Shown here in pieces: positions 1 through 64,000 of a stretch of 64,000 nt of DNA. The stretch's first letter is position 1. The number at the start of each line of letters is the position of its first letter. Source of the DNA: Alicyclobacillus shizuokensis NBRC 103103 (lineage in GTDB: Bacteria > Bacillota > Bacilli > Alicyclobacillales > Alicyclobacillaceae); NCBI RefSeq assembly GCF_001552255.1, contig NZ_BCQV01000005.1, positions 1-64,000 on the forward strand, written 5' to 3'. The notes under the pieces are model-generated. The model was not told the origin of the DNA, made no database searches, and saw only the letters and a list, made by a program, of their open reading frames with translations. Position numbers and translations under genes: made by a program.

Positions 1-30
1 GGCGGTCAGTTTTTCCTGATCCGCTTGCAT
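1..30 (-). CDS. 5' end of an unidentified gene (partial)
   Basis: An ATG at 30-28 on the minus strand opens a frame that runs off the window edge; only ten residues, MQADQEKLTA, are visible. A GGGTGA ribosome-binding site lies just upstream, inside the end of the preceding HMA-type gene, so the two are probably translationally coupled. The context could suit a metal-related gene such as a CsoR repressor or a P-type ATPase, but ten residues cannot decide this and no product is assigned. Confidence 0.55.
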   Translation of the reverse strand, partial: MQADQEKLTA

Positions 31-33
31 ATG

Positions 34-219
34 TCACCCGCCGGTTTCCTGGACGGCCTGCCGCAGCGTGGCGGCATCGGTCAATTCCTCGTCGTAGGTG
101 ACCACAGCGAGGTTTTCCGACAAATCGATGTCGACGCCGTGCACACCGCGGATCTGCTTCAACGCACGGGTGATCGCCTGCATGCGCATGCCGTGCACGG
201 GAATCGTCACCGTATCCAT
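34..219 (-). CDS. HMA-fold (heavy-metal-associated) small protein lacking the CxxC motif
   Basis: 61 residues with the beta-alpha-beta pattern of copper-chaperone/HMA domains: a first strand VTIPVHGM, a helix, a strand with VDIDLSENLAVVTYD and a C-terminal helix. In CopZ-type proteins the loop reads GMxCxxC; here it reads GMRMQAI, so both metal-binding cysteines are missing. I chose the ATG at 219 because AGGTGAT sits a few bases upstream; a longer frame to 291 has no such site. The next gene begins 3 bp after its stop. It may bind no soft metal, or may serve as a structural or protein-interaction domain. Confidence 0.7.
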   Translation of the reverse strand: MDTVTIPVHGMRMQAITRALKQIRGVHGVDIDLSENLAVVTYDEELTDAATLRQAVQETGG

Positions 220-339
220 GTCATCACCTGGCCTAGAAGGTTTGTACAAGCAGTTCGCGCTTGTAGCATGCCCAGGCCGGGAAGATTCCATAAAGCCGCG
301 AAGAAAGCCGCCACGCGGCCGGCGCGCAAATCCCCCAAT

Positions 340-1452
340 CTAAATCCAGGTGAAGGGGTCCTCCTGCACCGCTGAAATCGTGACCGACAGCTCGGGCAGG
401 TGAGTTAGGATTTGCCTCCTCACCGCCTCCAGCACCGGGCGCTCGAGAGCTGCGTGGGTGGCGTCGATGATGGCCAACCCGTCCAACCCAGCGTCGGCCA
501 CTGTGTGGTGATCGCAGTCAGAGGTCACCAGAACGTCCGCCCCTTTGGCCAAGGCCGAGGCGGCCCACCTTCCGCCGGAGCCGCCTAACACCGCGATCCG
601 CTGCACCAGCTTGTCCCCATCGCCTCCAAACCGGATGTGCTCCAGGCCCAGCTCCTCCCGGACGCAATCGGCGAAGGTGCGCAGGGGCACGGGTTGCTCC
701 AGGTTGCCTATGCGGCCAATGCCGTAGGCCTTGTTCGTGATCTCGAGCGGGTACACATCGTACGCCACCTCTTCGTAGGGGTGGGCGTCCAGCATCGCCC
801 GCACCACCGATTCGACGCGCGATTCGGGAACCACCGTTTCCAATCTAACCTCGGCCGCTCGTTCCAGTTGCCCCACCTGGCCGAGATAGGGATGAGTGCC
901 TGGCAAGGGCAAGAATGTCCCTTCTCCCGGGGTGTTGAAGGTGCAGTGGCTGTACTTGCCGATGTGCCCGGCCCCCGCCGCGCAGACCGCTTGCAAGACC
1001 TGTTCATGGTGGCTGGCGGGGACGAAGACCACCAGCTTCTTCAATTTGTCTTCGTGCAGGCGATCCAAAACTTCCACGTCGGTAAGACCGAGCTTGTCCG
1101 CCAACACGTCGTTGACGCCGCCCTCGGCGATGTCCAAATTGGTGTGGGCGGCATAGATGGTGATATCATGCGCCAACGCTTCGGCTATCGTCCTGCCTTT
1201 GACGGTGGTGGTATCCAGCCTCGGCAGCGGGCGGTAAAACAGTTCATGATGGGTGATCAGCATATCCGCACCCTGGGCGGCCACTTCCCGAATCACGGGC
1301 AGCGACGCATCCAGGGCCAACCAGACAGTACGGACCGGCTTGTCCAGACGACCAAGCTGGAGCCCGACCGGATCGCCCTGCAGGGCGAGGCGGGGCGGGG
1401 CCCAAGACTCCATCACGCGCACCACGTCGGCAGCTGTACAACGGACACTCAT
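340..1452 (-). CDS. Nif3-like dinuclear metal-centre protein (YqfO family)
   Basis: 370 residues, the length of the long YqfO form in which a CutA/PII-like domain is inserted into the Nif3 fold. Visible metal-site segments are ADMLITHHELFY and AAHTNLD in the N-terminal half, and the DATHAALE segment near the C-terminus; the middle (about 125-235) carries the PII-like insertion ending in AHPYEEVAYDVYPL. Family members form hexameric toroids with two metals per subunit; the substrate is not established. The start at 1452 is preceded by GAAAGGAG and overlaps the trmK stop codon by four bases, so the two are coupled, as in B. subtilis. Confidence 0.9.
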   Translation of the reverse strand: MSVRCTAADVVRVMESWAPPRLALQGDPVGLQLGRLDKPVRTVWLALDASLPVIREVAAQGADMLITHHELFYRPLPRLDTTTVKGRTIAEALAHDITIYAAHTNLDIAEGGVNDVLADKLGLTDVEVLDRLHEDKLKKLVVFVPASHHEQVLQAVCAAGAGHIGKYSHCTFNTPGEGTFLPLPGTHPYLGQVGQLERAAEVRLETVVPESRVESVVRAMLDAHPYEEVAYDVYPLEITNKAYGIGRIGNLEQPVPLRTFADCVREELGLEHIRFGGDGDKLVQRIAVLGGSGGRWAASALAKGADVLVTSDCDHHTVADAGLDGLAIIDATHAALERPVLEAVRRQILTHLPELSVTISAVQEDPFTWI

Positions 1453-2198
1453 TCCACACCGGCTCCTTTCTCCGTCTCCTGCAGCCAATCCTCCAGCCAT
1501 CGCCACTGCTCCAAGAGCCGCAAGCGGCGCAGGCCCACTTCCGCGCGCTCGCTCGTCTCCATGCCCGCGGCGGCGCGCTGCCAGCGGTTGACCTTGTCCT
1601 GCACGTGGTCCTGCCAGGCTGGGGTGGGCCGGCGCAGCAAGTACGGCCCAAACTCGAAGGCGGTCGCGAGCGCCGCCTCGCTCTCGGCAAAGGGAGCGTA
1701 GGCTGCGTCCATCCCAGTACCCGGAAAAAACTGTATCACCATGTATGTATACTCGCCGTCGCGGACCACCGTCTCCCTGCCTATCCACCAGTGATTTTGG
1801 TAAGCGTACCGACGCAGAGCGGCCGCCCCACCCATCGGCTGAACGATGAGGGTCTGCACCTTGGCGAGAACTTCAGCCGCGTTTTCCAGGATCTCTGCGG
1901 CCAAGATGCCACCAAGTCCGGTCAGTGTGACGGTGTCGATCTCGCCCGCGGCCACGGTCGCAAGGCCGTAGCCCAGGCGCACCTGAATGCGCCCGCAAAG
2001 ACCGTGCAGCGCGACGTTGCGGCGGGCGCGTGCGACGGGACCCGGTCGGACATCCGTGGCAATCGCCCTCGATATGCGATCCGTCTGTGCCAAGTAGATG
2101 GGCAATAGGGCGTGGTCGGTTCCGACGTCCGCCAGCCGCGCTTGATCCGGGACCCAATCGGCCACCTGCTGCAAACGCGTGGATAACCGAATCGGCAC
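1449..2198 (-). CDS. trmK: tRNA (adenine-22-N1)-methyltransferase TrmK
   Basis: 249 residues. The N-terminal Rossmann-like SAM-binding motif is ADVGTDHALLPIYL, followed by ATDVRPGPVARARRN and a TLTGLGG segment typical of the TrmK/YqfN/YtxH-region family; the C-terminal third is helical. It methylates N1 of A22 in the D-loop of some bacterial tRNAs. A GTG start at 2198 is chosen because it has a purine-rich GAGGGGGG upstream and matches the family N-terminus (PIRLSTRLQ). Located directly before the Nif3-like gene and downstream of the sigA region, the usual Bacillus arrangement. Confidence 0.92.
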   Translation of the reverse strand: MPIRLSTRLQQVADWVPDQARLADVGTDHALLPIYLAQTDRISRAIATDVRPGPVARARRNVALHGLCGRIQVRLGYGLATVAAGEIDTVTLTGLGGILAAEILENAAEVLAKVQTLIVQPMGGAAALRRYAYQNHWWIGRETVVRDGEYTYMVIQFFPGTGMDAAYAPFAESEAALATAFEFGPYLLRRPTPAWQDHVQDKVNRWQRAAAGMETSERAEVGLRRLRLLEQWRWLEDWLQETEKGAGVE

Positions 2199-2227
2199 TG
2201 GCCGCCCCCCTCTTCTCGACGCTATTC

Positions 2228-2830
2228 TTAGGATACCCGCAGCAGGGAGACTTGGCCATCTCGCCAATACTTTATCCAGGCAAACACCTCCCGTACCGCG
2301 TAGCGCAGTTCGCGCCGCGGCGACCAAGCAGCATAGCCGGACACATCCATATTCAAACGGCGGGCCACGGCCAGCGCCCGCGGCAGGTGATAGTCGCTGG
2401 TCACAATCACGGCCGTCGGTAGCCGCAGCCGCTCCATGACCAGGCGGCTGTTGCGCAGATTTTCCCACGTATCGGTGGACAGTCGCTCCTCGATGATGGC
2501 CTCCGGCGGGACGCCGTTCAGCACCAAGAACCACTTCATGGAACTGGCCTCGGACACCGATTCATCCTGCCCGCGACCGCCGCTGACAATGAATCGCCGC
2601 ACATAGCCACACCGGTACAGGTGCAGTCCCGCCCGCAGGCGGGCCCGAAGCGTGGGGCTGGGGCGGTAGCCGTGCGTATAGGCGCCCAACACGATGGCGA
2701 CAGCGGCGGGCTGAGGCCGAAACCCGCGCCCCCGCTGGCGAATAATGTCTGCCGCGACCACGACGCCCACTGCCACCAGCGCACTGGCCGCGACGAGGCA
2801 AAGTGCTCCCATGACGACAGCCCAGTGCAC
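2228..2830 (-). CDS. YdcF/SanA-family (DUF218) membrane-anchored protein
   Basis: About 200 residues. One hydrophobic N-terminal segment (roughly 2-27) anchors a DUF218 domain with the hallmark pieces AIVLGAYT, FIVSGGRGQDE, EASSMKWFLVLNGVP and VTSDYHLPRALAVAR. Proteins of this group (SanA, ElyC, YdcF) are linked to envelope integrity; the reaction is uncertain. The GTG at 2830 is preferred for its GGGGGGAG at eight bases; a GTG at 2848 is also possible. A terminator separates it from rpoD upstream, so it is probably transcribed on its own, possibly reading into trmK. Confidence 0.8.
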   Translation of the reverse strand: MHWAVVMGALCLVAASALVAVGVVVAADIIRQRGRGFRPQPAAVAIVLGAYTHGYRPSPTLRARLRAGLHLYRCGYVRRFIVSGGRGQDESVSEASSMKWFLVLNGVPPEAIIEERLSTDTWENLRNSRLVMERLRLPTAVIVTSDYHLPRALAVARRLNMDVSGYAAWSPRRELRYAVREVFAWIKYWRDGQVSLLRVS

Positions 2831-2933
2831 GGCCACCGCTCCCCCCACATGCGCTCGGCCACCTCCAAGCTGGACGGCCTGTCAAGACCAATGTACGGCG
2901 TCGCGCTCACAAATAGACTACACGCCTGCACAG

Positions 2934-2965
2934 AAAATAAAAGGCGCCCCGAATCTCCGGAGCGC
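2934..2965 (-). terminator. Rho-independent terminator of the dnaG-rpoD operon
   Basis: On the minus strand GCGCTCCG pairs with CGGGGCGC (8 bp, one G-U) around a six-base loop, followed by TTTTATTTT. It lies about 30 bases after the rpoD stop codon. Confidence 0.9.
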
Positions 2966-2996
2966 AACCTCGCAAGAGCCTTGCTCTCTATCTCTG

Positions 2997-4172
2997 TTAC
3001 TCCAAAAAATCCTTCAGACGTTTGCTGCGGCTTGGGTGCCGCAGCTTGCGCAGGGCCTTCGCCTCAATCTGGCGAATCCGCTCGCGCGTGACGCCGAACA
3101 CCTTTCCCACCTCTTCGAGGGTGCGCGTCCGCCCATCATCCAGTCCAAACCGCAGGCGCAGCACGTTTTCTTCGCGCTCCGTCAACGTATCCAAGACGTC
3201 CTCCAACTGCTCCTTTAGCAGTTCGTAGGCCGCTGCGTCCGCCGGAGCCAACGCCTCGTCGTCGGGAATAAAGTCGCCCAGATGGGAGTCGTCCTCCTCC
3301 CCGATGGGCGTCTCCAGGGAGACCGGCTCCTGGGCAATCTTTTGGATTTCCCGCACCTTCTCCGGGCTCATGTCCATCTCCGCGGCGATTTCCTCAGCGG
3401 TCGGCTCCCGCCCGAGTTCTTGGAGCAGTTGGCGCGAAACCCGGATCAGCTTATTGATGGTCTCCACCATATGCACCGGGATGCGAATGGTGCGCGCTTG
3501 ATCTGCAATCGCCCGTGTGATGGCCTGTCGGATCCACCAGGTGGCGTATGTGCTGAACTTGTATCCCTTGCGGTAATCGAACTTCTCGACCGCCTTGATG
3601 AGACCCAGATTCCCCTCCTGAATCAGGTCGAGGAACAGCATGCCGCGGCCCACATAGCGCTTGGCAATGCTGACCACCAACCGCAGGTTGGCTTCAGTCA
3701 GACGCTGTTTCGCCTCCTCGTCGCCTTCCTCGATGCGCTTCGCCAATTCGATTTCCTCTTGCGCCGACAGGAGGGGGACACGGCCAATCTCTTTCAGGTA
3801 CATGCGCACCGGATCGCTGATTTTGACACCGGGTGGCATGGTCAGGTCGCCCAGGTCAATCTGCTCTCCGTCCTCCGCGTCCGCATCTGCATCGGAGTCT
3901 TCGTGGGCCCCCAGATCGAAGCCGTCATTCTCTTCTTCCTCTTCGTCTTCGTCGTGGTCGCCCCGGACTTCAATCCCGAGTTCGGACAGCTGGTCAAACA
4001 ACTCGTCCAGCTGGTCTGGATCCTGCTGCTCGAGTCCGGCCAGGCGCTTGGTAATCTCGCCATAGGTCAGGAATCCTTTGGCCTTACCCAGCTCCATCAA
4101 TTGATTCTTGGCATTCTGAAGGGTGTCTTCGCGGCTTTCATCGCCAGCTTCTCTCTGTATCTCTTTCTTCAT
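2997..4172 (-). CDS. rpoD: Primary RNA polymerase sigma factor (sigma-A/RpoD)
   Basis: 391 residues, close to the B. subtilis SigA length. Order of parts: region 1.1 (about 15-70), a very acidic linker (about 72-106), region 1.2 ([17 protein letters not shown]), region 2 with the -10-binding and RNAP-binding signature ([49 protein letters not shown]), region 3, and region 4.2 ([19 protein letters not shown]) for -35 recognition. AAGGAGG precedes the ATG. It follows dnaG by 31 bp, the conserved macromolecular-synthesis operon, and ends at a strong terminator. Confidence 0.98.
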
Positions 4173-4203
4173 CGACTCCCCGCCTCCTTCCCCCTCACTC
4201 GCA

Positions 4204-6021
4204 TCAACCGAGAAGGGGCCGTTTCAATCGTTGAATCTCCTTCTGCAGCGTCTCGGCCCGATGCCGCAACGTCTGAGCCGCATCCGCATCCCCGCGCACC
4301 TGAGCGCGACCACTGTCCGTCAGGGCCTGCCGCCAAGCGGTCTCCAACGCTTTGAGCCGCACCGTATGCACATAACCGGCAATTTCGGACGGATCGTACT
4401 CGGGAATCTCTTCGACCAACAGCGAACTGGCGAACCGAACAAGCTCCGAGTCCGGCAAGTTATCCAGGAATGAACGGACATCGGCCGAGCTGTGTGTGGC
4501 AAAAAAAGCATAAATGAATGCCAATAAGGCCGTTTGCTCGGGTGTGGCCAATTCGTCAAGGCCTTCCTCCGCCAGCTGTTGGCGCGCCCGCTCGTCCGTC
4601 AACGCCGCCTGCAGGAGTCGACGGCCCGCCAGCACGTGACCGGGCTCCAAGGGCTGATGCGGCGTCTCCACCTGTCTGGGCTCTCGCTGCAGAGCACGCC
4701 GAGTCCGGCGAACTTTCCTGCCGATGGCTGCCAATTCCTCCGCGAGCGCTTCGCGCGACACCTGAAATTCCTGAGCCAGGATGCGCAGCTGACTGTCCCG
4801 TTCAATCGGCGACGCCCGCTCCCACAGCACCCGCAGGACCTTTTGCAAGAATTCGGTGCGTCCCGCCAACTGACTCAAATCCGCTTCCGAACGAAGACGC
4901 GAAATCAGGAACTCGGTGGCCGACAGGGCATCGTGCTCCAGCAACTGACGGAACGCCGACGCTCCCGCCTCACGGATGTATTCGTCCGGATCGGCCCCGT
5001 TCGGGAACACGGCGATGCGCACATCCAACCCCGCCTCCTGCGCGATGTCCAAGGCCCGCGCCGCCGCCGCCTGCCCAGCCTCGTCGCCGTCATAGGCGAT
5101 CACAAGGCGGTTGGTCATGCGCTTCAGACGGGCCGCCTGTTCCGGAGTGAACGAGGTACCCAGACTGGCCACCGCATTTTCAACTCCCGCCTGCCAGGCC
5201 GAGACCACGTCCAGATTGCCCTCCATCAGCACCGCCTGATTCGCCTCGCGGATGGCCTTGCGGGCGGCATACAAGCGGAACAACAGGCGCCCTTTGTGGA
5301 AGATCTCCGTCTCGGGCGAATTGAGATACTTGGGTTTGCCGTCCGGCGCCAGAATCCGCCCGCCGAAGGCGACGACCCGCCCCTGCGCGTCCTCAATCGG
5401 AATCATCAGGCGCCCGCGAAACCGATCCACGATGCGCCCCCCCAAAGGGACAACCAGACCCGCGTCGATCAACACGTCGTCCGCGAACCCTCGCCGGCGC
5501 AAAAAAGCGTACAGAGTGCTGCCATCCGCCGGAGCAAAGCCGAGACGGAATTCCATCGCCGTCTTGCGCGAAATTTTCCGGCCTTCCAGATAGGCGAGGG
5601 CTTGCACACCGGCCGACGTATTCATTAAAATGTAGTTGTAAAGCTTCGCCGCCAACTCGTGGGCTTGTTGCATCGCCTCCCGTCGGTTTCGTCGGTGAGA
5701 TGAAACCGTTGTGGACGAATCGGGTTCGAAGGGCAGCGGAAGATTCGCACGGCGCGCTAAAGCGACGACGGCTTCCTGGAAATCCAGACCCTCCAAATCC
5801 ATCACAAAGCGGATGACGGTTCCGCCGGCACCGCAGCCAAAACAGTGATACAACTGCCGATCTGGGGACACGGAAAACGACGGCGTCCGCTCGTTATGAA
5901 AAGGACACAGCCCGACGAAGGACCGACCCGAACGCCGCAGTTGAACGTGTTCAGAGATGACGTCCACAATATCCACCCGTCGCCTGACTTCCTCGACGAA
6001 CGAGTCTGGAATACGCGACAT
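4204..6021 (-). CDS. dnaG: DNA primase DnaG
   Basis: 605 residues. Zinc-ribbon ligands C39, H42, C60 and C63 are present (CPFH and CFGC). The TOPRIM catalytic core shows LMEGNLDV and AYDGDEAGQ, and the C-terminal third is the helical DnaB-helicase interaction domain. It synthesises RNA primers at the replication fork. The start at 6021 has AAGGTGAT upstream and begins [11 protein letters not shown], as in relatives; upstream in-frame codons are ignored. First gene of the dnaG-rpoD operon. Confidence 0.97.
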
Positions 6022-6105
6022 CACATCACCTTCCCGCCGCTCAACATCCCCAGGCACGCGGAAACCATGAAGCGTCATCCGTTTCGTGTCAGGCTTACAA
6101 AACAA

Positions 6106-6135
6106 GTATTCTACAGGAACCGCGATTTTTCCTCC
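6106..6135 (-). promoter_or_regulatory. Candidate sigma-H promoter of dnaG-rpoD
   Basis: Minus strand: GGAGGAAAA, 12 bases, GTAGAATAC. This matches the Bacillus sigma-H consensus RnAGGAwWW-N11-12-RnnGAATWW at nearly every position. It lies 85 bases before the dnaG start. The B. subtilis sigA operon is known to have a sigma-H promoter used early in sporulation. Confidence 0.55.
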
Positions 6136-6249
6136 CTGCAATAAAAATTCGTTTACGAAACGGGACGCAGCTTGTCGAATCCCAATCCTCTGCGTGCTGA
6201 CGCTCGATGGGAGCGGCGAAAAGCGGCGTTTCGGAGTTTTTTCACAAAC

Positions 6250-6278
6250 ATTGTCTATTATCGACGGACCCTGGACAA
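6250..6278 (-). promoter_or_regulatory. Weak candidate sigma-A promoter upstream of dnaG
   Basis: Minus strand TTGTCC, 17 bases, GACAAT. Matches are only partial. The 324-base interval 6022-6345 between yqfL and dnaG holds this site and the sigma-H-like site; I see no gene or convincing terminator there. Confidence 0.35.
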
Positions 6279-6345
6279 TTTATCCTTCTGCCACGGGCGT
6301 GGCGGCTCATCCCGTCCATTTCAACATATGGCCGGCGGCGTCGGC

Positions 6346-7170
6346 TTATGTGCGCGAGTATTGTTCCCGCCTGTGGACGTAGTCCAAGATGAGGCTCGCG
6401 GTTTCCTCCACCGCCTTGTCGCTGACATCAATGACGTAACAACCGAGGCGGCGCATAATCCCTTCCGCGTATTCCAGTTCCATGGCAATCCGCTCGTGGC
6501 TCGCGTAGTTGGCCGTCGGCGTCAAGCCCAGGGAACGCAGCCGTTCTCGCCGTATCGCATTCAGTTTGTCGGCGCGAATGGTCAACCCGACCACTTTGCC
6601 CTTGTCGCGGATTTGAAACAGTTCCTCGGGCGGATGGACCTCTGGAACCAGAGGAACGTTGGCCACGCGCATCCGGCGATGGGCCAGGTACATGCTCAGC
6701 GGCGTCTTCGATGTGCGCGATACGCCGATTAAGACAATGTCCGCCCGCTCCAGGCCGCGCGGGTCCCGTCCATCATCGTACTTGACCGCAAACTCCACGG
6801 CCTCCACGCGGCGAAAATACTCTTCATCCAGTTGATGAACCAATCCTGGCTTGCGCCGCGGTGGTGTGCCCATCACCTGTTCAAAGGCATCTATCATCGG
6901 TCCCATGATGTCCACGGCGTGTACGCCCAGCTCTGCGGCCCGATGTAACAGACGCTCGCGTAGCTCCGGCAGGACCAAGGTGAAGGCGATGATAGCCTGT
7001 TCCTCCTGTGCGCTCTTCACCGTGTCGTCGATCACGTCCACGCTGTCGACATGCGATACCCGGCGCAATTCAAAGCTGCCACCGTCAAACTGGCTGGCTG
7101 CCGCCCGGGCCACGAACTCGGCGGTCTCTCCGACCGAATCGGAAACTATGTAGATAATTGGCAGCTGCAT
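6346..7170 (-). CDS. Putative pyruvate, phosphate dikinase / PEP synthase regulatory protein (YqfL, DUF299)
   Basis: 274 residues, the usual family length. Bifunctional ADP-dependent kinase/Pi-dependent phosphorylase family that switches PPDK or PEP synthase off and on. The N-terminus IIYIVSDSVGETAEFVARAA and the P-loop GVSRTSKTPLS are diagnostic. Three in-frame starts exist (ATG 7203, a TTG near 7182 with GGGGGGCG upstream, ATG 7170); I chose 7170 because it matches the family N-terminus. It follows ccpN, whose product represses gluconeogenic genes, so both act on the PEP/pyruvate node. Confidence 0.93.
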   Translation of the reverse strand: MQLPIIYIVSDSVGETAEFVARAAASQFDGGSFELRRVSHVDSVDVIDDTVKSAQEEQAIIAFTLVLPELRERLLHRAAELGVHAVDIMGPMIDAFEQVMGTPPRRKPGLVHQLDEEYFRRVEAVEFAVKYDDGRDPRGLERADIVLIGVSRTSKTPLSMYLAHRRMRVANVPLVPEVHPPEELFQIRDKGKVVGLTIRADKLNAIRRERLRSLGLTPTANYASHERIAMELEYAEGIMRRLGCYVIDVSDKAVEETASLILDYVHRREQYSRT

Positions 7171-7202
7171 CGGACTCAAAGCGTCGCCCCCCCATTCCCA
7201 CA

Positions 7203-7865
7203 TCAAACATCGCGATAGGCGCCCAACTCGACAAAGGCACGTGTAACCGTAGTCTTGGAGACACGCCCGACCAACTCCACCTCCGCGCCGGTGTCCGTCT
7301 GCCCCTCTGCGCGCGGCAGCGGCCGGACCACGGGCAGTGAATCGACCTCGTTTTGAATCATGCGCAACGCCGCATCGTAGAGAGAGTCTTCCGGATGGGC
7401 CGTGACGACGTGTGCCCAGCGGGTCATCGCGAGATTGACCGGGATGTCGTTGATATTGCTGCCGCCGACGGCCACTTTCAAGAGATCCTTGCGCGAGATG
7501 ACGCCAACAGGCTGTCGATCCCGTACCACGATGAGGGTGCCCACGTCTTCCATGAACATCGTGACAATGGCGTTGTAGACCGATTCTGTCTCATCAATCA
7601 CGGTGGGCACTGATTTGTAATCCTTGACCTTCAATTTCCGGAGAGTGTCGCCGAACAGGTCTGCGTTTTTCTTCCCGCTGAAGAAATAGCCCACGCGCGG
7701 GCGCGCGTCCAGATATCCGGCCATGGTCAGAATCGATAGGTCCGGACGGAGCGTGGCCCTGGTGAGCGACAGCATTTCGGCGATCCGTTCGCCGGTTATC
7801 GGGCCATGCCGCTTGACAATATCGAGAATCGTCTGTTGCCGCTTGGTCAGCTCGATGGTCCTCAC
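7203..7865 (-). CDS. ccpN: Catabolite repressor CcpN (HTH plus CBS domains)
   Basis: 220 residues. N-terminal winged helix (IELTKRQQTILDIVKRHGPI, LTRATLRPDLSILT) and two CBS modules (about 85-140 and 150-210) that sense adenine nucleotides in the B. subtilis homologue, a repressor of gapB, pckA and the small RNA sr1. The GTG at 7865 aligns with the family start, but its ribosome-binding site is poor: a perfect AGGAGG lies 19 bases upstream, abutting an out-of-frame ATG. It is followed by yqfL with an overlap or short gap. The glyQS genes that sit between recO and ccpN in B. subtilis are absent. Confidence 0.93.
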   Translation of the reverse strand: MRTIELTKRQQTILDIVKRHGPITGERIAEMLSLTRATLRPDLSILTMAGYLDARPRVGYFFSGKKNADLFGDTLRKLKVKDYKSVPTVIDETESVYNAIVTMFMEDVGTLIVVRDRQPVGVISRKDLLKVAVGGSNINDIPVNLAMTRWAHVVTAHPEDSLYDAALRMIQNEVDSLPVVRPLPRAEGQTDTGAEVELVGRVSKTTVTRAFVELGAYRDV

Positions 7866-7967
7866 CCCGCAACCGCGTGCCCATCCTCCTCTGTCCGTCG
7901 CAGACCACCGGGAGCATTAGGATGGTACTCAATATCATACCATTCCCCACCCATCTGGAGACATGGT

Positions 7968-8741
7968 CTATAAATCGAGACTGTCGAGAAAACGGGCAGA
8001 CTTGACAGACAATCCGGCATACTCGCTGAGTTGGTGGCGCAATAGCGTGCGCAAAGACTTCTGTGAAGCCGCGGAGAGCTTGATCCGCCCCATGCGCGGC
8101 CACGGTACTGTGGCAAACTGCTCCAAAACGCGCGCCAGCGAGGAGGGAAGAAACAACAGCTGAAGGTGCTCTGCCTGTGCTTGCGCGCAGGTAGAGCATA
8201 GCAGACCGCCGTGGGCGCCACTGTAGGCAATCTCACGGGGAGCCGGGGTCTCGCCGCCGATGAGGCTCTGGCCGCACAACACACACGCGATCCACGGCGG
8301 GCCGACCCCCAACCAGCGCACGACCTTGGCCTCCCATGCCAAGGAGGTCAGCGAAGCCTCGTCAGGGTGCTGAACCAGCCGCTCCAGCGCCCCCTGCAAG
8401 AGTCGATACAAGGCCTCGCTGCCATCCGGTGCGTCTTCTGCGATGCGTGTGCACTGCTCCGAAAAATAGGCGGCATATGCCGCCAGTTCCAGGTGCTCCC
8501 GCAGCCTGCGGCGGGAATGAGTCACCTCGGCTTGCAGCAGTGTTCCCATTCCCTTGCCGCGGCGAATCGAATAGACGCCTTCCACCCCCAGTTGGATGGC
8601 GCTGACAAAGCGACTTTGGGGCCGCTTGCCGCCCCGAGCCATGACGGCCAGCTTACCCGAGGGCGTCAGGAGCGTAACAATCACATGATTCTCTCCGTAT
8701 GCGGTTGTGCGAATCACAATGGCATCGGTGTTGAAGACCAA
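7968..8741 (-). CDS. recO: DNA repair protein RecO
   Basis: 257 residues. N-terminal OB fold (TDAIVIRTTAYGENHVIVTL), helical C-terminal domain and a four-cysteine zinc site (CVLCGQ near 150 and CSTC near 182). RecO anneals SSB-coated strands and loads RecA with RecR. Initiation appears to use TTG at 8741, with GAGG eight bases upstream. It follows yqzL, the standard era-yqzL-recO order. Confidence 0.94.
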   Translation of the reverse strand: MVFNTDAIVIRTTAYGENHVIVTLLTPSGKLAVMARGGKRPQSRFVSAIQLGVEGVYSIRRGKGMGTLLQAEVTHSRRRLREHLELAAYAAYFSEQCTRIAEDAPDGSEALYRLLQGALERLVQHPDEASLTSLAWEAKVVRWLGVGPPWIACVLCGQSLIGGETPAPREIAYSGAHGGLLCSTCAQAQAEHLQLLFLPSSLARVLEQFATVPWPRMGRIKLSAASQKSLRTLLRHQLSEYAGLSVKSARFLDSLDL

Positions 8742-8772
8742 CCTGAAGACCTCGATTCTCCGGCCGCATCGG

Positions 8773-8928
8773 CTATGACTGGGTCACGTAGACGTCGGCC
8801 GCATCGGCGACTGTCGCGCGTCCGTCTGCCGCATCGTCTTCCGCCTGCAACGCCTGCTGTTCTTTGAACAGCAGGTAAGCTTCTATGTCCCCGGTCATCA
8901 TGAAGTAGCGCCAAGAAAAGTCCCGCAC
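8773..8928 (-). CDS. YqzL family small protein
   Basis: 51 residues beginning MRDFSWRYFMMTGDIEAYLLFKE when read from the GTG at 8928 (the quoted string is split here for reading: MRDFSWRYFMMTG then DIEAYLLFKE). This N-terminal pattern, aromatic-rich then GxxEAYLLYKE-like, is that of B. subtilis YqzL, which sits between era and recO. The C-terminal tail is acidic and not conserved. GGGGGATG precedes the start. Function unknown. Confidence 0.85.
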   Translation of the reverse strand: MRDFSWRYFMMTGDIEAYLLFKEQQALQAEDDAADGRATVADAADVYVTQS

Positions 8929-9087
8929 GCAATCATCCCCCTGTGACGTGCTGCGTGGCACTGTGCCTGCCAATTGTAGCTTTCCGCCGGTACCCGTCGG
9001 TATACGGGATGAATTTGCCATGAATACAGGCGGGACAAGGGTTTGCCGGATTGGTCATGCGCCTTCCTCGCTATTGCTCATCGATAG

Positions 9088-9996
9088 CTACTGCTGCTCG
9101 AATCCCCATCGGCGCAGCAGGCTCGGCTCGTTTCGCCAATCTCTGCGCACCTTCACCCGCATTTCCAAGAACACACGGGTGCCAAACAACGATTCCATCT
9201 CTTGACGGGCCAACGCGCCAACCTCGCGCAGCATCTGTCCACGTCGGCCGATGAGAATGCCTTTCTGACTGTCTCGCTCGCAATAAATGACCGCATAGAT
9301 GTACAACACCCCGCTCCCCTCGCGGCGCTCAAGGTGTTCAACATCCACCATCACCGAGTGCGGCACCTCTTCCCGCGTCAGGCGCAGCACTTTCTCCCGA
9401 ATCAGTTCCGCCATGATGAACTGCTCCGGGTTATCCGTGACCATGTCGTCTGGGTAGTACTTGGGGCCCTCCGGCAACCGAGCTGTCACCAGGCTCGTCA
9501 ATGTGTCCACCTGCGTCCCGTCGCGGGCCGAAACCGGGACAATCTCCGCAAACGCAAACCGGTCCTTGTATGCGGCCATCATCTCCAAAACGTCGGGTTT
9601 GGGCACGGCGTCCACTTTGTTGATGACCAAAAAAACCGGCGTTTGAATCCCCTGCAGCCGTTCCACCACATGCCCGTCCCCCGGATGACTCGGCGCCGTG
9701 GCATCACAGACCAACAGAATCAGGTCCACCTCGCGCAAGGTTCCCACCGCCGCCTCCACCATGAACTCGCCGAGGCGATGACGGGGTTGGTGAATACCTG
9801 GGGTATCGATGAAAATCACCTGCGCGTCGTCGGTGGTCAAAATGCCGCGGATGCGATTGCGCGTGGTCTGCGGCCGGTTGGACATGATGGCCACCTTTTG
9901 TCCCACCATGGCGTTCATCAGGGTGGACTTCCCCACATTGGGCCGCCCTATCAACGCGGCAAAACCGGATTTGAACGGGCGCTGGTTATCCCCCAT
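9088..9996 (-). CDS. era: Ribosome assembly GTPase Era
   Basis: 302 residues. G1 GRPNVGKST, G2 region NRPQTTRNRI, G3 DTPGIH, G4 NKVD and G5 SARDG, followed by the KH domain (from about 205) that binds the 3' end of 16S rRNA. The ATG at 9996 is preceded by AAGGAGG. The gene overlaps the end of dgkA by 11 bases. Cytidine deaminase (cdd), often between dgkA and era, is missing. Confidence 0.97.
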   Translation of the reverse strand: MGDNQRPFKSGFAALIGRPNVGKSTLMNAMVGQKVAIMSNRPQTTRNRIRGILTTDDAQVIFIDTPGIHQPRHRLGEFMVEAAVGTLREVDLILLVCDATAPSHPGDGHVVERLQGIQTPVFLVINKVDAVPKPDVLEMMAAYKDRFAFAEIVPVSARDGTQVDTLTSLVTARLPEGPKYYPDDMVTDNPEQFIMAELIREKVLRLTREEVPHSVMVDVEHLERREGSGVLYIYAVIYCERDSQKGILIGRRGQMLREVGALARQEMESLFGTRVFLEMRVKVRRDWRNEPSLLRRWGFEQQ

Positions 9997-10510
9997 CGTC
10001 ACTCCTCCTTCCAGCAAGCGCCACCGCAGCGGTTGTCCAGAGGGCCGCCAGCACCGTGGCGTTGAGAACCGCCGCCGCCCAGCCGTGATGGCTGAACAGG
10101 CGCCAATGCCATGGATACAGGCTGATACCGACGCACACCGCCACCCCCACCGCGGCCACCGCCAACAGGAGCACCGCTCCCGCCGCGCAATCCTTGGCCA
10201 TCCGGGCCAACGCATTAAACCTGCCCCCGGAGACCAGGTCGCACACGCATTCCACGGCTGTGTTGAGGAGTTCCGCCGCCATGACCAGAAAGATGCACAG
10301 CAGAAGCAGGGCGGCCTGACCCAACGACGGGCGCACAATCAACTCCCCAACCAGCACCAGGGTCGCTGCCAAGACGTGCAGCCGCATGTTGCGCTCGCTG
10401 CGAATCCCCGCCAGGATGCCGGCAATCGCATACGCGAACGAATGGGCCAGGGGAATATTTCGGTGATGGGCACCCCTCTTGCCAGTCTCCGCAGGCTCAG
10501 CGCGTTTCAT
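9986..10510 (-). CDS. dgkA: Undecaprenol/diacylglycerol kinase DgkA
   Basis: 174 residues, integral membrane, with three main hydrophobic segments. The family catalytic motif is AAELLNTAVE followed by DLVSGG and ARMAKDCAAGAVLL. In Gram-positives the enzyme mainly phosphorylates undecaprenol, feeding the lipid carrier pool for cell-wall synthesis. The start overlaps the ybeY 3' end by 14 bases and its own 3' end overlaps era, indicating coupling. Confidence 0.93.
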   Translation of the reverse strand: MKRAEPAETGKRGAHHRNIPLAHSFAYAIAGILAGIRSERNMRLHVLAATLVLVGELIVRPSLGQAALLLLCIFLVMAAELLNTAVECVCDLVSGGRFNALARMAKDCAAGAVLLLAVAAVGVAVCVGISLYPWHWRLFSHHGWAAAVLNATVLAALWTTAAVALAGRRSDDGG

Positions 10511-10979
10511 CCCGGGTCAACCCCAACCCTGCCAACACCGCTTCCTGCAAGCCGAACATCTCCCGCTCACTGGCCTCGTCGTGGTGGTCATAGCCGCTCA
10601 GATGCAAAAATCCGTGAACCAGCAGAAACGCCATCTCCCGATGCAGGCTGTGCCCGTACTCGGCCGCCTGGCGTACGGCCGCCGGCACACTCACCACAAT
10701 GTCCCCAAGCGGCACAGGCTCTCCGGGCGGTACGGGCATGTCTTCTCCTTCCCCGAGGGCGAATGACAGGACATCGGTCGGCCTGTCCACTCCCCGGTAA
10801 TCCCGATTCAGCTGGTGAATCTCGTCCTCGCCCACCAGGGAGACGGAAACCTCGCCGGACACGCCAACGCGCTGGGACGCCGCCTGCAGAACGCGATTGA
10901 CAAAGCCCTCATCTACACCTTCGATGCCGGCCATGTCCACCCGCACATCAAGGTCCACAACGAGTCCTTGCTGGCTCAC
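10497..10979 (-). CDS. ybeY: Endoribonuclease YbeY (rRNA maturation factor)
   Basis: 160 residues with the zinc-binding HGFLHLSGYDHH signature (three histidines) at about 122-133 and the RGVDRPTDVLSFAL segment. Involved in 16S 3'-end maturation and ribosome quality control. It starts with GTG overlapping the pgpH stop by four bases (GTGA). Confidence 0.96.
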   Translation of the reverse strand: MSQQGLVVDLDVRVDMAGIEGVDEGFVNRVLQAASQRVGVSGEVSVSLVGEDEIHQLNRDYRGVDRPTDVLSFALGEGEDMPVPPGEPVPLGDIVVSVPAAVRQAAEYGHSLHREMAFLLVHGFLHLSGYDHHDEASEREMFGLQEAVLAGLGLTRDETR

Positions 10980-13096
10980 CCCTTCGCGACCTCCTTGCGG
11001 ATTTTATCCGGGTCTGGGTATTCAATTCGGGAGTGGTAAATGCCTTTCAAAGTCTTCATAAACGCCCCCACCATAGCATCCAGATCTTGCAAGGTCAAAT
11101 CGCATTCGTCCAATTGCCCGTCTTGCAGCCGGTCGCGAATGATCTTGCGGATCACGCCCTCCACCCGATTGGGGGTGGGTTTGGCCATGCTGCGCACGGC
11201 GGCTTCGACGGCATCACAAATCATCACAATCGCGCACTCGCGGGTTTTCGGCTTCGGACCAGGATAACGAAAGTCGTCCACCTGCACCGTTCCGTTCTTA
11301 TCCTGTTCCCGCGCCTTGTTGTAGAAGTACCAGAGAATGGTCGTCCCGTGATGGGTAGCGCAGATGTCGCGAATCGGCTTGGGCAGCCCGGCCTCTTCCA
11401 ACATCGCCAGACCGTCGCTGACGTGGGAGGTGATAATGAGGTGACTGAGGCTGGGCGCGATTTTGTCGTGCGGATTCTCCCCCGTCATTTGGTTTTCCAC
11501 AAAAAACAAGGGCCGACGGGTTTTGCCGACATCATGATAGTAAGCCCCCACACGGCAAATGAGCGGATCGGCCCCGACGATTTCCGCCGCCGCCTCGGCC
11601 AGGTTGCCGACAATCAGGCTGTGATGATACGTGCCGGGCGCTTCCATCAGCACCTTCTTGAGCAACGGGTTGTTGGGATTGGACAATTCCAACAGGTGAA
11701 TGGCGGTCAACAACCCGAAGGCGCTCTCGAAAAACGGCAATACGCCCATGGTCAACACGGCGCTGACCACCCCGTTTAAGGCGATCAACCCGACGTGCAG
11801 CAGAAACGTCTGCCAACTCAGAGAGTGATCCGTCTGCAACAGGTGCCGGGTGCTGACCGCGAGCACGCCAATACCCGCGACGAAAAAACCGGCCCGCATG
11901 AAGGTGCCGCGCGACGTCACCTTGGCTACTCCATAGGCGCCGACCAGAGAACAGACGATGCCGATAAAGGTGTACCAATAGTCAAACCCGAGCGCCGCAC
12001 CGAAAAACAGCGAGACATAGAAGCTGCCCACCACGGCCAGCGAAGAGTCGACGAGCACGGCCAACAGCATGGCGCCCAGCGAGACTGGCGTCAGATAAGC
12101 CGTGGAAGCGGGACCGCCAGCGTTAATGATGGCTTTGGTCACGGCAACCAGAATGGCCATCAGCACCAGCACCAGGCTGGTCACCATCAGCATCAGGTTG
12201 TCCAGACGCCGGCGGGGGGAGCGGCGCTCCACGTAGACGGCCAACAGGCCCACGGACACGGCAACCATCAAGGCAAAACCAAACGACATCCCATAGTTGG
12301 GCCGCGTGCTGTACAGACCCACGTCGCGCAGCTTGCTGAGAACACTGGCGGTCACCACGCCGTTCTTGGAAACGATGACGTCCCCTTGATGTATGAGGAT
12401 GTCCGAAACCGAATTGGCTGCCGCCTGGCGCGCTTCCTCGGTTTTCGCCCGCTGATAGACCATATTGGGCCGCAGAACGCTGACGACCACGTCCTGGACG
12501 ACGGCGCGCGCATTGCGGTCCAAGTCATAGTTGAGCAGCTTGCTGTCCACCAACAACCGGCCCTGCTGGGCCGATTGCTGATTGAAGGGGGCACCCAACA
12601 GGTCTTTGACGATGCTGTCCGAAACCGTCTGGATGTCATGTATCTGCCGCGGTGTCATACCCATCAGCGACTTGATGGTGTCTGCCGAAACCTTGGCCGG
12701 TGCCACCTGCTGCACCGCCTGCAACTTCTCCTCACCCGACAGCGACTTGTTCGCCACCGTCTGGGCGGCGGTGGTCAACAACTTGTCCACGCTTTTCAGG
12801 GCCTCAGTCTCCACCTGCGAGGACATCTCGTACTGCTTGGGGACCTTCGCCATCGCCGCCTTGCGTGCGGCTTCGGTGGCCTGCGTATCGACCGCGGTAA
12901 TGGGCGCGCGAATCGTCGCGGGGCTGATATCACCCACAGAGAACTGATACCGCACTGGTAGAATGCTTTCGAGCAATATAAGATACATGGCCACGCCCAG
13001 CAGCACGTAAATGGCGATGCGGACGCGCCGGTTGGCGCGAAACGCATCGTCCTCCAAGTACCGGCGTACGGCCTGCCACCATCTCCGAAACATCAT
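10976..13096 (-). CDS. pgpH: Cyclic-di-AMP phosphodiesterase PgpH (7TM-HD)
   Basis: 706 residues. One N-terminal membrane segment (about 25-45), a large extracytoplasmic 7TMR-HDED domain (about 50-280), seven membrane helices (about 285-480), then a cytoplasmic HD domain with HSLIVGNLAEAA, YYHDVGK and ATHHGTT. PgpH hydrolyses c-di-AMP. The start has GAGGGG eight bases upstream. Placed between phoH and ybeY as in other Bacilli. Confidence 0.95.
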   Translation of the reverse strand: MMFRRWWQAVRRYLEDDAFRANRRVRIAIYVLLGVAMYLILLESILPVRYQFSVGDISPATIRAPITAVDTQATEAARKAAMAKVPKQYEMSSQVETEALKSVDKLLTTAAQTVANKSLSGEEKLQAVQQVAPAKVSADTIKSLMGMTPRQIHDIQTVSDSIVKDLLGAPFNQQSAQQGRLLVDSKLLNYDLDRNARAVVQDVVVSVLRPNMVYQRAKTEEARQAAANSVSDILIHQGDVIVSKNGVVTASVLSKLRDVGLYSTRPNYGMSFGFALMVAVSVGLLAVYVERRSPRRRLDNLMLMVTSLVLVLMAILVAVTKAIINAGGPASTAYLTPVSLGAMLLAVLVDSSLAVVGSFYVSLFFGAALGFDYWYTFIGIVCSLVGAYGVAKVTSRGTFMRAGFFVAGIGVLAVSTRHLLQTDHSLSWQTFLLHVGLIALNGVVSAVLTMGVLPFFESAFGLLTAIHLLELSNPNNPLLKKVLMEAPGTYHHSLIVGNLAEAAAEIVGADPLICRVGAYYHDVGKTRRPLFFVENQMTGENPHDKIAPSLSHLIITSHVSDGLAMLEEAGLPKPIRDICATHHGTTILWYFYNKAREQDKNGTVQVDDFRYPGPKPKTRECAIVMICDAVEAAVRSMAKPTPNRVEGVIRKIIRDRLQDGQLDECDLTLQDLDAMVGAFMKTLKGIYHSRIEYPDPDKIRKEVAKG

Positions 13097-13134
13097 CCGC
13101 GCAACCCCTCAACCCTTCTCGTACCCTAAAAAGG

Positions 13135-14139
13135 CTATGCCAACAGCCCTCTGTGCGCCTGGACCTCGTCGGCTTGCAACGGCGCCATCTGGTCGTAAGC
13201 GTCGATAATCTTTTGCACCACATGGTGCCGAACCACATCATGCGTCGAGAAATAATGGAACGCAATCTCCGGGATGGACTTGAGAATGCGAGATGCCTCT
13301 ATCAAGCCGGACAGCCGGCCGGGCGGCAGGTCCACCTGGGTCACGTCCCCCGTGATTACCATCTTCGAGCCGAAACCCAAGCGTGTCAAGAACATCTTCA
13401 TCTGCTCCGAGGTAGTGTTTTGCGCTTCGTCCAGAATGACGAATGAATCATCCAAAGTGCGCCCACGCATATAGGCCAGCGGAGCCACCTCGATGGTGCC
13501 GCGCTCCATGGCGCGGGCCACCTGCTCGGAGCCATACACATCGTACAGCCCGTCGTACAATGGGCGCAGATAGGGATCTACCTTCTCCTGCAGGTCCCCG
13601 GGCAAAAACCCGAGCCGCTCGCCCGCTTCCACCGCCGGCCGGGTGAGCACGATTCGCTTGACATCGCCGCGCTTGAGCGCCATCACCCCCATGGCCACTG
13701 CCAGATAAGTCTTGCCCGTGCCCGCGGGACCGATACCGAACACGATGTCATGGCTTTGAATCGCCTCCACGTAGCGGCGCTGGCCCAAGGTCCGGGCGCG
13801 CACCACTTTGCCGCGGTGGGTGGTCGCCACCTCCGAAGTGAACAGGGTCACCAGTTCCTTGAGTTCCCCGTTCTGCGCCAGCTCGATGGCGTAGCGATAA
13901 TCGCTCTCGGACAACTGCGCACCCAGTTGCGTCAAATAGGAAATGGTCCGCACAATTTCAATCATCTGGTCGACTTCGGCCTCTTGGCCCATAAAAGAAA
14001 CCTCGGTGCCACGGATGACGACCTTCGCCGCATACGCCTCGTCAAGCAAGCTGAGCAGCAGGTCGCCCGGACCCAAGGTGTGCATGGCTTCTTCGTTGTT
14101 TGCAAAAACCCATTTCCGACAGGTCTGTTCCCCGGTCAA
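13135..14139 (-). CDS. phoH: PhoH-like ATPase
   Basis: 334 residues. Walker A GPAGTGKTYLA and Walker B-like SFVILDEAQN; the N-terminal 80 residues form the PhoH-specific domain. The start is set at a TTG at 14139 because AAAGGAG lies 11 bases upstream and this recovers the N-terminal segment (NNEEAMHTLGPGDLLL) conserved in relatives; ATG at the internal MHTLG is the alternative. RNA-linked ATPase often encoded beside ybeY. Confidence 0.93.
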   Translation of the reverse strand: MTGEQTCRKWVFANNEEAMHTLGPGDLLLSLLDEAYAAKVVIRGTEVSFMGQEAEVDQMIEIVRTISYLTQLGAQLSESDYRYAIELAQNGELKELVTLFTSEVATTHRGKVVRARTLGQRRYVEAIQSHDIVFGIGPAGTGKTYLAVAMGVMALKRGDVKRIVLTRPAVEAGERLGFLPGDLQEKVDPYLRPLYDGLYDVYGSEQVARAMERGTIEVAPLAYMRGRTLDDSFVILDEAQNTTSEQMKMFLTRLGFGSKMVITGDVTQVDLPPGRLSGLIEASRILKSIPEIAFHYFSTHDVVRHHVVQKIIDAYDQMAPLQADEVQAHRGLLA

Positions 14140-14189
14140 CCAACTACCAGCTCCTTTATAATGAGCCGGCGGCGTATCACACCCGTCGC

Positions 14190-15401
14190 TCACGCGGATC
14201 CCGCGTGCGGCGCCGCCTTCTTCTCGGGAGAGGGGGGAGCCGGTGCAGCCACAGCGATGTCCTCCTCCACCCGAGTAAAAACTTTTTCGTATAGCTTACC
14301 ACGCGACACTTTGCGCTGTAAAACCTTTTGCTCAAGGATGACGCCGTCGCCGCCCATCTGCCGCTTTACGTCCGCCGCAGCCAGCGTCAACGCCCGCTTC
14401 TCCGCCGCGGTCACAGAATGGCGGACAGCGTACGGCTGCGCTTCGTACACGGTCGCCGTGCGCAGTTGCAGCGGCAGCCGCCACTTCCCCAACCGCCAAT
14501 CCGTGTCGTGATCACGTTCGATGGAGGCCTTGTACCTTGGCTCCTGCCAACCCCAGACACGGATGGCCCATGGACCCAAGAGTAAGTACTGCCGCTGGAC
14601 CTCCTGTCCAGTCAACCCGCTCTGTCTCACCTGGAGCGGCAGCGACACCTGGGAAGTGTACCATACCTCTGCCCAGACCTCGCCGTCGGCCGGCACCTCC
14701 TTGCCGTCTCCGAGCAGTCCGGAGATGAGCAATTGTCCCGGCTGCACGACCTGCCCGGGGCGCACCACGGACTTGCCCCGGGTGGCAAACACACGGCGGA
14801 TGGTCGCCGGTTTCGCGGCGACGATGTTGTGAGGCTGCTGGGGTTTTTCCGGCACATCGGGCACCTTTTCGACAGCTTCGACGCGCGCCACCGTCCCCTG
14901 AATGTTGACCCCCACCCAGGTCAGATTGGGCGCGCGCTTCTGAATATCCGCCTGCAGCCGATCCAGGTCGCGGACTTGGCCCTTCCACGCCCCGACGTAG
15001 AGCCCCGCTTCGGCGGCGGCCTGGCGCAGGGACGCCTCGCTCTCTTCCGATACCCCGTCTATATTCACGCGCCAGATCAACTGGCTCTGCGCGTATACCA
15101 ACAGCAAGAACAGCAACATCCCGGCGACAAACGCCTTGCGGCGGCGTACCCGGCGCAACGTGAACGGTAATCCGGAACGTTCGATAAAGCGGATCTTTAC
15201 CCGTCTGGCACGGCACACCCGATAGACTGCGGGGAAGTCGCGCACGCCGGCCAGCAGGGTCGCCCGCCCCTGGCCGAGACGCACGTGCCGCATGGGTATA
15301 CCTCGGCGCTGCAGTTCGACAATCACGTCCGGCACCGCCGCGCCCCGCAGCTCCATGTACAGGGACCCAAACCACCACTGCTCCAAGTGTGTCAGGTTCA
15401 T
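14190..15401 (-). CDS. yqfD: Sporulation protein YqfD
   Basis: 403 residues. A cytoplasmic N-terminal domain, one membrane helix (about 93-110, AFVAGMLLFLLLVYAQSQ) and an extracytoplasmic region with a POTRA-like start (WRVNIDGVSEESEASLRQ) and a biotinyl/beta-rich part (PGQVVQPGQLLISG). YqfD is a sigma-E-dependent, stage IV sporulation protein in B. subtilis. Its ATG overlaps the yqfC stop codon by four bases. Confidence 0.92.
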   Translation of the reverse strand: MNLTHLEQWWFGSLYMELRGAAVPDVIVELQRRGIPMRHVRLGQGRATLLAGVRDFPAVYRVCRARRVKIRFIERSGLPFTLRRVRRRKAFVAGMLLFLLLVYAQSQLIWRVNIDGVSEESEASLRQAAAEAGLYVGAWKGQVRDLDRLQADIQKRAPNLTWVGVNIQGTVARVEAVEKVPDVPEKPQQPHNIVAAKPATIRRVFATRGKSVVRPGQVVQPGQLLISGLLGDGKEVPADGEVWAEVWYTSQVSLPLQVRQSGLTGQEVQRQYLLLGPWAIRVWGWQEPRYKASIERDHDTDWRLGKWRLPLQLRTATVYEAQPYAVRHSVTAAEKRALTLAAADVKRQMGGDGVILEQKVLQRKVSRGKLYEKVFTRVEEDIAVAAPAPPSPEKKAAPHAGSA

Positions 15402-15694
15402 CGCTCATTCCCCCGGCGGCGGATAAACTCGATGTGGTGGACGCGTCCCCGCACGTGGATTTCACCGGAGACGGCGAGCGTCACCTCAAATCCCTCGCCG
15501 GCCAGCCGCACATGAGCCCTCCCGATGTCCACGACGATCTCCGACTCGTCCACCCGCTCCAGGCCGACGATGTTCTCCATCACCACCTGTTCATCCGCCA
15601 CAATCAGGACCCGTGCAACGCCAGCCACCGTGGCGGGGGGCAGAGACAACCATTCTGAGGCCCTACGCTTCCACGCTTTCCGCAACTTTCGCAT
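15398..15694 (-). CDS. yqfC: Sporulation protein YqfC
   Basis: 98 residues, basic N-terminus (MRKLRKAWKRR) then a beta-rich YabP/YqfC domain with VVMENIVGLERVDESEI and GEIHVRGRVHHIEFIRR. I chose the second of two close ATGs because GAGGGGG is then six bases away. First gene of the yqfC-yqfD-phoH run, with a sigma-E-like promoter 74 bases upstream. Confidence 0.9.
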   Translation of the reverse strand: MRKLRKAWKRRASEWLSLPPATVAGVARVLIVADEQVVMENIVGLERVDESEIVVDIGRAHVRLAGEGFEVTLAVSGEIHVRGRVHHIEFIRRRGNER

Positions 15695-15767
15695 GCGCAT
15701 CCCCCTCGTCCGTGGATGGGACTGAACGCGGCCGCCGCAACGGGTCCAAACGTTCCACACTCTCTAA

Positions 15768-15797
15768 TCCGTATGAACGGCTGGGTCAAGCTATGCC
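15768..15797 (-). promoter_or_regulatory. Candidate sigma-E promoter of yqfC-yqfD
   Basis: Minus strand GGCATAG, 15 bases, CATACGGA. The -10 shares CATAC with the sigma-E consensus CATACAMT and the -35 shares the central CATA with KMATATT; spacing fits. The B. subtilis yqfCD genes are sigma-E dependent. Confidence 0.45.
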
Positions 15798-15823
15798 AGT
15801 CAAGCTGTCTCCGCCGCTCGACA

Positions 15824-15850
15824 CAAAAAAAGACCCGCCATCATGGCGAG
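15824..15850 (-). terminator. Terminator after yqeY
   Basis: Minus strand CTCGCCATGATGGCGGG folds as a short GC hairpin followed by TCTTTTTTTG. It separates rpsU-yqeY from the yqfC promoter. Confidence 0.85.
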
Positions 15851-15950
15851 CCCTCAACTTGTCCAACACAGTTTTACCGTGCAATTATTTATGATGAAAG
15901 GGAGGGATTCGTCCATCCCCGCAATCCGAGCAAGCGGACCAGGCGGCTGG

Positions 15951-16394
15951 TCACCCAAGCAACTCTTGCACAATCCGTTGCGCCACTTGACCGTCGGCGC
16001 GGCCACGGATCTGCGGCATCAGCTGGCTCATCACCTTGCCCATGTCCGCTCGGCTGGTAGCCCCGACCTCCGCAATCACGTTGGCTGCCAGCTCCCGCAA
16101 CTGCGCGTCGTCGAGCGGCTGGGGCAGATACTCGGACAAAATCGCGATTTCCGCTTCGGCTTGCTCCGCCAGATCCGCCCGCCCCGCCGAGACGAACGAC
16201 GCCAACGAATCCTTGCGCTGCTTGAGCTCTTTTTGCAGCACCGCCACGACATCCTCGTCCGTCGGCGCCTTGCCGCTCTCAATCTCCCGGTTCTTGAGAG
16301 CCGAGCGAACCATGCGAATCACCGATGTCCGCAGTTTGTCGTGACTCTTCATCGCTTGCTTGAGGTCGTCTGACAACCGTTCCGCCAAGCTCAT
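15951..16394 (-). CDS. GatB/YqeY domain protein
   Basis: 147 residues, the usual YqeY length. Starts MSLAERLSDDLKQAMKS and contains VIRMVRSALKNREIE and YLPQPLDD, typical of this helical family, which resembles the tail domain of GatB and may bind tRNA. Preceded by GGGAGG. Lies directly after rpsU, as in many Bacilli. Confidence 0.93.
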   Translation of the reverse strand: MSLAERLSDDLKQAMKSHDKLRTSVIRMVRSALKNREIESGKAPTDEDVVAVLQKELKQRKDSLASFVSAGRADLAEQAEAEIAILSEYLPQPLDDAQLRELAANVIAEVGATSRADMGKVMSQLMPQIRGRADGQVAQRIVQELLG

Positions 16395-16436
16395 CGCAGA
16401 GCCTCCCTATCCATGGCCGTGTCTGTCCACTCAGGA

Positions 16437-16616
16437 TCAGTAGGAACGCCGCTTCTTACGGGCGGCTTCCGACTTCTTCTTGCGCGCTACGCTGGGCTTT
16501 TCATAGTGTTTCCGCTTGCGGATCTCGGCGAGCACACCGTCCCTGGCTGTCGCCTTTTTGAAGCGCCGGAGTGCACTGTCGATGGACTCGTTTTTGCGGA
16601 GTTTGATTTCCGACAT
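16437..16616 (-). CDS. rpsU: 30S ribosomal protein S21
   Basis: 59 residues, family length, very basic at the C-terminus ([16 protein letters not shown]). The start at 16616 follows GGAGGGAT; an upstream in-frame ATG is not needed. Strong promoter 45 bases upstream and yqeY downstream. Confidence 0.98.
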
Positions 16617-16660
16617 CTCTATCCCTCCCTCCGACACTTTCAAATCGAGAATCAGCGCTA

Positions 16661-16690
16661 ATTATAGTACAGCGAAAAAACCAGTGTCAA
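16661..16690 (-). promoter_or_regulatory. Strong sigma-A promoter of rpsU-yqeY
   Basis: Minus strand TTGACA, 18 bases, TATAAT: both hexamers are perfect. Confidence 0.88.
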
Positions 16691-16760
16691 ACCGCCCGTT
16701 CGCAGAGGCGCGTCATGAAAATCCGCCTGTCCCCATACAAGTAGACGGGGGGTGTTGTCC

Positions 16761-17696
16761 ATGTGGATTGCGGCGCTGGCGGCCGTCGCGTCGCTGGTCG
16801 TCTTTCTCGGAGGCCTGCGCCTGATGCGCAGCGGCCTGGAGGCGATGGCCGAAGGCCGTCTCCCCGCTCTCTTGCACAAACTCGCGCGCACACCAACGCG
16901 CGGCATTCTCACCGGGGCCGTGGTCACCGCCCTGGTCCAGAGCAGCGCGGCCGTCACCGCCGTCACCGTCGGATTGGTGGCCGCCGCCAGCCTCAGCTTC
17001 CGCGACGCCCTCGGCATCGTGCTCGGCGCCAATGTCGGGTCCACCATCACGCCGCTCATCCTGACGCTGGACCTGTGGCGGTTGGCCGTGCCCTGCTTGG
17101 TTGTCGGTCTGGTGCTGCTGGCTCTCCGGCGTCCGCGGCTGCATCCACCCGGCATGGCTTTGTTGGGTTTTGCCTGCATCTTCATCGCCCTGCAGTCCTT
17201 GACGCGGGCTTTGCATCCACTCACGACAACCCAGTGGTTTGCCGACAACCTGGCCGCGGCCGGCCGCAACCCTATCTGGGCGATGGCGGTAGGATGCCTG
17301 GCCAGCGCCGTCGTGCAGTCCAGCACCGCCACCACCGTGGTCACCATGGCCCTCGTGGAAAACGGCGCTGTCCCGCTGGTTAGCGGCATCGCCATGGTGC
17401 TCGGCGCCAATGTCGGCACCTGCTTCACCTCGGTCATCGCCGCCATTGGCCAACCACGGGCGGCCGGGCAGGTCGCCTTGGCGCACGTCCTGCTGAACGC
17501 CGCCGGCGTGCTCCTGTTCCTCCCGTTCATCGCCCCGTACAGCGAGTGGATGACGTGGCTGAGCCCGCATCCCAAGCAGCAAATCGCCGACGCCCACTCC
17601 ATCTTCAACATCATCTGTACGTTGGCCGTGTGGCCGGCCATTGGATCGTTCGCGCGGCTGGTGGAGCGGCTACTCCCCGAGCAAAGCCGGACCTGA
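16761..17696 (+). CDS. Na+/phosphate cotransporter family protein (YqeW-like)
   Basis: 311 residues, membrane protein of about eight or nine helices with the two inverted PF02690 repeats, each carrying the QSS signature (VTALVQSSAAVTAVTVG and SAVVQSSTATTVVTMAL) followed by LGANVGST/LGANVGTC. There is no C-terminal PhoU domain. The ATG at 16761 has GGGGGGTG six bases upstream. B. subtilis yqeW holds the same place next to rpsU. The 3' end overlaps the oppositely oriented Nudix-DeoC gene by 27 bases. Confidence 0.9.
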   Translation: MWIAALAAVASLVVFLGGLRLMRSGLEAMAEGRLPALLHKLARTPTRGILTGAVVTALVQSSAAVTAVTVGLVAAASLSFRDALGIVLGANVGSTITPLILTLDLWRLAVPCLVVGLVLLALRRPRLHPPGMALLGFACIFIALQSLTRALHPLTTTQWFADNLAAAGRNPIWAMAVGCLASAVVQSSTATTVVTMALVENGAVPLVSGIAMVLGANVGTCFTSVIAAIGQPRAAGQVALAHVLLNAAGVLLFLPFIAPYSEWMTWLSPHPKQQIADAHSIFNIICTLAVWPAIGSFARLVERLLPEQSRT

Positions 17697-18980
17697 ACTG
17701 GCCCCCAGGCGGCTGGCGCCCATGCGCAGAAACGCCTGAGCCTGCTGGGGCGTACGGATGCCGCCGGCCGCCTTGACGCCGTGGCCGCCCGCGGCTTCCA
17801 GGCCGGTCATTCGGGCCAGCAGCGCCACATCGGCCAGCTGCGCACCCCGGGGCGCAAACCCGGTGGACGTCTTGAGAAAGTCCGATCCGGCCGCCAGCGC
17901 AGCGTACCCGGCCTTCACCATCTGGTCAATCGTCAGGTAATGGGTCTCTAGGATGGTCTTGACCCGCACTCCCGCGTGTTCGCGGGCGGCCTCTACCACC
18001 GCCCGCACATGCTCGTAAACCGTCCACACGTCGTCCTCGCACATGGACCCAATCGGAATCACCATGTCGATCTCGTCCGCGCCGGCCGCGGCCACCCGGT
18101 GCGCCTCGTCCGCCAATGCTCCCGCGTCCTCCGCGCCGAGCGGGAAACCGACCACAGTGCATACTTTTATGCCGGTGCCGGCGACACGTCTGGCCGCCAG
18201 CGCCACGTGCTGCGGGTGAACGCACACGGTGCGGCATGCCAGCCGGCGGGCTTCGTCGACCACCCGCTCGATATCCAGTACCCCCGCCTCCGGGCGCAGC
18301 AAGGTATGCTCCAGTGCGGCGCGGATACGTTCGCCGGCCTCGGGGCCGAATCCGGGCAGAGGCAGCTGCAGGAAAACGGGATCCGGCAACTCACCCGCCC
18401 ACTCCACGGTGGCCTCCAGTTCTTTGCGGCTGACTGTCAATAGCTGGTCCACCCAACCCTGAACCTGCGCCCACAGCTCGGCCAACCGCCGTTCGTCGAC
18501 GGAGGCCGACAGCTCTCGCCAGGTTTGTTCGTGGCCCTCCGTCAGCCACGCCCAGATCACCGCCGCCTTGGCAAACACCCAGTTCCAATTCGCGTACCCG
18601 CGCTCGGCATGCTCGTGCACCGCCGCCTCCCACGCGAGGTAGCGGGCGCCCCGCACCTCTTCTTCCTGGGGAAGCGGATGAGCGGACGCATCATCCGGTT
18701 GCAGCAGAAACAGGCGCACCTGTTTGCGCACCTGTTGGCCGTCGCGGGAAATGGGGTACTCAACCCGCCCCAGAGGCGCGAGAATCCGCGCTCGAATGCC
18801 GGTCTCTTCAGAAATTTCGCGAACCGCCGCCTCCTCCCAGGTTTCCCCCAGCTCCACATGGCCCTTGGGAAACGAAATGTGCCCGTAGGCGTCGTCAATC
18901 ATCAGCACCTCGCGGCCGCTCGCTCCCTGGCGGACCACCAATCCGCCTGCCGCACGCTCTATCGCCATGCCCGTTGTCAT
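17670..18980 (-). CDS. Fusion: Nudix hydrolase N-terminal domain, deoxyribose-phosphate aldolase (DeoC) C-terminal domain
   Basis: 436 residues in one uninterrupted frame. Residues about 1-140 are a Nudix domain with a complete box (GHVELGETWEEAAV then REISEETGI, about 40-62). A helical linker (about 140-205) leads to a full DeoC domain: VCTVVGFPLG, catalytic aspartate in DEIDMVIPIG (about D305), Schiff-base lysine in VKTILE (about K341) and the partner lysine in SDFLKTSTGF (about K370). DeoC splits 2-deoxyribose-5-phosphate into glyceraldehyde-3-phosphate and acetaldehyde. The Nudix part may clean up (deoxy)nucleotide derivatives, which is inference. GGGAGGA lies six bases before the chosen ATG. 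It follows mtaB by 18 bases. Confidence 0.93.
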   Translation of the reverse strand: MTTGMAIERAAGGLVVRQGASGREVLMIDDAYGHISFPKGHVELGETWEEAAVREISEETGIRARILAPLGRVEYPISRDGQQVRKQVRLFLLQPDDASAHPLPQEEEVRGARYLAWEAAVHEHAERGYANWNWVFAKAAVIWAWLTEGHEQTWRELSASVDERRLAELWAQVQGWVDQLLTVSRKELEATVEWAGELPDPVFLQLPLPGFGPEAGERIRAALEHTLLRPEAGVLDIERVVDEARRLACRTVCVHPQHVALAARRVAGTGIKVCTVVGFPLGAEDAGALADEAHRVAAAGADEIDMVIPIGSMCEDDVWTVYEHVRAVVEAAREHAGVRVKTILETHYLTIDQMVKAGYAALAAGSDFLKTSTGFAPRGAQLADVALLARMTGLEAAGGHGVKAAGGIRTPQQAQAFLRMGASRLGASSGPALLGE

Positions 18981-18998
18981 CTTCATTCCTCCCGAGGC

Positions 18999-20429
18999 TT
19001 AGGCTTCCATCGCTGCTGTCCAACCGGTCTTCGGCTGCGGCCAGCCGTCCTCGCTGCTCGTCACCTGCTCCACGAATTCGGCACACTGGACATCATCGGA
19101 GCAGCGCACCAAGCGCACACGGCACACCTCACCGGTCAAGTCCTCAGCCCGCGTACCCGCCGGCACGGGGAAGGCGACCTTCAAGTAGTTGTCCGTCCGC
19201 CCCACCAACCAGAACCCGGCCTCCCCGTTGGGACCTGCGCCTGGCTTGCCGCCGTCCCCGCAGGGCTCCTCCGGAATCACCTCCAGCAGACGAGAGCGCT
19301 GGCTTTGTGCGTAGCGCAGGGTCGATTCGCGCGACAACTGCAGCAGCCGCTGAGAACGCTCCTCCTTCACCTCGTCCGCCACCTGGTCCGGAAACTTGGC
19401 GGCCGGTGTGCCTCGACGAGGGGAGTACGGAAAGACATGCAATTGGGCAAACTGCTGTTCGCGGATGAACGCTTCGCCCTCGGCGAAGAACGCGTCTGTC
19501 TCGCCCGGAAAACCGACTATCACATCGCTGGTGATGGCCACCCCGGGCAGTGCTTGCCGCAGACGGCGCAGCTTGTCGGCGTACTCCTCCACCGTGTAGT
19601 GGCGGTTCATGCGCTTGAGCACCTGATTGTGCCCGGCCTGCAACGGGATGTGCAGGTGTCGGCAGACCTTGCGCGACCTGTCCAGGACCTCAATCAGGTG
19701 GTCGTCAATCTCACTGGCTTCAATGGAACTGATGCGCACCCGATACAGTTCGTCAATGGTCTCCAGGTCCTCCAGCAGGTGGGCCAGCCGATACCCGTTC
19801 AAGTCTGCCCCGTAGCCGCCGGTGTGTATCCCGGTCAGGATGATCTCGCGATAGCCCGCCTTAGCCAGCTTGCGCGCCTGGGCCAACACCTTCTCCGGTT
19901 GGCGGCTGCGAATCAAGCCGCGCGCCCATGGAATCAGACAGAAAGTGCAAAAGTTGTTGCACCCGTCCTGAATCTTCAGGTTGGCGCGCGTACGCTCCTC
20001 AAAATAGGGTACATCCAGTTCGTCGAAGGCCCGCGTTTTGAGGATGTTGCCAACCGATTTGCGGACGGCTGGAAACGGGTTCTGCTCGCGGCGGATGCTA
20101 TCCACCAGGTCCACGATCTGCGACTTTCGGTCGTTGCCCACCACCAAGTCAACGCCCTCTATCGCCGCCACCTCGTCCGCCGCCACCTGCGCATAACAGC
20201 CGGTGACCACCACCGTTGCCTCCGAATTGGTGCGCACGGCGCGGCGAATCATCTGCCGCGACTTGCGGTCGCCCGTGTTGGTGACCGTGCAGGTGTTGAT
20301 GACATACACATCTGCCACTTCCTCAAACGGCACCTGCTGGTACCCCGCCGCCTTGAAGCGCTGCCAGATGCCCTCGGTATCATAAAAGTTGACCTTGCAC
20401 CCTAATGTGTGAAACGCCACCGTCGGCAT
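18999..20429 (-). CDS. mtaB: tRNA (t6A37) methylthiotransferase MtaB
   Basis: 476 residues. N-terminal UPF0004 domain with its three cysteines (TLGCKVN, NTCTVT, TGCYAQ), radical SAM domain with CNNFCTFC (about 153-160), and a C-terminal TRAM region. It converts t6A37 to ms2t6A37 in ANN-decoding tRNAs, using two iron-sulfur clusters. GGGGGGAT precedes the start, eight bases after rsmE. The C-terminus is longer than in B. subtilis MtaB, with a glycine-rich insertion near 395-410. Confidence 0.95.
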   Translation of the reverse strand: MPTVAFHTLGCKVNFYDTEGIWQRFKAAGYQQVPFEEVADVYVINTCTVTNTGDRKSRQMIRRAVRTNSEATVVVTGCYAQVAADEVAAIEGVDLVVGNDRKSQIVDLVDSIRREQNPFPAVRKSVGNILKTRAFDELDVPYFEERTRANLKIQDGCNNFCTFCLIPWARGLIRSRQPEKVLAQARKLAKAGYREIILTGIHTGGYGADLNGYRLAHLLEDLETIDELYRVRISSIEASEIDDHLIEVLDRSRKVCRHLHIPLQAGHNQVLKRMNRHYTVEEYADKLRRLRQALPGVAITSDVIVGFPGETDAFFAEGEAFIREQQFAQLHVFPYSPRRGTPAAKFPDQVADEVKEERSQRLLQLSRESTLRYAQSQRSRLLEVIPEEPCGDGGKPGAGPNGEAGFWLVGRTDNYLKVAFPVPAGTRAEDLTGEVCRVRLVRCSDDVQCAEFVEQVTSSEDGWPQPKTGWTAAMEA

Positions 20430-20437
20430 GGCGCGGA

Positions 20438-21199
20438 TTATCCCCCCAACTCATCCAATTCGTACAGAATCGCCGCCACAGCCGCTGGGCCGGCCGTCTC
20501 GGTGCGCAGAATGCGCGGCCCCAGGGTCACCGGCACCGCGTCGCAGGCGCGCGCCCATTCCCGTCGCTCCGCGTCACTCCAGCCGCCCTCCGGGCCCACC
20601 ACAACCGCCATCGCCGCCTTATCCTCGCGCTTGCGGACCGCCGCCACAGCCGCGCGCAGCCCGTGGCTCGTCTCCGCCTCATCGAGCAGGAACGGCGACC
20701 CGACGCTCCGCGACTGCAGCCAGCGCGCCGCGTCGACCATTGTCACCGCCAAGTCGACCGACGGAATGACATCCCTTTGCGCCTGGGCCGCCGCCTCACG
20801 CGCCACCCGCCGCCAGCGGGTCAGCTTCGCCTCGGCGCGGCGCGGCTCCACGCGGGCCACCGAGCGTTCGGTCTCTAGCAATAAAAAGCCAGCCACGCCG
20901 ATTTCCGTGGCCTGCTGTATGATGGAATCTATTTTATCACCTTTGGCGAGCCCCTGAATCAGGTACACCGGCACTCGCGACTCATGGCTGGGCAACACGC
21001 GCTCCGGCAGCAACGCAAACGCCCCAGCTTGCTTGTCCATCTCGACGATGCGCGCCAGACACGCCACTCCGCTGCCCACCACGGCCACCTGTTCGCCGAT
21101 GCGGGCGCGCAGGACGCGGACAAAGTGATGTCCCTCGTCTCCATCCACCCAAATCGTCTGCCCCAACTCTGGTGGATGGGCGAGGAAGACGCGCGGCAT
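20438..21199 (-). CDS. rsmE: 16S rRNA (uracil-1498-N3)-methyltransferase RsmE
   Basis: 253 residues. SPOUT methyltransferase with an N-terminal PUA-like domain (MPRVFLAHPPELGQTIWVDG, HHFVRVLRA) and the knot motifs VVVGPEGGWSDAER and LGPRILRTETA. The ATG shares one base with the prmA stop codon (TGATG); a GTG three bases earlier is possible. Standard prmA-rsmE-mtaB order. Confidence 0.95.
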   Translation of the reverse strand: MPRVFLAHPPELGQTIWVDGDEGHHFVRVLRARIGEQVAVVGSGVACLARIVEMDKQAGAFALLPERVLPSHESRVPVYLIQGLAKGDKIDSIIQQATEIGVAGFLLLETERSVARVEPRRAEAKLTRWRRVAREAAAQAQRDVIPSVDLAVTMVDAARWLQSRSVGSPFLLDEAETSHGLRAAVAAVRKREDKAAMAVVVGPEGGWSDAERREWARACDAVPVTLGPRILRTETAGPAAVAAILYELDELGG

Positions 21200-22161
21200 C
21201 ACCGCTCGTTCACCGCCACCAGGGCCAGCCAGTCGCCGCGGCTGCGCCGCTCGACGATGCGCATCCCTGCCCTAGTCAAAGCGTCCTCAATCGGCGGCGT
21301 CTGTTCGTGGACAAAGCCGGAACTGATGAAGACGCCGCCGGGCCGAAGCTTGGCGGCCGCCTGCGGGGCGAGTCGCACGATGATGTCGCGCAGGATGTTG
21401 GCCACCGCCAGGTCAAAGCCCGATTCCGCGACCGCCGTGAGCAGGTCGCCCTGGCGTACCTGCACCCGGTCGTCCACGCGGTTGTCGCGCACGTTTTCCC
21501 GGGCAACGTCGACAGCGACCGGATCGATGTCGATGGCGGTGGCTTCCCGAGCCCCCAGCTTCGCGGCGGCTATGGCCAGGATGGCGGTGCCGCAGCCGAT
21601 ATCCAGCACTCGGCTGTCTGCACGCACGAAGTCCTCCAACGCCTCCAGACAGAGCTGAGTCGTTTCATGCATGCCGGTGCCAAAAGCCATTCCTGGTTCC
21701 AAGCGCAGCGCGATGCGCCCCAGATGCTCCTGCGTGTCCGCGTCCGCCTGCCAGCGCGGCACAATGCGCAGCCGCCGGCCGACGGACAGCGGCTCGAAAT
21801 CCTGCTTCCAGACGTTGTCCCATTCACTCTCGTCGACCAGCCGCAGGCCGACGCTGGCGCGGGCGCCCGCAATGTCCAGGCCGCCCTGCTCGACCTTCGT
21901 CAGCGCCTCCTCGGCCCGCCGGCGAATCTCCTGCTCCCTCGTCAACTCGGGCACGTACACCTGGATGTGAGTGAACCGGGCCTTGGTCAGCAGCGAGTCG
22001 TCAAACCATTCTCCCCACTCAGGATGGCCCGGCGCGGTGGCCACATCGCCTTCCATCGCCACGCCGCCGACCTCCGGCCACTCCTGCAACAGTGCCGCAA
22101 GCGCCTCTGCAGACTCGCTCGGGACCCGTACGTTCAACTGCCACCAGCGCACCTTCTTCAT
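21199..22161 (-). CDS. prmA: Ribosomal protein L11 methyltransferase PrmA
   Basis: 320 residues. N-terminal L11-recognition domain then a class I SAM fold: VLDIGCGTAILAIAAAKLGA, AIDIDPVAV, and the substrate-loop motif LAVANILRDII. It trimethylates L11. A GGAAGG sits very close to the ATG. Part of the dnaJ-prmA-rsmE-mtaB string. Confidence 0.94.
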   Translation of the reverse strand: MKKVRWWQLNVRVPSESAEALAALLQEWPEVGGVAMEGDVATAPGHPEWGEWFDDSLLTKARFTHIQVYVPELTREQEIRRRAEEALTKVEQGGLDIAGARASVGLRLVDESEWDNVWKQDFEPLSVGRRLRIVPRWQADADTQEHLGRIALRLEPGMAFGTGMHETTQLCLEALEDFVRADSRVLDIGCGTAILAIAAAKLGAREATAIDIDPVAVDVARENVRDNRVDDRVQVRQGDLLTAVAESGFDLAVANILRDIIVRLAPQAAAKLRPGGVFISSGFVHEQTPPIEDALTRAGMRIVERRSRGDWLALVAVNER

Positions 22162-22200
22162 CCTTCCTGCCCTGTTCGGCCCTGCCGGTCATCGTCTACG

Positions 22201-23313
22201 TCAATTGTCAAACAGGGCGCTCTTCATCCGCTCAATCAGCGTTCGCGACTGCTCGTGCGGCGTCTCTCCCAGTTCTTTGCCCAGTTCCCGCAGCAATTCC
22301 CGCTGGCGATCCGTCAGGTTGGTCGGGGTGATGACATGCACCCGCACATGCTGATCCCCGCGGTGATGGCTGTTCAGGCGCACGATCCCGCGCCCGCGCA
22401 GGCGGAACGACGTCCCCGTCTGCGTCCCCTCCGGGATCCGCAGTTTGACCGGACCGTCGAGCGTCGGCACCTCAATTTCATCCCCCAGCGCCGCCTGCAC
22501 GAAGGTGAGCGGGACGTCCACGTAAACGTTGGTACCGTCGCGCTCAAACAGTTTGTGCGGGCGCACCCGGATGACGATGTACAGATCTCCCGGCGGCCCG
22601 CCGTCGGGGCTGCTTTCGCCCGCGCCGGGAATGCGTAGCCGGTTGCCGCTGTCGACGCCTGCCGGGACCTTGACCTTGACCTTGCGGCGAATCCGCTTCC
22701 GTCCCTGCCCCTGGCAATCCGGGCACGGACTTTGAATCCGGACGCCGCGGCCGCGGCAAGCGGTACAGACGCGACGGTTGACCATTCGGCCAAACGGGGT
22801 GTCCACCACGCTCTGCTGCTCCCCGGTACCGTTACATACCGGACACTTGTCGACCCGGGTTCCGGGACGCGCCCCGGACCCATGGCACGTCGGGCAGGTC
22901 TCGGTACGCGGGACCGAAATCTCCTCCTCGACCCCGAACGCCGCCTGCTCAAAGTCAATTTGCAGCTCGTATTCCAAGTCGTCGCCCCGGTGCGGACCGC
23001 GGCTGCGGCCGCCGCCAAAAAACATGTCGAAAATGTCGCCGAAGCCCCCGAAGTCGGCGCCGCTAAAGCCTGCGCCACCCATCCCCTGAGCCGGATCCTC
23101 GTGGCCGAATTGGTCGTAACGAGCGCGCTTTTGCGGATCCGACAACACCTCGTAGGCCTCGGAGACCTCCTTGAACTTTTCGGCGGCGTCAGCGTCGTCC
23201 TTGTTCACGTCTGGATGGTACTTGCGAGCGAGCCGGCGATACGCTTTTTTGATCTCGTCTGCGGAGGCGTTGCGGTCGACACCCAACACCTCGTAGTAGT
23301 CTCGCTTGCTCAC
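22201..23313 (-). CDS. dnaJ: Chaperone DnaJ
   Basis: 370 residues. J domain with YHPDVNKD (HPD), Gly/Phe-rich segment (about 75-105), four CxxCxGxG zinc repeats ([32 protein letters not shown]), and the two C-terminal substrate-binding beta domains. It stimulates DnaK ATPase. GTG start with GGAGGATAAGG upstream. A long hairpin precedes it in the dnaK-dnaJ gap. Confidence 0.97.
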
Positions 23314-23341
23314 GCCTTATCCTCCGCTTCCCCAGTCTCTC

Positions 23342-23402
23342 CCGACAGTCGAAAAGGGCAAACGGCCGCCAGTCGCTGCCATGCCCTTTTCGAAGCTGTC
23401 GG
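23342..23402 (-). repeat. Long inverted repeat (hairpin) between dnaK and dnaJ
   Basis: CCGACAG-TCGAAAAGGGCA at 23342-23360 is repeated in reverse complement at 23382-23402 with a two-base insertion. The RNA would form a 19-bp stem with one bulge and a loop of about 21 bases. No T-run follows on the minus strand, so a processing or stability element is more likely than a terminator. Confidence 0.85.
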
Positions 23403-23427
23403 TGTTTGCACGCGCCAAGCCCGAAGG

Positions 23428-25266
23428 TTACTTGTCTTCATCCACAACTTTATAGTCCGCGTCCACCACATTATCCGACGACCCACTCTTGGCGCCGGTC
23501 GACGCGCCGGTGGCTCCGGACGCGCTTGTCTGAGCTGCCTGCTCGTAGAGCTTGGTAGAGAGCCTGTGCAGCACCTGCGTCAACGCGTCGGAAGCCTGCC
23601 GGATGGCCTCCGTATCGCTGCCGTTCAGAGCGTCGCGTAGCTTTTGCTGCTTCTCCTCCGCCTCTTTGCGTAAATCGGCGTCCGCCTTGTCCCCAAGCTC
23701 TTTCAGGCTCTTCTCGGTTTGATACAGCAGTTGGTCAGCCTGGTTGCGGATTTCCACCTGCTCGCGCCGCTTCTGATCCTCTTCCGCGTGCAACTCCGCC
23801 TCTTTGACCATACGGTCGATCTCATCTTTGCTCAGGCCACTGGACGAAGTGATGGTAATCCGCTGACTCTTGCCCGTGCCCAGGTCCTTGGCGGAAACGT
23901 TGACGATGCCGTTGGCGTCGATGTCAAACGTGACTTCAATCTGCGGCACACCTCGCGGCGCCGGCGGGATATCGCTGAGGGTAAAGCGGCCGAGTGTCTT
24001 GTTGTCGCGCGCCAGCTCGCGCTCGCCCTGAAGGACGTGGATTTCCACCGACGTCTGGTTGTCCGCAGCGGTCGAGAAGATCTGGCTCTTCGAAGTCGGA
24101 ATCGTGGTGTTGCGCTCTATCAGCTTCGTGAACACCCCGCCTAGCGTCTCGATGCCCAAGGACAGCGGCGTCACGTCGAGCAAGACCACGTCCTTGACCT
24201 CGCCCGTCAGCACGGCCGCCTGAATCGCCGCGCCGATGGCGACCACCTCGTCCGGATTGACGCCTTTGGACGGCTCTTTGCCAATCAGCCGTTTGATAGC
24301 CTCCTGGACCGCCGGAATGCGCGTAGATCCACCTACCAGCACGACCTTGTCAATCTGTGCCGCGGTCAAGCCGGCGTCCTCCAGCGCCTGGCGCGTCGGT
24401 CCCAGCGTCTTCTCCACCAGATCGGCGGTCAACTCTTCGAACTTGGCGCGCGTGAGATTGACCTCCAGGTGCTTCGGGCCGCTGGCGTCGGCCGAGATGA
24501 ACGGCAGCGAGATGGTCGTCGTCAACGTCGAGGAAAGCTCCTTCTTCGCCTTTTCGGCGGCGTCCTTCAAACGCTGCATCGCCATCCGATCCTGGCGCAG
24601 GTCGATGCCGGTGTCGCGCTTGAACGTATCTGCCAGGTAATCCATAATGCGTTGGTCAAAGTCGTCGCCGCCCAAGTGGTTGTTGCCGCTGGTCGCCTTG
24701 ACCTCGAACACGCCCTCGCCCAACTCCAGAATCGACACGTCGAACGTGCCACCGCCGAGGTCATACACCAGAATCGTCTGGTCGTCTTCCTTATCCAACC
24801 CGTAGGCGAGCGCTGCGGCGGTAGGCTCGTTGACGATGCGCAGCACCTCCAGACCGGCAATTTTGCCGGCGTCTTTGGTCGCCTGCCGCTGACTGTCGCT
24901 GAAATAGGCGGGCACCGTGATAACCGCCTGCGTCACCGGTTCTCCCAAGTATGCTTCGGCGTCGGCCTTCAGCTTCTGTAGAATCATCGCCGAAATTTCC
25001 TGCGGCGTGTACGATTTGTCGTCCACTCGCACCTTGTAGTCGCTGCCCATGTGGCGCTTGATGGAAATGATGGTCCGGTCTGGGTTGGTGATGGCCTGAC
25101 GCTTCGCGACATCGCCGACCAACCTCTCACCGTCCTTCGAGAACGCCACCACCGACGGAGTGGTGCGATTTCCCTCCGCGTTCGGGATGACAACCGTTTC
25201 TCCGCCCTCCATCACTGCGACACACGAGTTCGTGGTACCCAAATCGATTCCAATGACCTTTGCCAT
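23428..25266 (-). CDS. dnaK: Chaperone DnaK (Hsp70)
   Basis: 612 residues. Nucleotide-binding domain begins [18 protein letters not shown]; later signatures are [28 protein letters not shown] and [17 protein letters not shown]. Substrate-binding domain from about 385, and a lid ending in a Gly/Ser/Thr-rich tail closed by [21 protein letters not shown] precedes the chosen ATG; an in-frame extension upstream has no family match. Confidence 0.98.
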
Positions 25267-25346
25267 GTCACGCGTCCTCCTCTGTCCTCGACAACTTGAC
25301 GGCCCGGACGGGCCCCCGCCGTACGGCACACATGCGCACAAACACC

Positions 25347-25372
25347 CCTGGGGCAGACGTTCTGCGCCCAGG
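25347..25372 (-). repeat. Hairpin in the grpE-dnaK gap
   Basis: CCTGGGGCAGA at 25347-25357 pairs with TCTGCGCCCAGG at 25361-25372 around a three-base loop, with one bulged base. No T-run. A short GGCCCG/CGGGCC hairpin follows in the same gap. Confidence 0.75.
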
Positions 25373-25389
25373 TTCAACAAGCCTGTAGT

Positions 25390-26049
25390 TCACACGGTCA
25401 CCTTTACCATCGCGGGCCGCAACACGCGACCATGCAGCAAGTAACCCTTTTGCAGTTCTTCCGCGACGATGCCCACCTCGCGGTCGCCCGCCGGTTCCTG
25501 CATGACAGCTTCGTGCACCTTCGGATCGAACGCTTGACCAACCGTCTCCATTGCCTCTACGCCGTGCTTGGCGAGCAGGGCCAACAGCTGTCTGTGTACC
25601 ATCTCGATGCCTTCCCGCACCTCGGCTTGGCCTGCGATGGCGCTGAGCGCCCGGTCGAAGTTGTCTACCACCGGCAGCAGGTCGGACAGCAGCTGGCGGG
25701 TGGCAAAGTTGCGCAGGTCCTCCATCTCCTGCCGCGTGCGACGGCGGTAGTTTTCAAAATCAGCGCGGGCACGCAGGAGTTGATCATGCAGCTCCTGCAC
25801 CTGCTCGCGCAGTTCCTGCACTTCCTCAATAGCAGCCGCCGGCGCCTCGGCATCCGATTCGCACGCCGGCCCGGCCTGGTCCCCGGCATCCGCCGGAGCT
25901 TCCGCCACCGGTGCGGCGGCTTCCTCCGCCTGCCCCCCGACTGCGGCGTCGGCGCCCTCGCCGTGCCCAAGGTCAACCCGCGACTCCAGCGTTTCCGGCG
26001 TCGTCTCCTGGGTCCCCTGTTCCTCGTTCTGTGCTTCGTTGGCTGTCAT
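25390..26049 (-). CDS. grpE: Nucleotide exchange factor GrpE
   Basis: 219 residues. A low-complexity acidic, alanine-rich N-terminus (about 1-70), a long coiled coil (about 72-125; LREQVQELHDQLLRARADFENYRR) and the C-terminal beta domain (FDPKVHEAVMQEP, GYLLHGRVLRPAMVKV). It releases ADP from DnaK. The second of two close ATGs is used because GAGGGGG is then six bases upstream. Confidence 0.95.
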   Translation of the reverse strand: MTANEAQNEEQGTQETTPETLESRVDLGHGEGADAAVGGQAEEAAAPVAEAPADAGDQAGPACESDAEAPAAAIEEVQELREQVQELHDQLLRARADFENYRRRTRQEMEDLRNFATRQLLSDLLPVVDNFDRALSAIAGQAEVREGIEMVHRQLLALLAKHGVEAMETVGQAFDPKVHEAVMQEPAGDREVGIVAEELQKGYLLHGRVLRPAMVKVTV

Positions 26050-26076
26050 GTCCATCCCCCTCGAGCATCGCCCGTG

Positions 26077-27114
26077 TCAGCCCAATCGGCGCTGCAAAGT
26101 GTCTGTCAAAGCTCCGGCGGTGTAATCGAGTATCTGCATCACACGCGCGTAATTCATGCGAGTGGGACCGAGCACTCCAATACGACCGACCGGTTGCCCG
26201 CCGACGGAATAGGTGGCCGCAATCACGGTGCAATCCTGCAGCGCCGGGACGGCGTTTTCTTCGCCGATGCGCACCGAAATGCCGCCTTCTTCGTCCGGCA
26301 GCACACTGTATAGCGCGTCCACCTGCTCCAACAGGGCCAGCAGCGGCCGCGCCTTCTCAACATCGTGAAACTCGGGCTGCGCCAACACATTGATGGCCCC
26401 GCCGACAAACACAGGCTCCCTTTTCTCTTCGGCAACCCGTAACAGTTCATCGAGGACGCCCAGAGCGCCTTCGTAGTGCTCCAGGACGCCGGCCATATCC
26501 CTGGCGATTTCCTGGTGCAGCGTCGATTTCATGTAGGCCAGCGGGCTTCCGGCCAATTTGCTGTTGAGCAAATTGACCAGCCGCTCCAATTCCTGCGCCG
26601 ACATGTCGTCCGGCAAACGGATGGGCCGGTCGTACACCGTCCCCGTGTTGGTCACCACAATGGCAACCGCGCACCCTGGCGACAGCGCGATGATCTGCAC
26701 CTGGCGGATTCGTTCCGAGTTCCGCCTCGGGCCCGACACAATCGATGTGTATGAAGTCAACTGCGAGACCACGACCGCCGTCTGCTGTATCATCCGCTCG
26801 ACCGCGTCGATGCGCTGCTGGAAAACCTCGCGCAGACGCTGGACGGTTTGGGCATCAATCTCGGTCTGCATCATTAAATGGTCTACGTAAAACCGATACC
26901 CGCGTTGGGACGGAACTCGCCCAGCAGACGTGTGGGGCTGTGCAAGGTACCCCATTTCTTCCAAATCAGCCATCTCATTGCGGATGGTCGCCGCACTGTA
27001 ACGGATCCGTTCATGCTTGGACAACGTTCGAGACCCCACGGGTTCGGCAGAGAACACATAATCTTCGACAACGGCGCCCAGGATGAGCTTCTGCCTGTCA
27101 GTCAGCACCGCCAT
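26077..27114 (-). CDS. hrcA: Heat-inducible transcription repressor HrcA
   Basis: 345 residues. N-terminal winged helix (LTDRQKLILGAVVEDYVFSA, RYSAATIRNEMADLEEMGYL), GAF-like and dimerisation domains behind it. HrcA binds CIRCE with help from GroEL. GGGAGGAGG precedes the ATG at 27114. First gene of the operon, with a perfect CIRCE 45 bases upstream. Confidence 0.97.
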   Translation of the reverse strand: MAVLTDRQKLILGAVVEDYVFSAEPVGSRTLSKHERIRYSAATIRNEMADLEEMGYLAQPHTSAGRVPSQRGYRFYVDHLMMQTEIDAQTVQRLREVFQQRIDAVERMIQQTAVVVSQLTSYTSIVSGPRRNSERIRQVQIIALSPGCAVAIVVTNTGTVYDRPIRLPDDMSAQELERLVNLLNSKLAGSPLAYMKSTLHQEIARDMAGVLEHYEGALGVLDELLRVAEEKREPVFVGGAINVLAQPEFHDVEKARPLLALLEQVDALYSVLPDEEGGISVRIGEENAVPALQDCTVIAATYSVGGQPVGRIGVLGPTRMNYARVMQILDYTAGALTDTLQRRLG

Positions 27115-27158
27115 CGCCTCCTCCCGAGGATTCACTGCGACCCGACGAGCACCTCACA

Positions 27159-27185
27159 TTAGCACTCACATCGATCGAGTGCTAA
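27159..27185 (-). promoter_or_regulatory. CIRCE operator of the hrcA operon
   Basis: TTAGCACTC, nine bases (ACATCGATC), GAGTGCTAA: a perfect 9-9-9 inverted repeat. HrcA binding site, placed just downstream of the promoter. Confidence 0.98.
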
Positions 27186-27196
27186 ACCGTATCTTG

Positions 27197-27226
27197 ACAA
27201 TAGCAAAATGCCTCGACCATTGTCAA
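27197..27226 (-). promoter_or_regulatory. Sigma-A promoter of the hrcA operon
   Basis: Minus strand TTGACA (perfect -35), 18 bases, TATTGT (four of six). The start point would fall at the upstream edge of the CIRCE element. Confidence 0.7.
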
Positions 27227-27257
27227 TTCCCGCGGAACCACAGACGGTCTGCGCAGC

Positions 27258-28451
27258 TCAGACAGATGCGGCGGTCAGCGTGCCGACGAAGGGCGCGAAT
27301 GCGAGGTTGGCCACCGGCCAGGCTTGGTGAGTCAGGCGCAGGCTCCCGCCCTGCCACTCCACCAACTCGAGATCGACGAGCCGCTGCACCACCGGGCCAA
27401 ATGCGTCGCGAATGCCGCATCCGTGCTGGCGCCGGAAGCGCGCGTCGGCCACACCTTCCGCCAAGCGCAGTCCCAGCATCATCGTGTCCTCCGCCGCTTC
27501 CTGGGCAGACACCGCCTGCGACTCCTGAATCGGCCGGCGCCCCTCTGCCAGCATCTGATTATATGCGGCCAAGTTCCTCACGTTCTCGTAGCGGACGCCG
27601 CCGACATAGCCGTGCGCTCCGACACCGGCGGCCAAGTAGGGATAGTTGCGCCAATAGACCAGGTTGTGCCTGGCCTCGCCCCCCGGTTTCGCGAAGTTGC
27701 TGATCTCGTAATGCACGTACCCCTGCGCGGTCAGGTATTCGCGCACCCTTTCGTACATCTGGGCCTCCAGGTCTTCCCCGGGCAGATTGAGCCGTCCTTG
27801 GTCGAGCCAATCGGCGAACGGGGTTCCGGCTTCCACTTTGAGCCAGTAGGCGGACAGGTGTTCGACGCCGAGATCGGCCATGGTCCGCAGCGAAGCCTCC
27901 ACGTCCGCCATGGATTGATCCGGCAGGCCGAACATCAAATCTACATTGATGCGGGAAAAACCAGCCCGCTGCGCTTGGTCGATGCTGCGCAATACGGTGT
28001 CCGCATCGTGCAGGCGGCCGATGGCGAGCAGCAGCCTGTCGTTCAGGGTCTGGGCGCCGAAGCTGAGGCGGTTGACCCCGTGCCCGGCCAACACCCGCAG
28101 CTTCTCCACGTCTACCGTTTCCGGATTGGCCTCGACGGTGATTTCCGCGTTGTCAGCGATGGGCAGCACCCGGCGCAGACCGGTCAGCAGTTGGTCCCAC
28201 TGCCGGCTGTCGAGCAACGTCGGCGTGCCGCCGCCGAAAAACACGGTCTCCAGCGGCGTGCGCACCTCCGCGGCCAACAACGCCAACTCTTTGGACAGGG
28301 CTTCCAAATACGATTGCCGCGCTGACGCCGGCGCCACATAGGTGGTGAAGTCGCAGTAGAAGCAGCGGCTCGCACAAAACGGAATGTGGACGTACAGCGA
28401 CGCCGCCGGAGGCTGCCGATGGGGTCCAACCCCGGACCGGGTGTCGGTCAC
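27258..28451 (-). CDS. hemW: Heme chaperone HemW (radical SAM)
   Basis: 397 residues. Radical SAM cluster ligands C26, C30 and C33 (CASRCFYC), the GGGTPT motif, and a C-terminal HemN-like domain. The single-turn CxxxCxxC without the extra HemN cysteine places it with HemW rather than coproporphyrinogen dehydrogenase. GTG start seven bases after the lepA stop codon; lepA-hemW-hrcA order is standard. Confidence 0.93.
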   Translation of the reverse strand: MTDTRSGVGPHRQPPAASLYVHIPFCASRCFYCDFTTYVAPASARQSYLEALSKELALLAAEVRTPLETVFFGGGTPTLLDSRQWDQLLTGLRRVLPIADNAEITVEANPETVDVEKLRVLAGHGVNRLSFGAQTLNDRLLLAIGRLHDADTVLRSIDQAQRAGFSRINVDLMFGLPDQSMADVEASLRTMADLGVEHLSAYWLKVEAGTPFADWLDQGRLNLPGEDLEAQMYERVREYLTAQGYVHYEISNFAKPGGEARHNLVYWRNYPYLAAGVGAHGYVGGVRYENVRNLAAYNQMLAEGRRPIQESQAVSAQEAAEDTMMLGLRLAEGVADARFRRQHGCGIRDAFGPVVQRLVDLELVEWQGGSLRLTHQAWPVANLAFAPFVGTLTAASV

Positions 28452-28457
28452 CTTGCA

Positions 28458-30293
28458 TCACTCCATCTTCAGGACGGCCATGAAGGCTTCTTGCGGAACC
28501 TCCACGCGGCCCACCTGCTTCATCCGCTTCTTGCCTTCCTTTTGTTTTTCCAACAGCTTGCGCTTGCGTGTGATATCTCCGCCGTAACACTTGGCCAAGA
28601 CATTCTTGCGCATGGCGCGAATCGTCTCGCGGGCGACCACCCGGTTTCCGATGGCCGCCTGAATCGGCACCTCGAACATCTGCCGCGGAATCAGTTCCTT
28701 CAATTTCTCACACAGCGCCCGCCCGCGTGTGTACGCCTTATCACGGTGCACGATGAAGGAAAGGGCGTCGACGACCTCGCCGTTGAGCAGGATGTCCATC
28801 TTCACCAGATTCGACGGTTTGTAACCAATCAGTTCGTAATCAAAAGAGGCGTACCCGCGAGTGGACGATTTGAGCCGGTCGAAGAAGTCATAGACGATCT
28901 CGGCCAACGGCAGCTCGTAGACCAGCGTCACCCGGGTGGTGTCCAGGTACTGCATGTCCTGAAACTCGCCCCGCTTCTCCTGGCACAGCTCCATGACCGG
29001 GCCCACGAAGTCGTTCGGGACAATCACCGAAGCCTTCACATACGGCTCCTCGACCCGGTCCACGCGGTCGGCCGGCGGCATGTCGCTCGGGTTGTCAATC
29101 TCCCTGCGGCTACCGTCAGTCAGGTAGACGTGGTACACGACGCTGGGAGCGGTTGTGATGAGCGTCAGCCCATACTCGCGCTCCAATCTTTCCTGCACCA
29201 CTTCCATATGCAACAGCCCCAGAAAGCCGCAGCGGAAGCCAAACCCGAGAGCGCTCGAGGTCTCCGGCTCAAAGCTGAGCGCCGCATCGTTGAGACCCAG
29301 TTTCTCCAAGGCTTCCCGCAGATCCTGGAAATCGTTGCTGTCCACCGGGTATAAGCCGCAAAACACCATCGGGTTGATGCGCCGGTACCCGGGCAGGGGG
29401 GCTGCCGCCGGACGCTCGGCCGACGTCACCGTGTCTCCGACCCGCGTCAGGCGCACGTCCTTGATGGCTCCAGCCAAATACCCGACCTCGCCCGGTCCGA
29501 GCTGGTCCGCCTGCGTCAGGGCCGGTCGAAACACGCCCACCTCGGTCAGCTCCACCTCCGCCCCGGTGGCCATCATGCGCACCCGCATGCCTGGCCTCAG
29601 CACCCCGTTGACGACGCGCACGTAGACTATTACGCCGCGGTACGGATCGTAATGGGAATCGAAGATGAGCGCCTCTAGCGGAGCGTCCGCATCCCCCGTC
29701 GGCGGCGGTACCTTGGCGACAATCTGCTCGAGCACGTCGGCCACGCCAACCCCAGTCTTGGCCGAAGTCAAGACCGCGTCGCTGGCATCCAGGCCGATGA
29801 CGTCTTCGATTTCCCGTTTGACCCGCTCCGGGTCTGCGCTCGGCAAGTCGATCTTGTTGATGACCGGCAAGATCTCCAGGTTGTTGTCCAGCGCCAAGTA
29901 GACGTTGGCCAGCGTCTGCGCCTCAATCCCCTGCGCCGCGTCGACGACCAGCAGCGCGCCCTCGCAGGCGGCCAGGCTGCGCGAGACTTCGTACGTAAAG
30001 TCGACGTGGCCAGGGGTGTCAATCAGATTCAGGATGTACTCCTTCCCATCCTGCGCTGTATAGATAAGCCGCACCGGCTGCAGCTTGATGGTAATGCCTC
30101 GTTCCCGCTCGAGGTCCATCTGGTCGAGCAGCTGGTCCTGCATCTCTCGCTCGCTGACGGTGTGTGTCAGTTCCAGGATGCGATCCGCCAGCGTGGACTT
30201 CCCATGGTCGATATGGGCGATGATTGAGAAGTTGCGGATGCGTTCTTGCACATGGGACTGGTTGTCGGGCACGGACCGTGCACCCTCCTCCAT
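28458..30293 (-). CDS. lepA: Translation factor LepA (EF-4)
   Basis: 611 residues from the ATG, or 604 from a GTG at 30272 that has GGAGGAGGG upstream. G1 [10 protein letters not shown]3 DTPGHVDF, G4 NKID, domain II, and the LepA-specific C-terminal domain ([20 protein letters not shown]). It back-translocates or remodels stalled ribosomes. Own promoter 66 bases upstream. Confidence 0.97.
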
Positions 30294-30358
30294 CTCCGCC
30301 TAGGGCGTCCATCAAGGGTACACACCCTCGCCGGACGCCCGCACAAAGTACGAAGGAG

Positions 30359-30367
30359 ATTATACCA
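30359..30367 (-). promoter_or_regulatory. Extended -10 promoter of lepA
   Basis: Minus strand TGGTATAAT: a perfect TATAAT with the TGn extension. No recognisable -35 hexamer. Confidence 0.6.
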
Positions 30368-30421
30368 CACCGCGGCCATGCCCGTGGCCGTGTCGGCGTC
30401 CCACGCACAGGAGACTCGCCG

Positions 30422-30445
30422 TCTCCCAGGCAATCGCCTGGGAGA
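30422..30445 (-). terminator. Hairpin after the 172-residue gene, possible terminator
   Basis: TCTCCCAGGC, loop AATC, GCCTGGGAGA: a perfect 10-bp stem, about 35 bases after the stop codon at 30479. No T-run follows, so termination is uncertain. Confidence 0.5.
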
Positions 30446-30478
30446 GCCAACGCGCCCGCTTGACGCTGTCGGGTCCGG

Positions 30479-30997
30479 TCAGTTCCCAGTCAGTCCACGG
30501 GCCGGCCGCTCGAAGAACAGCGCCCGCAGCAAGCTGCCCAACAGTTGCCCGAACCCTTGCTGCACTTTGTCCCCCAACACAACCCCTCCTTGATCAATCG
30601 CCTCGCCGACCGGGCTGTAAAATTGCCCTCCCTGGCTCGATGAAACCGAGCCCGTGCCGGCGGCCCCGGCCTCAGACGCCGAGTCGGCAGGCGCACCCCC
30701 GACACCCGATACCCCATCACCGGCCGATGCCAGTCCTAAATCGGCGCCGTCGTTCCCGCCTGTGGCCGCGTTACTCCCGGTTGCTGTTCTGTTGGCATAC
30801 CCCTCTGGCTGTGCGCTGACGGGCGCCGATGGCGACGTGGCCGCACCCCGGTTTGCCGAGAACTGAGAGAGAGAATTTATACCAGCCGCCAAGGCGGTGA
30901 CCACGGCCGATCCCGCTCCCACCAACAGACAGACAAATACGACTGCGGCCAACAGGCGTTTGCCGGTCCGCCACAGGGACTCCAGTTCGTCGTTCAT
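30479..30997 (-). CDS. Unrecognised single-span membrane protein at the spoIIP/yqxA position
   Basis: 172 residues. Short charged N-terminus (MNDELESLWRTGKR), one membrane helix (about 14-38), a Gly/Ser/Ala/Thr-rich low-complexity stretch (about 45-125), and an amphipathic C-terminus with YSPVGEAIDQGG and QGFGQLLGSLLRALFF. It does not resemble SpoIIP. It may be a divergent counterpart of YqxA, which is encoded next to lepA in B. subtilis; this is positional inference. A sigma-E-like promoter lies 80 bases upstream. Start choice: ATG 30997 with GGGGG nearby; ATG 31003 is possible. Confidence 0.75.
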   Translation of the reverse strand: MNDELESLWRTGKRLLAAVVFVCLLVGAGSAVVTALAAGINSLSQFSANRGAATSPSAPVSAQPEGYANRTATGSNAATGGNDGADLGLASAGDGVSGVGGAPADSASEAGAAGTGSVSSSQGGQFYSPVGEAIDQGGVVLGDKVQQGFGQLLGSLLRALFFERPARGLTGN

Positions 30998-31076
30998 CTT
31001 CATCCCCCGCTTCAGGCCCACCCGCGAGGACAGTGCCGCCGGCTTGTCCCAGCCGATGAACATGGCTTCTTGCCAC

Positions 31077-31106
31077 CATGTATACGCGCTGATCGCAAGT
31101 TTATGA
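31077..31106 (-). promoter_or_regulatory. Candidate sigma-E promoter of the 172-residue gene
   Basis: Minus strand TCATAAA, 15 bases, TATACATG. The -10 matches six of eight positions of CATACAHT and the -35 matches five of seven of KMATATT. Confidence 0.45.
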
Positions 31107-31255
31107 TTCTAGCGGCTTTATGAAGCATGATGATAGGTAAACGGAGAGGCTGGCAGGGTTCCCCGCGAAGGATGTCGAATCAAGAATGTCGAATAAAGAA
31201 GAGGTTTGCCCGCAGCCGTTCGCTGCCGGGCTGAAACAACGAGAGGAGGGTTAAC

Positions 31256-32158
31256 GTGAACGGTGTCAATGCTGTGCAGGCCGGTGCGGCGTCACAGCCG
31301 CTCGTCAACACCCAGACCAGCGGCGACGGAGAGGCGTTCGCCACCCTGTTGGCGCAATCGCTCAGCGCGCTGCCGAGTCTGCCGCTGGGGGCGGAGGACA
31401 GTCTCGACCAAGCCTTGCCGACATCCGGATCGAGCGCCGTGTCCACCGCCGTGCAGATGCTCCTGCAGGCGATGCTGGAGAGCGCACAGCCCTCGACCCT
31501 GGACGCGGACACCCTTATCGGGCAGGATGGGGAAGTCTCGCCCGCCAGCCTGTTGGACTCAGACCTGGCGAGCCCATGGACAGCCAATGCCTCCACTTGG
31601 GGGATGGAGTTGGCCGCGCTGATGGGCGCGGCGGTTCCGTCCAACCCGAACCTCGGCGCGGCGGACGGCGCCTCGACCCTGGCCATGGAGGCAGCGGAGG
31701 GGACCAACCAGACCGGTTCAGCGAGCGGCGACGGAACGGGTGGGCCCACCCTCGGAGCCGACCTAAATCAGATTGTGGATGCGGCCGCGGCCCGCTACCA
31801 TGTGCCTTCGTCGCTTATTCGCGCCGTCATCCAGCAGGAATCCGGCGGACGCAGCGATGCGGTGAGCCGCACCGGTGCCGCCGGGTTGATGCAGTTGATG
31901 CCGGCGACGGCTCGTGCCCTCGGGGTGACCGATGTGTTCAACCCGGTGCAGAACATCATGGGCGGAACCCGTTATCTAGCCCAGCTGCTTAACCAGTTTA
32001 ACGGCAACGTGCGGTTAGCTCTGGCCGCGTACAACGCCGGCCCGGGCGCCGTGGAAGCGTACCAGGGTGTCCCGCCCTATGCCGAAACGCAGCAGTATGT
32101 TGCCCGTGTCCTCGACCTGGCCGCTCACTATCAGCAGTCAGGAGCCAGCGGTGTCTGA
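31256..32158 (+). CDS. Lytic transglycosylase (SLT domain) without a signal peptide
   Basis: 300 residues. The first 165 residues are Ala/Ser/Gly/Leu-rich with no N-terminal signal or membrane helix. The SLT domain (about 170-295) has the catalytic glutamate in IQQESGGRSDAVS, then GLMQLMPATA, NIMGGTRYLAQLL and LAAYNAGPGAVEAYQG. It would cleave peptidoglycan glycan strands to anhydro-muropeptides. GTG start with GAGAGGAGGG. Transcribed away from the lepA cluster and towards gpr. The lack of a Sec signal recalls rod-cap or flagellum-linked enzymes, but no flagellar genes are in view. Confidence 0.88.
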   Translation: MNGVNAVQAGAASQPLVNTQTSGDGEAFATLLAQSLSALPSLPLGAEDSLDQALPTSGSSAVSTAVQMLLQAMLESAQPSTLDADTLIGQDGEVSPASLLDSDLASPWTANASTWGMELAALMGAAVPSNPNLGAADGASTLAMEAAEGTNQTGSASGDGTGGPTLGADLNQIVDAAAARYHVPSSLIRAVIQQESGGRSDAVSRTGAAGLMQLMPATARALGVTDVFNPVQNIMGGTRYLAQLLNQFNGNVRLALAAYNAGPGAVEAYQGVPPYAETQQYVARVLDLAAHYQQSGASGV

Positions 32159-32230
32159 GCCAAGGGCCCATCCTATCCGCGGGGTGGGCCCTGACTGCCC
32201 CGCCGCAGTCCCACCATTTCACCATCCTAC

Positions 32231-33274
32231 CTATCCGTGCGTCAGCACGTCCGCTTCATCCATCGTCATCTCCGGATGCAGGGCCAGATTTAATGCCTTG
32301 GCGACCAGTTGCGAGATGTCTTCGATGAACTCATCCACTTCTTTCGGCGTGACCATCAGGTTGTCGCCCATCGGCGCCAATACCTCGTCCACCATCTGCC
32401 GCTTCTCCAGCGCTGAAAACCGATCAAAAATCTGGTTGGCCCCGTTCCCAGGAACCGACTGCCGCAACCGGTTGAGCAACCGTTCCAAACAGTCGCCGGC
32501 GATGGTGGACGCCTGAACGACGGTGGGGACGCCGATGGCGTATACAGGCACCCCGAGCGTCTCCATCGTCAATTCACGACGGTGATTGCCCACACCCGAC
32601 CCCGGGTGGATGCCGCTGTCGGCAATCTGAATCGTCGAATGCACGCGGGACAGAGAGCGGGAAGCCAGCGCGTCCAGGGCGATCACCAAGTCCGGCTGTA
32701 CATGTTCAACAACCCCGCGCACCACTTCCAGGGTTTCAATGCCAGTCACCCCCAGCACCCCAGGCGCCATCGCTGCCACGGTGCGGTATCCCTCGTCCCG
32801 CAATTCCGGCATCAGCTGAAACAGGTGGCGGGTGACGAACAGGCGCTCGACCACCAGTGGCCCAAACGCGTCAGGCGTGACGTTGGCGTTGCCGAGGCCG
32901 ATCACCAAGACGCTGGCTTTGTCGTCGATCTTGAGCAGAGCGTGAAACTCGTCCCGCAATACCTCAACCACCCGGTTTTGCAGATCCGGATCACGGCGAC
33001 GCAGGCCAGGAGCTTCCAGGGTGACGTACCTGCCCTTTCGCTTGCCTATCCGCCGCTCCCCCTGCTTGGTGCGCACGTGCACACGGGAGACGTGGATGTC
33101 CTCGTAAGGCTCTTCTTCCACCAGGTCTACGCCGGAGATTGGGTCATCCCCGCCGCGAGCAAGCTCGTGGGCTTCCAGGGCCAGATCCAAACTGGGCCAG
33201 TCGTCCGACGGTTGGAGACGAACGGCCTGCGCCCGCTCCCGTTGGCGGGCAAGCAACTGCCTGTAGCGAGACAA
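32231..33274 (-). CDS. gpr: Germination protease GPR
   Basis: 347 residues. Aspartic-type spore protease that degrades alpha/beta SASPs at outgrowth. Family segments: GKRKGRYVTLEAPG, VIGLGNANVTPDAFGP, RHLFQLMPE, PGVLGVTGIET, IQIADSGIHPGSGVGN and APMGDNLMVTPKEVDEFIEDI. The prosequence processing region reads SLDLALEAHELA where B. megaterium has RTDLAVEAKDIA. TTG at 33274 is chosen for GAGGTGA six bases upstream; an upstream TTG adds 11 residues. Confidence 0.96.
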   Translation of the reverse strand: MSRYRQLLARQRERAQAVRLQPSDDWPSLDLALEAHELARGGDDPISGVDLVEEEPYEDIHVSRVHVRTKQGERRIGKRKGRYVTLEAPGLRRRDPDLQNRVVEVLRDEFHALLKIDDKASVLVIGLGNANVTPDAFGPLVVERLFVTRHLFQLMPELRDEGYRTVAAMAPGVLGVTGIETLEVVRGVVEHVQPDLVIALDALASRSLSRVHSTIQIADSGIHPGSGVGNHRRELTMETLGVPVYAIGVPTVVQASTIAGDCLERLLNRLRQSVPGNGANQIFDRFSALEKRQMVDEVLAPMGDNLMVTPKEVDEFIEDISQLVAKALNLALHPEMTMDEADVLTHG

Positions 33275-33294
33275 TGACTTCACCTCACGTCCTG

Positions 33295-33324
33295 TTGCAG
33301 GTCGCAACGCCGATGTGATAAACT
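33295..33324 (+). promoter_or_regulatory. Candidate promoter of rpsT
   Basis: TTGCAG, 18 bases, TAAACT (or GATAAA at 16). It lies in the 93-base divergent gap between gpr and rpsT. Confidence 0.5.
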
Positions 33325-33367
33325 ATGCTCCGTCATTTGAGCCTTTTGGCCCGGGGAGGTGAAATGC

Positions 33368-33649
33368 GTGCCAAACATCAAGTCCGCAGAAAAACGTGTG
33401 CACATCACCGCTCGCCGGACGCTTCGCAACAAAGCGCTGAAGTCGTCGTTGCGCACGACGTTAAAAAAGTTTGATGCTGCGCTGACGCAGGATGATGTGG
33501 AACAAGCCCGTCTGGTTCTGCGTGCGGCGACGCGCGCCTTGGACAAGGCTGTCACGAAGGGTATCATTCACCGCAACAACGCAAACCGCCGCAAGTCGCG
33601 CATGGCTCGGCAGTTCAACGCGTATGCGAAGGCGCACGCCGCCGAATAG
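33368..33649 (+). CDS. rpsT: 30S ribosomal protein S20
   Basis: 93 residues, very basic and helical, starting MPNIKSAEKRVHIT from a GTG with AGGTG upstream; family length is about 85-90. It binds 16S rRNA early in assembly. One of few plus-strand genes here, with its own promoter and terminator, facing away from gpr as in B. subtilis. Confidence 0.98.
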   Translation: MPNIKSAEKRVHITARRTLRNKALKSSLRTTLKKFDAALTQDDVEQARLVLRAATRALDKAVTKGIIHRNNANRRKSRMARQFNAYAKAHAAE

Positions 33650-33693
33650 GCGGGGTCGCCCTCGGTTGTAGGCGCAACGATTTCCATACGCAA

Positions 33694-33718
33694 AACGGCC
33701 CGTGATGGGTCGTTTTTT
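33694..33718 (+). terminator. Terminator of rpsT
   Basis: ACGGCCC, loop GTGAT, GGGTCGT (one G-U pair) followed by TTTTTT; about 45 bases after the rpsT stop. Confidence 0.88.
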
Positions 33719-33771
33719 ATGCCCCGGGCCCGCTGCTCCCCCGTTCCCGGGCTCAGGAGGCGCGCTGAGTC

Positions 33772-34107
33772 TCACAGCAGCGGCGGCTTCTCCTTCTGCG
33801 CCAGTTCCTGCTCCGCGATCTCAATCAGCCGCTTGACCATGTTGCCGCCAATTTCTCCACCCAACTCGCCGGCCTCCCGCGTCGTCAGCTGACCACCATC
33901 GATGCGTCGAATCTGCTGCACCTGAGCCCGTGGGCGCTGCCCCTGTACAGGTGCGGCCGCTGGTGTCCCCGGTATGGCGGCGGCAATGGGCGGCGCTGGT
34001 TGCGTGTCGGGTGCGGATCCCTGAACATCGTCGCTCACCTGTTGCTTCAACTGGTCCATGGCCTGTCTGGCTTCGGGCACCAGCAGGCGGTTGCGCCGTC
34101 TGGCCAT
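33772..34107 (-). CDS. Alpha/beta-type small acid-soluble spore protein with an inserted linker
   Basis: 111 residues. The two conserved SASP helices are present: residues 8-29 (LLVPEARQAMDQLKQQVSDD) and 74-104 (LTTREAGELGGEIGG, MVKRLIEIAEQEL). Normal alpha/beta SASPs are 60-75 residues; here 44 residues of Pro/Ala/Gln-rich sequence (30-73) separate the helices where the GPR cleavage site normally sits. SASPs coat spore DNA and shift it to an A-like form. GGAGGG precedes the ATG. It lies just after holA on the same strand and faces rpsT. Confidence 0.88.
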   Translation of the reverse strand: MARRRNRLLVPEARQAMDQLKQQVSDDVQGSAPDTQPAPPIAAAIPGTPAAAPVQGQRPRAQVQQIRRIDGGQLTTREAGELGGEIGGNMVKRLIEIAEQELAQKEKPPLL

Positions 34108-34172
34108 CGCAACACCCTCCTTACTGGCTTCTGTGGCGTTATCCTTGACATCCCCGCCACTTGGCCTCAGGA

Positions 34173-35201
34173 TTACCTTGCCCAAGCTGGCCTGCTGCTA
34201 CTCGCCAGGCAAGCCATGACCACCCACTCCAGCGCCAAGTCTGCATCCGCTCGCCCAGACTTGATGTCATGCTCGGCGTCGGCGACAATGAGCAGCAATT
34301 GCTCAACCTGCGTAATGGACACCATGGCCGCCATGCGCGCCGCCTGCTTGACGGCGAACGGATGCGCGCGCAAGCGTGCAGCCATTGTGGTCTCTGGTAT
34401 CCCCTGTTGTTGAAAGATCCGGACAAAACCTATCAGACGCAGACGATGGGCGATCAATGCCAGGAGGGAGAGTGCGTCCGTCCCGCGCATGCGCATTTCA
34501 TTCATGATGCGCACACTTGTCTGTGCCTTGCCTTGAAGGACACCTTCTACCCAGTGAAAGACATTGTCTTCCACCGGCTCCGCTACCAATTCCTCGACCA
34601 CCGCCGCGTCGATGCGGTCACCGGCCGCGTACGCCGCGAGTTTGTCCAATTCCTGCCGGCACATGGTCAGCATGCGGCAACGCCGCCACAGCTCTTTCAG
34701 CGCCGAGTCCTCAATGGACAGACCGAGCTCATTCGCCAGTTCGCGCAAGAGACGTTGCGCGTCTGCGTCCTTGGGGGGATGACAATCCACGATCCGGTGT
34801 TTCTTGAGTAGCTTGGACGCGCGTTTGCGCTCGTCCAGCTTATCCGCCTCCACCGTGAGCACCAAGACTCGGTCGGGGACCGGATGGTCCAAGTACGCCT
34901 CCAACGGGGTGAGGTCAACCTTGCCATTCCCCCGCGCGCTGGTCAGAGCGTGAACCTGCTCCAGTACAATAATGCTCGCTTCTGAAAATAAAGAGGGAGT
35001 CTGGCAGGCGGCGATGGCGCCCGCGCACCCCTCCTCGTCAAACCGGTGGCGCTCCACAAACGGAGGTGCCCCAGACTCTCCCATCCTTTCCGCCAAAAGA
35101 TGCAAAAAGCGGCGCACCAAAAACGGTTCTGGGCCAACCAGCGCATACACTGGCCGCACAGGTTCCCGCTTCAGTGCGCCGACCGCTTGCAACCAATCCA
35201 T
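34173..35201 (-). CDS. holA: DNA polymerase III delta subunit HolA (YqeN)
   Basis: 342 residues. Clamp-loader wrench subunit: N-terminal AAA-like fold without a functional P-loop (PVYALVGPEPFLVRRFLHLL), middle lid, and C-terminal collar domain (VFHWVEGVLQGKAQTSVRIM, LIAHRLRLIGFV). Opens the beta clamp for loading. Located between comEC and rpsT, the usual Bacillus position, though ndh is inserted. Confidence 0.94.
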   Translation of the reverse strand: MDWLQAVGALKREPVRPVYALVGPEPFLVRRFLHLLAERMGESGAPPFVERHRFDEEGCAGAIAACQTPSLFSEASIIVLEQVHALTSARGNGKVDLTPLEAYLDHPVPDRVLVLTVEADKLDERKRASKLLKKHRIVDCHPPKDADAQRLLRELANELGLSIEDSALKELWRRCRMLTMCRQELDKLAAYAAGDRIDAAVVEELVAEPVEDNVFHWVEGVLQGKAQTSVRIMNEMRMRGTDALSLLALIAHRLRLIGFVRIFQQQGIPETTMAARLRAHPFAVKQAARMAAMVSITQVEQLLLIVADAEHDIKSGRADADLALEWVVMACLASSSRPAWAR

Positions 35202-35260
35202 TTCTCAATCCCCATTTCTGCGGCAGCTAGAAGCTGACCACGCCGGGCGCCGCGGGACAG

Positions 35261-35308
35261 GGAATGCGGCTTCACCCGTCGCGCAGGGCCGGGTGAAGCG
35301 GCCATTCC
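35261..35308. repeat. Large intergenic hairpin between ndh and holA
   Basis: GGAATGCGGCTTCACCCG at 35261-35278 and its near reverse complement at 35290-35308. The stem has 10 bp, a small internal loop and 6 bp more, with an 11-base loop. There is no T-run on either strand. Confidence 0.8.
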
Positions 35309-35359
35309 GCACCGCCGCACCTTGGCTCTCCCTACGACGGCGGCGCAGCCGGCACGCCA

Positions 35360-36544
35360 TCAAAAGTGGGCGATTTCCGGGGTCTTCTGCGCGGTCAACC
35401 GCAGACCCCCAATCTGATACAAATACTTCAGCTTGCTGGCCTCCTTGGCCAAGCCTGCTGCCAGTCCTTTGACTGGAATCCCGAACATGTTGCCGACACC
35501 CACCTCGGGTCCCACCGAGGCGAGCGTGCCCATGTTGTGAGCATGGAAGGCGCGCAGAGGCTGACGGTGGATGGCCGAGCTGACGTTGGCGGCCAGCACG
35601 TACCCCATTTGGGTGGCGTACTGCGCCGTGGGCGGCAGCGGGCGCCCATTCTCATCCTCGACCCAGGCGCTGTCTCCACCGATGAAGATGCGGGGATCAT
35701 CCACAGACTGCAGATACTCGTTCACCTTCGCGCGCCCACGGCGATCCACGGTGAAGCCCGCCTCGGTCAACAGCGGGTTGGCACGCACACCGCCGGTCCA
35801 GATGATGGTGCGAGCCTTGACGCTCTCCCCGCCTTCCAGGTGCACCTCGTTCTCCGTCACCTCGACGATTTTGGTGTTGGTGCGCAAAATCGCGCCCTTC
35901 TCGGTCAGCATGCGGGCCGCTTCGCTGCGCAGCGACTCAGAGATCATGGGGAGAATCGTGCTCATCGCCTCAATGTTCTGCAGTTCCACCAAGCTCCGGT
36001 CGATGCCGTACTTCGCGCTCAGCGATGGCAGCCAATCCAGCAGTTCACCGGCCAGCTCCACGCCGGTCAGACCGGCCCCGCCAACCACGATGCGAAGCCG
36101 TTCTGGGTTCGGATCGTCCTTGTAGGCGGCAAACTGTTGTTCGATGTGCTCCCGGATTTGAATCGCCGTGTCCAGGTCGTTGAGGACCAGGCTGTGTTCC
36201 TTGAGACCGGGAATTCCGAAGTACTCCGATACCCAACCGAGGGCGATGACCAGCCACTCGTACTCGTGCTCCTGACCGGAACGGGTTTTGAGCACCCGCT
36301 TCTCCCGGTCAATCCCAGTGACTTCGTCAATGACGATGTTGGACGTCTCGCGCCGCACAAGGTCGCTCAGATTGACCGTGTAGTTGGTCGGGGTACCCCG
36401 TCCCCCGGCCGCCTCGTGCAACAACGTGACGAGCGTGTGATAGGGTGTTTTGTTGATCAATGTGAACGGTTCAGCAATCTTGTCCAGCTGCACCGCCGCC
36501 ATGGCCCCTGCGTAGCCAGCGCCCAGAACGAACGTCTTTGCCAT
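35360..36544 (-). CDS. Type II NADH dehydrogenase-like FAD oxidoreductase (NDH-2)
   Basis: 394 residues. FAD-binding GAGYAG near the N-terminus, NADH-binding VVGGAGLTGVELAGEL (about 160), and the second FAD motif FIGGDSAWVED (about 295). The C-terminal 50 residues form the amphipathic membrane-docking region (LAKEASKLKYLYQIGGLRL). It passes electrons from NADH to menaquinone without proton pumping. GAGAGGGAGAGG precedes the start. Not part of the com locus in B. subtilis, so an insertion here. An extended -10 lies about 116 bases upstream. Confidence 0.9.
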   Translation of the reverse strand: MAKTFVLGAGYAGAMAAVQLDKIAEPFTLINKTPYHTLVTLLHEAAGGRGTPTNYTVNLSDLVRRETSNIVIDEVTGIDREKRVLKTRSGQEHEYEWLVIALGWVSEYFGIPGLKEHSLVLNDLDTAIQIREHIEQQFAAYKDDPNPERLRIVVGGAGLTGVELAGELLDWLPSLSAKYGIDRSLVELQNIEAMSTILPMISESLRSEAARMLTEKGAILRTNTKIVEVTENEVHLEGGESVKARTIIWTGGVRANPLLTEAGFTVDRRGRAKVNEYLQSVDDPRIFIGGDSAWVEDENGRPLPPTAQYATQMGYVLAANVSSAIHRQPLRAFHAHNMGTLASVGPEVGVGNMFGIPVKGLAAGLAKEASKLKYLYQIGGLRLTAQKTPEIAHF

Positions 36545-36659
36545 TGTCCTCTCCCTCTCCGTGGTCTCTATACCAGTTACCATGCGCCGCCATTTGGCCG
36601 CGCATGCCATACCAGTGTGCCACTTCGTGGCGCGCTATGTACGACCGTTCCAAAGTACG

Positions 36660-36668
36660 AGTATAGCA
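36660..36668 (-). promoter_or_regulatory. Extended -10 promoter, probably for ndh
   Basis: Minus strand TGCTATACT (TGn-TATACT). A GCCAC/GTGGC hairpin lies between it and the gene. No clear -35. Confidence 0.45.
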
Positions 36669-36693
36669 CAGTTTCAGGATTAGGTAAGAACTA

Positions 36694-38217
36694 TTATCGA
36701 TTCTTGTCGATAGACGTCCACACCTGCGCTGTAAAATTTCGCACCCGAGGGGCGAGCAGCAAGAGCATGTACCAGGCGGCGATGAGCAACGGATTGCCCA
36801 CCTGCGCCTGCACCAAAGCCCCCGGCAGATGTGCCACCCACCCTGTCCACTGCAAGAACACGTGCAACACTGCCAACGTTGCCAGCAGCACCCCCCGAGT
36901 CAAGAGGACAACGGGCCCCACCTGCGGTAACAGGGCCAGGGCGTCTGTCGCGGTCGCCAGCGGCAGGAGTAGAGTGAGCAACGGCTCACCCAGCAGATTG
37001 GCGAGCAGAGCGTAGGGTGTTAATTGATGGAACACGAGGAGAGTGAACGGGGTCAACCACGCTTCGACCATCAGGCAGACCCAGAGCGTCTCCAGCCCTT
37101 TGGCCCAAAGGCGCTGGCGCAGATTGCCGCCAGTGACCCGGGGAGCATGGGAGAGGGCATGCTGAATGGCGGCGGTCGCGGCAAAGGACAACCAGGCGCT
37201 GAGGCCCAGGAGCGTGGCGGGACGCCAGATGGCCATGGCACACGCGGCCACCAGCATACCATCGATGGTCTTCGGCGCCCTGGCCCATGCCAGGCCCAGT
37301 TCCCGATAGGCCGCCATCAGAGCCGCCCGTACAATCGAAGGCTGCCCGCCGCACAGTCGGGTGAACTCGCACAGGAACGCAAGCTTCGCTACGCAAAACG
37401 GGAGTCGGCGCGGATACAGCCAACGCAGGGGGCGCAGCAGAAGCGACAACGCCGACAGCAGCAGCACCACATTGGCGCCGCTGGCCGCCAACACGTGGAG
37501 CAGACCCGCGCGGAGGAATTCCTGGTGCAGGTTGGGCTCTACCTGCCCGCTGCCGAACACCAGGCTGTCGAGCAGCGGTACATTGCCGGCCTCCCCGGCC
37601 GGGGCGAGTACCGCCAGATGTTCATCCATTCTACTGTGCAGCCACTCCTCCAGCGACGGAGACGGCACGCTCCAGTGCCGAAGGCGCCCGCGAAAACCAT
37701 ACTCCGGCGGCTGCCAGGGTAGGAGAGAGCGGCTGGGTGCGGTCAACACCCCCGCCAGGGCCACCCTGGCCCCGGGCTGGGGCGGATCGCCTGAGTCATC
37801 TGCCAGCCATAGGGTCGTGACTTGGCACTGCTCCCACAGACTGGCATCTGCCACCGGGCGCAACCGGGTCACCTCCAAGGTGCAGAGAGTGCCACCGCGG
37901 CCGGCACTGACCTGCTCAAGGACTCCCTCGGCCAACACAGGCTGTCCGAGCCACGCGTTTATCCAGACCGGACGTTGTGCTTCCCGCCAGGCACCGCAAG
38001 CGAAGGAAAAGGCAGCCCCGGCCATGCAGACGCAGAGCCATACGGCATGACGCCGCTTGCGTCCCCACAGTCCAACGCCCAGACACGCCGTCATGCCCAA
38101 GGCCGCGGCGGCTACGGGCAGCGGCGTCCAGGCCGACCTTCCCTCGACGAAAAATCCACAAAGGATGGCGACAATGACCAGGCACAGGAGCCCGCGCCAA
38201 CGCCCGGTTCGAATCAA
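36694..38217 (-). CDS. comEC: ComEC/Rec2-type DNA uptake channel without the C-terminal nuclease domain
   Basis: 507 residues. N-terminal membrane helices and DUF4131/OB region (about 1-205), then the competence domain with GLLHVLAASGANVVLLLSAL and QPSIVRAALMAAY and about eight helices. The protein ends at SIDKNR right after the last helices; ComEC proteins of 750-800 residues continue into a metallo-beta-lactamase domain, absent here. TTG start at 38217 overlaps the upstream stop (TTGA) with AGGGGG before it. It should translocate single-stranded DNA in a competence system with ComEA. Confidence 0.88.
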   Translation of the reverse strand: MIRTGRWRGLLCLVIVAILCGFFVEGRSAWTPLPVAAAALGMTACLGVGLWGRKRRHAVWLCVCMAGAAFSFACGAWREAQRPVWINAWLGQPVLAEGVLEQVSAGRGGTLCTLEVTRLRPVADASLWEQCQVTTLWLADDSGDPPQPGARVALAGVLTAPSRSLLPWQPPEYGFRGRLRHWSVPSPSLEEWLHSRMDEHLAVLAPAGEAGNVPLLDSLVFGSGQVEPNLHQEFLRAGLLHVLAASGANVVLLLSALSLLLRPLRWLYPRRLPFCVAKLAFLCEFTRLCGGQPSIVRAALMAAYRELGLAWARAPKTIDGMLVAACAMAIWRPATLLGLSAWLSFAATAAIQHALSHAPRVTGGNLRQRLWAKGLETLWVCLMVEAWLTPFTLLVFHQLTPYALLANLLGEPLLTLLLPLATATDALALLPQVGPVVLLTRGVLLATLAVLHVFLQWTGWVAHLPGALVQAQVGNPLLIAAWYMLLLLAPRVRNFTAQVWTSIDKNR

Positions 38218-39329
38218 TGCGCCCCCTGGATTTCGATAGAATGGGTAAGCATGTGCGTAGACCAAAAATCGGGCGGGGCAAACCAGATGTCCTGTTCAGC
38301 ACCCCAAGTCGTGTCCAGCGCCAGCCAGCGGCGCTGCTGGGCGTCCCAAACCTCGTTCCAGGCATGGGGGCCGTGCTGCTGCGCGGTGCCGCCGATTCCC
38401 TCGTCAATCTTCACGGTCAGACCCACCGCGTGAGCCATATCCGCATACAACAGCGCGTAGTCGGCGCATACCCCCTTGCCGGTGGTCAACGTCGTCAAAG
38501 GGCTCTGCTCGGCCCAGTGTCCGTGGTAGACGTAGTCGTCGTACTTCTTCCAATCGTAGTGCACGTGGTGAATCTCCCACTCGTACAGGTCGTACGCCTT
38601 CTCTCTGTCCGTCCGGTCCCCGTGCGTAACCCGTTCCGCCACTTGAGCGACCGGCTTTTGCACCACCAATACGCCCCGACTCTCGTCGCCGCCCACCGGC
38701 ACAGCGACCAAGTTTATGTTTTCTGTCAATGGCCGCAGGGCGTCCTGGCTGAGCACCGGAATCTCGCGGCTCATCAGCGGCTTCAGCCAAGGTTGGTAAA
38801 CAGTTTTCTGCAGCCATCGATACGGGGGCGACGCTTGCGCCCAAGCCTGTGCGGTGGGCATGCTCAGATACTGCAGGCCCAAAAACAGCAGTCCGCCCAG
38901 CGCCACACACCGTACAGCGCCGACCGCAGCGCCCATCAGGCCGCCGAGAATGCGGTTTTGCCGCAATGGTCTCGGAACGATGCGTGCAGCCCCTCGCGGC
39001 AGGACGTCCAACCACCCACGAATTAGGCTGGCGGACAGCAAAAAGATCAGCGCGAACGCCAGCCATTGAGCCGTCCCCGGCGCCTGCTGCCAGAACTGCA
39101 CAAGCCGCGCCAGAAAATCCGGCACTGCGTCGGGATGGGCCTCCATAGCCAACCCGTTCAGCCGGTTGCTGCCCCACCAGGCGAGACTCAATGCCGCCGT
39201 CCCGACGACAAGCGAAACCGCCAGCGCCACCACGTGGCCACTCTCATACGCCAGCCCACGGCGGACCCCAGCCCATGTTGAGAACATGACAACCGCTGCC
39301 AAGCCCGCGGTCACCCAGTTGATATCCAC
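38214..39329 (-). CDS. CvpA-like membrane domain fused to a transglutaminase-like domain
   Basis: 371 residues. The first 150 residues hold four hydrophobic segments in the CvpA pattern (FSTWAGVRRGLAYESGHVVA, NRILGGLMGAAVGAVRCVAL). The C-terminal part is a transglutaminase-like fold with a Cys-His-Asp triad at C288 (GKGVCADYALL), H322 (GPHAWNEVW) and D339 (WLALDTTWG). It is probably an outward-facing, membrane-anchored cysteine peptidase or transamidase. GTG start with GGAGGG. It sits between comEA and comEC, where comEB lies in B. subtilis, and its stop codon overlaps the comEC start. Confidence 0.85.
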   Translation of the reverse strand: MDINWVTAGLAAVVMFSTWAGVRRGLAYESGHVVALAVSLVVGTAALSLAWWGSNRLNGLAMEAHPDAVPDFLARLVQFWQQAPGTAQWLAFALIFLLSASLIRGWLDVLPRGAARIVPRPLRQNRILGGLMGAAVGAVRCVALGGLLFLGLQYLSMPTAQAWAQASPPYRWLQKTVYQPWLKPLMSREIPVLSQDALRPLTENINLVAVPVGGDESRGVLVVQKPVAQVAERVTHGDRTDREKAYDLYEWEIHHVHYDWKKYDDYVYHGHWAEQSPLTTLTTGKGVCADYALLYADMAHAVGLTVKIDEGIGGTAQQHGPHAWNEVWDAQQRRWLALDTTWGAEQDIWFAPPDFWSTHMLTHSIEIQGAH

Positions 39330-39381
39330 GCCATCCCTCCTAGTCTATCTCCGATGTCTGCGCGTACATCCCGTTCTCATC

Positions 39382-40437
39382 CTAGCCTTGGTATGCCGAC
39401 ACGTATAGGTACGGCTTCAGGCGCGCCAACGTGGCCGGCCCGATGCCGGGTACGTTGTCCAAATCGTCCACGGAAGCGAACGGTCCATGCTCCTGCCTGT
39501 ACTGGACGATGTCCGCAGCGCGGGTGGGTCCCACACCGGGCAGGGTTTCCAGTGTGGCCACGTCCGCGGTGTTCAGATCCACCTTGGCCACATCGGCACT
39601 ACCGCCCCCGGCAGCCGCAGGAGTTCCGTTCGAGGCCCCGGCCGACAGTCCTCCCTCTGTCGATGCTGCGCCACCCGCGACTGCGCCCGAGCTGTTGCTC
39701 GCCTGTGTGGACGACCCCGCGATCCCGGAGGACCTCTGGATGGTGTGTGCGCCTGCCTTGGATGCGTCGGGAATGACGACCTCCTCGCCGTCGTCCAGCA
39801 ACTCGGCCGCGTTGACCACCGCCTGGTCTGCCGCGTGTCGGTAGCCGCCCGCCGCCCGCACCGCGTCGCCGACGCGGGAGCCGGACGGCAGCGTGTACAC
39901 CCCAGGCCGCTTCACATCCCCATGTACGTCAATTATAATTTGATTTTGCGAATCGGCGTTGAAAGCATGGCTACCAGTTTTTTTCACTCCGCCCACCGCG
40001 TGACCGGAGACATCGTTGTCGGGAGTCATCGACAAGCCGGAGCCCAACGCTCCCGCAACGTAGCCGCCGGCCACCAACACCAGTGCGAGAGCCAGCCACC
40101 CGGCCAGCCGCTGCAAACGGCGGCCAGCAAGCTCCTGTAAGCCGCCCTGTCCTCGCTGCCCCCCGTGACTGCGCTCCTCTGGGCTGAAATCCCCATCAGG
40201 ATTCACACTGCCTGGATCAGACGGGGCCTCCTCCCAATCCTCCTGTGTGATCCAAGGAACATTGAACATCCGTATGTCGGCTTCCGCACTGACATCCGAA
40301 GCCGCGGCCCCAAAGTTGTCATGGGCTGGCTGTCGGCCGCCCGACTGGTCCTTGCGGCCATCCGCTTGTGCGACCTCCCATTCCCGCTGCATGGCCTGCC
40401 AGATTGATAGGACTGGTTCGTCCTGTCGCTCTCCCAT
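39382..40437 (-). CDS. comEA: Competence protein ComEA with a long N-terminal tail
   Basis: 351 residues. A 111-residue hydrophilic, acidic, probably cytoplasmic tail, one membrane helix (112-131), an SLBB domain (about 160-225; IIIDVHGDVKRPGVYTLPSG), a Ser/Gly/Ala linker and the C-terminal double helix-hairpin-helix DNA-binding domain (VDLNTADVATLETLPGVGPT). ComEA captures double-stranded DNA at the surface. GGAGGG lies six bases before the start. The B. subtilis protein has almost no N-terminal tail. Confidence 0.92.
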   Translation of the reverse strand: MGERQDEPVLSIWQAMQREWEVAQADGRKDQSGGRQPAHDNFGAAASDVSAEADIRMFNVPWITQEDWEEAPSDPGSVNPDGDFSPEERSHGGQRGQGGLQELAGRRLQRLAGWLALALVLVAGGYVAGALGSGLSMTPDNDVSGHAVGGVKKTGSHAFNADSQNQIIIDVHGDVKRPGVYTLPSGSRVGDAVRAAGGYRHAADQAVVNAAELLDDGEEVVIPDASKAGAHTIQRSSGIAGSSTQASNSSGAVAGGAASTEGGLSAGASNGTPAAAGGGSADVAKVDLNTADVATLETLPGVGPTRAADIVQYRQEHGPFASVDDLDNVPGIGPATLARLKPYLYVSAYQG

Positions 40438-40542
40438 CCGAGACCCTCCAGCTTTTTTGTCCAGAAATTCGGTCCAGCCAGCGTGGACTCCTGTTTTCCC
40501 GTCGGCAAAAAGCATATCCCTTTGCAGAAGTCGATGCATAGA

Positions 40543-40571
40543 TTGCCGATGAGCGCTCGTATGTGTAAGAT
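40543..40571 (+). promoter_or_regulatory. Candidate promoter of mntR
   Basis: TTGCCG, 17 bases, TAAGAT, in the divergent gap between comEA and mntR. Confidence 0.55.
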
Positions 40572-40624
40572 AAAGGGGCATATGCCCGGTCGATGGACAG
40601 GGCCCAGTGGGGGTTATAAACTTG

Positions 40625-41065
40625 TTGACTCCAAGCATGGAGGATTACCTAGAAAAGATATACGAGTTGATGAACGAAAAAGGCTATGCACGGGTTTCCG
40701 ACATCGCTTCGTCGCTGGATGTGCAGCCTTCCTCGGTAACAAAAATGTTGCAAAAGTTGGATGAAAACGACTACGTGACGTACGAGAAGTACCGCGGCAT
40801 CGTCCTGACCTCCCGCGGGCAGCGACTGGGCAAGCTGATGAAGCAGCGTCATCACCGCCTGGCCGCCTTCCTGCGCATGCTGGGCATCGAAGAAGACATC
40901 ATCCAGAAGGACGTGGAAGGTATCGAGCACCACGTCAGCCCCTGCACTCTGGACTCACTGCAGTCTCTGGTGCTGTTCTTCGACGAACACCCGGAGTGCC
41001 TCAAAGGCTTTCAGGCGTTCCGCGAAAGACGCCGCCAGGCTGGCGCCGACGCCTGCGACGTCTAA
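40625..41065 (+). CDS. mntR: Manganese-responsive regulator MntR (DtxR family)
   Basis: 146 residues from the TTG at 40625, starting MTPSMEDYLEKIYELMNEKG as in B. subtilis MntR. Winged helix (ARVSDIASSLDVQPSSVTKM) and dimerisation/metal domain with E and H ligands in KRHHRLAA-like and DVEGIEHHVS segments (visible: QRHHRLAAFLRMLG, VEGIEHHV). Mn2+ loading makes it bind DNA and shut off Mn importers. Upstream in-frame TTG 40622 and GTG 40607 are possible starts. It stands where comER is in B. subtilis. Confidence 0.93.
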   Translation: MTPSMEDYLEKIYELMNEKGYARVSDIASSLDVQPSSVTKMLQKLDENDYVTYEKYRGIVLTSRGQRLGKLMKQRHHRLAAFLRMLGIEEDIIQKDVEGIEHHVSPCTLDSLQSLVLFFDEHPECLKGFQAFRERRRQAGADACDV

Positions 41066-41107
41066 TGAAGGACTCATAGGAGAAGAACTCATGGGAGCCA
41101 CACGAAC

Positions 41108-41845
41108 CTACGGCTCACGGACTGCCCGCACAAGCCAACGCTCGGCCTGACTCACCGGTGTGTGGCCAAAATCCCCCAGCACCTGGACCTGCGTAAAGCC
41201 ACACTCCTGGAGCAAGGCGCGAACCTCCTCCTGCCGATAGAAGCGCTGCTGATGTTCCTCCACGATGCGCCGATAGTCGCCGTCCTCCTGCCGCAAAAAG
41301 GCGTGCACTTCATATTGGACGAGCCCGTTTGCCGCGACGGCGCTGGTGAAGATGACGGCCGCCTCCTCGTCCAAGTCATAGGACAAGCCGTCCGCCAGAG
41401 ACGCGACGCGGCTCGGGCCTATCAGATCGAAACACAGCCACCCGGACGGGAGTAGATTGTGCCGAGCAGCCAGCAGAGCGCGGCGAAAGTCGTCCGCATC
41501 GATGAGATAATTGAAACTGTCACAGGTGGACACCAGCAGGTGCACCGGCTCCGGCAGGCGCAGGTTACGCAGGTCTTGGAGCAACCATTGCACCGGCACG
41601 CGCAGCTCTCGGGCCCGCTCGTAGGCCACCGCCAGCATCGCCACCGACGCATCGACGCCGACGAGGCGTTTGACCCGCGGAGCCAAGCGCACTGTGAAGC
41701 GGCCGGTCCCGCAGCCCAGATCGGCCGCCGTCTTGTCCTTGAGATCCGGAATCTGGTCATCCAGCCAATCCAGCCAGCAGTCATCCGGGGCATCCGCCAT
41801 GAATCGGTCGTATACGGACGCCAGCTCTGTGTAGGCTGGGTTCAT
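41108..41845 (-). CDS. Class I SAM-dependent methyltransferase YqeM
   Basis: 245 residues. Motif I AADLGCGTGRFTVRLA, motif II VGVDASVAML and motif IV VHLLVSTCDSFNYLID. YqeM family follows rsfS in many Bacilli; substrate not known. ATG overlaps the rsfS stop by four bases. Confidence 0.92.
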   Translation of the reverse strand: MNPAYTELASVYDRFMADAPDDCWLDWLDDQIPDLKDKTAADLGCGTGRFTVRLAPRVKRLVGVDASVAMLAVAYERARELRVPVQWLLQDLRNLRLPEPVHLLVSTCDSFNYLIDADDFRRALLAARHNLLPSGWLCFDLIGPSRVASLADGLSYDLDEEAAVIFTSAVAANGLVQYEVHAFLRQEDGDYRRIVEEHQQRFYRQEEVRALLQECGFTQVQVLGDFGHTPVSQAERWLVRAVREP

Positions 41846-42189
41846 GCCAGCGGAATCTCCTTGGCATCGCCCCACAGCCGCTCCAGGTGATAAAACTCGC
41901 GCTCCTCCGGCCGAAACACGTGGACGACAAGGTCGCCGAAGTCGATAAGGACCCAACGCGCCTCGTCCAGCCCCTCGGTGCCTTTGCAGTCAACACCCAT
42001 CTCGGCCAGTTTATCGCGGACCGCCCGCGTCACCGCTTCGACCTGAGTGCCTGAACGAGCCGAGCAGATCACAAAGCAATCCGCGATTGGCGTCAGCTCA
42101 TGAATATCGAGCGCCACGATGTCTTGCGCCTTCTTGTCGGCAGCCGCGTCGGCTGCGGCTTTCGCCAGTTCCAGGATGGATGTTGGCAT
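41842..42189 (-). CDS. rsfS: Ribosome silencing factor RsfS
   Basis: 115 residues. Characteristic KKAQDIVALDIHEL, ADCFVICSARSGTQVEA and WVLIDFGDLVVHVF. It binds L14 and keeps 50S from joining 30S under starvation. GGGAGGAA precedes the start; coupled to yqeM. Confidence 0.97.
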   Translation of the reverse strand: MPTSILELAKAAADAAADKKAQDIVALDIHELTPIADCFVICSARSGTQVEAVTRAVRDKLAEMGVDCKGTEGLDEARWVLIDFGDLVVHVFRPEEREFYHLERLWGDAKEIPLA

Positions 42190-42205
42190 GCACGTTCCTC
42201 CCTAT

Positions 42206-42808
42206 TCACACATGATTGGCGCCTGCCTGCGGCGGTGTGTTCTCGGTGGCCTGGACCTGGCGCCACAGTTCGTTGCGGGCTGCGACCGTACCCGGGTAGA
42301 TGGCTGCATGCCGCACAATCAAATACTGGATAGTCGCGTCAAACGACTCAGCCAAGGCTCGCATCAGATCACGGCGCGCCAGCTCCCGCAGGTGTTCGAC
42401 TCGCGGATAGCGGCGTGTAGGTTCCACGGCGTCGGCCAGACACAACACGCACTCCAAGCGCGACATGCCGATCCGCCCGGTGGTGTGATAGAACACGGCG
42501 TTGCGGATGTCTTCGTCGGTGATGCCAAATTCACTCACCGCCAGGCGCGCCGCCACCGGGCCGTGCCACAGCTCGGGGATGGCCATCATCTCCTCCGGCA
42601 GCCCCATCGTCTCGACCACCGCCAACAACCGCTCTGGCGGCCACTCCCGGGCGTAATCGTGAAGCCAGGCGGCCAGACGTGCCTGCTCCACATTCACGCC
42701 GTGGTGCACAGCCAGCTCTGCTGCCGTCGACACCACCCCCTGCACGTGCGCAAAGCGGGCGGGCGACAGCGCGCGCTGGACCTTGGCCGCAATATCCGAC
42801 TCCTTCAT
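42206..42808 (-). CDS. yqeK: HD-domain protein YqeK (symmetrical Ap4A hydrolase)
   Basis: 200 residues. Metal ligands in RFAHVQGVV, AAWLHDYAREW, LWHGPVAARLA and CLADAVEPTR. YqeK proteins hydrolyse Ap4A to two ADP. The C-terminal 30 residues are longer than in B. subtilis. Follows nadD by 58 bases, precedes rsfS by 16. Confidence 0.93.
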   Translation of the reverse strand: MKESDIAAKVQRALSPARFAHVQGVVSTAAELAVHHGVNVEQARLAAWLHDYAREWPPERLLAVVETMGLPEEMMAIPELWHGPVAARLAVSEFGITDEDIRNAVFYHTTGRIGMSRLECVLCLADAVEPTRRYPRVEHLRELARRDLMRALAESFDATIQYLIVRHAAIYPGTVAARNELWRQVQATENTPPQAGANHV

Positions 42809-42866
42809 CTGGACACCCCTCCCTGTTCAAGACATCCTCGTTATCCCCGTGTGGGGCATGCCGCGG

Positions 42867-43457
42867 CTACACGGGCGCATCCGCCCGCTGCCAGACGCGA
42901 ACGACCCGTTCTGGGATCAATCCGCAGGCCGACTTTCCCGCCAGCAGTCGCTGCCTGAGCCACGTGGAGGAGACATCGACGATAGGCATGTCGATGGCCC
43001 GCAGGCGCAGACCGGGCAGCTGACGGGACACCCGCTGGAACAACTCCTCAGTCGGGTAGCCGGCGCGGGGCGCGACAAGAAACGGGATGTCCCCCGCCAA
43101 TCGCTCTGCGCCATGCCACGTCGGCAAGGTTTGCAGGCTGTCGGCGCCGATGAGAAACCAAAAGCTGTGTTCGGGGTGACGCCGCCGCAGCTCCGCCACC
43201 GTGTCCACGGTATAGGATGGCGGCGGCAGTTCCTGCTCAATCGCACAAACCAAGAGCCCGTCCCGGCCGTCGATCAGCGCGGCGACCATCTCCGTACGCC
43301 ACGCGAAGTCCTGATACGGCCTTCCTTTGTGCGGCGGCACGGCCGCCGGCATGAACCAAACTTGGTCGGCTCCGGTCTGCTCCCGCGCCAACTCCGCCAT
43401 CACCAGATGGCCGATGTGGGGCGGATCGAACGTGCCACCAAAGACGATGACCTCCGT
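42867..43457 (-). CDS. nadD: Nicotinate-nucleotide adenylyltransferase NadD, apparent ACG start
   Basis: 196 residues if translation begins at an ACG at 43457-43455. The frame then opens EVIVFGGTFDPPHIGHL, which contains the family nucleotide-binding motif GGTFDPPHxGH; later motifs are AAVPPHKGR and VDVSSTWLRQRLLAGKS. No ATG, GTG or TTG exists between the in-frame TAG at 43463-43461 and the motif. The first standard starts (43403, 43400) would delete the motif. AGAGGGG lies seven bases before the ACG, exactly where ATG would be expected. NadD adenylates nicotinate mononucleotide in NAD synthesis. Confidence 0.9.
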   Translation of the reverse strand, partial: TEVIVFGGTFDPPHIGHLVMAELAREQTGADQVWFMPAAVPPHKGRPYQDFAWRTEMVAALIDGRDGLLVCAIEQELPPPSYTVDTVAELRRRHPEHSFWFLIGADSLQTLPTWHGAERLAGDIPFLVAPRAGYPTEELFQRVSRQLPGLRLRAIDMPIVDVSSTWLRQRLLAGKSACGLIPERVVRVWQRADAPV

Positions 43458-43485
43458 CCTCTATCCCCTCTTTCCTACGCCTGGC

Positions 43486-44346
43486 TCAGAGCCCCAGCGA
43501 CGCGCGCGCAGCCTGGCGCATCACTTCCACCGGGGCGCTGACGCCGAGCCAGAATTCGAGCGCCTCCACTCCTTGGCGCACCAACATATCCAGTCCATCC
43601 ACCCGCTCGGCACCGCGGCGGGCGGCCTGCTGCAACAGACGCGTCTCTAGCGGACGATAGACCATGTCCTGCACAACCTGGCCCGGGTGCAGGCAAGTTT
43701 CGTCGTCAATCGGCGACGTGTCATCCTGCGGCCACATGCCCATCGGCGTCGCGTTGACGACCACGTCGGCGGCCGCCACCGCTTGTTCCCGCTCCCGCCA
43801 CGACACCAGGTTTACAGATATGTATTCCTGAAACGAAGCAGCCGTCTCTGCCGCCTTCTCCAGGTTCCGCGCCGCCAGCCCCACTTCGGCCGTCGGCGCG
43901 TACAGGGCCAGCCCGGCCAGAGCCGCGCGCGCAGCCCCGCCAGCGCCAAGGATGACCACACGCTTTGGCATTCGCGGCAACGCCGTCCGCAGGCTTGTCC
44001 ACCACCCGGCGACATCGGTGTTGTGGCCCATCACGTCGGCCGCTTCCGGGTCTTCCCCATCAGAGTAGGGGTGCAGGCGCAAGGTGTTGACCGCCCCGGC
44101 CAAGCGCGCCTCGTCCGAGTGCCGGGGGGCCCACTGATAAGCGCCCAATTTGTGCGGAATCGTGATGTTGACCCCACCCGCTCCGAGCGCCAACAAGCCG
44201 TCCAGGGCGGCCTGCAGGTTCGCTGGCGGCACAGCAAACGCCAGGTACACCGCGTCGATGCCAAGCTCCGCGAACGCCGCGTTCATCATCGCCGGCGACG
44301 CTGAATGAGCCACCGGCCACCCCAGCAATCCATACACTCTCTTCAT
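43486..44346 (-). CDS. aroE: Shikimate dehydrogenase
   Basis: 286 residues. Shikimate-binding SASPAMMNAAF, catalytic lysine in NITIPHKLGAY, aspartate in MGHNTDVAGW, NADP site GAGGAARAAL and NATPMGMWP. It reduces 3-dehydroshikimate. GGGAGGAT precedes ATG 44346. The yhbY RNA-binding gene usually between aroE and nadD is missing. Confidence 0.96.
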   Translation of the reverse strand: MKRVYGLLGWPVAHSASPAMMNAAFAELGIDAVYLAFAVPPANLQAALDGLLALGAGGVNITIPHKLGAYQWAPRHSDEARLAGAVNTLRLHPYSDGEDPEAADVMGHNTDVAGWWTSLRTALPRMPKRVVILGAGGAARAALAGLALYAPTAEVGLAARNLEKAAETAASFQEYISVNLVSWREREQAVAAADVVVNATPMGMWPQDDTSPIDDETCLHPGQVVQDMVYRPLETRLLQQAARRGAERVDGLDMLVRQGVEALEFWLGVSAPVEVMRQAARASLGL

Positions 44347-44393
44347 ACGTATCCTCCCACCCTGGCCGCGCAATCTGCGTGCCGTCGGCATGC

Positions 44394-44606
44394 TCAACCT
44401 CCGGCATCCTCCCATGCGTGAAACTGCAGCACCGCTTGCAGAGCTCCTCCGCACACCCGCAGCCTCACGTCGTGCAGGCGGCTTTCCGCCAGTTCCGGGT
44501 GCTCCCGGCGCACCGTTTGCACGCACTTGCGAATCTGGTAGAGAAGCTGGTCCACAGGCAACGGATGATCCCGCATGACGGTCACCACAACCTCCCGGCA
44601 CCCCAT
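44394..44606 (-). CDS. Small hypothetical protein between yqeH and aroE
   Basis: 70 residues: MGCREVVVTVMRDHPLPVDQ, then a helix (LLYQIRKCVQTVRREHPEL) and a strand-rich end (VRLRVCGGALQAVLQFHAWE). The alternation fits a small alpha/beta fold. GGGGGGAG stands 11 bases before the ATG. No family recognised; gene status rests on the position, ribosome-binding site and amino-acid pattern. Confidence 0.55.
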   Translation of the reverse strand: MGCREVVVTVMRDHPLPVDQLLYQIRKCVQTVRREHPELAESRLHDVRLRVCGGALQAVLQFHAWEDAGG

Positions 44607-44724
44607 GTCGGTTCACGCTCCCCCCTGCGTACTCGCCCACGGATGGGCTTCGCCCGTGTCCACACAGGCAACTACCGTAGGTGTATTCGCAGGCGGGAAC
44701 CGTTATGCCGCCTAGGTGCCGGCG

Positions 44725-45900
44725 TCAGCGGCGGCTGAGTTGACCCAGTAGCCGCGGCCGCACCGTGACGGCCAGCGGCCTGGGCAACCAGAGATTCCCG
44801 CACAGCGGCCGGCCGAACAGAGCGAGCCAGCCGATGCCGGCCAGCGTGAGATCGGCGCCCTGGCGGCCAAACCGAATGCCGCCAGCCGTCACCTGTGACT
44901 TCTGCCGCGCCGGAGCGGTAACCTCAAGACGCTGCAGCGGACCCAACCGCTGGCGGCACGCCGGACAGGGCACGCGCAGGATGTCGTCGGCGTGCTCCCG
45001 GCCGAAGGTATCCGACCGTTCCAGCTTGGTACGGTGCACCGTCAGGCTGTTGCTGACGTAGCAGACGACCGGCTGATGGACGCCTTCCACCAAGTCAAAG
45101 CGGGCAAAGTTGCCAATCCACAGCGACTGCCCGGGATCCAGCTGATACACGCGCGGGCGCAGCCGTGTCTCCGGTACCGCGGTGGCCAAACAATCAGAGC
45201 ACAACTGGTCAATCGCGCGCCGCCCCTGAATCAGGCCTGGGGTGTCGATCAATTGAACCTCGTGGCCGCCCTTGGTCGCATAGTCGGCTCCGACCAGTCC
45301 CACCGTCGTGCCCGGCACGCGGGACACGGTGAAACCGGCAGCTTCCGGATAGGTCCCGGCCAACAATCGGTTGACCAGCGTGGACTTGCCGACATTCGCC
45401 ATCCCCACCACGTACGCGCGGGATTTCGCCTCCGCTTGAATCCACCCGTCCACTGCGTCCAACCCTTGCCCTTTGCGAGCGCTGACGAAACAAACCCCCG
45501 CCGGCTGCACGCCGGTCGAGCGCACACGTTCCGCTACCCAGTCGGCCAGGGTCTCGACGCGCACCTCCTTGGGCAACAGGTCCACCTTGTTGACAATAAC
45601 CACTACCGGGCTCTTGCCGATGTGTCGGGCCAAATTCGGCACCAAGCTGCCCTCCAGGTCGAACACATCCAGCACGTACAGGACCAAATCCGGGCGCTTG
45701 CCGACCTCAGCCACCTGCCGTTCATACTCGGCGGCCGGCACCACCACCGGCGAGAATTCACCATAATGCGTGATCCGATAGCAGCGCCGACAGACCGGTT
45801 GCAGGCGGGTCAAAGCCGACAACGGCACGAACCCGGGCTCGTCCTCTCGTTCACTCTGCAAGGCCACCCCGCAGCCGCTGCATACCAGCTGTTCGCTCAT
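44725..45900 (-). CDS. yqeH: Ribosome biogenesis GTPase YqeH
   Basis: 391 residues. N-terminal treble-clef zinc finger (CSGC at 8-11 and CRRC near 38), then a circularly permuted GTPase: G4 NKVDLLPKE, G5 SARKG, G1 GMANVGKSTLVNRLLAG, G3 DTPGLIQG. C-terminal domain binds rRNA. Needed for 30S assembly. ATG overlaps the yqeG stop by four bases. Confidence 0.96.
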   Translation of the reverse strand: MSEQLVCSGCGVALQSEREDEPGFVPLSALTRLQPVCRRCYRITHYGEFSPVVVPAAEYERQVAEVGKRPDLVLYVLDVFDLEGSLVPNLARHIGKSPVVVIVNKVDLLPKEVRVETLADWVAERVRSTGVQPAGVCFVSARKGQGLDAVDGWIQAEAKSRAYVVGMANVGKSTLVNRLLAGTYPEAAGFTVSRVPGTTVGLVGADYATKGGHEVQLIDTPGLIQGRRAIDQLCSDCLATAVPETRLRPRVYQLDPGQSLWIGNFARFDLVEGVHQPVVCYVSNSLTVHRTKLERSDTFGREHADDILRVPCPACRQRLGPLQRLEVTAPARQKSQVTAGGIRFGRQGADLTLAGIGWLALFGRPLCGNLWLPRPLAVTVRPRLLGQLSRR

Positions 45901-46436
45901 TCACGCCCTCCCTCCTGAATCGGCCGCACCAATCCGTGGCGTTCCAACACCTTGAAAGCCGCCCGCTCGGCTAAGCGCGTCAAGCGCGTCCCCCACCATT
46001 CCCGATGCGACACAGGCAGCACCAAAATTGTGTAAATCCCGAGCCGGCGGGCGCCGCGAATGTCAGTGAAGAGCTGATCTCCCACCATCACCGTCTGCTC
46101 GGGCGCAACGTCAAAACTAGCCATGGCTGCCAGAAAGGCCTGGGGTCTTGGCTTCTTGGCCGCCGGGATGGCGCGCGCACCCAGTTGGCGTGCGAACTCT
46201 GAGACACGCGGGCCGCGGTTGTTGGACACGATGCACAAATCCATCCCGGCCTCGACCACGCGCCTGTACCAGGCAGCCAAGGCCGCGGGCACAACCTCAT
46301 CGTTCCACGGCACCAGCGTGTTATCCAGGTCCGACAACAGCAAGCGGCGCCCGCCGTCGCGCAGCTTGTCCAAATCTATCGCATAGACGCTGGACACATA
46401 TTCGTCCGGCATCAGTTTCATCCACAGGTTGCGCAT
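45897..46436 (-). CDS. HAD-family phosphatase YqeG
   Basis: 179 residues. HAD motifs: DLDNTLVPWND, CIVSNN, AAKKPRPQAF and MVGDQLFTDIRGARRLG. YqeG (HAD IIIA) is encoded with yqeH throughout Bacilli and probably dephosphorylates a phosphatidylglycerol-phosphate-like or sugar phosphate; the substrate is not settled. GGGGGATG precedes the start. Confidence 0.93.
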   Translation of the reverse strand: MRNLWMKLMPDEYVSSVYAIDLDKLRDGGRRLLLSDLDNTLVPWNDEVVPAALAAWYRRVVEAGMDLCIVSNNRGPRVSEFARQLGARAIPAAKKPRPQAFLAAMASFDVAPEQTVMVGDQLFTDIRGARRLGIYTILVLPVSHREWWGTRLTRLAERAAFKVLERHGLVRPIQEGGRE

Positions 46437-46505
46437 GACATCCCCCGTCGAGAGCTCGATTTCACTCTAGCACATCTGGCAGCCGCGACCAAGAGGACCC
46501 GTGCT

Positions 46506-47207
46506 TCAATGAGCCCGGCCCGCCCGCATCTGTTCATAGAGACGGTTGAGAGCCTTGCGCTCAATGCGCGACACGTAGGACCTGGAGATCCCCAGCTCCT
46601 GGGCAATCTCGCGTTGCGTTTTCTCCTCCCCGTCGGGCAGCCCGAACCGCTTGCACAACACCTCCCGCTCCCGCTCCGGCAGGTTGGGCAGGTGTTCAAA
46701 CATCTTCTGCTTTTCCCAGGATAAATCGACCGCCTGCACCACGGCATCCGCGTCCGTCCCCAACAGGTCGGACAGCGTCAGTTCGTTGCCTTCCTTGTCC
46801 TGTCCAATCGGTTCTTCCAGGGAGGTGTCGCGCCGATGCTTGCGAGTGCTGCGCAGGTACATGAGGATTTCGTTGTCGATGCAGCGAGCGGCAAACGTGG
46901 CCAGCTTCGTGCCGTACTTGGGATGGTAGCTCTCCACCGCCTTGATCAGGCCGATGGTGCCGATGGAAATCAGGTCCTCCGGGTCCTCTCCCGTGCCCTC
47001 ATACTTCTTCACCAGATGAGCCACCAACCGCAGGTTGTGTTCAATCAGCTTGTTTCTGGCCGCCGTGTCCCCCGCCAGCATACGCTCAGCGTACATCCGT
47101 TCTTCTTCGCCGGACAACGGTTGCGGAAAGGCGTTGTTGCGGACATATGAGACAAACAGCGAGACATCTTTTAGCACCAGCAGCAAAAGCGTGAACAATC
47201 CCGTCAC
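46506..47207 (-). CDS. sigK: Mother-cell sporulation sigma factor sigma-K
   Basis: 233 residues in one intact frame, so no skin-type excision is needed. Short pro-region ([20 protein letters not shown]) removed by SpoIVFB in relatives, then [13 protein letters not shown], region 2 ([36 protein letters not shown]) and region 4 ([20 protein letters not shown]). Drives late mother-cell genes. The second of two GTG codons is chosen by homology and GGGGGT spacing. Confidence 0.96.
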
Positions 47208-47250
47208 AGTCCGCACCCCCGTTGGCTGCGCGATGCCCCACGCGCTATCC

Positions 47251-48777
47251 CTAAGGTATGTCGGTGGGACTGTGAAACTGCCTGTACCACGACGTCAGCC
47301 TGCGGACCGCCGTGAACACCTGGTGGTGCGCGGGTGCCTCGGAGGCATTGAATACCGCCACGGAAAAGGCGATGCGGGGCCGAGAGGCGGGAAAATAGCC
47401 GACCAACCAGGCGTGAACACGCCCGGCCCGCGGCAGCTCTGCCGTCCCCGTCTTTACCGCCACCGGCACCGGGGCGCTGACGAGCGCATGCGCCGTCCCC
47501 TGCGGCTCTCGCACGGCTGCGCGCATCGCCTGGCCGATGGCGTGGGCCACTCCCGGCGACAGGGCGCGCCGGCCGGGCCCGGAGGTCAGCTCTCGCCGGC
47601 CCGCCCCCGGCGACTCCAGGTCGATGACCAGACGTGCGTCTCGGTACACCCCGCCGCGGGCGATGGTGGCGGCCAGATTCGCCGCCTGCAGCGGGGACAT
47701 GCGGACGTCCTGCTGCCCGATGGCCGTGTTGGCAAGCAGGCCCACGTCCCGCCGCGGAGCCACGAACACCCGGCCGGGTGCAGCCTCGGCCAGCACGCGC
47801 AGCCCGCTGTGCGTCTGCAGCCCGGTCTCGTAGAGACCCAATCGTTCGGCCATCACCTGCAACCCGACAGGTCCGACTGCCGCTCCCACCAGCGCAAACG
47901 CCACGTCGCAGGAGCCGGCCAACGCCTGTGCCAGCGTCTCTCGACCGTGCGCGCGCCAACAGTGCATACGCACCCCGACCAACGGGACGACGCCGGCGCA
48001 AAAAAAGCGCGCGTCTGGTTGAAAACGATAGGATTCCAGGGCTGCCGCCATCGTGACCAGTTTGAATACGGATCCGGGCGTTTCCGGCTGCACGGCGTGG
48101 TTGCGCCAGGGATCATGCACATCGCGGCTGGCCATCGCCAGTACATCTCCGCTGTCCACATCCAACACGACTAAGGCCGCCTGGGTTGCTCCCGATTCGG
48201 CCAGGATGGCCTCAGCCTCGCCCTGCCACGCCGCGTCGACCGTTGTACGCACGTCGATGCCGGGGGTCCCCGGGCGCGTATACCAGCCGCCGCGCGTCCG
48301 CCCGCGGGCATCCTCCAACCAGCCGACAAATCCCGGCCTCCCCGAGGCCAGCCAGCGGTCAAACGTGTACTCGAGCCCGGAGCGCCCCTGCTCCAATACC
48401 AAACGGCCCGCATCCGGCCAATGATCGGGCAGGCCGATGCGGCCGACCACCGGATCGACAAGACCCGAGTGCGCTTCCGTATGCACCCGCCAACTCAATC
48501 TCGCTCCGTTCGGGGAAGTGAACTGAATCCACCGCTTCGCCCCCGACCAGGGCTGGCCGCTGCGAAACCGAATCTGTCCCCGCCCATCGTCCACCAGCAA
48601 CGGGTGGAAGTGCTCGGAGTCCATCCGCCAACGCGCCTCACGCTCGTCGCCGATGCCTGGACTCGCCGTCTCGGGGCGCACCGCGACGACAAACAGCCGC
48701 CCCAACAGGGCGGCCACAGCAACCCACCAGAGCGTCACCATCCACAACCAGCGCCTGCCGTTCACGGCTCCCGTCAT
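47251..48777 (-). CDS. Penicillin-binding transpeptidase
   Basis: 508 residues. Short cytoplasmic start, one membrane helix (about 12-32), non-catalytic region (to about 170), then the transpeptidase domain with SxxK (PGSVFKLVT), second motif SCD ([13 protein letters not shown]; usually SxN) and KTGTAE. Cross-links peptidoglycan outside the membrane. AGGAGG is three bases before the ATG. Lying next to sigK and mltG, it may be a sporulation or elongation PBP related to PbpI; the exact class is uncertain. Confidence 0.9.
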
Positions 48778-48844
48778 CAACCTCCTGTACGAGACAGGAT
48801 GCCCGGCCGGGAACCCATACATTCCCAGACACGTCAAGCGCCTG

Positions 48845-49936
48845 TCAGGACTGCGCGTGAAGGTTGTGCTGACTGCGGGCCTCGTTGCGCAACTGCTGGG
48901 CGTACGTCGCCGCGAAGTAGTGCTCCCCGGAGCCGTCGTTTTTCGCCACGTAGTACAGGTAGTCGGTGTGAGCTGGATGGAGTACGGCCCGGATAGACGC
49001 CAGTCCCGGACTGGCGATGGGCCCTGGGGGCAACCCGGAGTGCAAGTACGTATTGTACGGATTGTCGACGTGCGTGTCCTCAACCGTCACCACGTCACGA
49101 TGCCCCAGTATGTATTCGATCGTCGCGTCAATCTGCAATTTCATGGGCGGCCGGTGGTGCAGCCGATTATTGATCACGCTGGCAATCAGGGGCCGTTCGG
49201 CGTCCACCTTGGCCTCCTTCTCAATCAAGGACGCCTCCGTAACGACTTGGCTCAAGGACTGCCCCTGCCTGTGCATCGTCGTCCCATAGACACTCGCCAC
49301 ACGCCGCTGGAAATCCTCCAGCATGTCGCCGACGACCGCGTGCGCTGACTCGCCCTTGGTAAACTCATATGTATCCGGGAACAGGTATCCCTCCAACCGC
49401 CACCGAACCTGTGGTCTGTGGCCGATTTCGGCCAAAAACGGCTCCTGGAAGTGCCCGGATTGCACCTCCTGCAAAAACGCCTTTCGCTTGACCACCCCTG
49501 CCACAGCCAGCCGGTCGGCAATCTGGGTCACGGTGAACCCCTCCGGGATGGTCACCCGAATCGTGGCCGCCTCCGTGCCTTCCGTCAGCGCCGTCACCAA
49601 TTGCGGCAGTGTCTGTCCGTAGGTTAGGCGGTATGCACCCGCCTTGACCTCTTGCCCCTTGTGCACGTAGCTCACGTACCAGCGAAACAGGGTGGCGCTG
49701 CGAATCAGCCCCTTGTTCTGGAGTTGGTCCGCGACCTCGGCTACGGATTCACCTGGCTGCACCATCACCAATACGTTGCCTTCGTCGCTCGCGGGAGGGC
49801 GGAGATTCAGGCCGACCCATCCGGCAAATGCGATCCCGGCGACAACGACGGCCGCCGCCGGCACAAGCCACCACCAACGGTGCCGCTTCGCCTCATCGAC
49901 TTGGCTGTCCGAACGTCTCCTCGGAAAAAGTGACAA
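48845..49936 (-). CDS. mltG: Endolytic murein transglycosylase MltG
   Basis: 363 residues. One membrane helix (about 23-45), LysM-like domain (VQPGESVAEVADQLQNKGLI), and the YceG catalytic domain: RLEGYLFPDTYEF, catalytic glutamate in VVTEASLIEKEAK, and DNPYNTYLHSGLPPGPIASPG. It releases nascent glycan strands. TTG start directly adjoining the ruvX stop codon. Confidence 0.94.
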   Translation of the reverse strand: MSLFPRRRSDSQVDEAKRHRWWWLVPAAAVVVAGIAFAGWVGLNLRPPASDEGNVLVMVQPGESVAEVADQLQNKGLIRSATLFRWYVSYVHKGQEVKAGAYRLTYGQTLPQLVTALTEGTEAATIRVTIPEGFTVTQIADRLAVAGVVKRKAFLQEVQSGHFQEPFLAEIGHRPQVRWRLEGYLFPDTYEFTKGESAHAVVGDMLEDFQRRVASVYGTTMHRQGQSLSQVVTEASLIEKEAKVDAERPLIASVINNRLHHRPPMKLQIDATIEYILGHRDVVTVEDTHVDNPYNTYLHSGLPPGPIASPGLASIRAVLHPAHTDYLYYVAKNDGSGEHYFAATYAQQLRNEARSQHNLHAQS

Positions 49937-50377
49937 TCATGACCCGCTCCCATCATCCGTTGCCCGTTTCCGCCGGCTGTCCAGCCATCCTTGCAGCATC
50001 AACGCCGCGGCCAGCTTGTCCACCACCTGCCGGCGTCTTGCTCGCCCAACGTCCGCGTCAATCAGCGTGCGCTCGGCGCTCACCGTGGTCAGCCGTTCGT
50101 CGTACAGGTCCACCGGCAATCCGGCGGCACTGGCGACGCGCTCAGCAAACGCCTGACACTGAGCCGCCCGCTCGCCGAGCGATCCGTCCATCCTCCGCGG
50201 CAGGCCGACGACAATCAACTCGGCCGCCTGCTCGCGGGCGATGCGCGCAATCTCCGCGGCCGCTGCCTCATCTGTCCGCCTGGGGATGACCGTGAGACCT
50301 TGCGCCAACAGACCGGTCGGATCACTGACCGCCACGCCGATGCGGGCCCGACCGTAGTCAATGCCGAGGACCCTCAT
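49937..50377 (-). CDS. ruvX: Holliday junction resolvase-like RuvX (YqgF)
   Basis: 146 residues. RNase H-like: [35 protein letters not shown], and [12 protein letters not shown]. Acts in pre-16S rRNA 5'-end processing or junction resolution. Three ATGs lie close together; 50377 matches relatives. Overlaps the ireB 3' end by 20 bases. Confidence 0.94.
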
Positions 50378-50633
50378 CCTGTACATGCTCGGCATAACAC
50401 CGCACCAGTTCCTCTATCAGCTCGTCCCGCTCGATGCGGCGAATGGTATTGCGCGCATCCAGGTGACTGGTGATGTATGCCGGGTCCCCCGAAATGAGAT
50501 AACCCGCTATCTGGTACACCGGGTTGTACCCTTTCTCTGACAATGCCCGGTACGCCAGCTGAAACGCCCGCCGCGCCTCCGTGTTTTCCAACCGCGACTG
50601 AAACCGCATCGTCTCGTCGGATCGAAACACCAT
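50358..50633 (-). CDS. IreB family regulatory phosphoprotein (UPF0297)
   Basis: 91 residues. [25 protein letters not shown] and [19 protein letters not shown] are family signatures. In Enterococcus IreB is phosphorylated by the PASTA kinase IreK. The alaS-ireB-ruvX order is conserved. AGGTG precedes the ATG. Confidence 0.95.
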
Positions 50634-50724
50634 AGAACACCTACCCCCCGTCTACCGTTCCCCATACATTGTACTGTATTTTCGTGCAAGACGGGGACCC
50701 CTTCCCCATCGCCTTTGCGGCTTG

Positions 50725-53364
50725 TCAGCCGCTGACCTTGACCGCGTCCGCGACGATCTCTGGCACCCGCTCGATGGCCAGTGGCAGTTTCGCCGCATCG
50801 CGACCACCTGCCTGCGCCATATCGGCGCGGCCGCCCCCGCCGCCGCCGGTCACCGCCGCGACGTGGCGGATAATCTGCCCGGCGTGCAGACCGCGCGGCT
50901 GCAGGTCCGGAGACACCGCCGCCACGAGCTGCACCTTGCCGCCGCTCTGGCTGCCGAGAACAATCACAGCGCTCGCCAGGCGTTCACGCAGCCCGTCCGC
51001 CAACTGCCGCAGGCCCTCCATGTCGGTATCGGCAACCACCGCCGCGACAACCGGCACGCCGGCCACAGTGACCACCTGCTGGGCCAGCTCCTGCGTCCGC
51101 GCCTGGCTCAACCGGCTGCGCAGCGACGCCAACTCGCGGTCTCTCTCGGCCGCATCGGCCAACACGCGCTCCACCCGCCCGACCAAGTCGGCCGGCGTTG
51201 TTTTCAGCCGCTGCGCCGTCTCCTCCAGCAACCGCTCGCGGCTGAGGGCGTGGCGGTAGGCTCCGCGGCCGGTGACCGCTTCGATGCGGCGCACGCCGGA
51301 GCCGATGCCCGATTCGGAGACGATGCGAAACTGGCCAATCAGGCCGGTGCGTTCGACGTGGCAGCCGCCGCACAGCTCGATGCTCCAATCGCCCGCCTTT
51401 ACCACGCGCACCCGCTTCCCGTACTTTTCCCCGAACAGGGCCATGGCCCCCATGGCCTTGGCCTCATCCAGGTCGGCTTCGAAGATCTCCACCTTGTCAT
51501 CGCGCCAAATCGCTTCATTGACGAGTTCCTCCACGCGCGCCCACTCTTCTTTGCTGAGCGCGCCAAAGTGGGAGAAGTCAAAGCGCAGCCGGTCAGGCTC
51601 GACCAGGGACCCCGCCTGGGCCACGTGACTCCCCAACACCTCGCGCAACGCTTTGTGCAGCAAGTGGGTGGCCGTGTGGTTTTTGGTGATGTCCCGACGC
51701 GCGGCCGCATCCACCACCGCGTGCACGTGATCGCCCGTCGCTAACGATCCGGAGTCCACCCGTACCGTGTGCACGTTCTGCCCGTGCGGCGCTTTTTGCA
51801 CGTCGAGCACGGTCATCTGCACATGCTCGCCCAGGAGCCGACCGGAATCGGCGATTTGCCCGCCACTCTCCGCGTAAAACGGCGTCTCATCGAGGATAAC
51901 CTGCACCTCGGCCCCGTCCTCGGCCGTATCCACCCGCTTGCCGTCCCGGACAATGGCCAGCACGGTCGCGTCGCACTCCAGGCGCTCGTATCCGACAAAG
52001 CGGCTTGGCGCCGTGATGGTCTCCAGCGCCCCGCGCGTCGCGTTCATGCCTTCAACCGACTGCCGCGCAGCGCGCGCCCGCTCCCGTTGGGCTTCCAACT
52101 CGGCCTCGAAACCCGCGCGGTCGACAGCCACCCCGTGTTCCTTTGCGATCTCCTCCGTCAGGTCGACGGGGAACCCGAACGTGTCGTACAGTCGAAACGC
52201 CTCTGTTCCCGACAAGCGGTCCCCACCGCGCTTGCGAATGTCCTCGACCAGCTGCAAAAGCAGCGCCTCGCCCTCCGCCAACGTCGCCTGGAACCGCTCC
52301 TCCTCCGTGCGCACGACACGCCGGATGAGGTCTAGCTTCTCCCGCAGCTCCGGGTAGTCCGCGCCCATGATGTCGGCGACCACCGGCACAAGCTGATGCA
52401 AGAACGGCTTTTCGAGCCCGAGCTTGCGGCCGCTGCGCACGGCCCGCCGGAGCAGGCGGCGGATAATGTAGTGGCGCCCCTCGTTGCCCGGCAGCACCCC
52501 GTCCCCGACCGCAAACGCGGCCGTGCGGATGTGATCGGCGATAATTTTAAAGTGCACATCCCGCCCCGGGTCCTTGCCGAACGGCAGACCGCTGATGGCG
52601 GCCGTCTGGTCAAGAAGAGGCCGGAACAGGTCAGTCTCGAAGTTGCTGTCGACCTCCTGCAGCACCGACGCCATCCGCTCCAAGCCCATGCCGGTGTCGA
52701 TGTTTCGCTTCGGCAGCGGGGTGTATTCACCGGCCTTGTCCTTGTTGTACTGGGTGAAGACGAGGTTCCAGATCTCCAGGAAGCGGTCACAGTCGCAGCC
52801 CGGACCGCAGTCCGCCTTGCCGCAGCCAAACGACTCGCCGCGGTCATAAAAGATCTCCGAGCAGGGCCCGCAGGGACCTTCGCCGATCTCCCAGAAGTTG
52901 TCCTCTTCTCCGCGGACAATCCGCTCGTCGGGCAATCCCACCTCCTGGTGCCAGATCTGATAGGCCTCGTCGTCGCTGACATGCACCGTCACCGACAGCC
53001 GCTCGGGATCCAGTTCCAGATACTGGGTAAGGAACTCCCACGCCCAGGTGATGGCCTCGCGCTTGAAGTAATCGCCGAAGGAAAAATTGCCGAGCATCTC
53101 GAAGAAGGTCTGGTGACGGGCCGTATAGCCGACGTTTTCAATGTCATTGGTGCGAATGCACTTTTGCGAGCTGACGATGCGCGGCCGCTCGGGAATCTCG
53201 CGGCCGTCAAAGTAAGGCTTGAGCGGCGCCATGCCGGCGTTGATCCACAGCAGCGTGGGGTCGTCGTGGGGAACCAGGCTGGCGCTGGGGAACACCAGGT
53301 GCCCGCGCTCCGCAAAAAACTGCTTGTAGAGCCTCCGAATGTCTTGTCCACTCAACCGTTTCAT
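50725..53364 (-). CDS. alaS: Alanyl-tRNA synthetase
   Basis: 879 residues, full length. Class II catalytic core (SASLVPHDDPTLLWINAGMA, RHQTFFEMLGNFSFGDYFKR), tRNA-recognition helices, editing domain with HTATHLLHKAL and CGGCHVERTG zinc ligands, and C-Ala domain (TGGGGGGRADMAQAGGRD). Expressed behind a T-box leader. Confidence 0.98.
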   Translation of the reverse strand: MKRLSGQDIRRLYKQFFAERGHLVFPSASLVPHDDPTLLWINAGMAPLKPYFDGREIPERPRIVSSQKCIRTNDIENVGYTARHQTFFEMLGNFSFGDYFKREAITWAWEFLTQYLELDPERLSVTVHVSDDEAYQIWHQEVGLPDERIVRGEEDNFWEIGEGPCGPCSEIFYDRGESFGCGKADCGPGCDCDRFLEIWNLVFTQYNKDKAGEYTPLPKRNIDTGMGLERMASVLQEVDSNFETDLFRPLLDQTAAISGLPFGKDPGRDVHFKIIADHIRTAAFAVGDGVLPGNEGRHYIIRRLLRRAVRSGRKLGLEKPFLHQLVPVVADIMGADYPELREKLDLIRRVVRTEEERFQATLAEGEALLLQLVEDIRKRGGDRLSGTEAFRLYDTFGFPVDLTEEIAKEHGVAVDRAGFEAELEAQRERARAARQSVEGMNATRGALETITAPSRFVGYERLECDATVLAIVRDGKRVDTAEDGAEVQVILDETPFYAESGGQIADSGRLLGEHVQMTVLDVQKAPHGQNVHTVRVDSGSLATGDHVHAVVDAAARRDITKNHTATHLLHKALREVLGSHVAQAGSLVEPDRLRFDFSHFGALSKEEWARVEELVNEAIWRDDKVEIFEADLDEAKAMGAMALFGEKYGKRVRVVKAGDWSIELCGGCHVERTGLIGQFRIVSESGIGSGVRRIEAVTGRGAYRHALSRERLLEETAQRLKTTPADLVGRVERVLADAAERDRELASLRSRLSQARTQELAQQVVTVAGVPVVAAVVADTDMEGLRQLADGLRERLASAVIVLGSQSGGKVQLVAAVSPDLQPRGLHAGQIIRHVAAVTGGGGGGRADMAQAGGRDAAKLPLAIERVPEIVADAVKVSG

Positions 53365-53392
53365 ATACCGAATCCTCCATTCGCCTGTTCAC

Positions 53393-53655
53393 CAAAAAAC
53401 TCCCCACATCCCGGCAGGGACGAGAGGAGTTGCTCGCGGTACCACCCTGATTACGCGCAACCGGCTCCTCGGTGCGCGTCACTCATATCCCGCGGTAACG
53501 GGCGGATCCCGGTGGTTGACACTCCAGACTGGCTTGGGCCGGACGGGTGGGGTGCCTCGCAGCCATGAGCGCCCTCTCTGCGCTGCCCGCAACCCGGCCT
53601 ACTTGGGTCCTTCATCGCTTGTGCCGATAGACGTATCCGTGATCACGGTAATTTC
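53393..53655 (-). ncRNA. T-box riboswitch leader of alaS
   Basis: The conserved T-box AGGGTGGTACCGCG is at 53448-53435 on the minus strand. Upstream are stem I landmarks (GATGAAGGACC and CAAGTAGG). The alternative terminator is ACTCC...GGAGT enclosing GTCCC...GGGAT, with TTTTTT at its end (53393-53430). Uncharged tRNA-Ala should favour the antiterminator. Candidate specifier alanine codons are GCT or GCA near 53560-53545, not resolvable by eye. Confidence 0.92.
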
Positions 53656-53661
53656 TGCCCT

Positions 53662-53691
53662 ATTTTACACACTGGGAAAAGAACTTGTCAA
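53662..53691 (-). promoter_or_regulatory. Sigma-A promoter of the alaS T-box transcript
   Basis: Minus strand TTGACA, 18 bases, TAAAAT. It lies just before the T-box leader. Confidence 0.85.
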
Positions 53692-53708
53692 ACAGACGGC
53701 CATCCGCC

Positions 53709-54014
53709 TCACACCGGCTGGCCGCCGAGCCAGCTGAGCAGGCTGACCAGCGCCTGGCAGCCGGGCGCCAGAGCAAACAGGACGCACAGGGTGGCGGTGC
53801 GCAGATGCTGCTGTGGAAAGCGGATGAGCAGGACAAATCCGTACACGCCGAGAACCAGGCCGAGCGCCGCCAACGCCTCGTAGACCGGCATCCACCCGCC
53901 GGGCATGGCGTGAAGGGCCCGCCAGATGGCCATGGCCACAAACAGCATACCGTCCGCCAACGCAACCAGCGTAATTGCCCTGTGCATCGACTCGCCCCAC
54001 TTTCCCGCGCTCAT
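53709..54014 (-). CDS. Small three-helix membrane protein, unknown function
   Basis: 101 residues with hydrophobic helices at about 14-32, 44-66 and 75-95. Ribosome-binding site GTGAGG/GGAG upstream of ATG 54014. No family recognised. It ends 18 bases before the alaS promoter -35 and follows the AI-2E-type gene. Confidence 0.65.
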   Translation of the reverse strand: MSAGKWGESMHRAITLVALADGMLFVAMAIWRALHAMPGGWMPVYEALAALGLVLGVYGFVLLIRFPQQHLRTATLCVLFALAPGCQALVSLLSWLGGQPV

Positions 54015-54131
54015 GCTCCGGCCTCACCTGTCCATCCCAGCGACAGGCGCGCCGCGCTGCCCGACCTATCGCAGCCCTGCAGAGTCACGCCCATTTTGCC
54101 ACGGGCGGGCACCGCGTGTCCAGGAAACGTC

Positions 54132-55193
54132 CTATTCGGCGCGGTGGCGGTAGGCACGGATCTGCTGCCAGGCGACCTTGATCACGGCCACCAGCGGCAC
54201 CGCCGCAATCAGGCCGAGCATGCCGCCCACCTCACCGCCGATGAGAATGGCCGCCACAATCAGCATCGGGTGCAGATCCAAGGTGCGCCCCATGATTTGG
54301 GGGGAAATCAGGTTGCCCTCCAACTGCTGCACCACCGCGTTGACAATCATCACCTTCAAGGCCATCTGAGGACTGATGGCAAATGCCAACAGTACGGCGG
54401 GGGTCGCGCCCAAGAAGGGGCCGATGTACGGCACCAGGTCCATCAGGGCCATCAGCAGGGCCAACAGCAAAGCATACGGCATGTGGACAATCAAAAGCCC
54501 CGCGTAGGTCAGAACCCCGACCACCAGCATCACCAACAGTTGGCCGCGCACATAGCGCCCTAGGGTGGTGTCGATGCCGGCGAGAATGTGTCGCACCTCG
54601 TCACGGTGCCGGGCTGGGCACAGCCGCACCATGGCGCGCCCAATGGCCCGAGCGTCCTTGAGCATGTAAAACACCAAAAACGGGACGGTGAACGCCACGA
54701 ACACGGCGTTCAGCGTACCACTCAGCCCGGAGATCAGCCGGCTGGCCCAGCTGCTGACCCGCTCCTCCAGGCGGCCGGTCGCCGCTTCCACCGATTTGCG
54801 CAGCGCGTCCGGCAGGTAGCGCGTGTGCGCAGACACGTTGTCGAGCCAGCTGTCGACGCGCTGGGCCAGGGTGGGGAGATGCACAATCAGTTGATTGAGT
54901 TGCTGCGACACTAGCGGAATGCAGTTGACCACAATCACCGCCAGGAGGAGGATGAAAGAGATGTAAATCAGGGCAATCGCGGCGGCTCGCGGCACTCTCC
55001 GCCGGGCCAGGAGTTCGACAATCGGCTGCAGGATGTAGGAAATGATGAGTGCGGCCAGAAACGGAATCAGGACCACCTTGATGACGTCCCAAATATCCCC
55101 AAAGAAGGCGCGCAACTGGCCAATCAAATACAGGCAGAGCAAGGTGACAAAGACGGCGGTCACGAAGCGCAGGTAGCGATCGCTGACGTTCAA
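54132..55193 (-). CDS. AI-2E family transporter (YrrI/PerM-like)
   Basis: 353 residues, about seven or eight membrane helices with a soluble stretch (about 90-145). Family motifs: IPFLAALIISYILQPIVELL, FYMLKDA, LMALMDLVPYIGPFLGATPA and LEGNLISPQIMGRTLDLHP. B. subtilis yrrI also precedes alaS. Transport substrate unknown; some relatives are Na+/H+ antiporters. Confidence 0.93.
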   Translation of the reverse strand: MNVSDRYLRFVTAVFVTLLCLYLIGQLRAFFGDIWDVIKVVLIPFLAALIISYILQPIVELLARRRVPRAAAIALIYISFILLLAVIVVNCIPLVSQQLNQLIVHLPTLAQRVDSWLDNVSAHTRYLPDALRKSVEAATGRLEERVSSWASRLISGLSGTLNAVFVAFTVPFLVFYMLKDARAIGRAMVRLCPARHRDEVRHILAGIDTTLGRYVRGQLLVMLVVGVLTYAGLLIVHMPYALLLALLMALMDLVPYIGPFLGATPAVLLAFAISPQMALKVMIVNAVVQQLEGNLISPQIMGRTLDLHPMLIVAAILIGGEVGGMLGLIAAVPLVAVIKVAWQQIRAYRHRAE

Positions 55194-55313
55194 GCCTCAT
55201 CCCCCCTGCCAGCCCAGCGAACAAGCTCTCTCTCCCAGTATATGCATGCTGCTCCACCTTCCATTCCGAGACTGTGGACGATTCCCACGGCGGGTGCGCC
55301 AGGCCCGGTCGGC

Positions 55314-55343
55314 TTGTTCACAACCGCTCTAATTTCGTATACT
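55314..55343 (+). promoter_or_regulatory. Promoter of the fluC pair
   Basis: TTGTTC, 18 bases, TATACT. The leader is only about 40 bases with one CTACGC/GCGTAG hairpin, too short for a fluoride riboswitch. Confidence 0.6.
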
Positions 55344-55388
55344 CAAGCTACGCTCCGGGCGTAGGCCTGGACGGAAAGGGGGCTGTTC

Positions 55389-55793
55389 ATGCCGTACTTG
55401 GCGGTCGCTCTGGGAGGGGGCATCGGCGCCTGTCTGCGCTACCTGATCAGCGAATGGGTCGGTACGGTGCACGGCTTCCCGGCGGCGACCTTGGGCATCA
55501 ATCTGGCAGGCAGTTTTTTTCTGGCGTGGTTTTACACCATCACACTGGAACGCGTCGCCATCCATCCGCACCTGCGGCTGGGCATTGGCACCGGGCTGGT
55601 CGGGGCGTTCACGACCTTCTCCACGTTCACCAGCGAGGTGTGGTCGCTCCTGGCCGCGCACGCCTATCTATGGGCGCTACTGTACGTGCTCCTGTCCTTT
55701 GTCGGCGGGCTCGCGCTTGCGGCGCTAGGTTTTTTCCTAGCCCATTGGCAAAACCGACTCAACCTGACGGATGATGTGAGCGAGGAGGCGTAA
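55389..55793 (+). CDS. fluC: Fluoride channel FluC, first copy
   Basis: 134 residues, four membrane helices. CrcB/Fluc motifs: GGGIGACLRYLISEW, GINLAGSFFLAWF (pore asparagine) and GAFTTFSTFTSEVW (phenylalanine box and Na+ site). Exports fluoride as a dual-topology dimer. GGAAAGGGGG precedes the ATG. Two bases separate it from the second copy. Confidence 0.95.
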   Translation: MPYLAVALGGGIGACLRYLISEWVGTVHGFPAATLGINLAGSFFLAWFYTITLERVAIHPHLRLGIGTGLVGAFTTFSTFTSEVWSLLAAHAYLWALLYVLLSFVGGLALAALGFFLAHWQNRLNLTDDVSEEA

Positions 55794-55795
55794 GG

Positions 55796-56188
55796 ATGCC
55801 ATTTCTCTGGGTGGGTATCGGCGGCGTCGTCGGTGCCCTGCTGCGCTACCAACTGTCGCGCTGGGTGTCGGAACGACTGGTGGTGTCCTTTCCGTTGGCA
55901 ACGCTCGTCATCAACGTTAGTGGTTCGTTTTTATTGGGGTGGCTGACACGCTGGCTGGGAGTCTGGCTGCCCAGTGGGCTTGCGCCCACTGCCATGCTGT
56001 TGCTCGGAACTGGACTGTGCGGGGCGTACACGACCTTCTCCACGTTCTGCTACGAATCGGTCATCCTGCTGCGCGAACGGCGCCTGCAGACGGCCGCCGT
56101 CTATATCCTGACATCCCTGGTGATCGGCCTGGCCGCTTCAGCCATAGGACTGTACGGGCTGCCGGCGGGCAGCGAATCCACCCATTGA
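55796..56188 (+). CDS. fluC: Fluoride channel FluC, second copy
   Basis: 130 residues, four helices, with GGVVGALLRYQLSRW, VINVSGSFLLGWL and GAYTTFSTFCYESV. Paired, non-identical FluC genes often encode subunits of fixed and opposite orientation that form heterodimers; the two copies differ in charged loops as expected. GAGGAGG ends the preceding gene and serves as the ribosome-binding site. Confidence 0.95.
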   Translation: MPFLWVGIGGVVGALLRYQLSRWVSERLVVSFPLATLVINVSGSFLLGWLTRWLGVWLPSGLAPTAMLLLGTGLCGAYTTFSTFCYESVILLRERRLQTAAVYILTSLVIGLAASAIGLYGLPAGSESTH

Positions 56189-56222
56189 AAAAGGGCGCAC
56201 GAGGGATTCCCGTACGCCCTTG
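56187..56222 (-). terminator. Terminator between fluC and the zinc-ribbon gene (likely bidirectional)
   Basis: AAGGGCG and CGCCCTT arms enclose an inner GGG/CCC stem; on the minus strand TTTTTC follows directly, on the plus strand the T-run is weak. Confidence 0.8.
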
Positions 56223-56243
56223 TCAATGGGTGTCCGATGGCAC

Positions 56244-56438
56244 CTACACGGCCTCTGAACCCAAGCCCAGCGAAGGCCCTTCCAGCTGGTCCACGGCCAC
56301 CAACGACCCATCTTCCGCCACCTCGTAAACCCTCACTTCTTCACCGGCGACGTTGAACTCCATGAAACAACCCCAGCAGTAATACTGATTGGCACCAATC
56401 CTTCCGACATCCCGACAGTTACAATGTGGACACCTCAT
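56244..56438 (-). CDS. Small zinc-ribbon protein, unknown function
   Basis: 64 residues. Two knuckles, CPHC (3-6) and CWGC (21-24), form a zinc ribbon; the rest is strand-rich (VRVYEVAEDGSLVAVDQ). AAAGGGGA precedes the ATG. Own promoter and terminator, so an independent transcript. Confidence 0.82.
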   Translation of the reverse strand: MRCPHCNCRDVGRIGANQYYCWGCFMEFNVAGEEVRVYEVAEDGSLVAVDQLEGPSLGLGSEAV

Positions 56439-56468
56439 GGTTCCGTCCCCTTTACCGAGAATCCTAAT

Positions 56469-56498
56469 ATTATCTTATCCACTTGCACCAGCCGGCAA
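56469..56498 (-). promoter_or_regulatory. Promoter of the zinc-ribbon gene
   Basis: Minus strand TTGCCG, 18 bases, GATAAT, 31 bases before the start codon. Confidence 0.65.
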
Positions 56499-56513
56499 AC
56501 GGACGAGGAGTCA

Positions 56514-56533
56514 GAAAGAGAGCATTCTCTTTC
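56514..56533. repeat. Short perfect hairpin
   Basis: GAAAGAGA and TCTCTTTC around a four-base loop, in the AT-rich gap between the cysteine desulfurase and zinc-ribbon genes. May end the desulfurase transcript. The rest of 56534-56695 shows nothing recognisable. Confidence 0.6.
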
Positions 56534-56695
56534 AGAAAACTTATACAGATGAATATTTCGTATGCAGAAACATATGCATAGGAAAATCTATTGATATGGT
56601 AAACCATCTCCCCCACTGTTGCAATGCAGGAATTGGTACAGTCACGGCAACCTCCAAGCGTGGCAAGGGAAAACACCCTTCTCTGAGAAATACAA

Positions 56696-57832
56696 TCAGA
56701 CGGTTTCTCGAAGCTCCGAGACCACTCGAGCCACGATCTGCGCCGCCCTTCGCACATCCTCTTCCCTGGTGTCCTCCGAAAAACTGAAGCGCACGGCTGA
56801 TGCCACCCGCTCCTGCGGCAGCCCGCACGCCCGAAGGACGTGACTGGGCTCCAGACTGCCCGCAGAGCAAGCCGCTCCAGCGGACGCGGCGACCCCTTCA
56901 AGATCCAGGCGCATCAACAGGGTGTCATTGCGAACACCGGAAAAACTCACGTTGACGATGGCCGGCGAGGCGTCGGGCGGACTGTTCACCCACACCCCAG
57001 GTATGCCTTCCAGCGCGCCCAGGAACTGCTGACGCAGACGCGCGAGGAGACGGAGGCGCTGCTCCCGCGCCCCATCCAGGCGTTTGGCAGCCGCTCCGAA
57101 ACCGGCGATGCCGGCCACGTTTTCCGTGCCCGCCCGCCGATCCCGCTCCTGGGCCCCGCCGCGCAGCACGGGCGTCCACCGCGCCCCCTGACGAATGTAC
57201 AGCAGCCCGACTCCCTGTGGCCCGTGCACCTTGTGTGCGGAAAAGCTGGCCAAATCCACGCCCAACAGGTCCGGTCCCAGGTCCACGACCCCCAGCGCCT
57301 GCACCATGTCCGAGTGAACCACCACCTGCGGCATCCGGGCACGCACCAGGCGCGCCACCTCACGCACCGGCTGCAGCGTGCCAAGCTCGTTGTTGACGGC
57401 CATCAGCGAAACCACGCGCGTATCCGGTTCCAGCGCGGACAGCAGTTCATCCACCTGCACGCGGCCGGTGCGGTCCACGCCGACCTTCACCACGCGGGCT
57501 CCCAAGCCCTCTAACCACTCACACGTGTGCAGAACCGCATGGTGTTCCACGGCCGACACCACCACGCTGCCGCGGCCTCCCGCCGCCAAGAACGCTCCCA
57601 CCAGGGCAGCCTGCACTGATTCGGTGCCACCGCTGGTGAACACCAACTCCCTGGCCTCACAGCCCAGCAACTTAGCCAGTTCGGAGCGCGCCTGGTCAAC
57701 CGCCTCGCGCATGCGCCGCCCGCCCTGGTGCAGGCTGGACGGATTACCAGGGGGGGCGGTCAGCCACTGCTGTACCGTCTCCACCACCTCCGGATAGGGC
57801 TTGGTTGTGGCCGCATTGTCGAGATAAATCAC
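56696..57832 (-). CDS. Cysteine desulfurase (NifS/IscS-like, YrvO)
   Basis: 378 residues. PLP lysine in SFSAHKVHGPQGVG (about 200), HH of VEHHAVLHT, and the catalytic cysteine in ASAGAACSAGSLEPSHVL (about 325). Supplies persulfide sulfur for tRNA thiolation or Fe-S clusters. GTG start with GGGGTGAG. Follows cymR, as yrvO does, but the expected mnmA partner is not downstream. Confidence 0.95.
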   Translation of the reverse strand: MIYLDNAATTKPYPEVVETVQQWLTAPPGNPSSLHQGGRRMREAVDQARSELAKLLGCEARELVFTSGGTESVQAALVGAFLAAGGRGSVVVSAVEHHAVLHTCEWLEGLGARVVKVGVDRTGRVQVDELLSALEPDTRVVSLMAVNNELGTLQPVREVARLVRARMPQVVVHSDMVQALGVVDLGPDLLGVDLASFSAHKVHGPQGVGLLYIRQGARWTPVLRGGAQERDRRAGTENVAGIAGFGAAAKRLDGAREQRLRLLARLRQQFLGALEGIPGVWVNSPPDASPAIVNVSFSGVRNDTLLMRLDLEGVAASAGAACSAGSLEPSHVLRACGLPQERVASAVRFSFSEDTREEDVRRAAQIVARVVSELRETV

Positions 57833-57941
57833 AAACTCACCCCCTGTCTTGCACAGACGAGAAAGCCGCAGCCCCGGGGGTCACGTTCTGGAACCGGGGT
57901 GCGGCTCGCGCATACGACCGACGGGCGACCGGACGGACGAG

Positions 57942-58352
57942 TCAGATGTAGTACATGAAGGTCCCGTTGTATTTATCCTTCATGTTGACCAAGTCTTCCA
58001 GCGTCAACCCTTCCAACACGGACAGAATCGCCTGCCGCAGGCGTTCCCACAACTCATCAAAGCCGTCTTCGATGTCGTCGTCCACCAGCTCCAGCGGCCC
58101 TTCCAAGGTTAAAATGACATCCTTCACGGTGATCTCATTCTTGCCTTTGGCCAACACGTATCCGCCGTAGGCGCCGCGGATGCTGCGCACCAAACCGGCG
58201 TTGCGCAGGGGAGCAATCAGCTGTTCCAGGTAATGCTCGGAGAGCGACTGGCGCTCCGCAATCGATTTGACGGAAACCGGATTGTTCCCTTCGCTCGCGG
58301 CCAGGTCGACCATCAACATGAGACCGTAGCGTCCTTTTGTCGATATCTTCAT
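57942..58352 (-). CDS. cymR: Rrf2-family regulator CymR
   Basis: 136 residues. Winged helix [49 protein letters not shown]. It has no cysteine cluster, unlike IscR, matching CymR, the cysteine-metabolism repressor that acts with CysK. ATG overlaps the rarA stop codon; GGGGGTGA upstream. Confidence 0.92.
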   Translation of the reverse strand: MKISTKGRYGLMLMVDLAASEGNNPVSVKSIAERQSLSEHYLEQLIAPLRNAGLVRSIRGAYGGYVLAKGKNEITVKDVILTLEGPLELVDDDIEDGFDELWERLRQAILSVLEGLTLEDLVNMKDKYNGTFMYYI

Positions 58353-59692
58353 CTCGTCACCCCCCGCCGGTCTGTTGGTTGACTGGCTCGTCCGTTCCCC
58401 GGCTGCTCAGGGGCCGGCGGACAAACCGCCTCGGCTTCGTAATACACCCGCGGCTCGACCCCCTCCGGCCAATAATTCTGCTCCACATACCGCTCTGGGT
58501 AATCATGCGGGTACTTGTAACCGACGCCGCTGCCCAAGCGCGCTGCACCCTTGTAGCCGGTTCCGCGCAAGTGGGCGGGCACGGTCAAGGGAATCCCGCT
58601 CCGCACATCCGCCAGGGCTTGGTTGATGCCACGATAGGCGTGGTTTGATTTGGGCGCCGTCGCCAAGTATGTGGTCACTTGGGCGAGCGGGATGCGCCCC
58701 TCGGGCATGCCAATCGCCTCCACGGCGTGCAGGGCCGCGACCGCCAGCGGCAGGGCATGCGGATCGGCATTGCCGATGTCCTCGGAAGCCAGGATGATAA
58801 GCCGCCTGGCGATAAACCGCGGGTCCTCCCCGCCCTCAATCATTTTCGCCAACCAGAGCAAGGCCGCATTCGCGTCCGATCCGCGCACCGACTTGATGAA
58901 GGCGGAGATGGTGTCGTAGTGCTCGTCTCCATCGCGGTCGTAAAGGACGTGCCGCTGCTGAATCACCGCCTGCACGTCGGCCAAGGTCACCTGCGTCCGC
59001 CCGTCAGGGGCCAGTGTCGACGACATGACCGCCATCTCCAGCGTGTTGAGTGCTCGCCGCGCGTCGCCGCCGGCGTAGCGGATGAGCGCGGCGCGCGCGT
59101 CCTCCGCCAGCGCGGCCTGGTAGCGGCCGAGCCCGCGTTCCTGATCCGCGAGGGCGCGCTCAATTAACTCCTGCAGGTCGGACGCCGACAACGGACGCAG
59201 GCGGAAGACGTGCGATCGGCTCACCAACGCCGGGTTGACATGAATGTGCGGGTTCTCCGTTGTGGCGCCAATCAGCGTCAGAAGCCCCGCCTCCACGTGC
59301 GGCAAAAGCGCGTCCTGCTGGGCCTTGTTGAAACGGTGAATTTCGTCGATGAACAACAGTGTCCGACGGTGGTACATGGCCTGCTCGTCCTTGGCGGCCT
59401 GCACCACCTGGCGAATTTCCGCCACCCCGGCGGAGACCGCGTTCAGGCTCTCAAAACGCGCCTTGGTCTCGTTGGCGATAACCTGAGCCAGCGTGGTCTT
59501 GCCCGTGCCAGGCGGGCCGTACAACAGAACGGACACCAGCCGGCCGGATTCAATCGCACGCCGCAGCGTGCTGCCGGGCCCGACCAGGTGCGGCTGCCCG
59601 ACCACCTCGTCAAACCGGCGCGGCCTCATGCGGTGCGCCAGGGGCGCGTTCTCCTGTTCTTCCTGTTGTGCCTGCCACGTGAACAAATCCAA
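58349..59692 (-). CDS. rarA: Replication-associated recombination protein RarA (MgsA)
   Basis: 447 residues. AAA+ ATPase: [49 protein letters not shown] (sensor 1 region), then the clamp-loader-like helical C-terminus with [11 protein letters not shown]-type segment ([18 protein letters not shown]). Acts at stalled forks. TTG start. Leads the rarA-cymR-desulfurase operon. Confidence 0.96.
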
Positions 59693-59779
59693 TGCTATCG
59701 ACCTGCCCGTATGCGTCGACCTGCATGATGCGGCCGCAGCCCAATCTCAATTTCCAAGTAAGCCACTCAACTTTAACCT

Positions 59780-59809
59780 ATTATAATCAGCCCAGCCCAT
59801 GGCAGGCAA
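59780..59809 (-). promoter_or_regulatory. Sigma-A promoter of the rarA operon
   Basis: Minus strand TTGCCT, 18 bases, TATAAT (perfect -10), 88 bases before the TTG start. Confidence 0.75.
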
Positions 59810-59898
59810 CCTATGTACGCACACACCGAACTTCGGGCCATCGACTGCATAGACTGGTGTACAACATAGCCTCGCCATTCCAGCCACTGTCCGCCCGA

Positions 59899-60270
59899 CT
59901 ACGGGGCATCGGTCTCGAGCGCATCGGCGTCCGCGTGGCCCAACTTCGCCGCTTCTTGCTCCATGCGCACGCGGCGCAACGCCTTCACAATGGCCTCCTC
60001 CAGCACTTCAGCCTGGGATGGTTCGCGCGTCTCTTCGCGACGCACGATGCGAGCCGCCAGGCGGCTGAGCGCGACGGTCACCCAAACCGCCAGCCCGGTG
60101 ACCAGCACCGCGTACAACAGCGACCACAGCACGCTGGATTTCGGAAAATACTTGGCGATATAATCCGTGATTAGGTTCTGAATCAAAGTATTCCAGGCCA
60201 ATGCCGCGACCAAGCCAAAGGCGGAGGTCGCAAGGCTGACCATTTTGTCCATCAGTTCACGGTGAATCAT
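59899..60270 (-). CDS. DUF5654-like small membrane protein
   Basis: 123 residues. Two membrane helices (about 12-30 and 45-68) around LAWNTLIQNLITDYIAKYFP, then a charged coiled-coil tail (REETREPSQAEVLEEAIVKA). The AWN..I pattern matches DUF5654 proteins. GGAGGTGG precedes ATG 60270. Function unknown. Confidence 0.8.
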   Translation of the reverse strand: MIHRELMDKMVSLATSAFGLVAALAWNTLIQNLITDYIAKYFPKSSVLWSLLYAVLVTGLAVWVTVALSRLAARIVRREETREPSQAEVLEEAIVKALRRVRMEQEAAKLGHADADALETDAP

Positions 60271-60372
60271 GACCACCTCCATATCAATCTGCTGGTCCAG
60301 CATCGTACAGTATGGCCTATGCTCGTGCCCGCGCGCATCCGCGCTCAAATCGATGGACTTGCTTGGCAATTG

Positions 60373-60401
60373 AAAAGGCAACGCGTCATGTCCACGTTGC
60401 C
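60373..60401 (-). terminator. Terminator after the 6S RNA
   Basis: Minus strand GGCAACG, 11-base loop, CGTTGCC, then TTTTC. Confidence 0.75.
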
Positions 60402-60404
60402 GCC

Positions 60405-60610
60405 TTTGCTATGTATCGCGACGCGCCCCGCTCCTGCCGTGAAACCTGGAGTTTTGAACCTGCTCTCGCAGGTGGGTGTCCTGCTCCGTCGTGAGACAAG
60501 TCCTCGTTCCGAGGCAGGTGTTCACGAAAGAGACTCCGAACTCCCTCTCAATTGGGTGTTGGCTCAAAACGAAGAGGCTTGCACCAACAGCGCAGGGCGT
60601 CATCGGTTGT
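60405..60610 (-). ncRNA. ssrS: 6S RNA (SsrS/BsrA)
   Basis: About 205 bases in the gap downstream of aspS, where B. subtilis bsrA lies. The two arms pair along their length: GACGC near the 5' end with GCGTC near the 3' end, then a long arm including GTTTTGAGCC opposite GGTTCAAAAC, a large central bubble, and an apical hairpin with CGTGA/TCACG and CCTCG/CGAGG. This single rod with a central bubble mimics an open promoter and sequesters sigma-A polymerase. Its own promoter and terminator are present. Ends are approximate. Confidence 0.85.
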
Positions 60611-60616
60611 GTGACT

Positions 60617-60645
60617 ATCGTATCACCTCGGGCCCGCCTCCGCAA
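60617..60645 (-). promoter_or_regulatory. Promoter of the 6S RNA
   Basis: Minus strand TTGCGG, 17 bases, TACGAT, seven bases before the start of the folded RNA. Confidence 0.7.
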
Positions 60646-60685
60646 GTACGGTCAGACGCCACACATTCTGGATTCGTTCCCGCTT

Positions 60686-62491
60686 TTACCCGGGCCCAGC
60701 CCCGACCGTGCGCGGGCCTGCCGTCGTGCGCAATCCCAGTACCGCCAACTGCTCGGGACTGACCCCACTGGGCGCGCCGGTGAGCAGGTCCGTGCCGCTG
60801 GAGGTCTTGGGGAACGCGATGCAGTCGCGCAGCGACTTGCGCCCGCCCATGATCATCACCAGCCGGTCAAACCCGAAGGCGATGCCTCCGTGCGGCGGCG
60901 TCCCGTATTCGAACGCATCCAGCAAAAAGCCAAACTTCTCGTACGCTTTCTCGGGGCTGAAGCCGATCCGTTCAAACATCTGGTTTTGGATCTCCCGGCG
61001 GTAGATGCGCATGCTCCCGCCCGCCACCTCGAACCCGTTGAGCACCAGGTCGTAGGCTTGGGCGCGGACGGCGAGCGGATCTGTCCGCAGCAAATCAAGG
61101 TCCTCCCACTTCGGCATGGTAAACGGGTGGTGCATGGCAACGTAGCGCCTCTCCTCCGGATCGTACTCCAACAGCGGGAAGTCCACCACCCAGAGGAAGC
61201 GAAATCCTGGCTCCAGCAGTTCCAATTCCGTGCCGAGGCGGCTCCGCACGGCGCCCAGCGCCGGCAGCACCACCGCCCGCGGACCGGCGGCGATGAACAC
61301 CAGATCACCAGGCTCCGCTCCCGCCCGGGCGGCCATGTTGCCCAGCGCCTCGGCGCTGAAGAACTTGCCGATGGACGACTTGATACCGCTCTCCGTCAGG
61401 GCGATGGTCGCCAGCCCCGGTAAGCCATGGGCTGCGGCAAACTGGTTCCACTCATCTGTCTGCTTGCGGGTGAAGCCCGCGCACTTGGGGGCGCGCACGG
61501 CCTTGACCACGCCGCCCGCGGCCAGCGCGTTGCGGAAGACGCGGAATTCGCTGTCGGCCACCAAATCGGACAGGTCCACCAGCTCCAGGCCAAAGCGCAG
61601 GTCGGGTTTGTCCGATCCGTAGCGCTCCATGGCCTCCTGGTAGGTCATGCGCGGGAACGGGGTCGGCAGTTCGACGCCGAGGACGCTGCGAAACACCTCC
61701 ACCATCATCTCTTCCATCATCGACTGGAAGGTCTCCTGCGGGATGAACGACTGCTCGATGTCAAACTGGGTGAACTCCGGTTGCCGGTCCGCGCGCAGGT
61801 CCTCGTCGCGGAAGCAGCGCGCCATCTGATAGTAACGCTCCACACCGGCGACCATCAAAAGCTGCTTGAACAGCTGCGGCGATTGCGGCAGAGCATAGAA
61901 CTCTCCCGGCTGCAGGCGGCTGGGCACGAGGTAGTCGCGGGCGCCCTCCGGCGTGCTGCGCGTGAGCATCGGCGTCTCGATTTCGAGAAACCCGTGGTCA
62001 TCCAGGTACCGGCGCATCGCTCGCGCCACCTGGTGGCGCAGCTGCAACATCCGCAGCATCTCGGGCCGGCGCAGGTCCAGGTAGCGGTAGCGCAAGCGCA
62101 CAGCTTCGTCCACGTCCAGGCCGTCCTGGATATAGAACGGCGGCGTCTTGGACTCGTTGATGACCTCCAGCGCCTCCACCGCCACCTCGATGCGCCCGGT
62201 TTCGATTTTCGGGTTGACCGACTGCTCATCGCGCACCACCACGGTCCCGCGCACAGCAATCACATACTCGCTGCGCAGCTGCCCGGCCAGCTCCATGGCC
62301 GTCTGCGGAGTGCCCTTTTCGGCGTCGAAGACAAGTTGAACGACGCCACTGCGGTCACGCAGGTCAATGAACACGATGCTGCCGAGATCCCGCCGCCGGC
62401 TCACCCAACCGCTCAGGGTGACCACACTCCCGGGCGTAACCTCCAGCGTCTCCCGCACCATGTGCGTGCGAATCAGTGTCTGCGCGCTCAT
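60686..62491 (-). CDS. aspS: Aspartyl-tRNA synthetase
   Basis: 601 residues, bacterial type: N-terminal OB anticodon-binding domain (VTLSGWVSRRRDLGSIVFID), class II core (FLEIETPMLTRSTPEGARDY, FRDEDLRADRQPEFTQFD), GAD insertion (about 290-420) and motif 3 (GIAFGFDRLVMIMGG). GAGGAGG precedes the start. Its ATG overlaps the hisS stop codon, the hisS-aspS operon. Confidence 0.98.
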   Translation of the reverse strand: MSAQTLIRTHMVRETLEVTPGSVVTLSGWVSRRRDLGSIVFIDLRDRSGVVQLVFDAEKGTPQTAMELAGQLRSEYVIAVRGTVVVRDEQSVNPKIETGRIEVAVEALEVINESKTPPFYIQDGLDVDEAVRLRYRYLDLRRPEMLRMLQLRHQVARAMRRYLDDHGFLEIETPMLTRSTPEGARDYLVPSRLQPGEFYALPQSPQLFKQLLMVAGVERYYQMARCFRDEDLRADRQPEFTQFDIEQSFIPQETFQSMMEEMMVEVFRSVLGVELPTPFPRMTYQEAMERYGSDKPDLRFGLELVDLSDLVADSEFRVFRNALAAGGVVKAVRAPKCAGFTRKQTDEWNQFAAAHGLPGLATIALTESGIKSSIGKFFSAEALGNMAARAGAEPGDLVFIAAGPRAVVLPALGAVRSRLGTELELLEPGFRFLWVVDFPLLEYDPEERRYVAMHHPFTMPKWEDLDLLRTDPLAVRAQAYDLVLNGFEVAGGSMRIYRREIQNQMFERIGFSPEKAYEKFGFLLDAFEYGTPPHGGIAFGFDRLVMIMGGRKSLRDCIAFPKTSSGTDLLTGAPSGVSPEQLAVLGLRTTAGPRTVGAGPG

Positions 62492-63759
62492 ACCGATGCC
62501 TCCTCGACCTTCTGTACAGCCGCCACCAGCTCCGACAGCGGGATGGTCGACTGCTCCCCACTCGCCAGGTCCTTTACCGTTACCTGTTGCTCCGCTTGCT
62601 CACTGGAACCCACCACCACCGCCAGGCGGGCGCCCTCACGGTCGGCCGCCTTGAACTGGGCCTTGACGGACCGGCCCTGGTAATCGCGATCCGCCCGCAC
62701 CCCCGCCTCTCGCAGGGTCTTGAGCACCCGCATCGCGTATACGTCCGCCTGTTCGTCGGCCACGGCCACGTACACGTCCAGGTCTCGGCGCGACGCCGGG
62801 CTTGCGCCGCCTTGTTCCGACAGGATGAGCAAAATACGCTCCATGCCGGTGCCGAAGCCGACACCCGGGGTCTCGGGACCGCCCAGTTCACGGACCAGGG
62901 CGTTGTAGCGGCCGCCGCCGCCAAGGGTACCAAAGCCCTCCACCTTGATTTCCCACGCGGTGCGCGTGTAGTAGTCCAGGCCTCGGACCAGGTGCGCGTC
63001 GATCCGGTAGGGCACGCCGAGCGCCTCCAAATAGCGGCGCACGCTGGCGAAGTGGGCTTCGCAGTCTGCGCACAGCGATTCCAGAATCGTCGGCGCCCCC
63101 ACCTCCACCAGCAGCCGTTGGCAGCGCTCGTTCTTGCAGTCGAAGATGCGCAGCGGGTTGCGCTCGAGACGGTTCTGGCAATCGCTGCAGAGCTGGTCCT
63201 TGACCGGGAGCAGTCGAGCCAGCATCTGCTCTCGGTGCCGGGGCCGGCAAACCGGGCAACCGACACTGTTCAGCACCGCCGTGGCCCCCTGGACGCCCAG
63301 CTCCTGCAACTGGTAGACGTGCAAAGCGACCACTTCCGCATCCAACGCAGGTGAATCGGACCCGAGCACCTCGCAGCCGTACTGGTGGAACTGGCGCTCG
63401 CGCCCCTTCTGAGGCTTTTCGTAGCGAAACATGGGCCCGAGATAGAACAACTTGGCGACGCCGGGCTGTCCGTACAACTTGTTCTCCACGTAGGCGCGGA
63501 TGACGCCGGCGGTGCCTTCCGGCCGCAGCGTCAGGCTGCGGCCGCCGCGGTCCTCGAAGGTGTACATCTCCTTCTCGACTATGTCCGTGGTCTCCCCGAC
63601 CCCGCGTGCGAACAGCTCCGTGTGTTCAAACATTGGTGTCCGAATCTCGGCGTAGTGATACTCGGCAAACGTCCTGCGCACCACGTCCTCGATCTGCCGC
63701 CAGAGGCCGACCGTGGCCGGCAAAATATCCGAGGTGCCTCTTGGCCGTTGCACCAGCAT
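62488..63759 (-). CDS. hisS: Histidyl-tRNA synthetase
   Basis: 423 residues. Class II motifs (RGTSDILPA, LRPEGTAGVIRAYVE, MFRYEKPQKGRERQFHQYG), the histidine-specific LVRGLDYYTRTAWE, and C-terminal anticodon domain. A cysteine-rich insertion (CPVC, CSDC, CKNERC, CADC, about 175-240) suggests a bound metal. AAGGTGAGG precedes ATG 63759. Confidence 0.97.
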   Translation of the reverse strand: MLVQRPRGTSDILPATVGLWRQIEDVVRRTFAEYHYAEIRTPMFEHTELFARGVGETTDIVEKEMYTFEDRGGRSLTLRPEGTAGVIRAYVENKLYGQPGVAKLFYLGPMFRYEKPQKGRERQFHQYGCEVLGSDSPALDAEVVALHVYQLQELGVQGATAVLNSVGCPVCRPRHREQMLARLLPVKDQLCSDCQNRLERNPLRIFDCKNERCQRLLVEVGAPTILESLCADCEAHFASVRRYLEALGVPYRIDAHLVRGLDYYTRTAWEIKVEGFGTLGGGGRYNALVRELGGPETPGVGFGTGMERILLILSEQGGASPASRRDLDVYVAVADEQADVYAMRVLKTLREAGVRADRDYQGRSVKAQFKAADREGARLAVVVGSSEQAEQQVTVKDLASGEQSTIPLSELVAAVQKVEEASV

Positions 63760-63819
63760 GTCCTCACCTTCTTTCCTGAACTCGTCCTGGCCGCGAGGCG
63801 GCCGAACCATGGCGGCAAC

Positions 63820-64000
63820 AAAAAACGCCTTCCGTCCGCCGCCGTCAACCGGCAGGGACGAAAAGCGTTCGCCTTCCGCGGTGCCACCCTGCTTGAGCCG
63901 CCCCGCCTGCTGGCCTGACGTCTGCCCATCAAGACCCAATCCAGGCGCGGCGCGACTCCCCTTGCTGCGCGTAACGGGCGCCTGCCGCCTGTCCTTGGGA
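63820..64000 (-). ncRNA. T-box riboswitch leader of hisS-aspS (5' end beyond the window)
   Basis: T-box AGGGTGGCACCGCGG at 63890-63876 on the minus strand. The terminator is AACGC plus CGTCC paired with GGACG plus GCGTT, ending in TTTTTTG (63820-63869). Stem I and the specifier codon continue past 64000. Confidence 0.9.

Follow-up and report, generated by a model that had tools for sequence, protein, structure and literature searches.

From which codon is nadD of Alicyclobacillus shizuokensis NBRC 103103 translated? The gene is needed for making the vital cofactor NAD, and in the window (the whole stretch of 64,000 nucleotides that was analysed, positions 1 to 64,000 of contig NZ_BCQV01000005.1) the place of its start seems to be taken by ACG, a codon with which bacteria are not expected to start. 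Judging from the comparison of sequences, we think that in this genus, Alicyclobacillus, translation of NadD begins at ACG with the ordinary fMet-tRNA, and we give this reading a probability of about 0.8. Should the genus really have nothing but ACG with which to start its single nadD, then a codon of this kind can persist in nature in front of an essential enzyme. There is a practical side as well, in that annotation limited to ATG, GTG and TTG can, throughout a genus, strip an essential enzyme of its active site.

The comparison covers three Alicyclobacillus genomes: that of the window, A. kakegawensis NBRC 103104 and A. herbarius DSM 13609. On the minus strand of the window, the order at the beginning of nadD is GGAAAGAGGGGAT, TAG, AGG, ACG, GAG, GTC, ATC, GTC and FGGTFDPPHIGH, within a stop-to-stop frame of 197 codons (Table 1). 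The first-pass annotation had claimed that no ATG, GTG or TTG occurs from the in-frame TAG to the nadD motif, and this holds: the first one in frame is GTG 43403, and direct reading of the stretch from the aroE stop to ACG finds none, whichever the frame. Its placing of ACG seven bases after AGAGGGG was confirmed by reading the sequence, and the codons it had listed before the motif (AGG ACG GAG GTC ATC GTC) are all present, but the last GTC is already the V of the VFGG motif. It was also right that automatic annotation would cut off the active site, as a call restricted to ATG, GTG and TTG starts inside the domain. The active-site motif is lost from GTG 43403 and equally from the ATG directly 3' of it. 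This ATG is present in all three species, while the GTG itself is GCG in A. kakegawensis, and the predicted Shine-Dalgarno duplex is -1.7 kcal/mol for the GTG and -4.8 kcal/mol, with a spacing of 0, for the adjoining ATG.

Table 1. Features at the nadD locus, in positions of the window, with the basis for each.
Feature	Position	Strand	Basis
nadD coding sequence, ACG to TAG, 196 codons before the stop	42867..43457	-	frame read; TIGR00482; 1kam
ACG, putative start codon	43455..43457	-	same aligned codon in A. kakegawensis and A. herbarius; no ATG, GTG or TTG upstream in the open frame
In-frame TAG, two codons 5' of ACG, upstream end of the nadD frame	43461..43463	-	sequence read
GGAAAGAGGGGAT, Shine-Dalgarno block, identical in three species	43463..43475	-	alignment; predicted duplex with the genome's own 16S tail, -11.6 kcal/mol
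aroE, upstream neighbour, 28 bases from its TGA to ACG	43486..44346	-	sequence and model match
yqeK (HD domain), downstream neighbour, ordinary ATG	42206..42808	-	sequence and model match
GTG, first standard start codon in the nadD frame, inside the conserved domain	43401..43403	-	frame read

The identity of the gene is clear from its product, which scores 154.7 bits (E 3e-45) against TIGR00482, above the cut-off of 112.45, and below the cut-offs of the other NadD models listed. It also matches the solved NadD structure 1kam (E 5e-36), which we take to be the enzyme of B. subtilis. The N-terminal GGTFDPPHxGH motif is in frame, and it is retained only if translation starts upstream of 43442. 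A second complete nadD had been raised in the first-pass annotation; a single one was found in the genome of the window, a draft assembly rated 99.68% complete, and no other NaMN adenylyltransferase was found there. The genome holds three further PF01467 (cytidylyltransferase-like) proteins, which score above the cut-offs of CoaD, TagD and RibF models, and no NaMN or NMN adenylyltransferase model was among those exceeded.

In both sister species the full nadD frame is kept, with a protein identity to the window of 94% in A. kakegawensis and 67% in A. herbarius. The position in relatives, to which the first-pass annotation had pointed, reads ACG in both, neither ATG nor GTG, and thus ACG stands at codon -5 from the motif in 3/3 species. 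No ATG, GTG or TTG precedes the motif in the 6 open codons of A. kakegawensis or in the 17 of A. herbarius; the in-frame TAG just 5' of ACG is found in the window and A. kakegawensis. The codons of A. herbarius around the site are AAC ACG GAC ATC ATT CTT, and among codons -5 to -1 ACG alone is invariant across the three species. Across the aligned genes 40% of the codons and 49% of the third positions are identical between the window and A. herbarius, and of 259 ACG codons in the window 87 are still ACG and 206 still threonine in that species. By itself the conservation of ACG would be modest evidence, and it gains weight because there is no standard start in any of the three species.

More can be read from what surrounds the codon. 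Counted from ACG, codons 2-19 of the window and A. herbarius are the same in 9 cases, synonymous in 6 and conservatively changed in 3 (E/D, V/I, V/L). Between the Shine-Dalgarno block and ACG there is a length difference of one base (AGAGG in the window and A. kakegawensis, CAAC in A. herbarius), and the reading frame is therefore not kept upstream of ACG. Judged by this pattern of substitutions, the coding signal is one that begins at ACG.

To see how uncommon such a site is, nadD loci were collected by a regular expression for the motif, which gave 144 loci and 137 distinct sites, distinct meaning by the 120 bases around the motif; the loci on genome contigs were the best 80 of a longer list of matches. 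The sites were grouped by sequence, so that they stand for similar genes more than for orthologues established one by one. In 134/137 sites a standard start codon (ATG, GTG or TTG) stands in the open frame five or more codons ahead of the motif, presence being no proof of use, and the remaining 3/137 are the three Alicyclobacillus species, all with ACG at -5. The nearest standard start in the 134 sites is mostly at -6 (61 sites) and then at -5 (31 sites); this count takes in starts from -4 outwards. Genome G037, which has only a fragment at a contig end, lies outside the census. In a NadD tree of 45 rows the three ACG sequences form one branch (support 100/99, in a bootstrap that had not settled). 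The tree omitted row L129, whose nadD has GTG when read by eye. One origin would, on this tree, suffice for the ACG start, and the three species count as a single event retained in evolution, not as three.

The surroundings of nadD differ among the relatives. In a related genus NadD seems to have an in-frame N-terminal extension of about 20-30 residues, with an ATG or GTG overlapping or near the aroE stop (L085, L090, L092, L094, L097, L100-L104 and L106). Some members of the family have, just before nadD, an ORF whose last residues are QIELP-like and which is probably yhbY (L084, L086, L088, L096, L099, L107, L108 and L110); in Alicyclobacillus (L001-L003) aroE is found directly upstream in its place. 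An extended -10-like motif (TGGTATACT, with the close variants TGCTATACT, TGTTATACT and TGATATACT) occurs upstream of nadD in several genera and in differing reading frames (L085, L089-L095, L097, L098, L100-L106, L109, L120-L122, L124, L126 and L129).

The distance from the GAGG of the Shine-Dalgarno block to ACG is 9 bases in the window, 9 in A. kakegawensis and 8 in A. herbarius, which is a normal spacing. The 16S tail GGATCACCTCCTTTCT was found in the genomes of the window and A. kakegawensis, and the predicted duplexes of the block with the tail in the three species are -11.6, -11.7 and -11.6 kcal/mol. The A. herbarius assembly (G001) has no 16S rRNA match and the other two genomes have one each, which is probably due to an assembly gap. 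The strength of the nadD duplex looks ordinary: -11.6 compared with a median of -11.45 kcal/mol for 76 start picks in the window, picks that were chosen partly by duplex strength. The block also holds GGGGAT, which fits the extended Shine-Dalgarno motif GGGNAT described in PMC13009471, but this is no special mark of nadD because 27/76 of the start picks fit that motif or its sister motif as well. Folding gave no common RNA structure around the nadD start in the three species; the predicted unpaired probability of the Shine-Dalgarno region is 0.62 in the window, 0.37 in A. kakegawensis and 0.07, that is paired, in A. herbarius, and that of the start 0.42, 0.31 and 0.79.

The foremost rival to ACG is a start further downstream. 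One candidate is the ATC three codons 3' of ACG (ATT in A. herbarius), from which the protein would read M-V/L-F-G-G at its N-terminus, and A. herbarius offers a second one in the ATC two codons 3' of ACG. AUU and AUC are better documented as non-standard starts than ACG, and infC in the genus appears to use ATT. The ATC of the window and A. kakegawensis and the ATT of A. herbarius occupy the same alignment column, codon -2, and in the first two species AGAGG stands 9 bases before it. However, A. herbarius has CAAC instead of this AGAGG, and the best duplex for the -2 codon is -12.9 kcal/mol with a spacing of 0 in the two species and -6.0 kcal/mol with a spacing of 14 in A. herbarius. The A. 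herbarius ATC at -3 has a duplex of -9.4 kcal/mol with a spacing of 10, but the same codon is GTC in the window and A. kakegawensis. The standard starts counted in the 134 sites, a count that leaves those nearer than -4 aside, all lie at -5 or further, and a start at -2 would therefore shorten the first beta strand. We consider a downstream start unlikely, and on balance ACG is favoured, since no other site suits all three species.

The other explanations have still less in their favour. ATG is one base change away from ACG, and the first-pass annotation had offered an assembly error as an option. A sequencing mistake is however very unlikely because ACG is common to all three species, the other two in separate records, again with no standard start, and in A. 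herbarius with diverged flanks; as far as sequence allows the option is refuted, and we give it next to no credence. The position of aroE directly upstream on the same strand could suggest that NadD is a frameshift or readthrough product of that gene, but from the end of the aroE stop to the nadD motif the distance is 43, 42 and 35 bases in the three species. These are three different frames, which speaks against such a product, and in the window and A. kakegawensis there is an in-frame TAG just 5' of ACG. This idea is hardly credible. The same can be said of editing of ACG to AUG in the transcript in the manner of plant organelles: we know of no such mRNA editing established in bacteria, which counts against it, and what speaks for it is the ACG-to-AUG editing described for chloroplasts (PMC9845219). 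A search for DYW deaminases gave 0 matches in the genome of the window but also 0 in 14 control genomes, and so tells nothing either way. One could also imagine that nadD is decaying, with NAD made by another route. Loss of the start is a common first step of gene decay, which counts in favour of this, but both sister species retain the full frame, with proteins 94% and 67% identical to that of the window, and the other PF01467 proteins fit models of other enzymes, as described above. Decay is perhaps a shade less implausible than editing or readthrough, and still very improbable.

A wider use of ACG starts was looked for among 77 conserved ORFs of the window, picked so as not to overlap; 16 of them were compared by eye with both sister species and the remaining 61 judged from the table only. 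Besides nadD, 14/16 of those compared by eye have a standard start close to the point where conservation sets in; for one of these 14 the A. herbarius codon, GTG, was checked separately. The conserved ORF pick at 343-1872 on the minus strand is in the wrong frame, with stops in the A. herbarius copy.

An ACG start would call for an initiator that accepts it. Rfam gives 53 tRNA matches in the genome of the window and ARAGORN, run on stretches covering all 53, gives 53 genes. Each list has one entry that the other lacks, a weak match of 29.8 bits in that of Rfam and a Thr-GGT gene in that of ARAGORN. Two initiator-like tRNAs, both with the anticodon CAU, look ordinary when judged by eye, from what we take to be the features of initiator and threonine tRNAs. 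A special initiator with the anticodon CGU was considered and rejected, since the sole tRNA with CGU that was found resembles a normal threonine elongator; the survey is of a draft assembly and of the Rfam-matched stretches, and a tRNA elsewhere could be missed.

To our knowledge genetic code table 11 does not list ACG as a start codon, and Hecht et al. reportedly measured all 64 codons in 2017. The matches on ACG starts in our literature search came mostly from organelles, eukaryotes and their viruses, and the examples in a bacterial setting that were examined are laboratory mutants and one virus gene. Among the matches listed there was no natural bacterial gene with an ACG start; subscription journals lie mostly outside the search, and an earlier report is possible. 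Reconstructed start switches away from AUG are described as going to GUG, UUG, CUG and AUU (PMC5622118). In a reconstituted E. coli system, with tRNAs that carried acetyl-proline, no product was obtained with most pairs that departed from Watson-Crick at either of the first two codon bases, and the authors conclude that IF3 demands Watson-Crick pairing at the middle base (PMC10158994).

Output from ACG in E. coli mutants ranges from a few per cent of normal to none. Changing the AUG of hns to ACG left 3-13% of the wild type with transcription raised 16.8-fold (PMC6064147), and bjaR with an ACG start is still active at a lower level (PMC10449621), whereas the same change is reported to eliminate the truncated form of IF2 (PMC3334882), and a kanamycin-resistance gene starting with ACG is called defective (PMC13067763). 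The hns and bjaR mutants resemble nadD in having ACG before a bacterial gene, and their expression is weak, but all of these are laboratory changes that are neither natural nor conserved, and in the IF2 and kanamycin-resistance cases expression is reported as lost or the start as defective. Either Alicyclobacillus ribosomes tolerate more, or very little initiation is enough, or translation begins at the ATC/ATT after all.

If NadD is made from ACG, the conserved Shine-Dalgarno sequence would position the 30S subunit and hold it long enough for a low rate of initiation. The ordinary fMet-tRNA (CAU) would be accepted with its outer two bases paired and a C-A mismatch in the middle, and the protein would begin fMet-Glu-Val-Ile-Val-Phe-Gly-Gly. 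It is plausible that such a start is weak and limits NadD, and a low output of the enzyme would, we infer, be tolerable or even useful. IF3 may be expected to repress the start, by analogy with the GTC of sigR and with infC (PMC5472188). A bolder idea is that the CAU initiator reads this natural bacterial ACG through a protonated A-C wobble, so that NAD synthesis would be set by the level of IF3 together with the cytoplasmic pH of an acid-loving host, the codon serving as a pH-responsive control of an essential pathway. The pH dependence is something we infer because these bacteria are acid-loving; the consulted part of PMC10434157 gives no measured cytoplasmic pH for the genus, and we regard the whole idea as a long shot.

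Conserved non-standard starts are already known, and infC served as a control. In all three species (loci L144, L142 and L143) it has TTGGAGGTGA as Shine-Dalgarno sequence and reads GGAGG, 9 bases, and then ATT AGC AAA GAC, with no ATG, GTG or TTG in the printed codons before or at the start. The ATT was thus recovered as expected, and the approach therefore shows a non-standard start where one is expected. Elsewhere infC starts at ATT in E. coli, ATC in Streptomyces and AUA in S. aureus (PMC5472188, PMC13009471). As nadD seems to have, it has a non-standard start, and its spacing of 9 from GGAGG to ATT in the genus equals that from GAGG to ACG; unlike nadD it has the mismatch at the third base, and it encodes IF3 and autoregulates.

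The sigR gene of Streptomyces, described as starting with GTC in 32/34 species and GTT in 2, with an extensive ribosome-binding site and repression by IF3 (PMC5472188), shares with nadD a non-standard start codon that is conserved. The middle base is there still U, though, sigR is a regulator gene, and its start was shown by mutation and Western blot, whereas that of nadD is predicted from sequence. In S. aureus, ccpN, cvfC1 and citZ start at AUA, AUU and AUA, which in poor medium are reported to yield about 10% of what AUG gives, and an extended Shine-Dalgarno sequence is described for infC, cvfC1 and ccpN (PMC13009471). These starts too are non-standard, but their mismatches are at the third base, and ACG was not found in the main text of that paper. 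Chloroplast genes have ACG at the place where AUG is expected, as nadD does, but there it is edited to AUG in the transcript (PMC9845219). Set against conserved non-standard starts of the infC, sigR and ccpN kind, nadD has no standard start in 3/3 species and keeps the same codon in 3/3. A natural and conserved ACG, mismatched at the middle base, would be a novel form of such starts and, if true, would lend itself to testing how IF3 and ribosome binding are traded off against each other.
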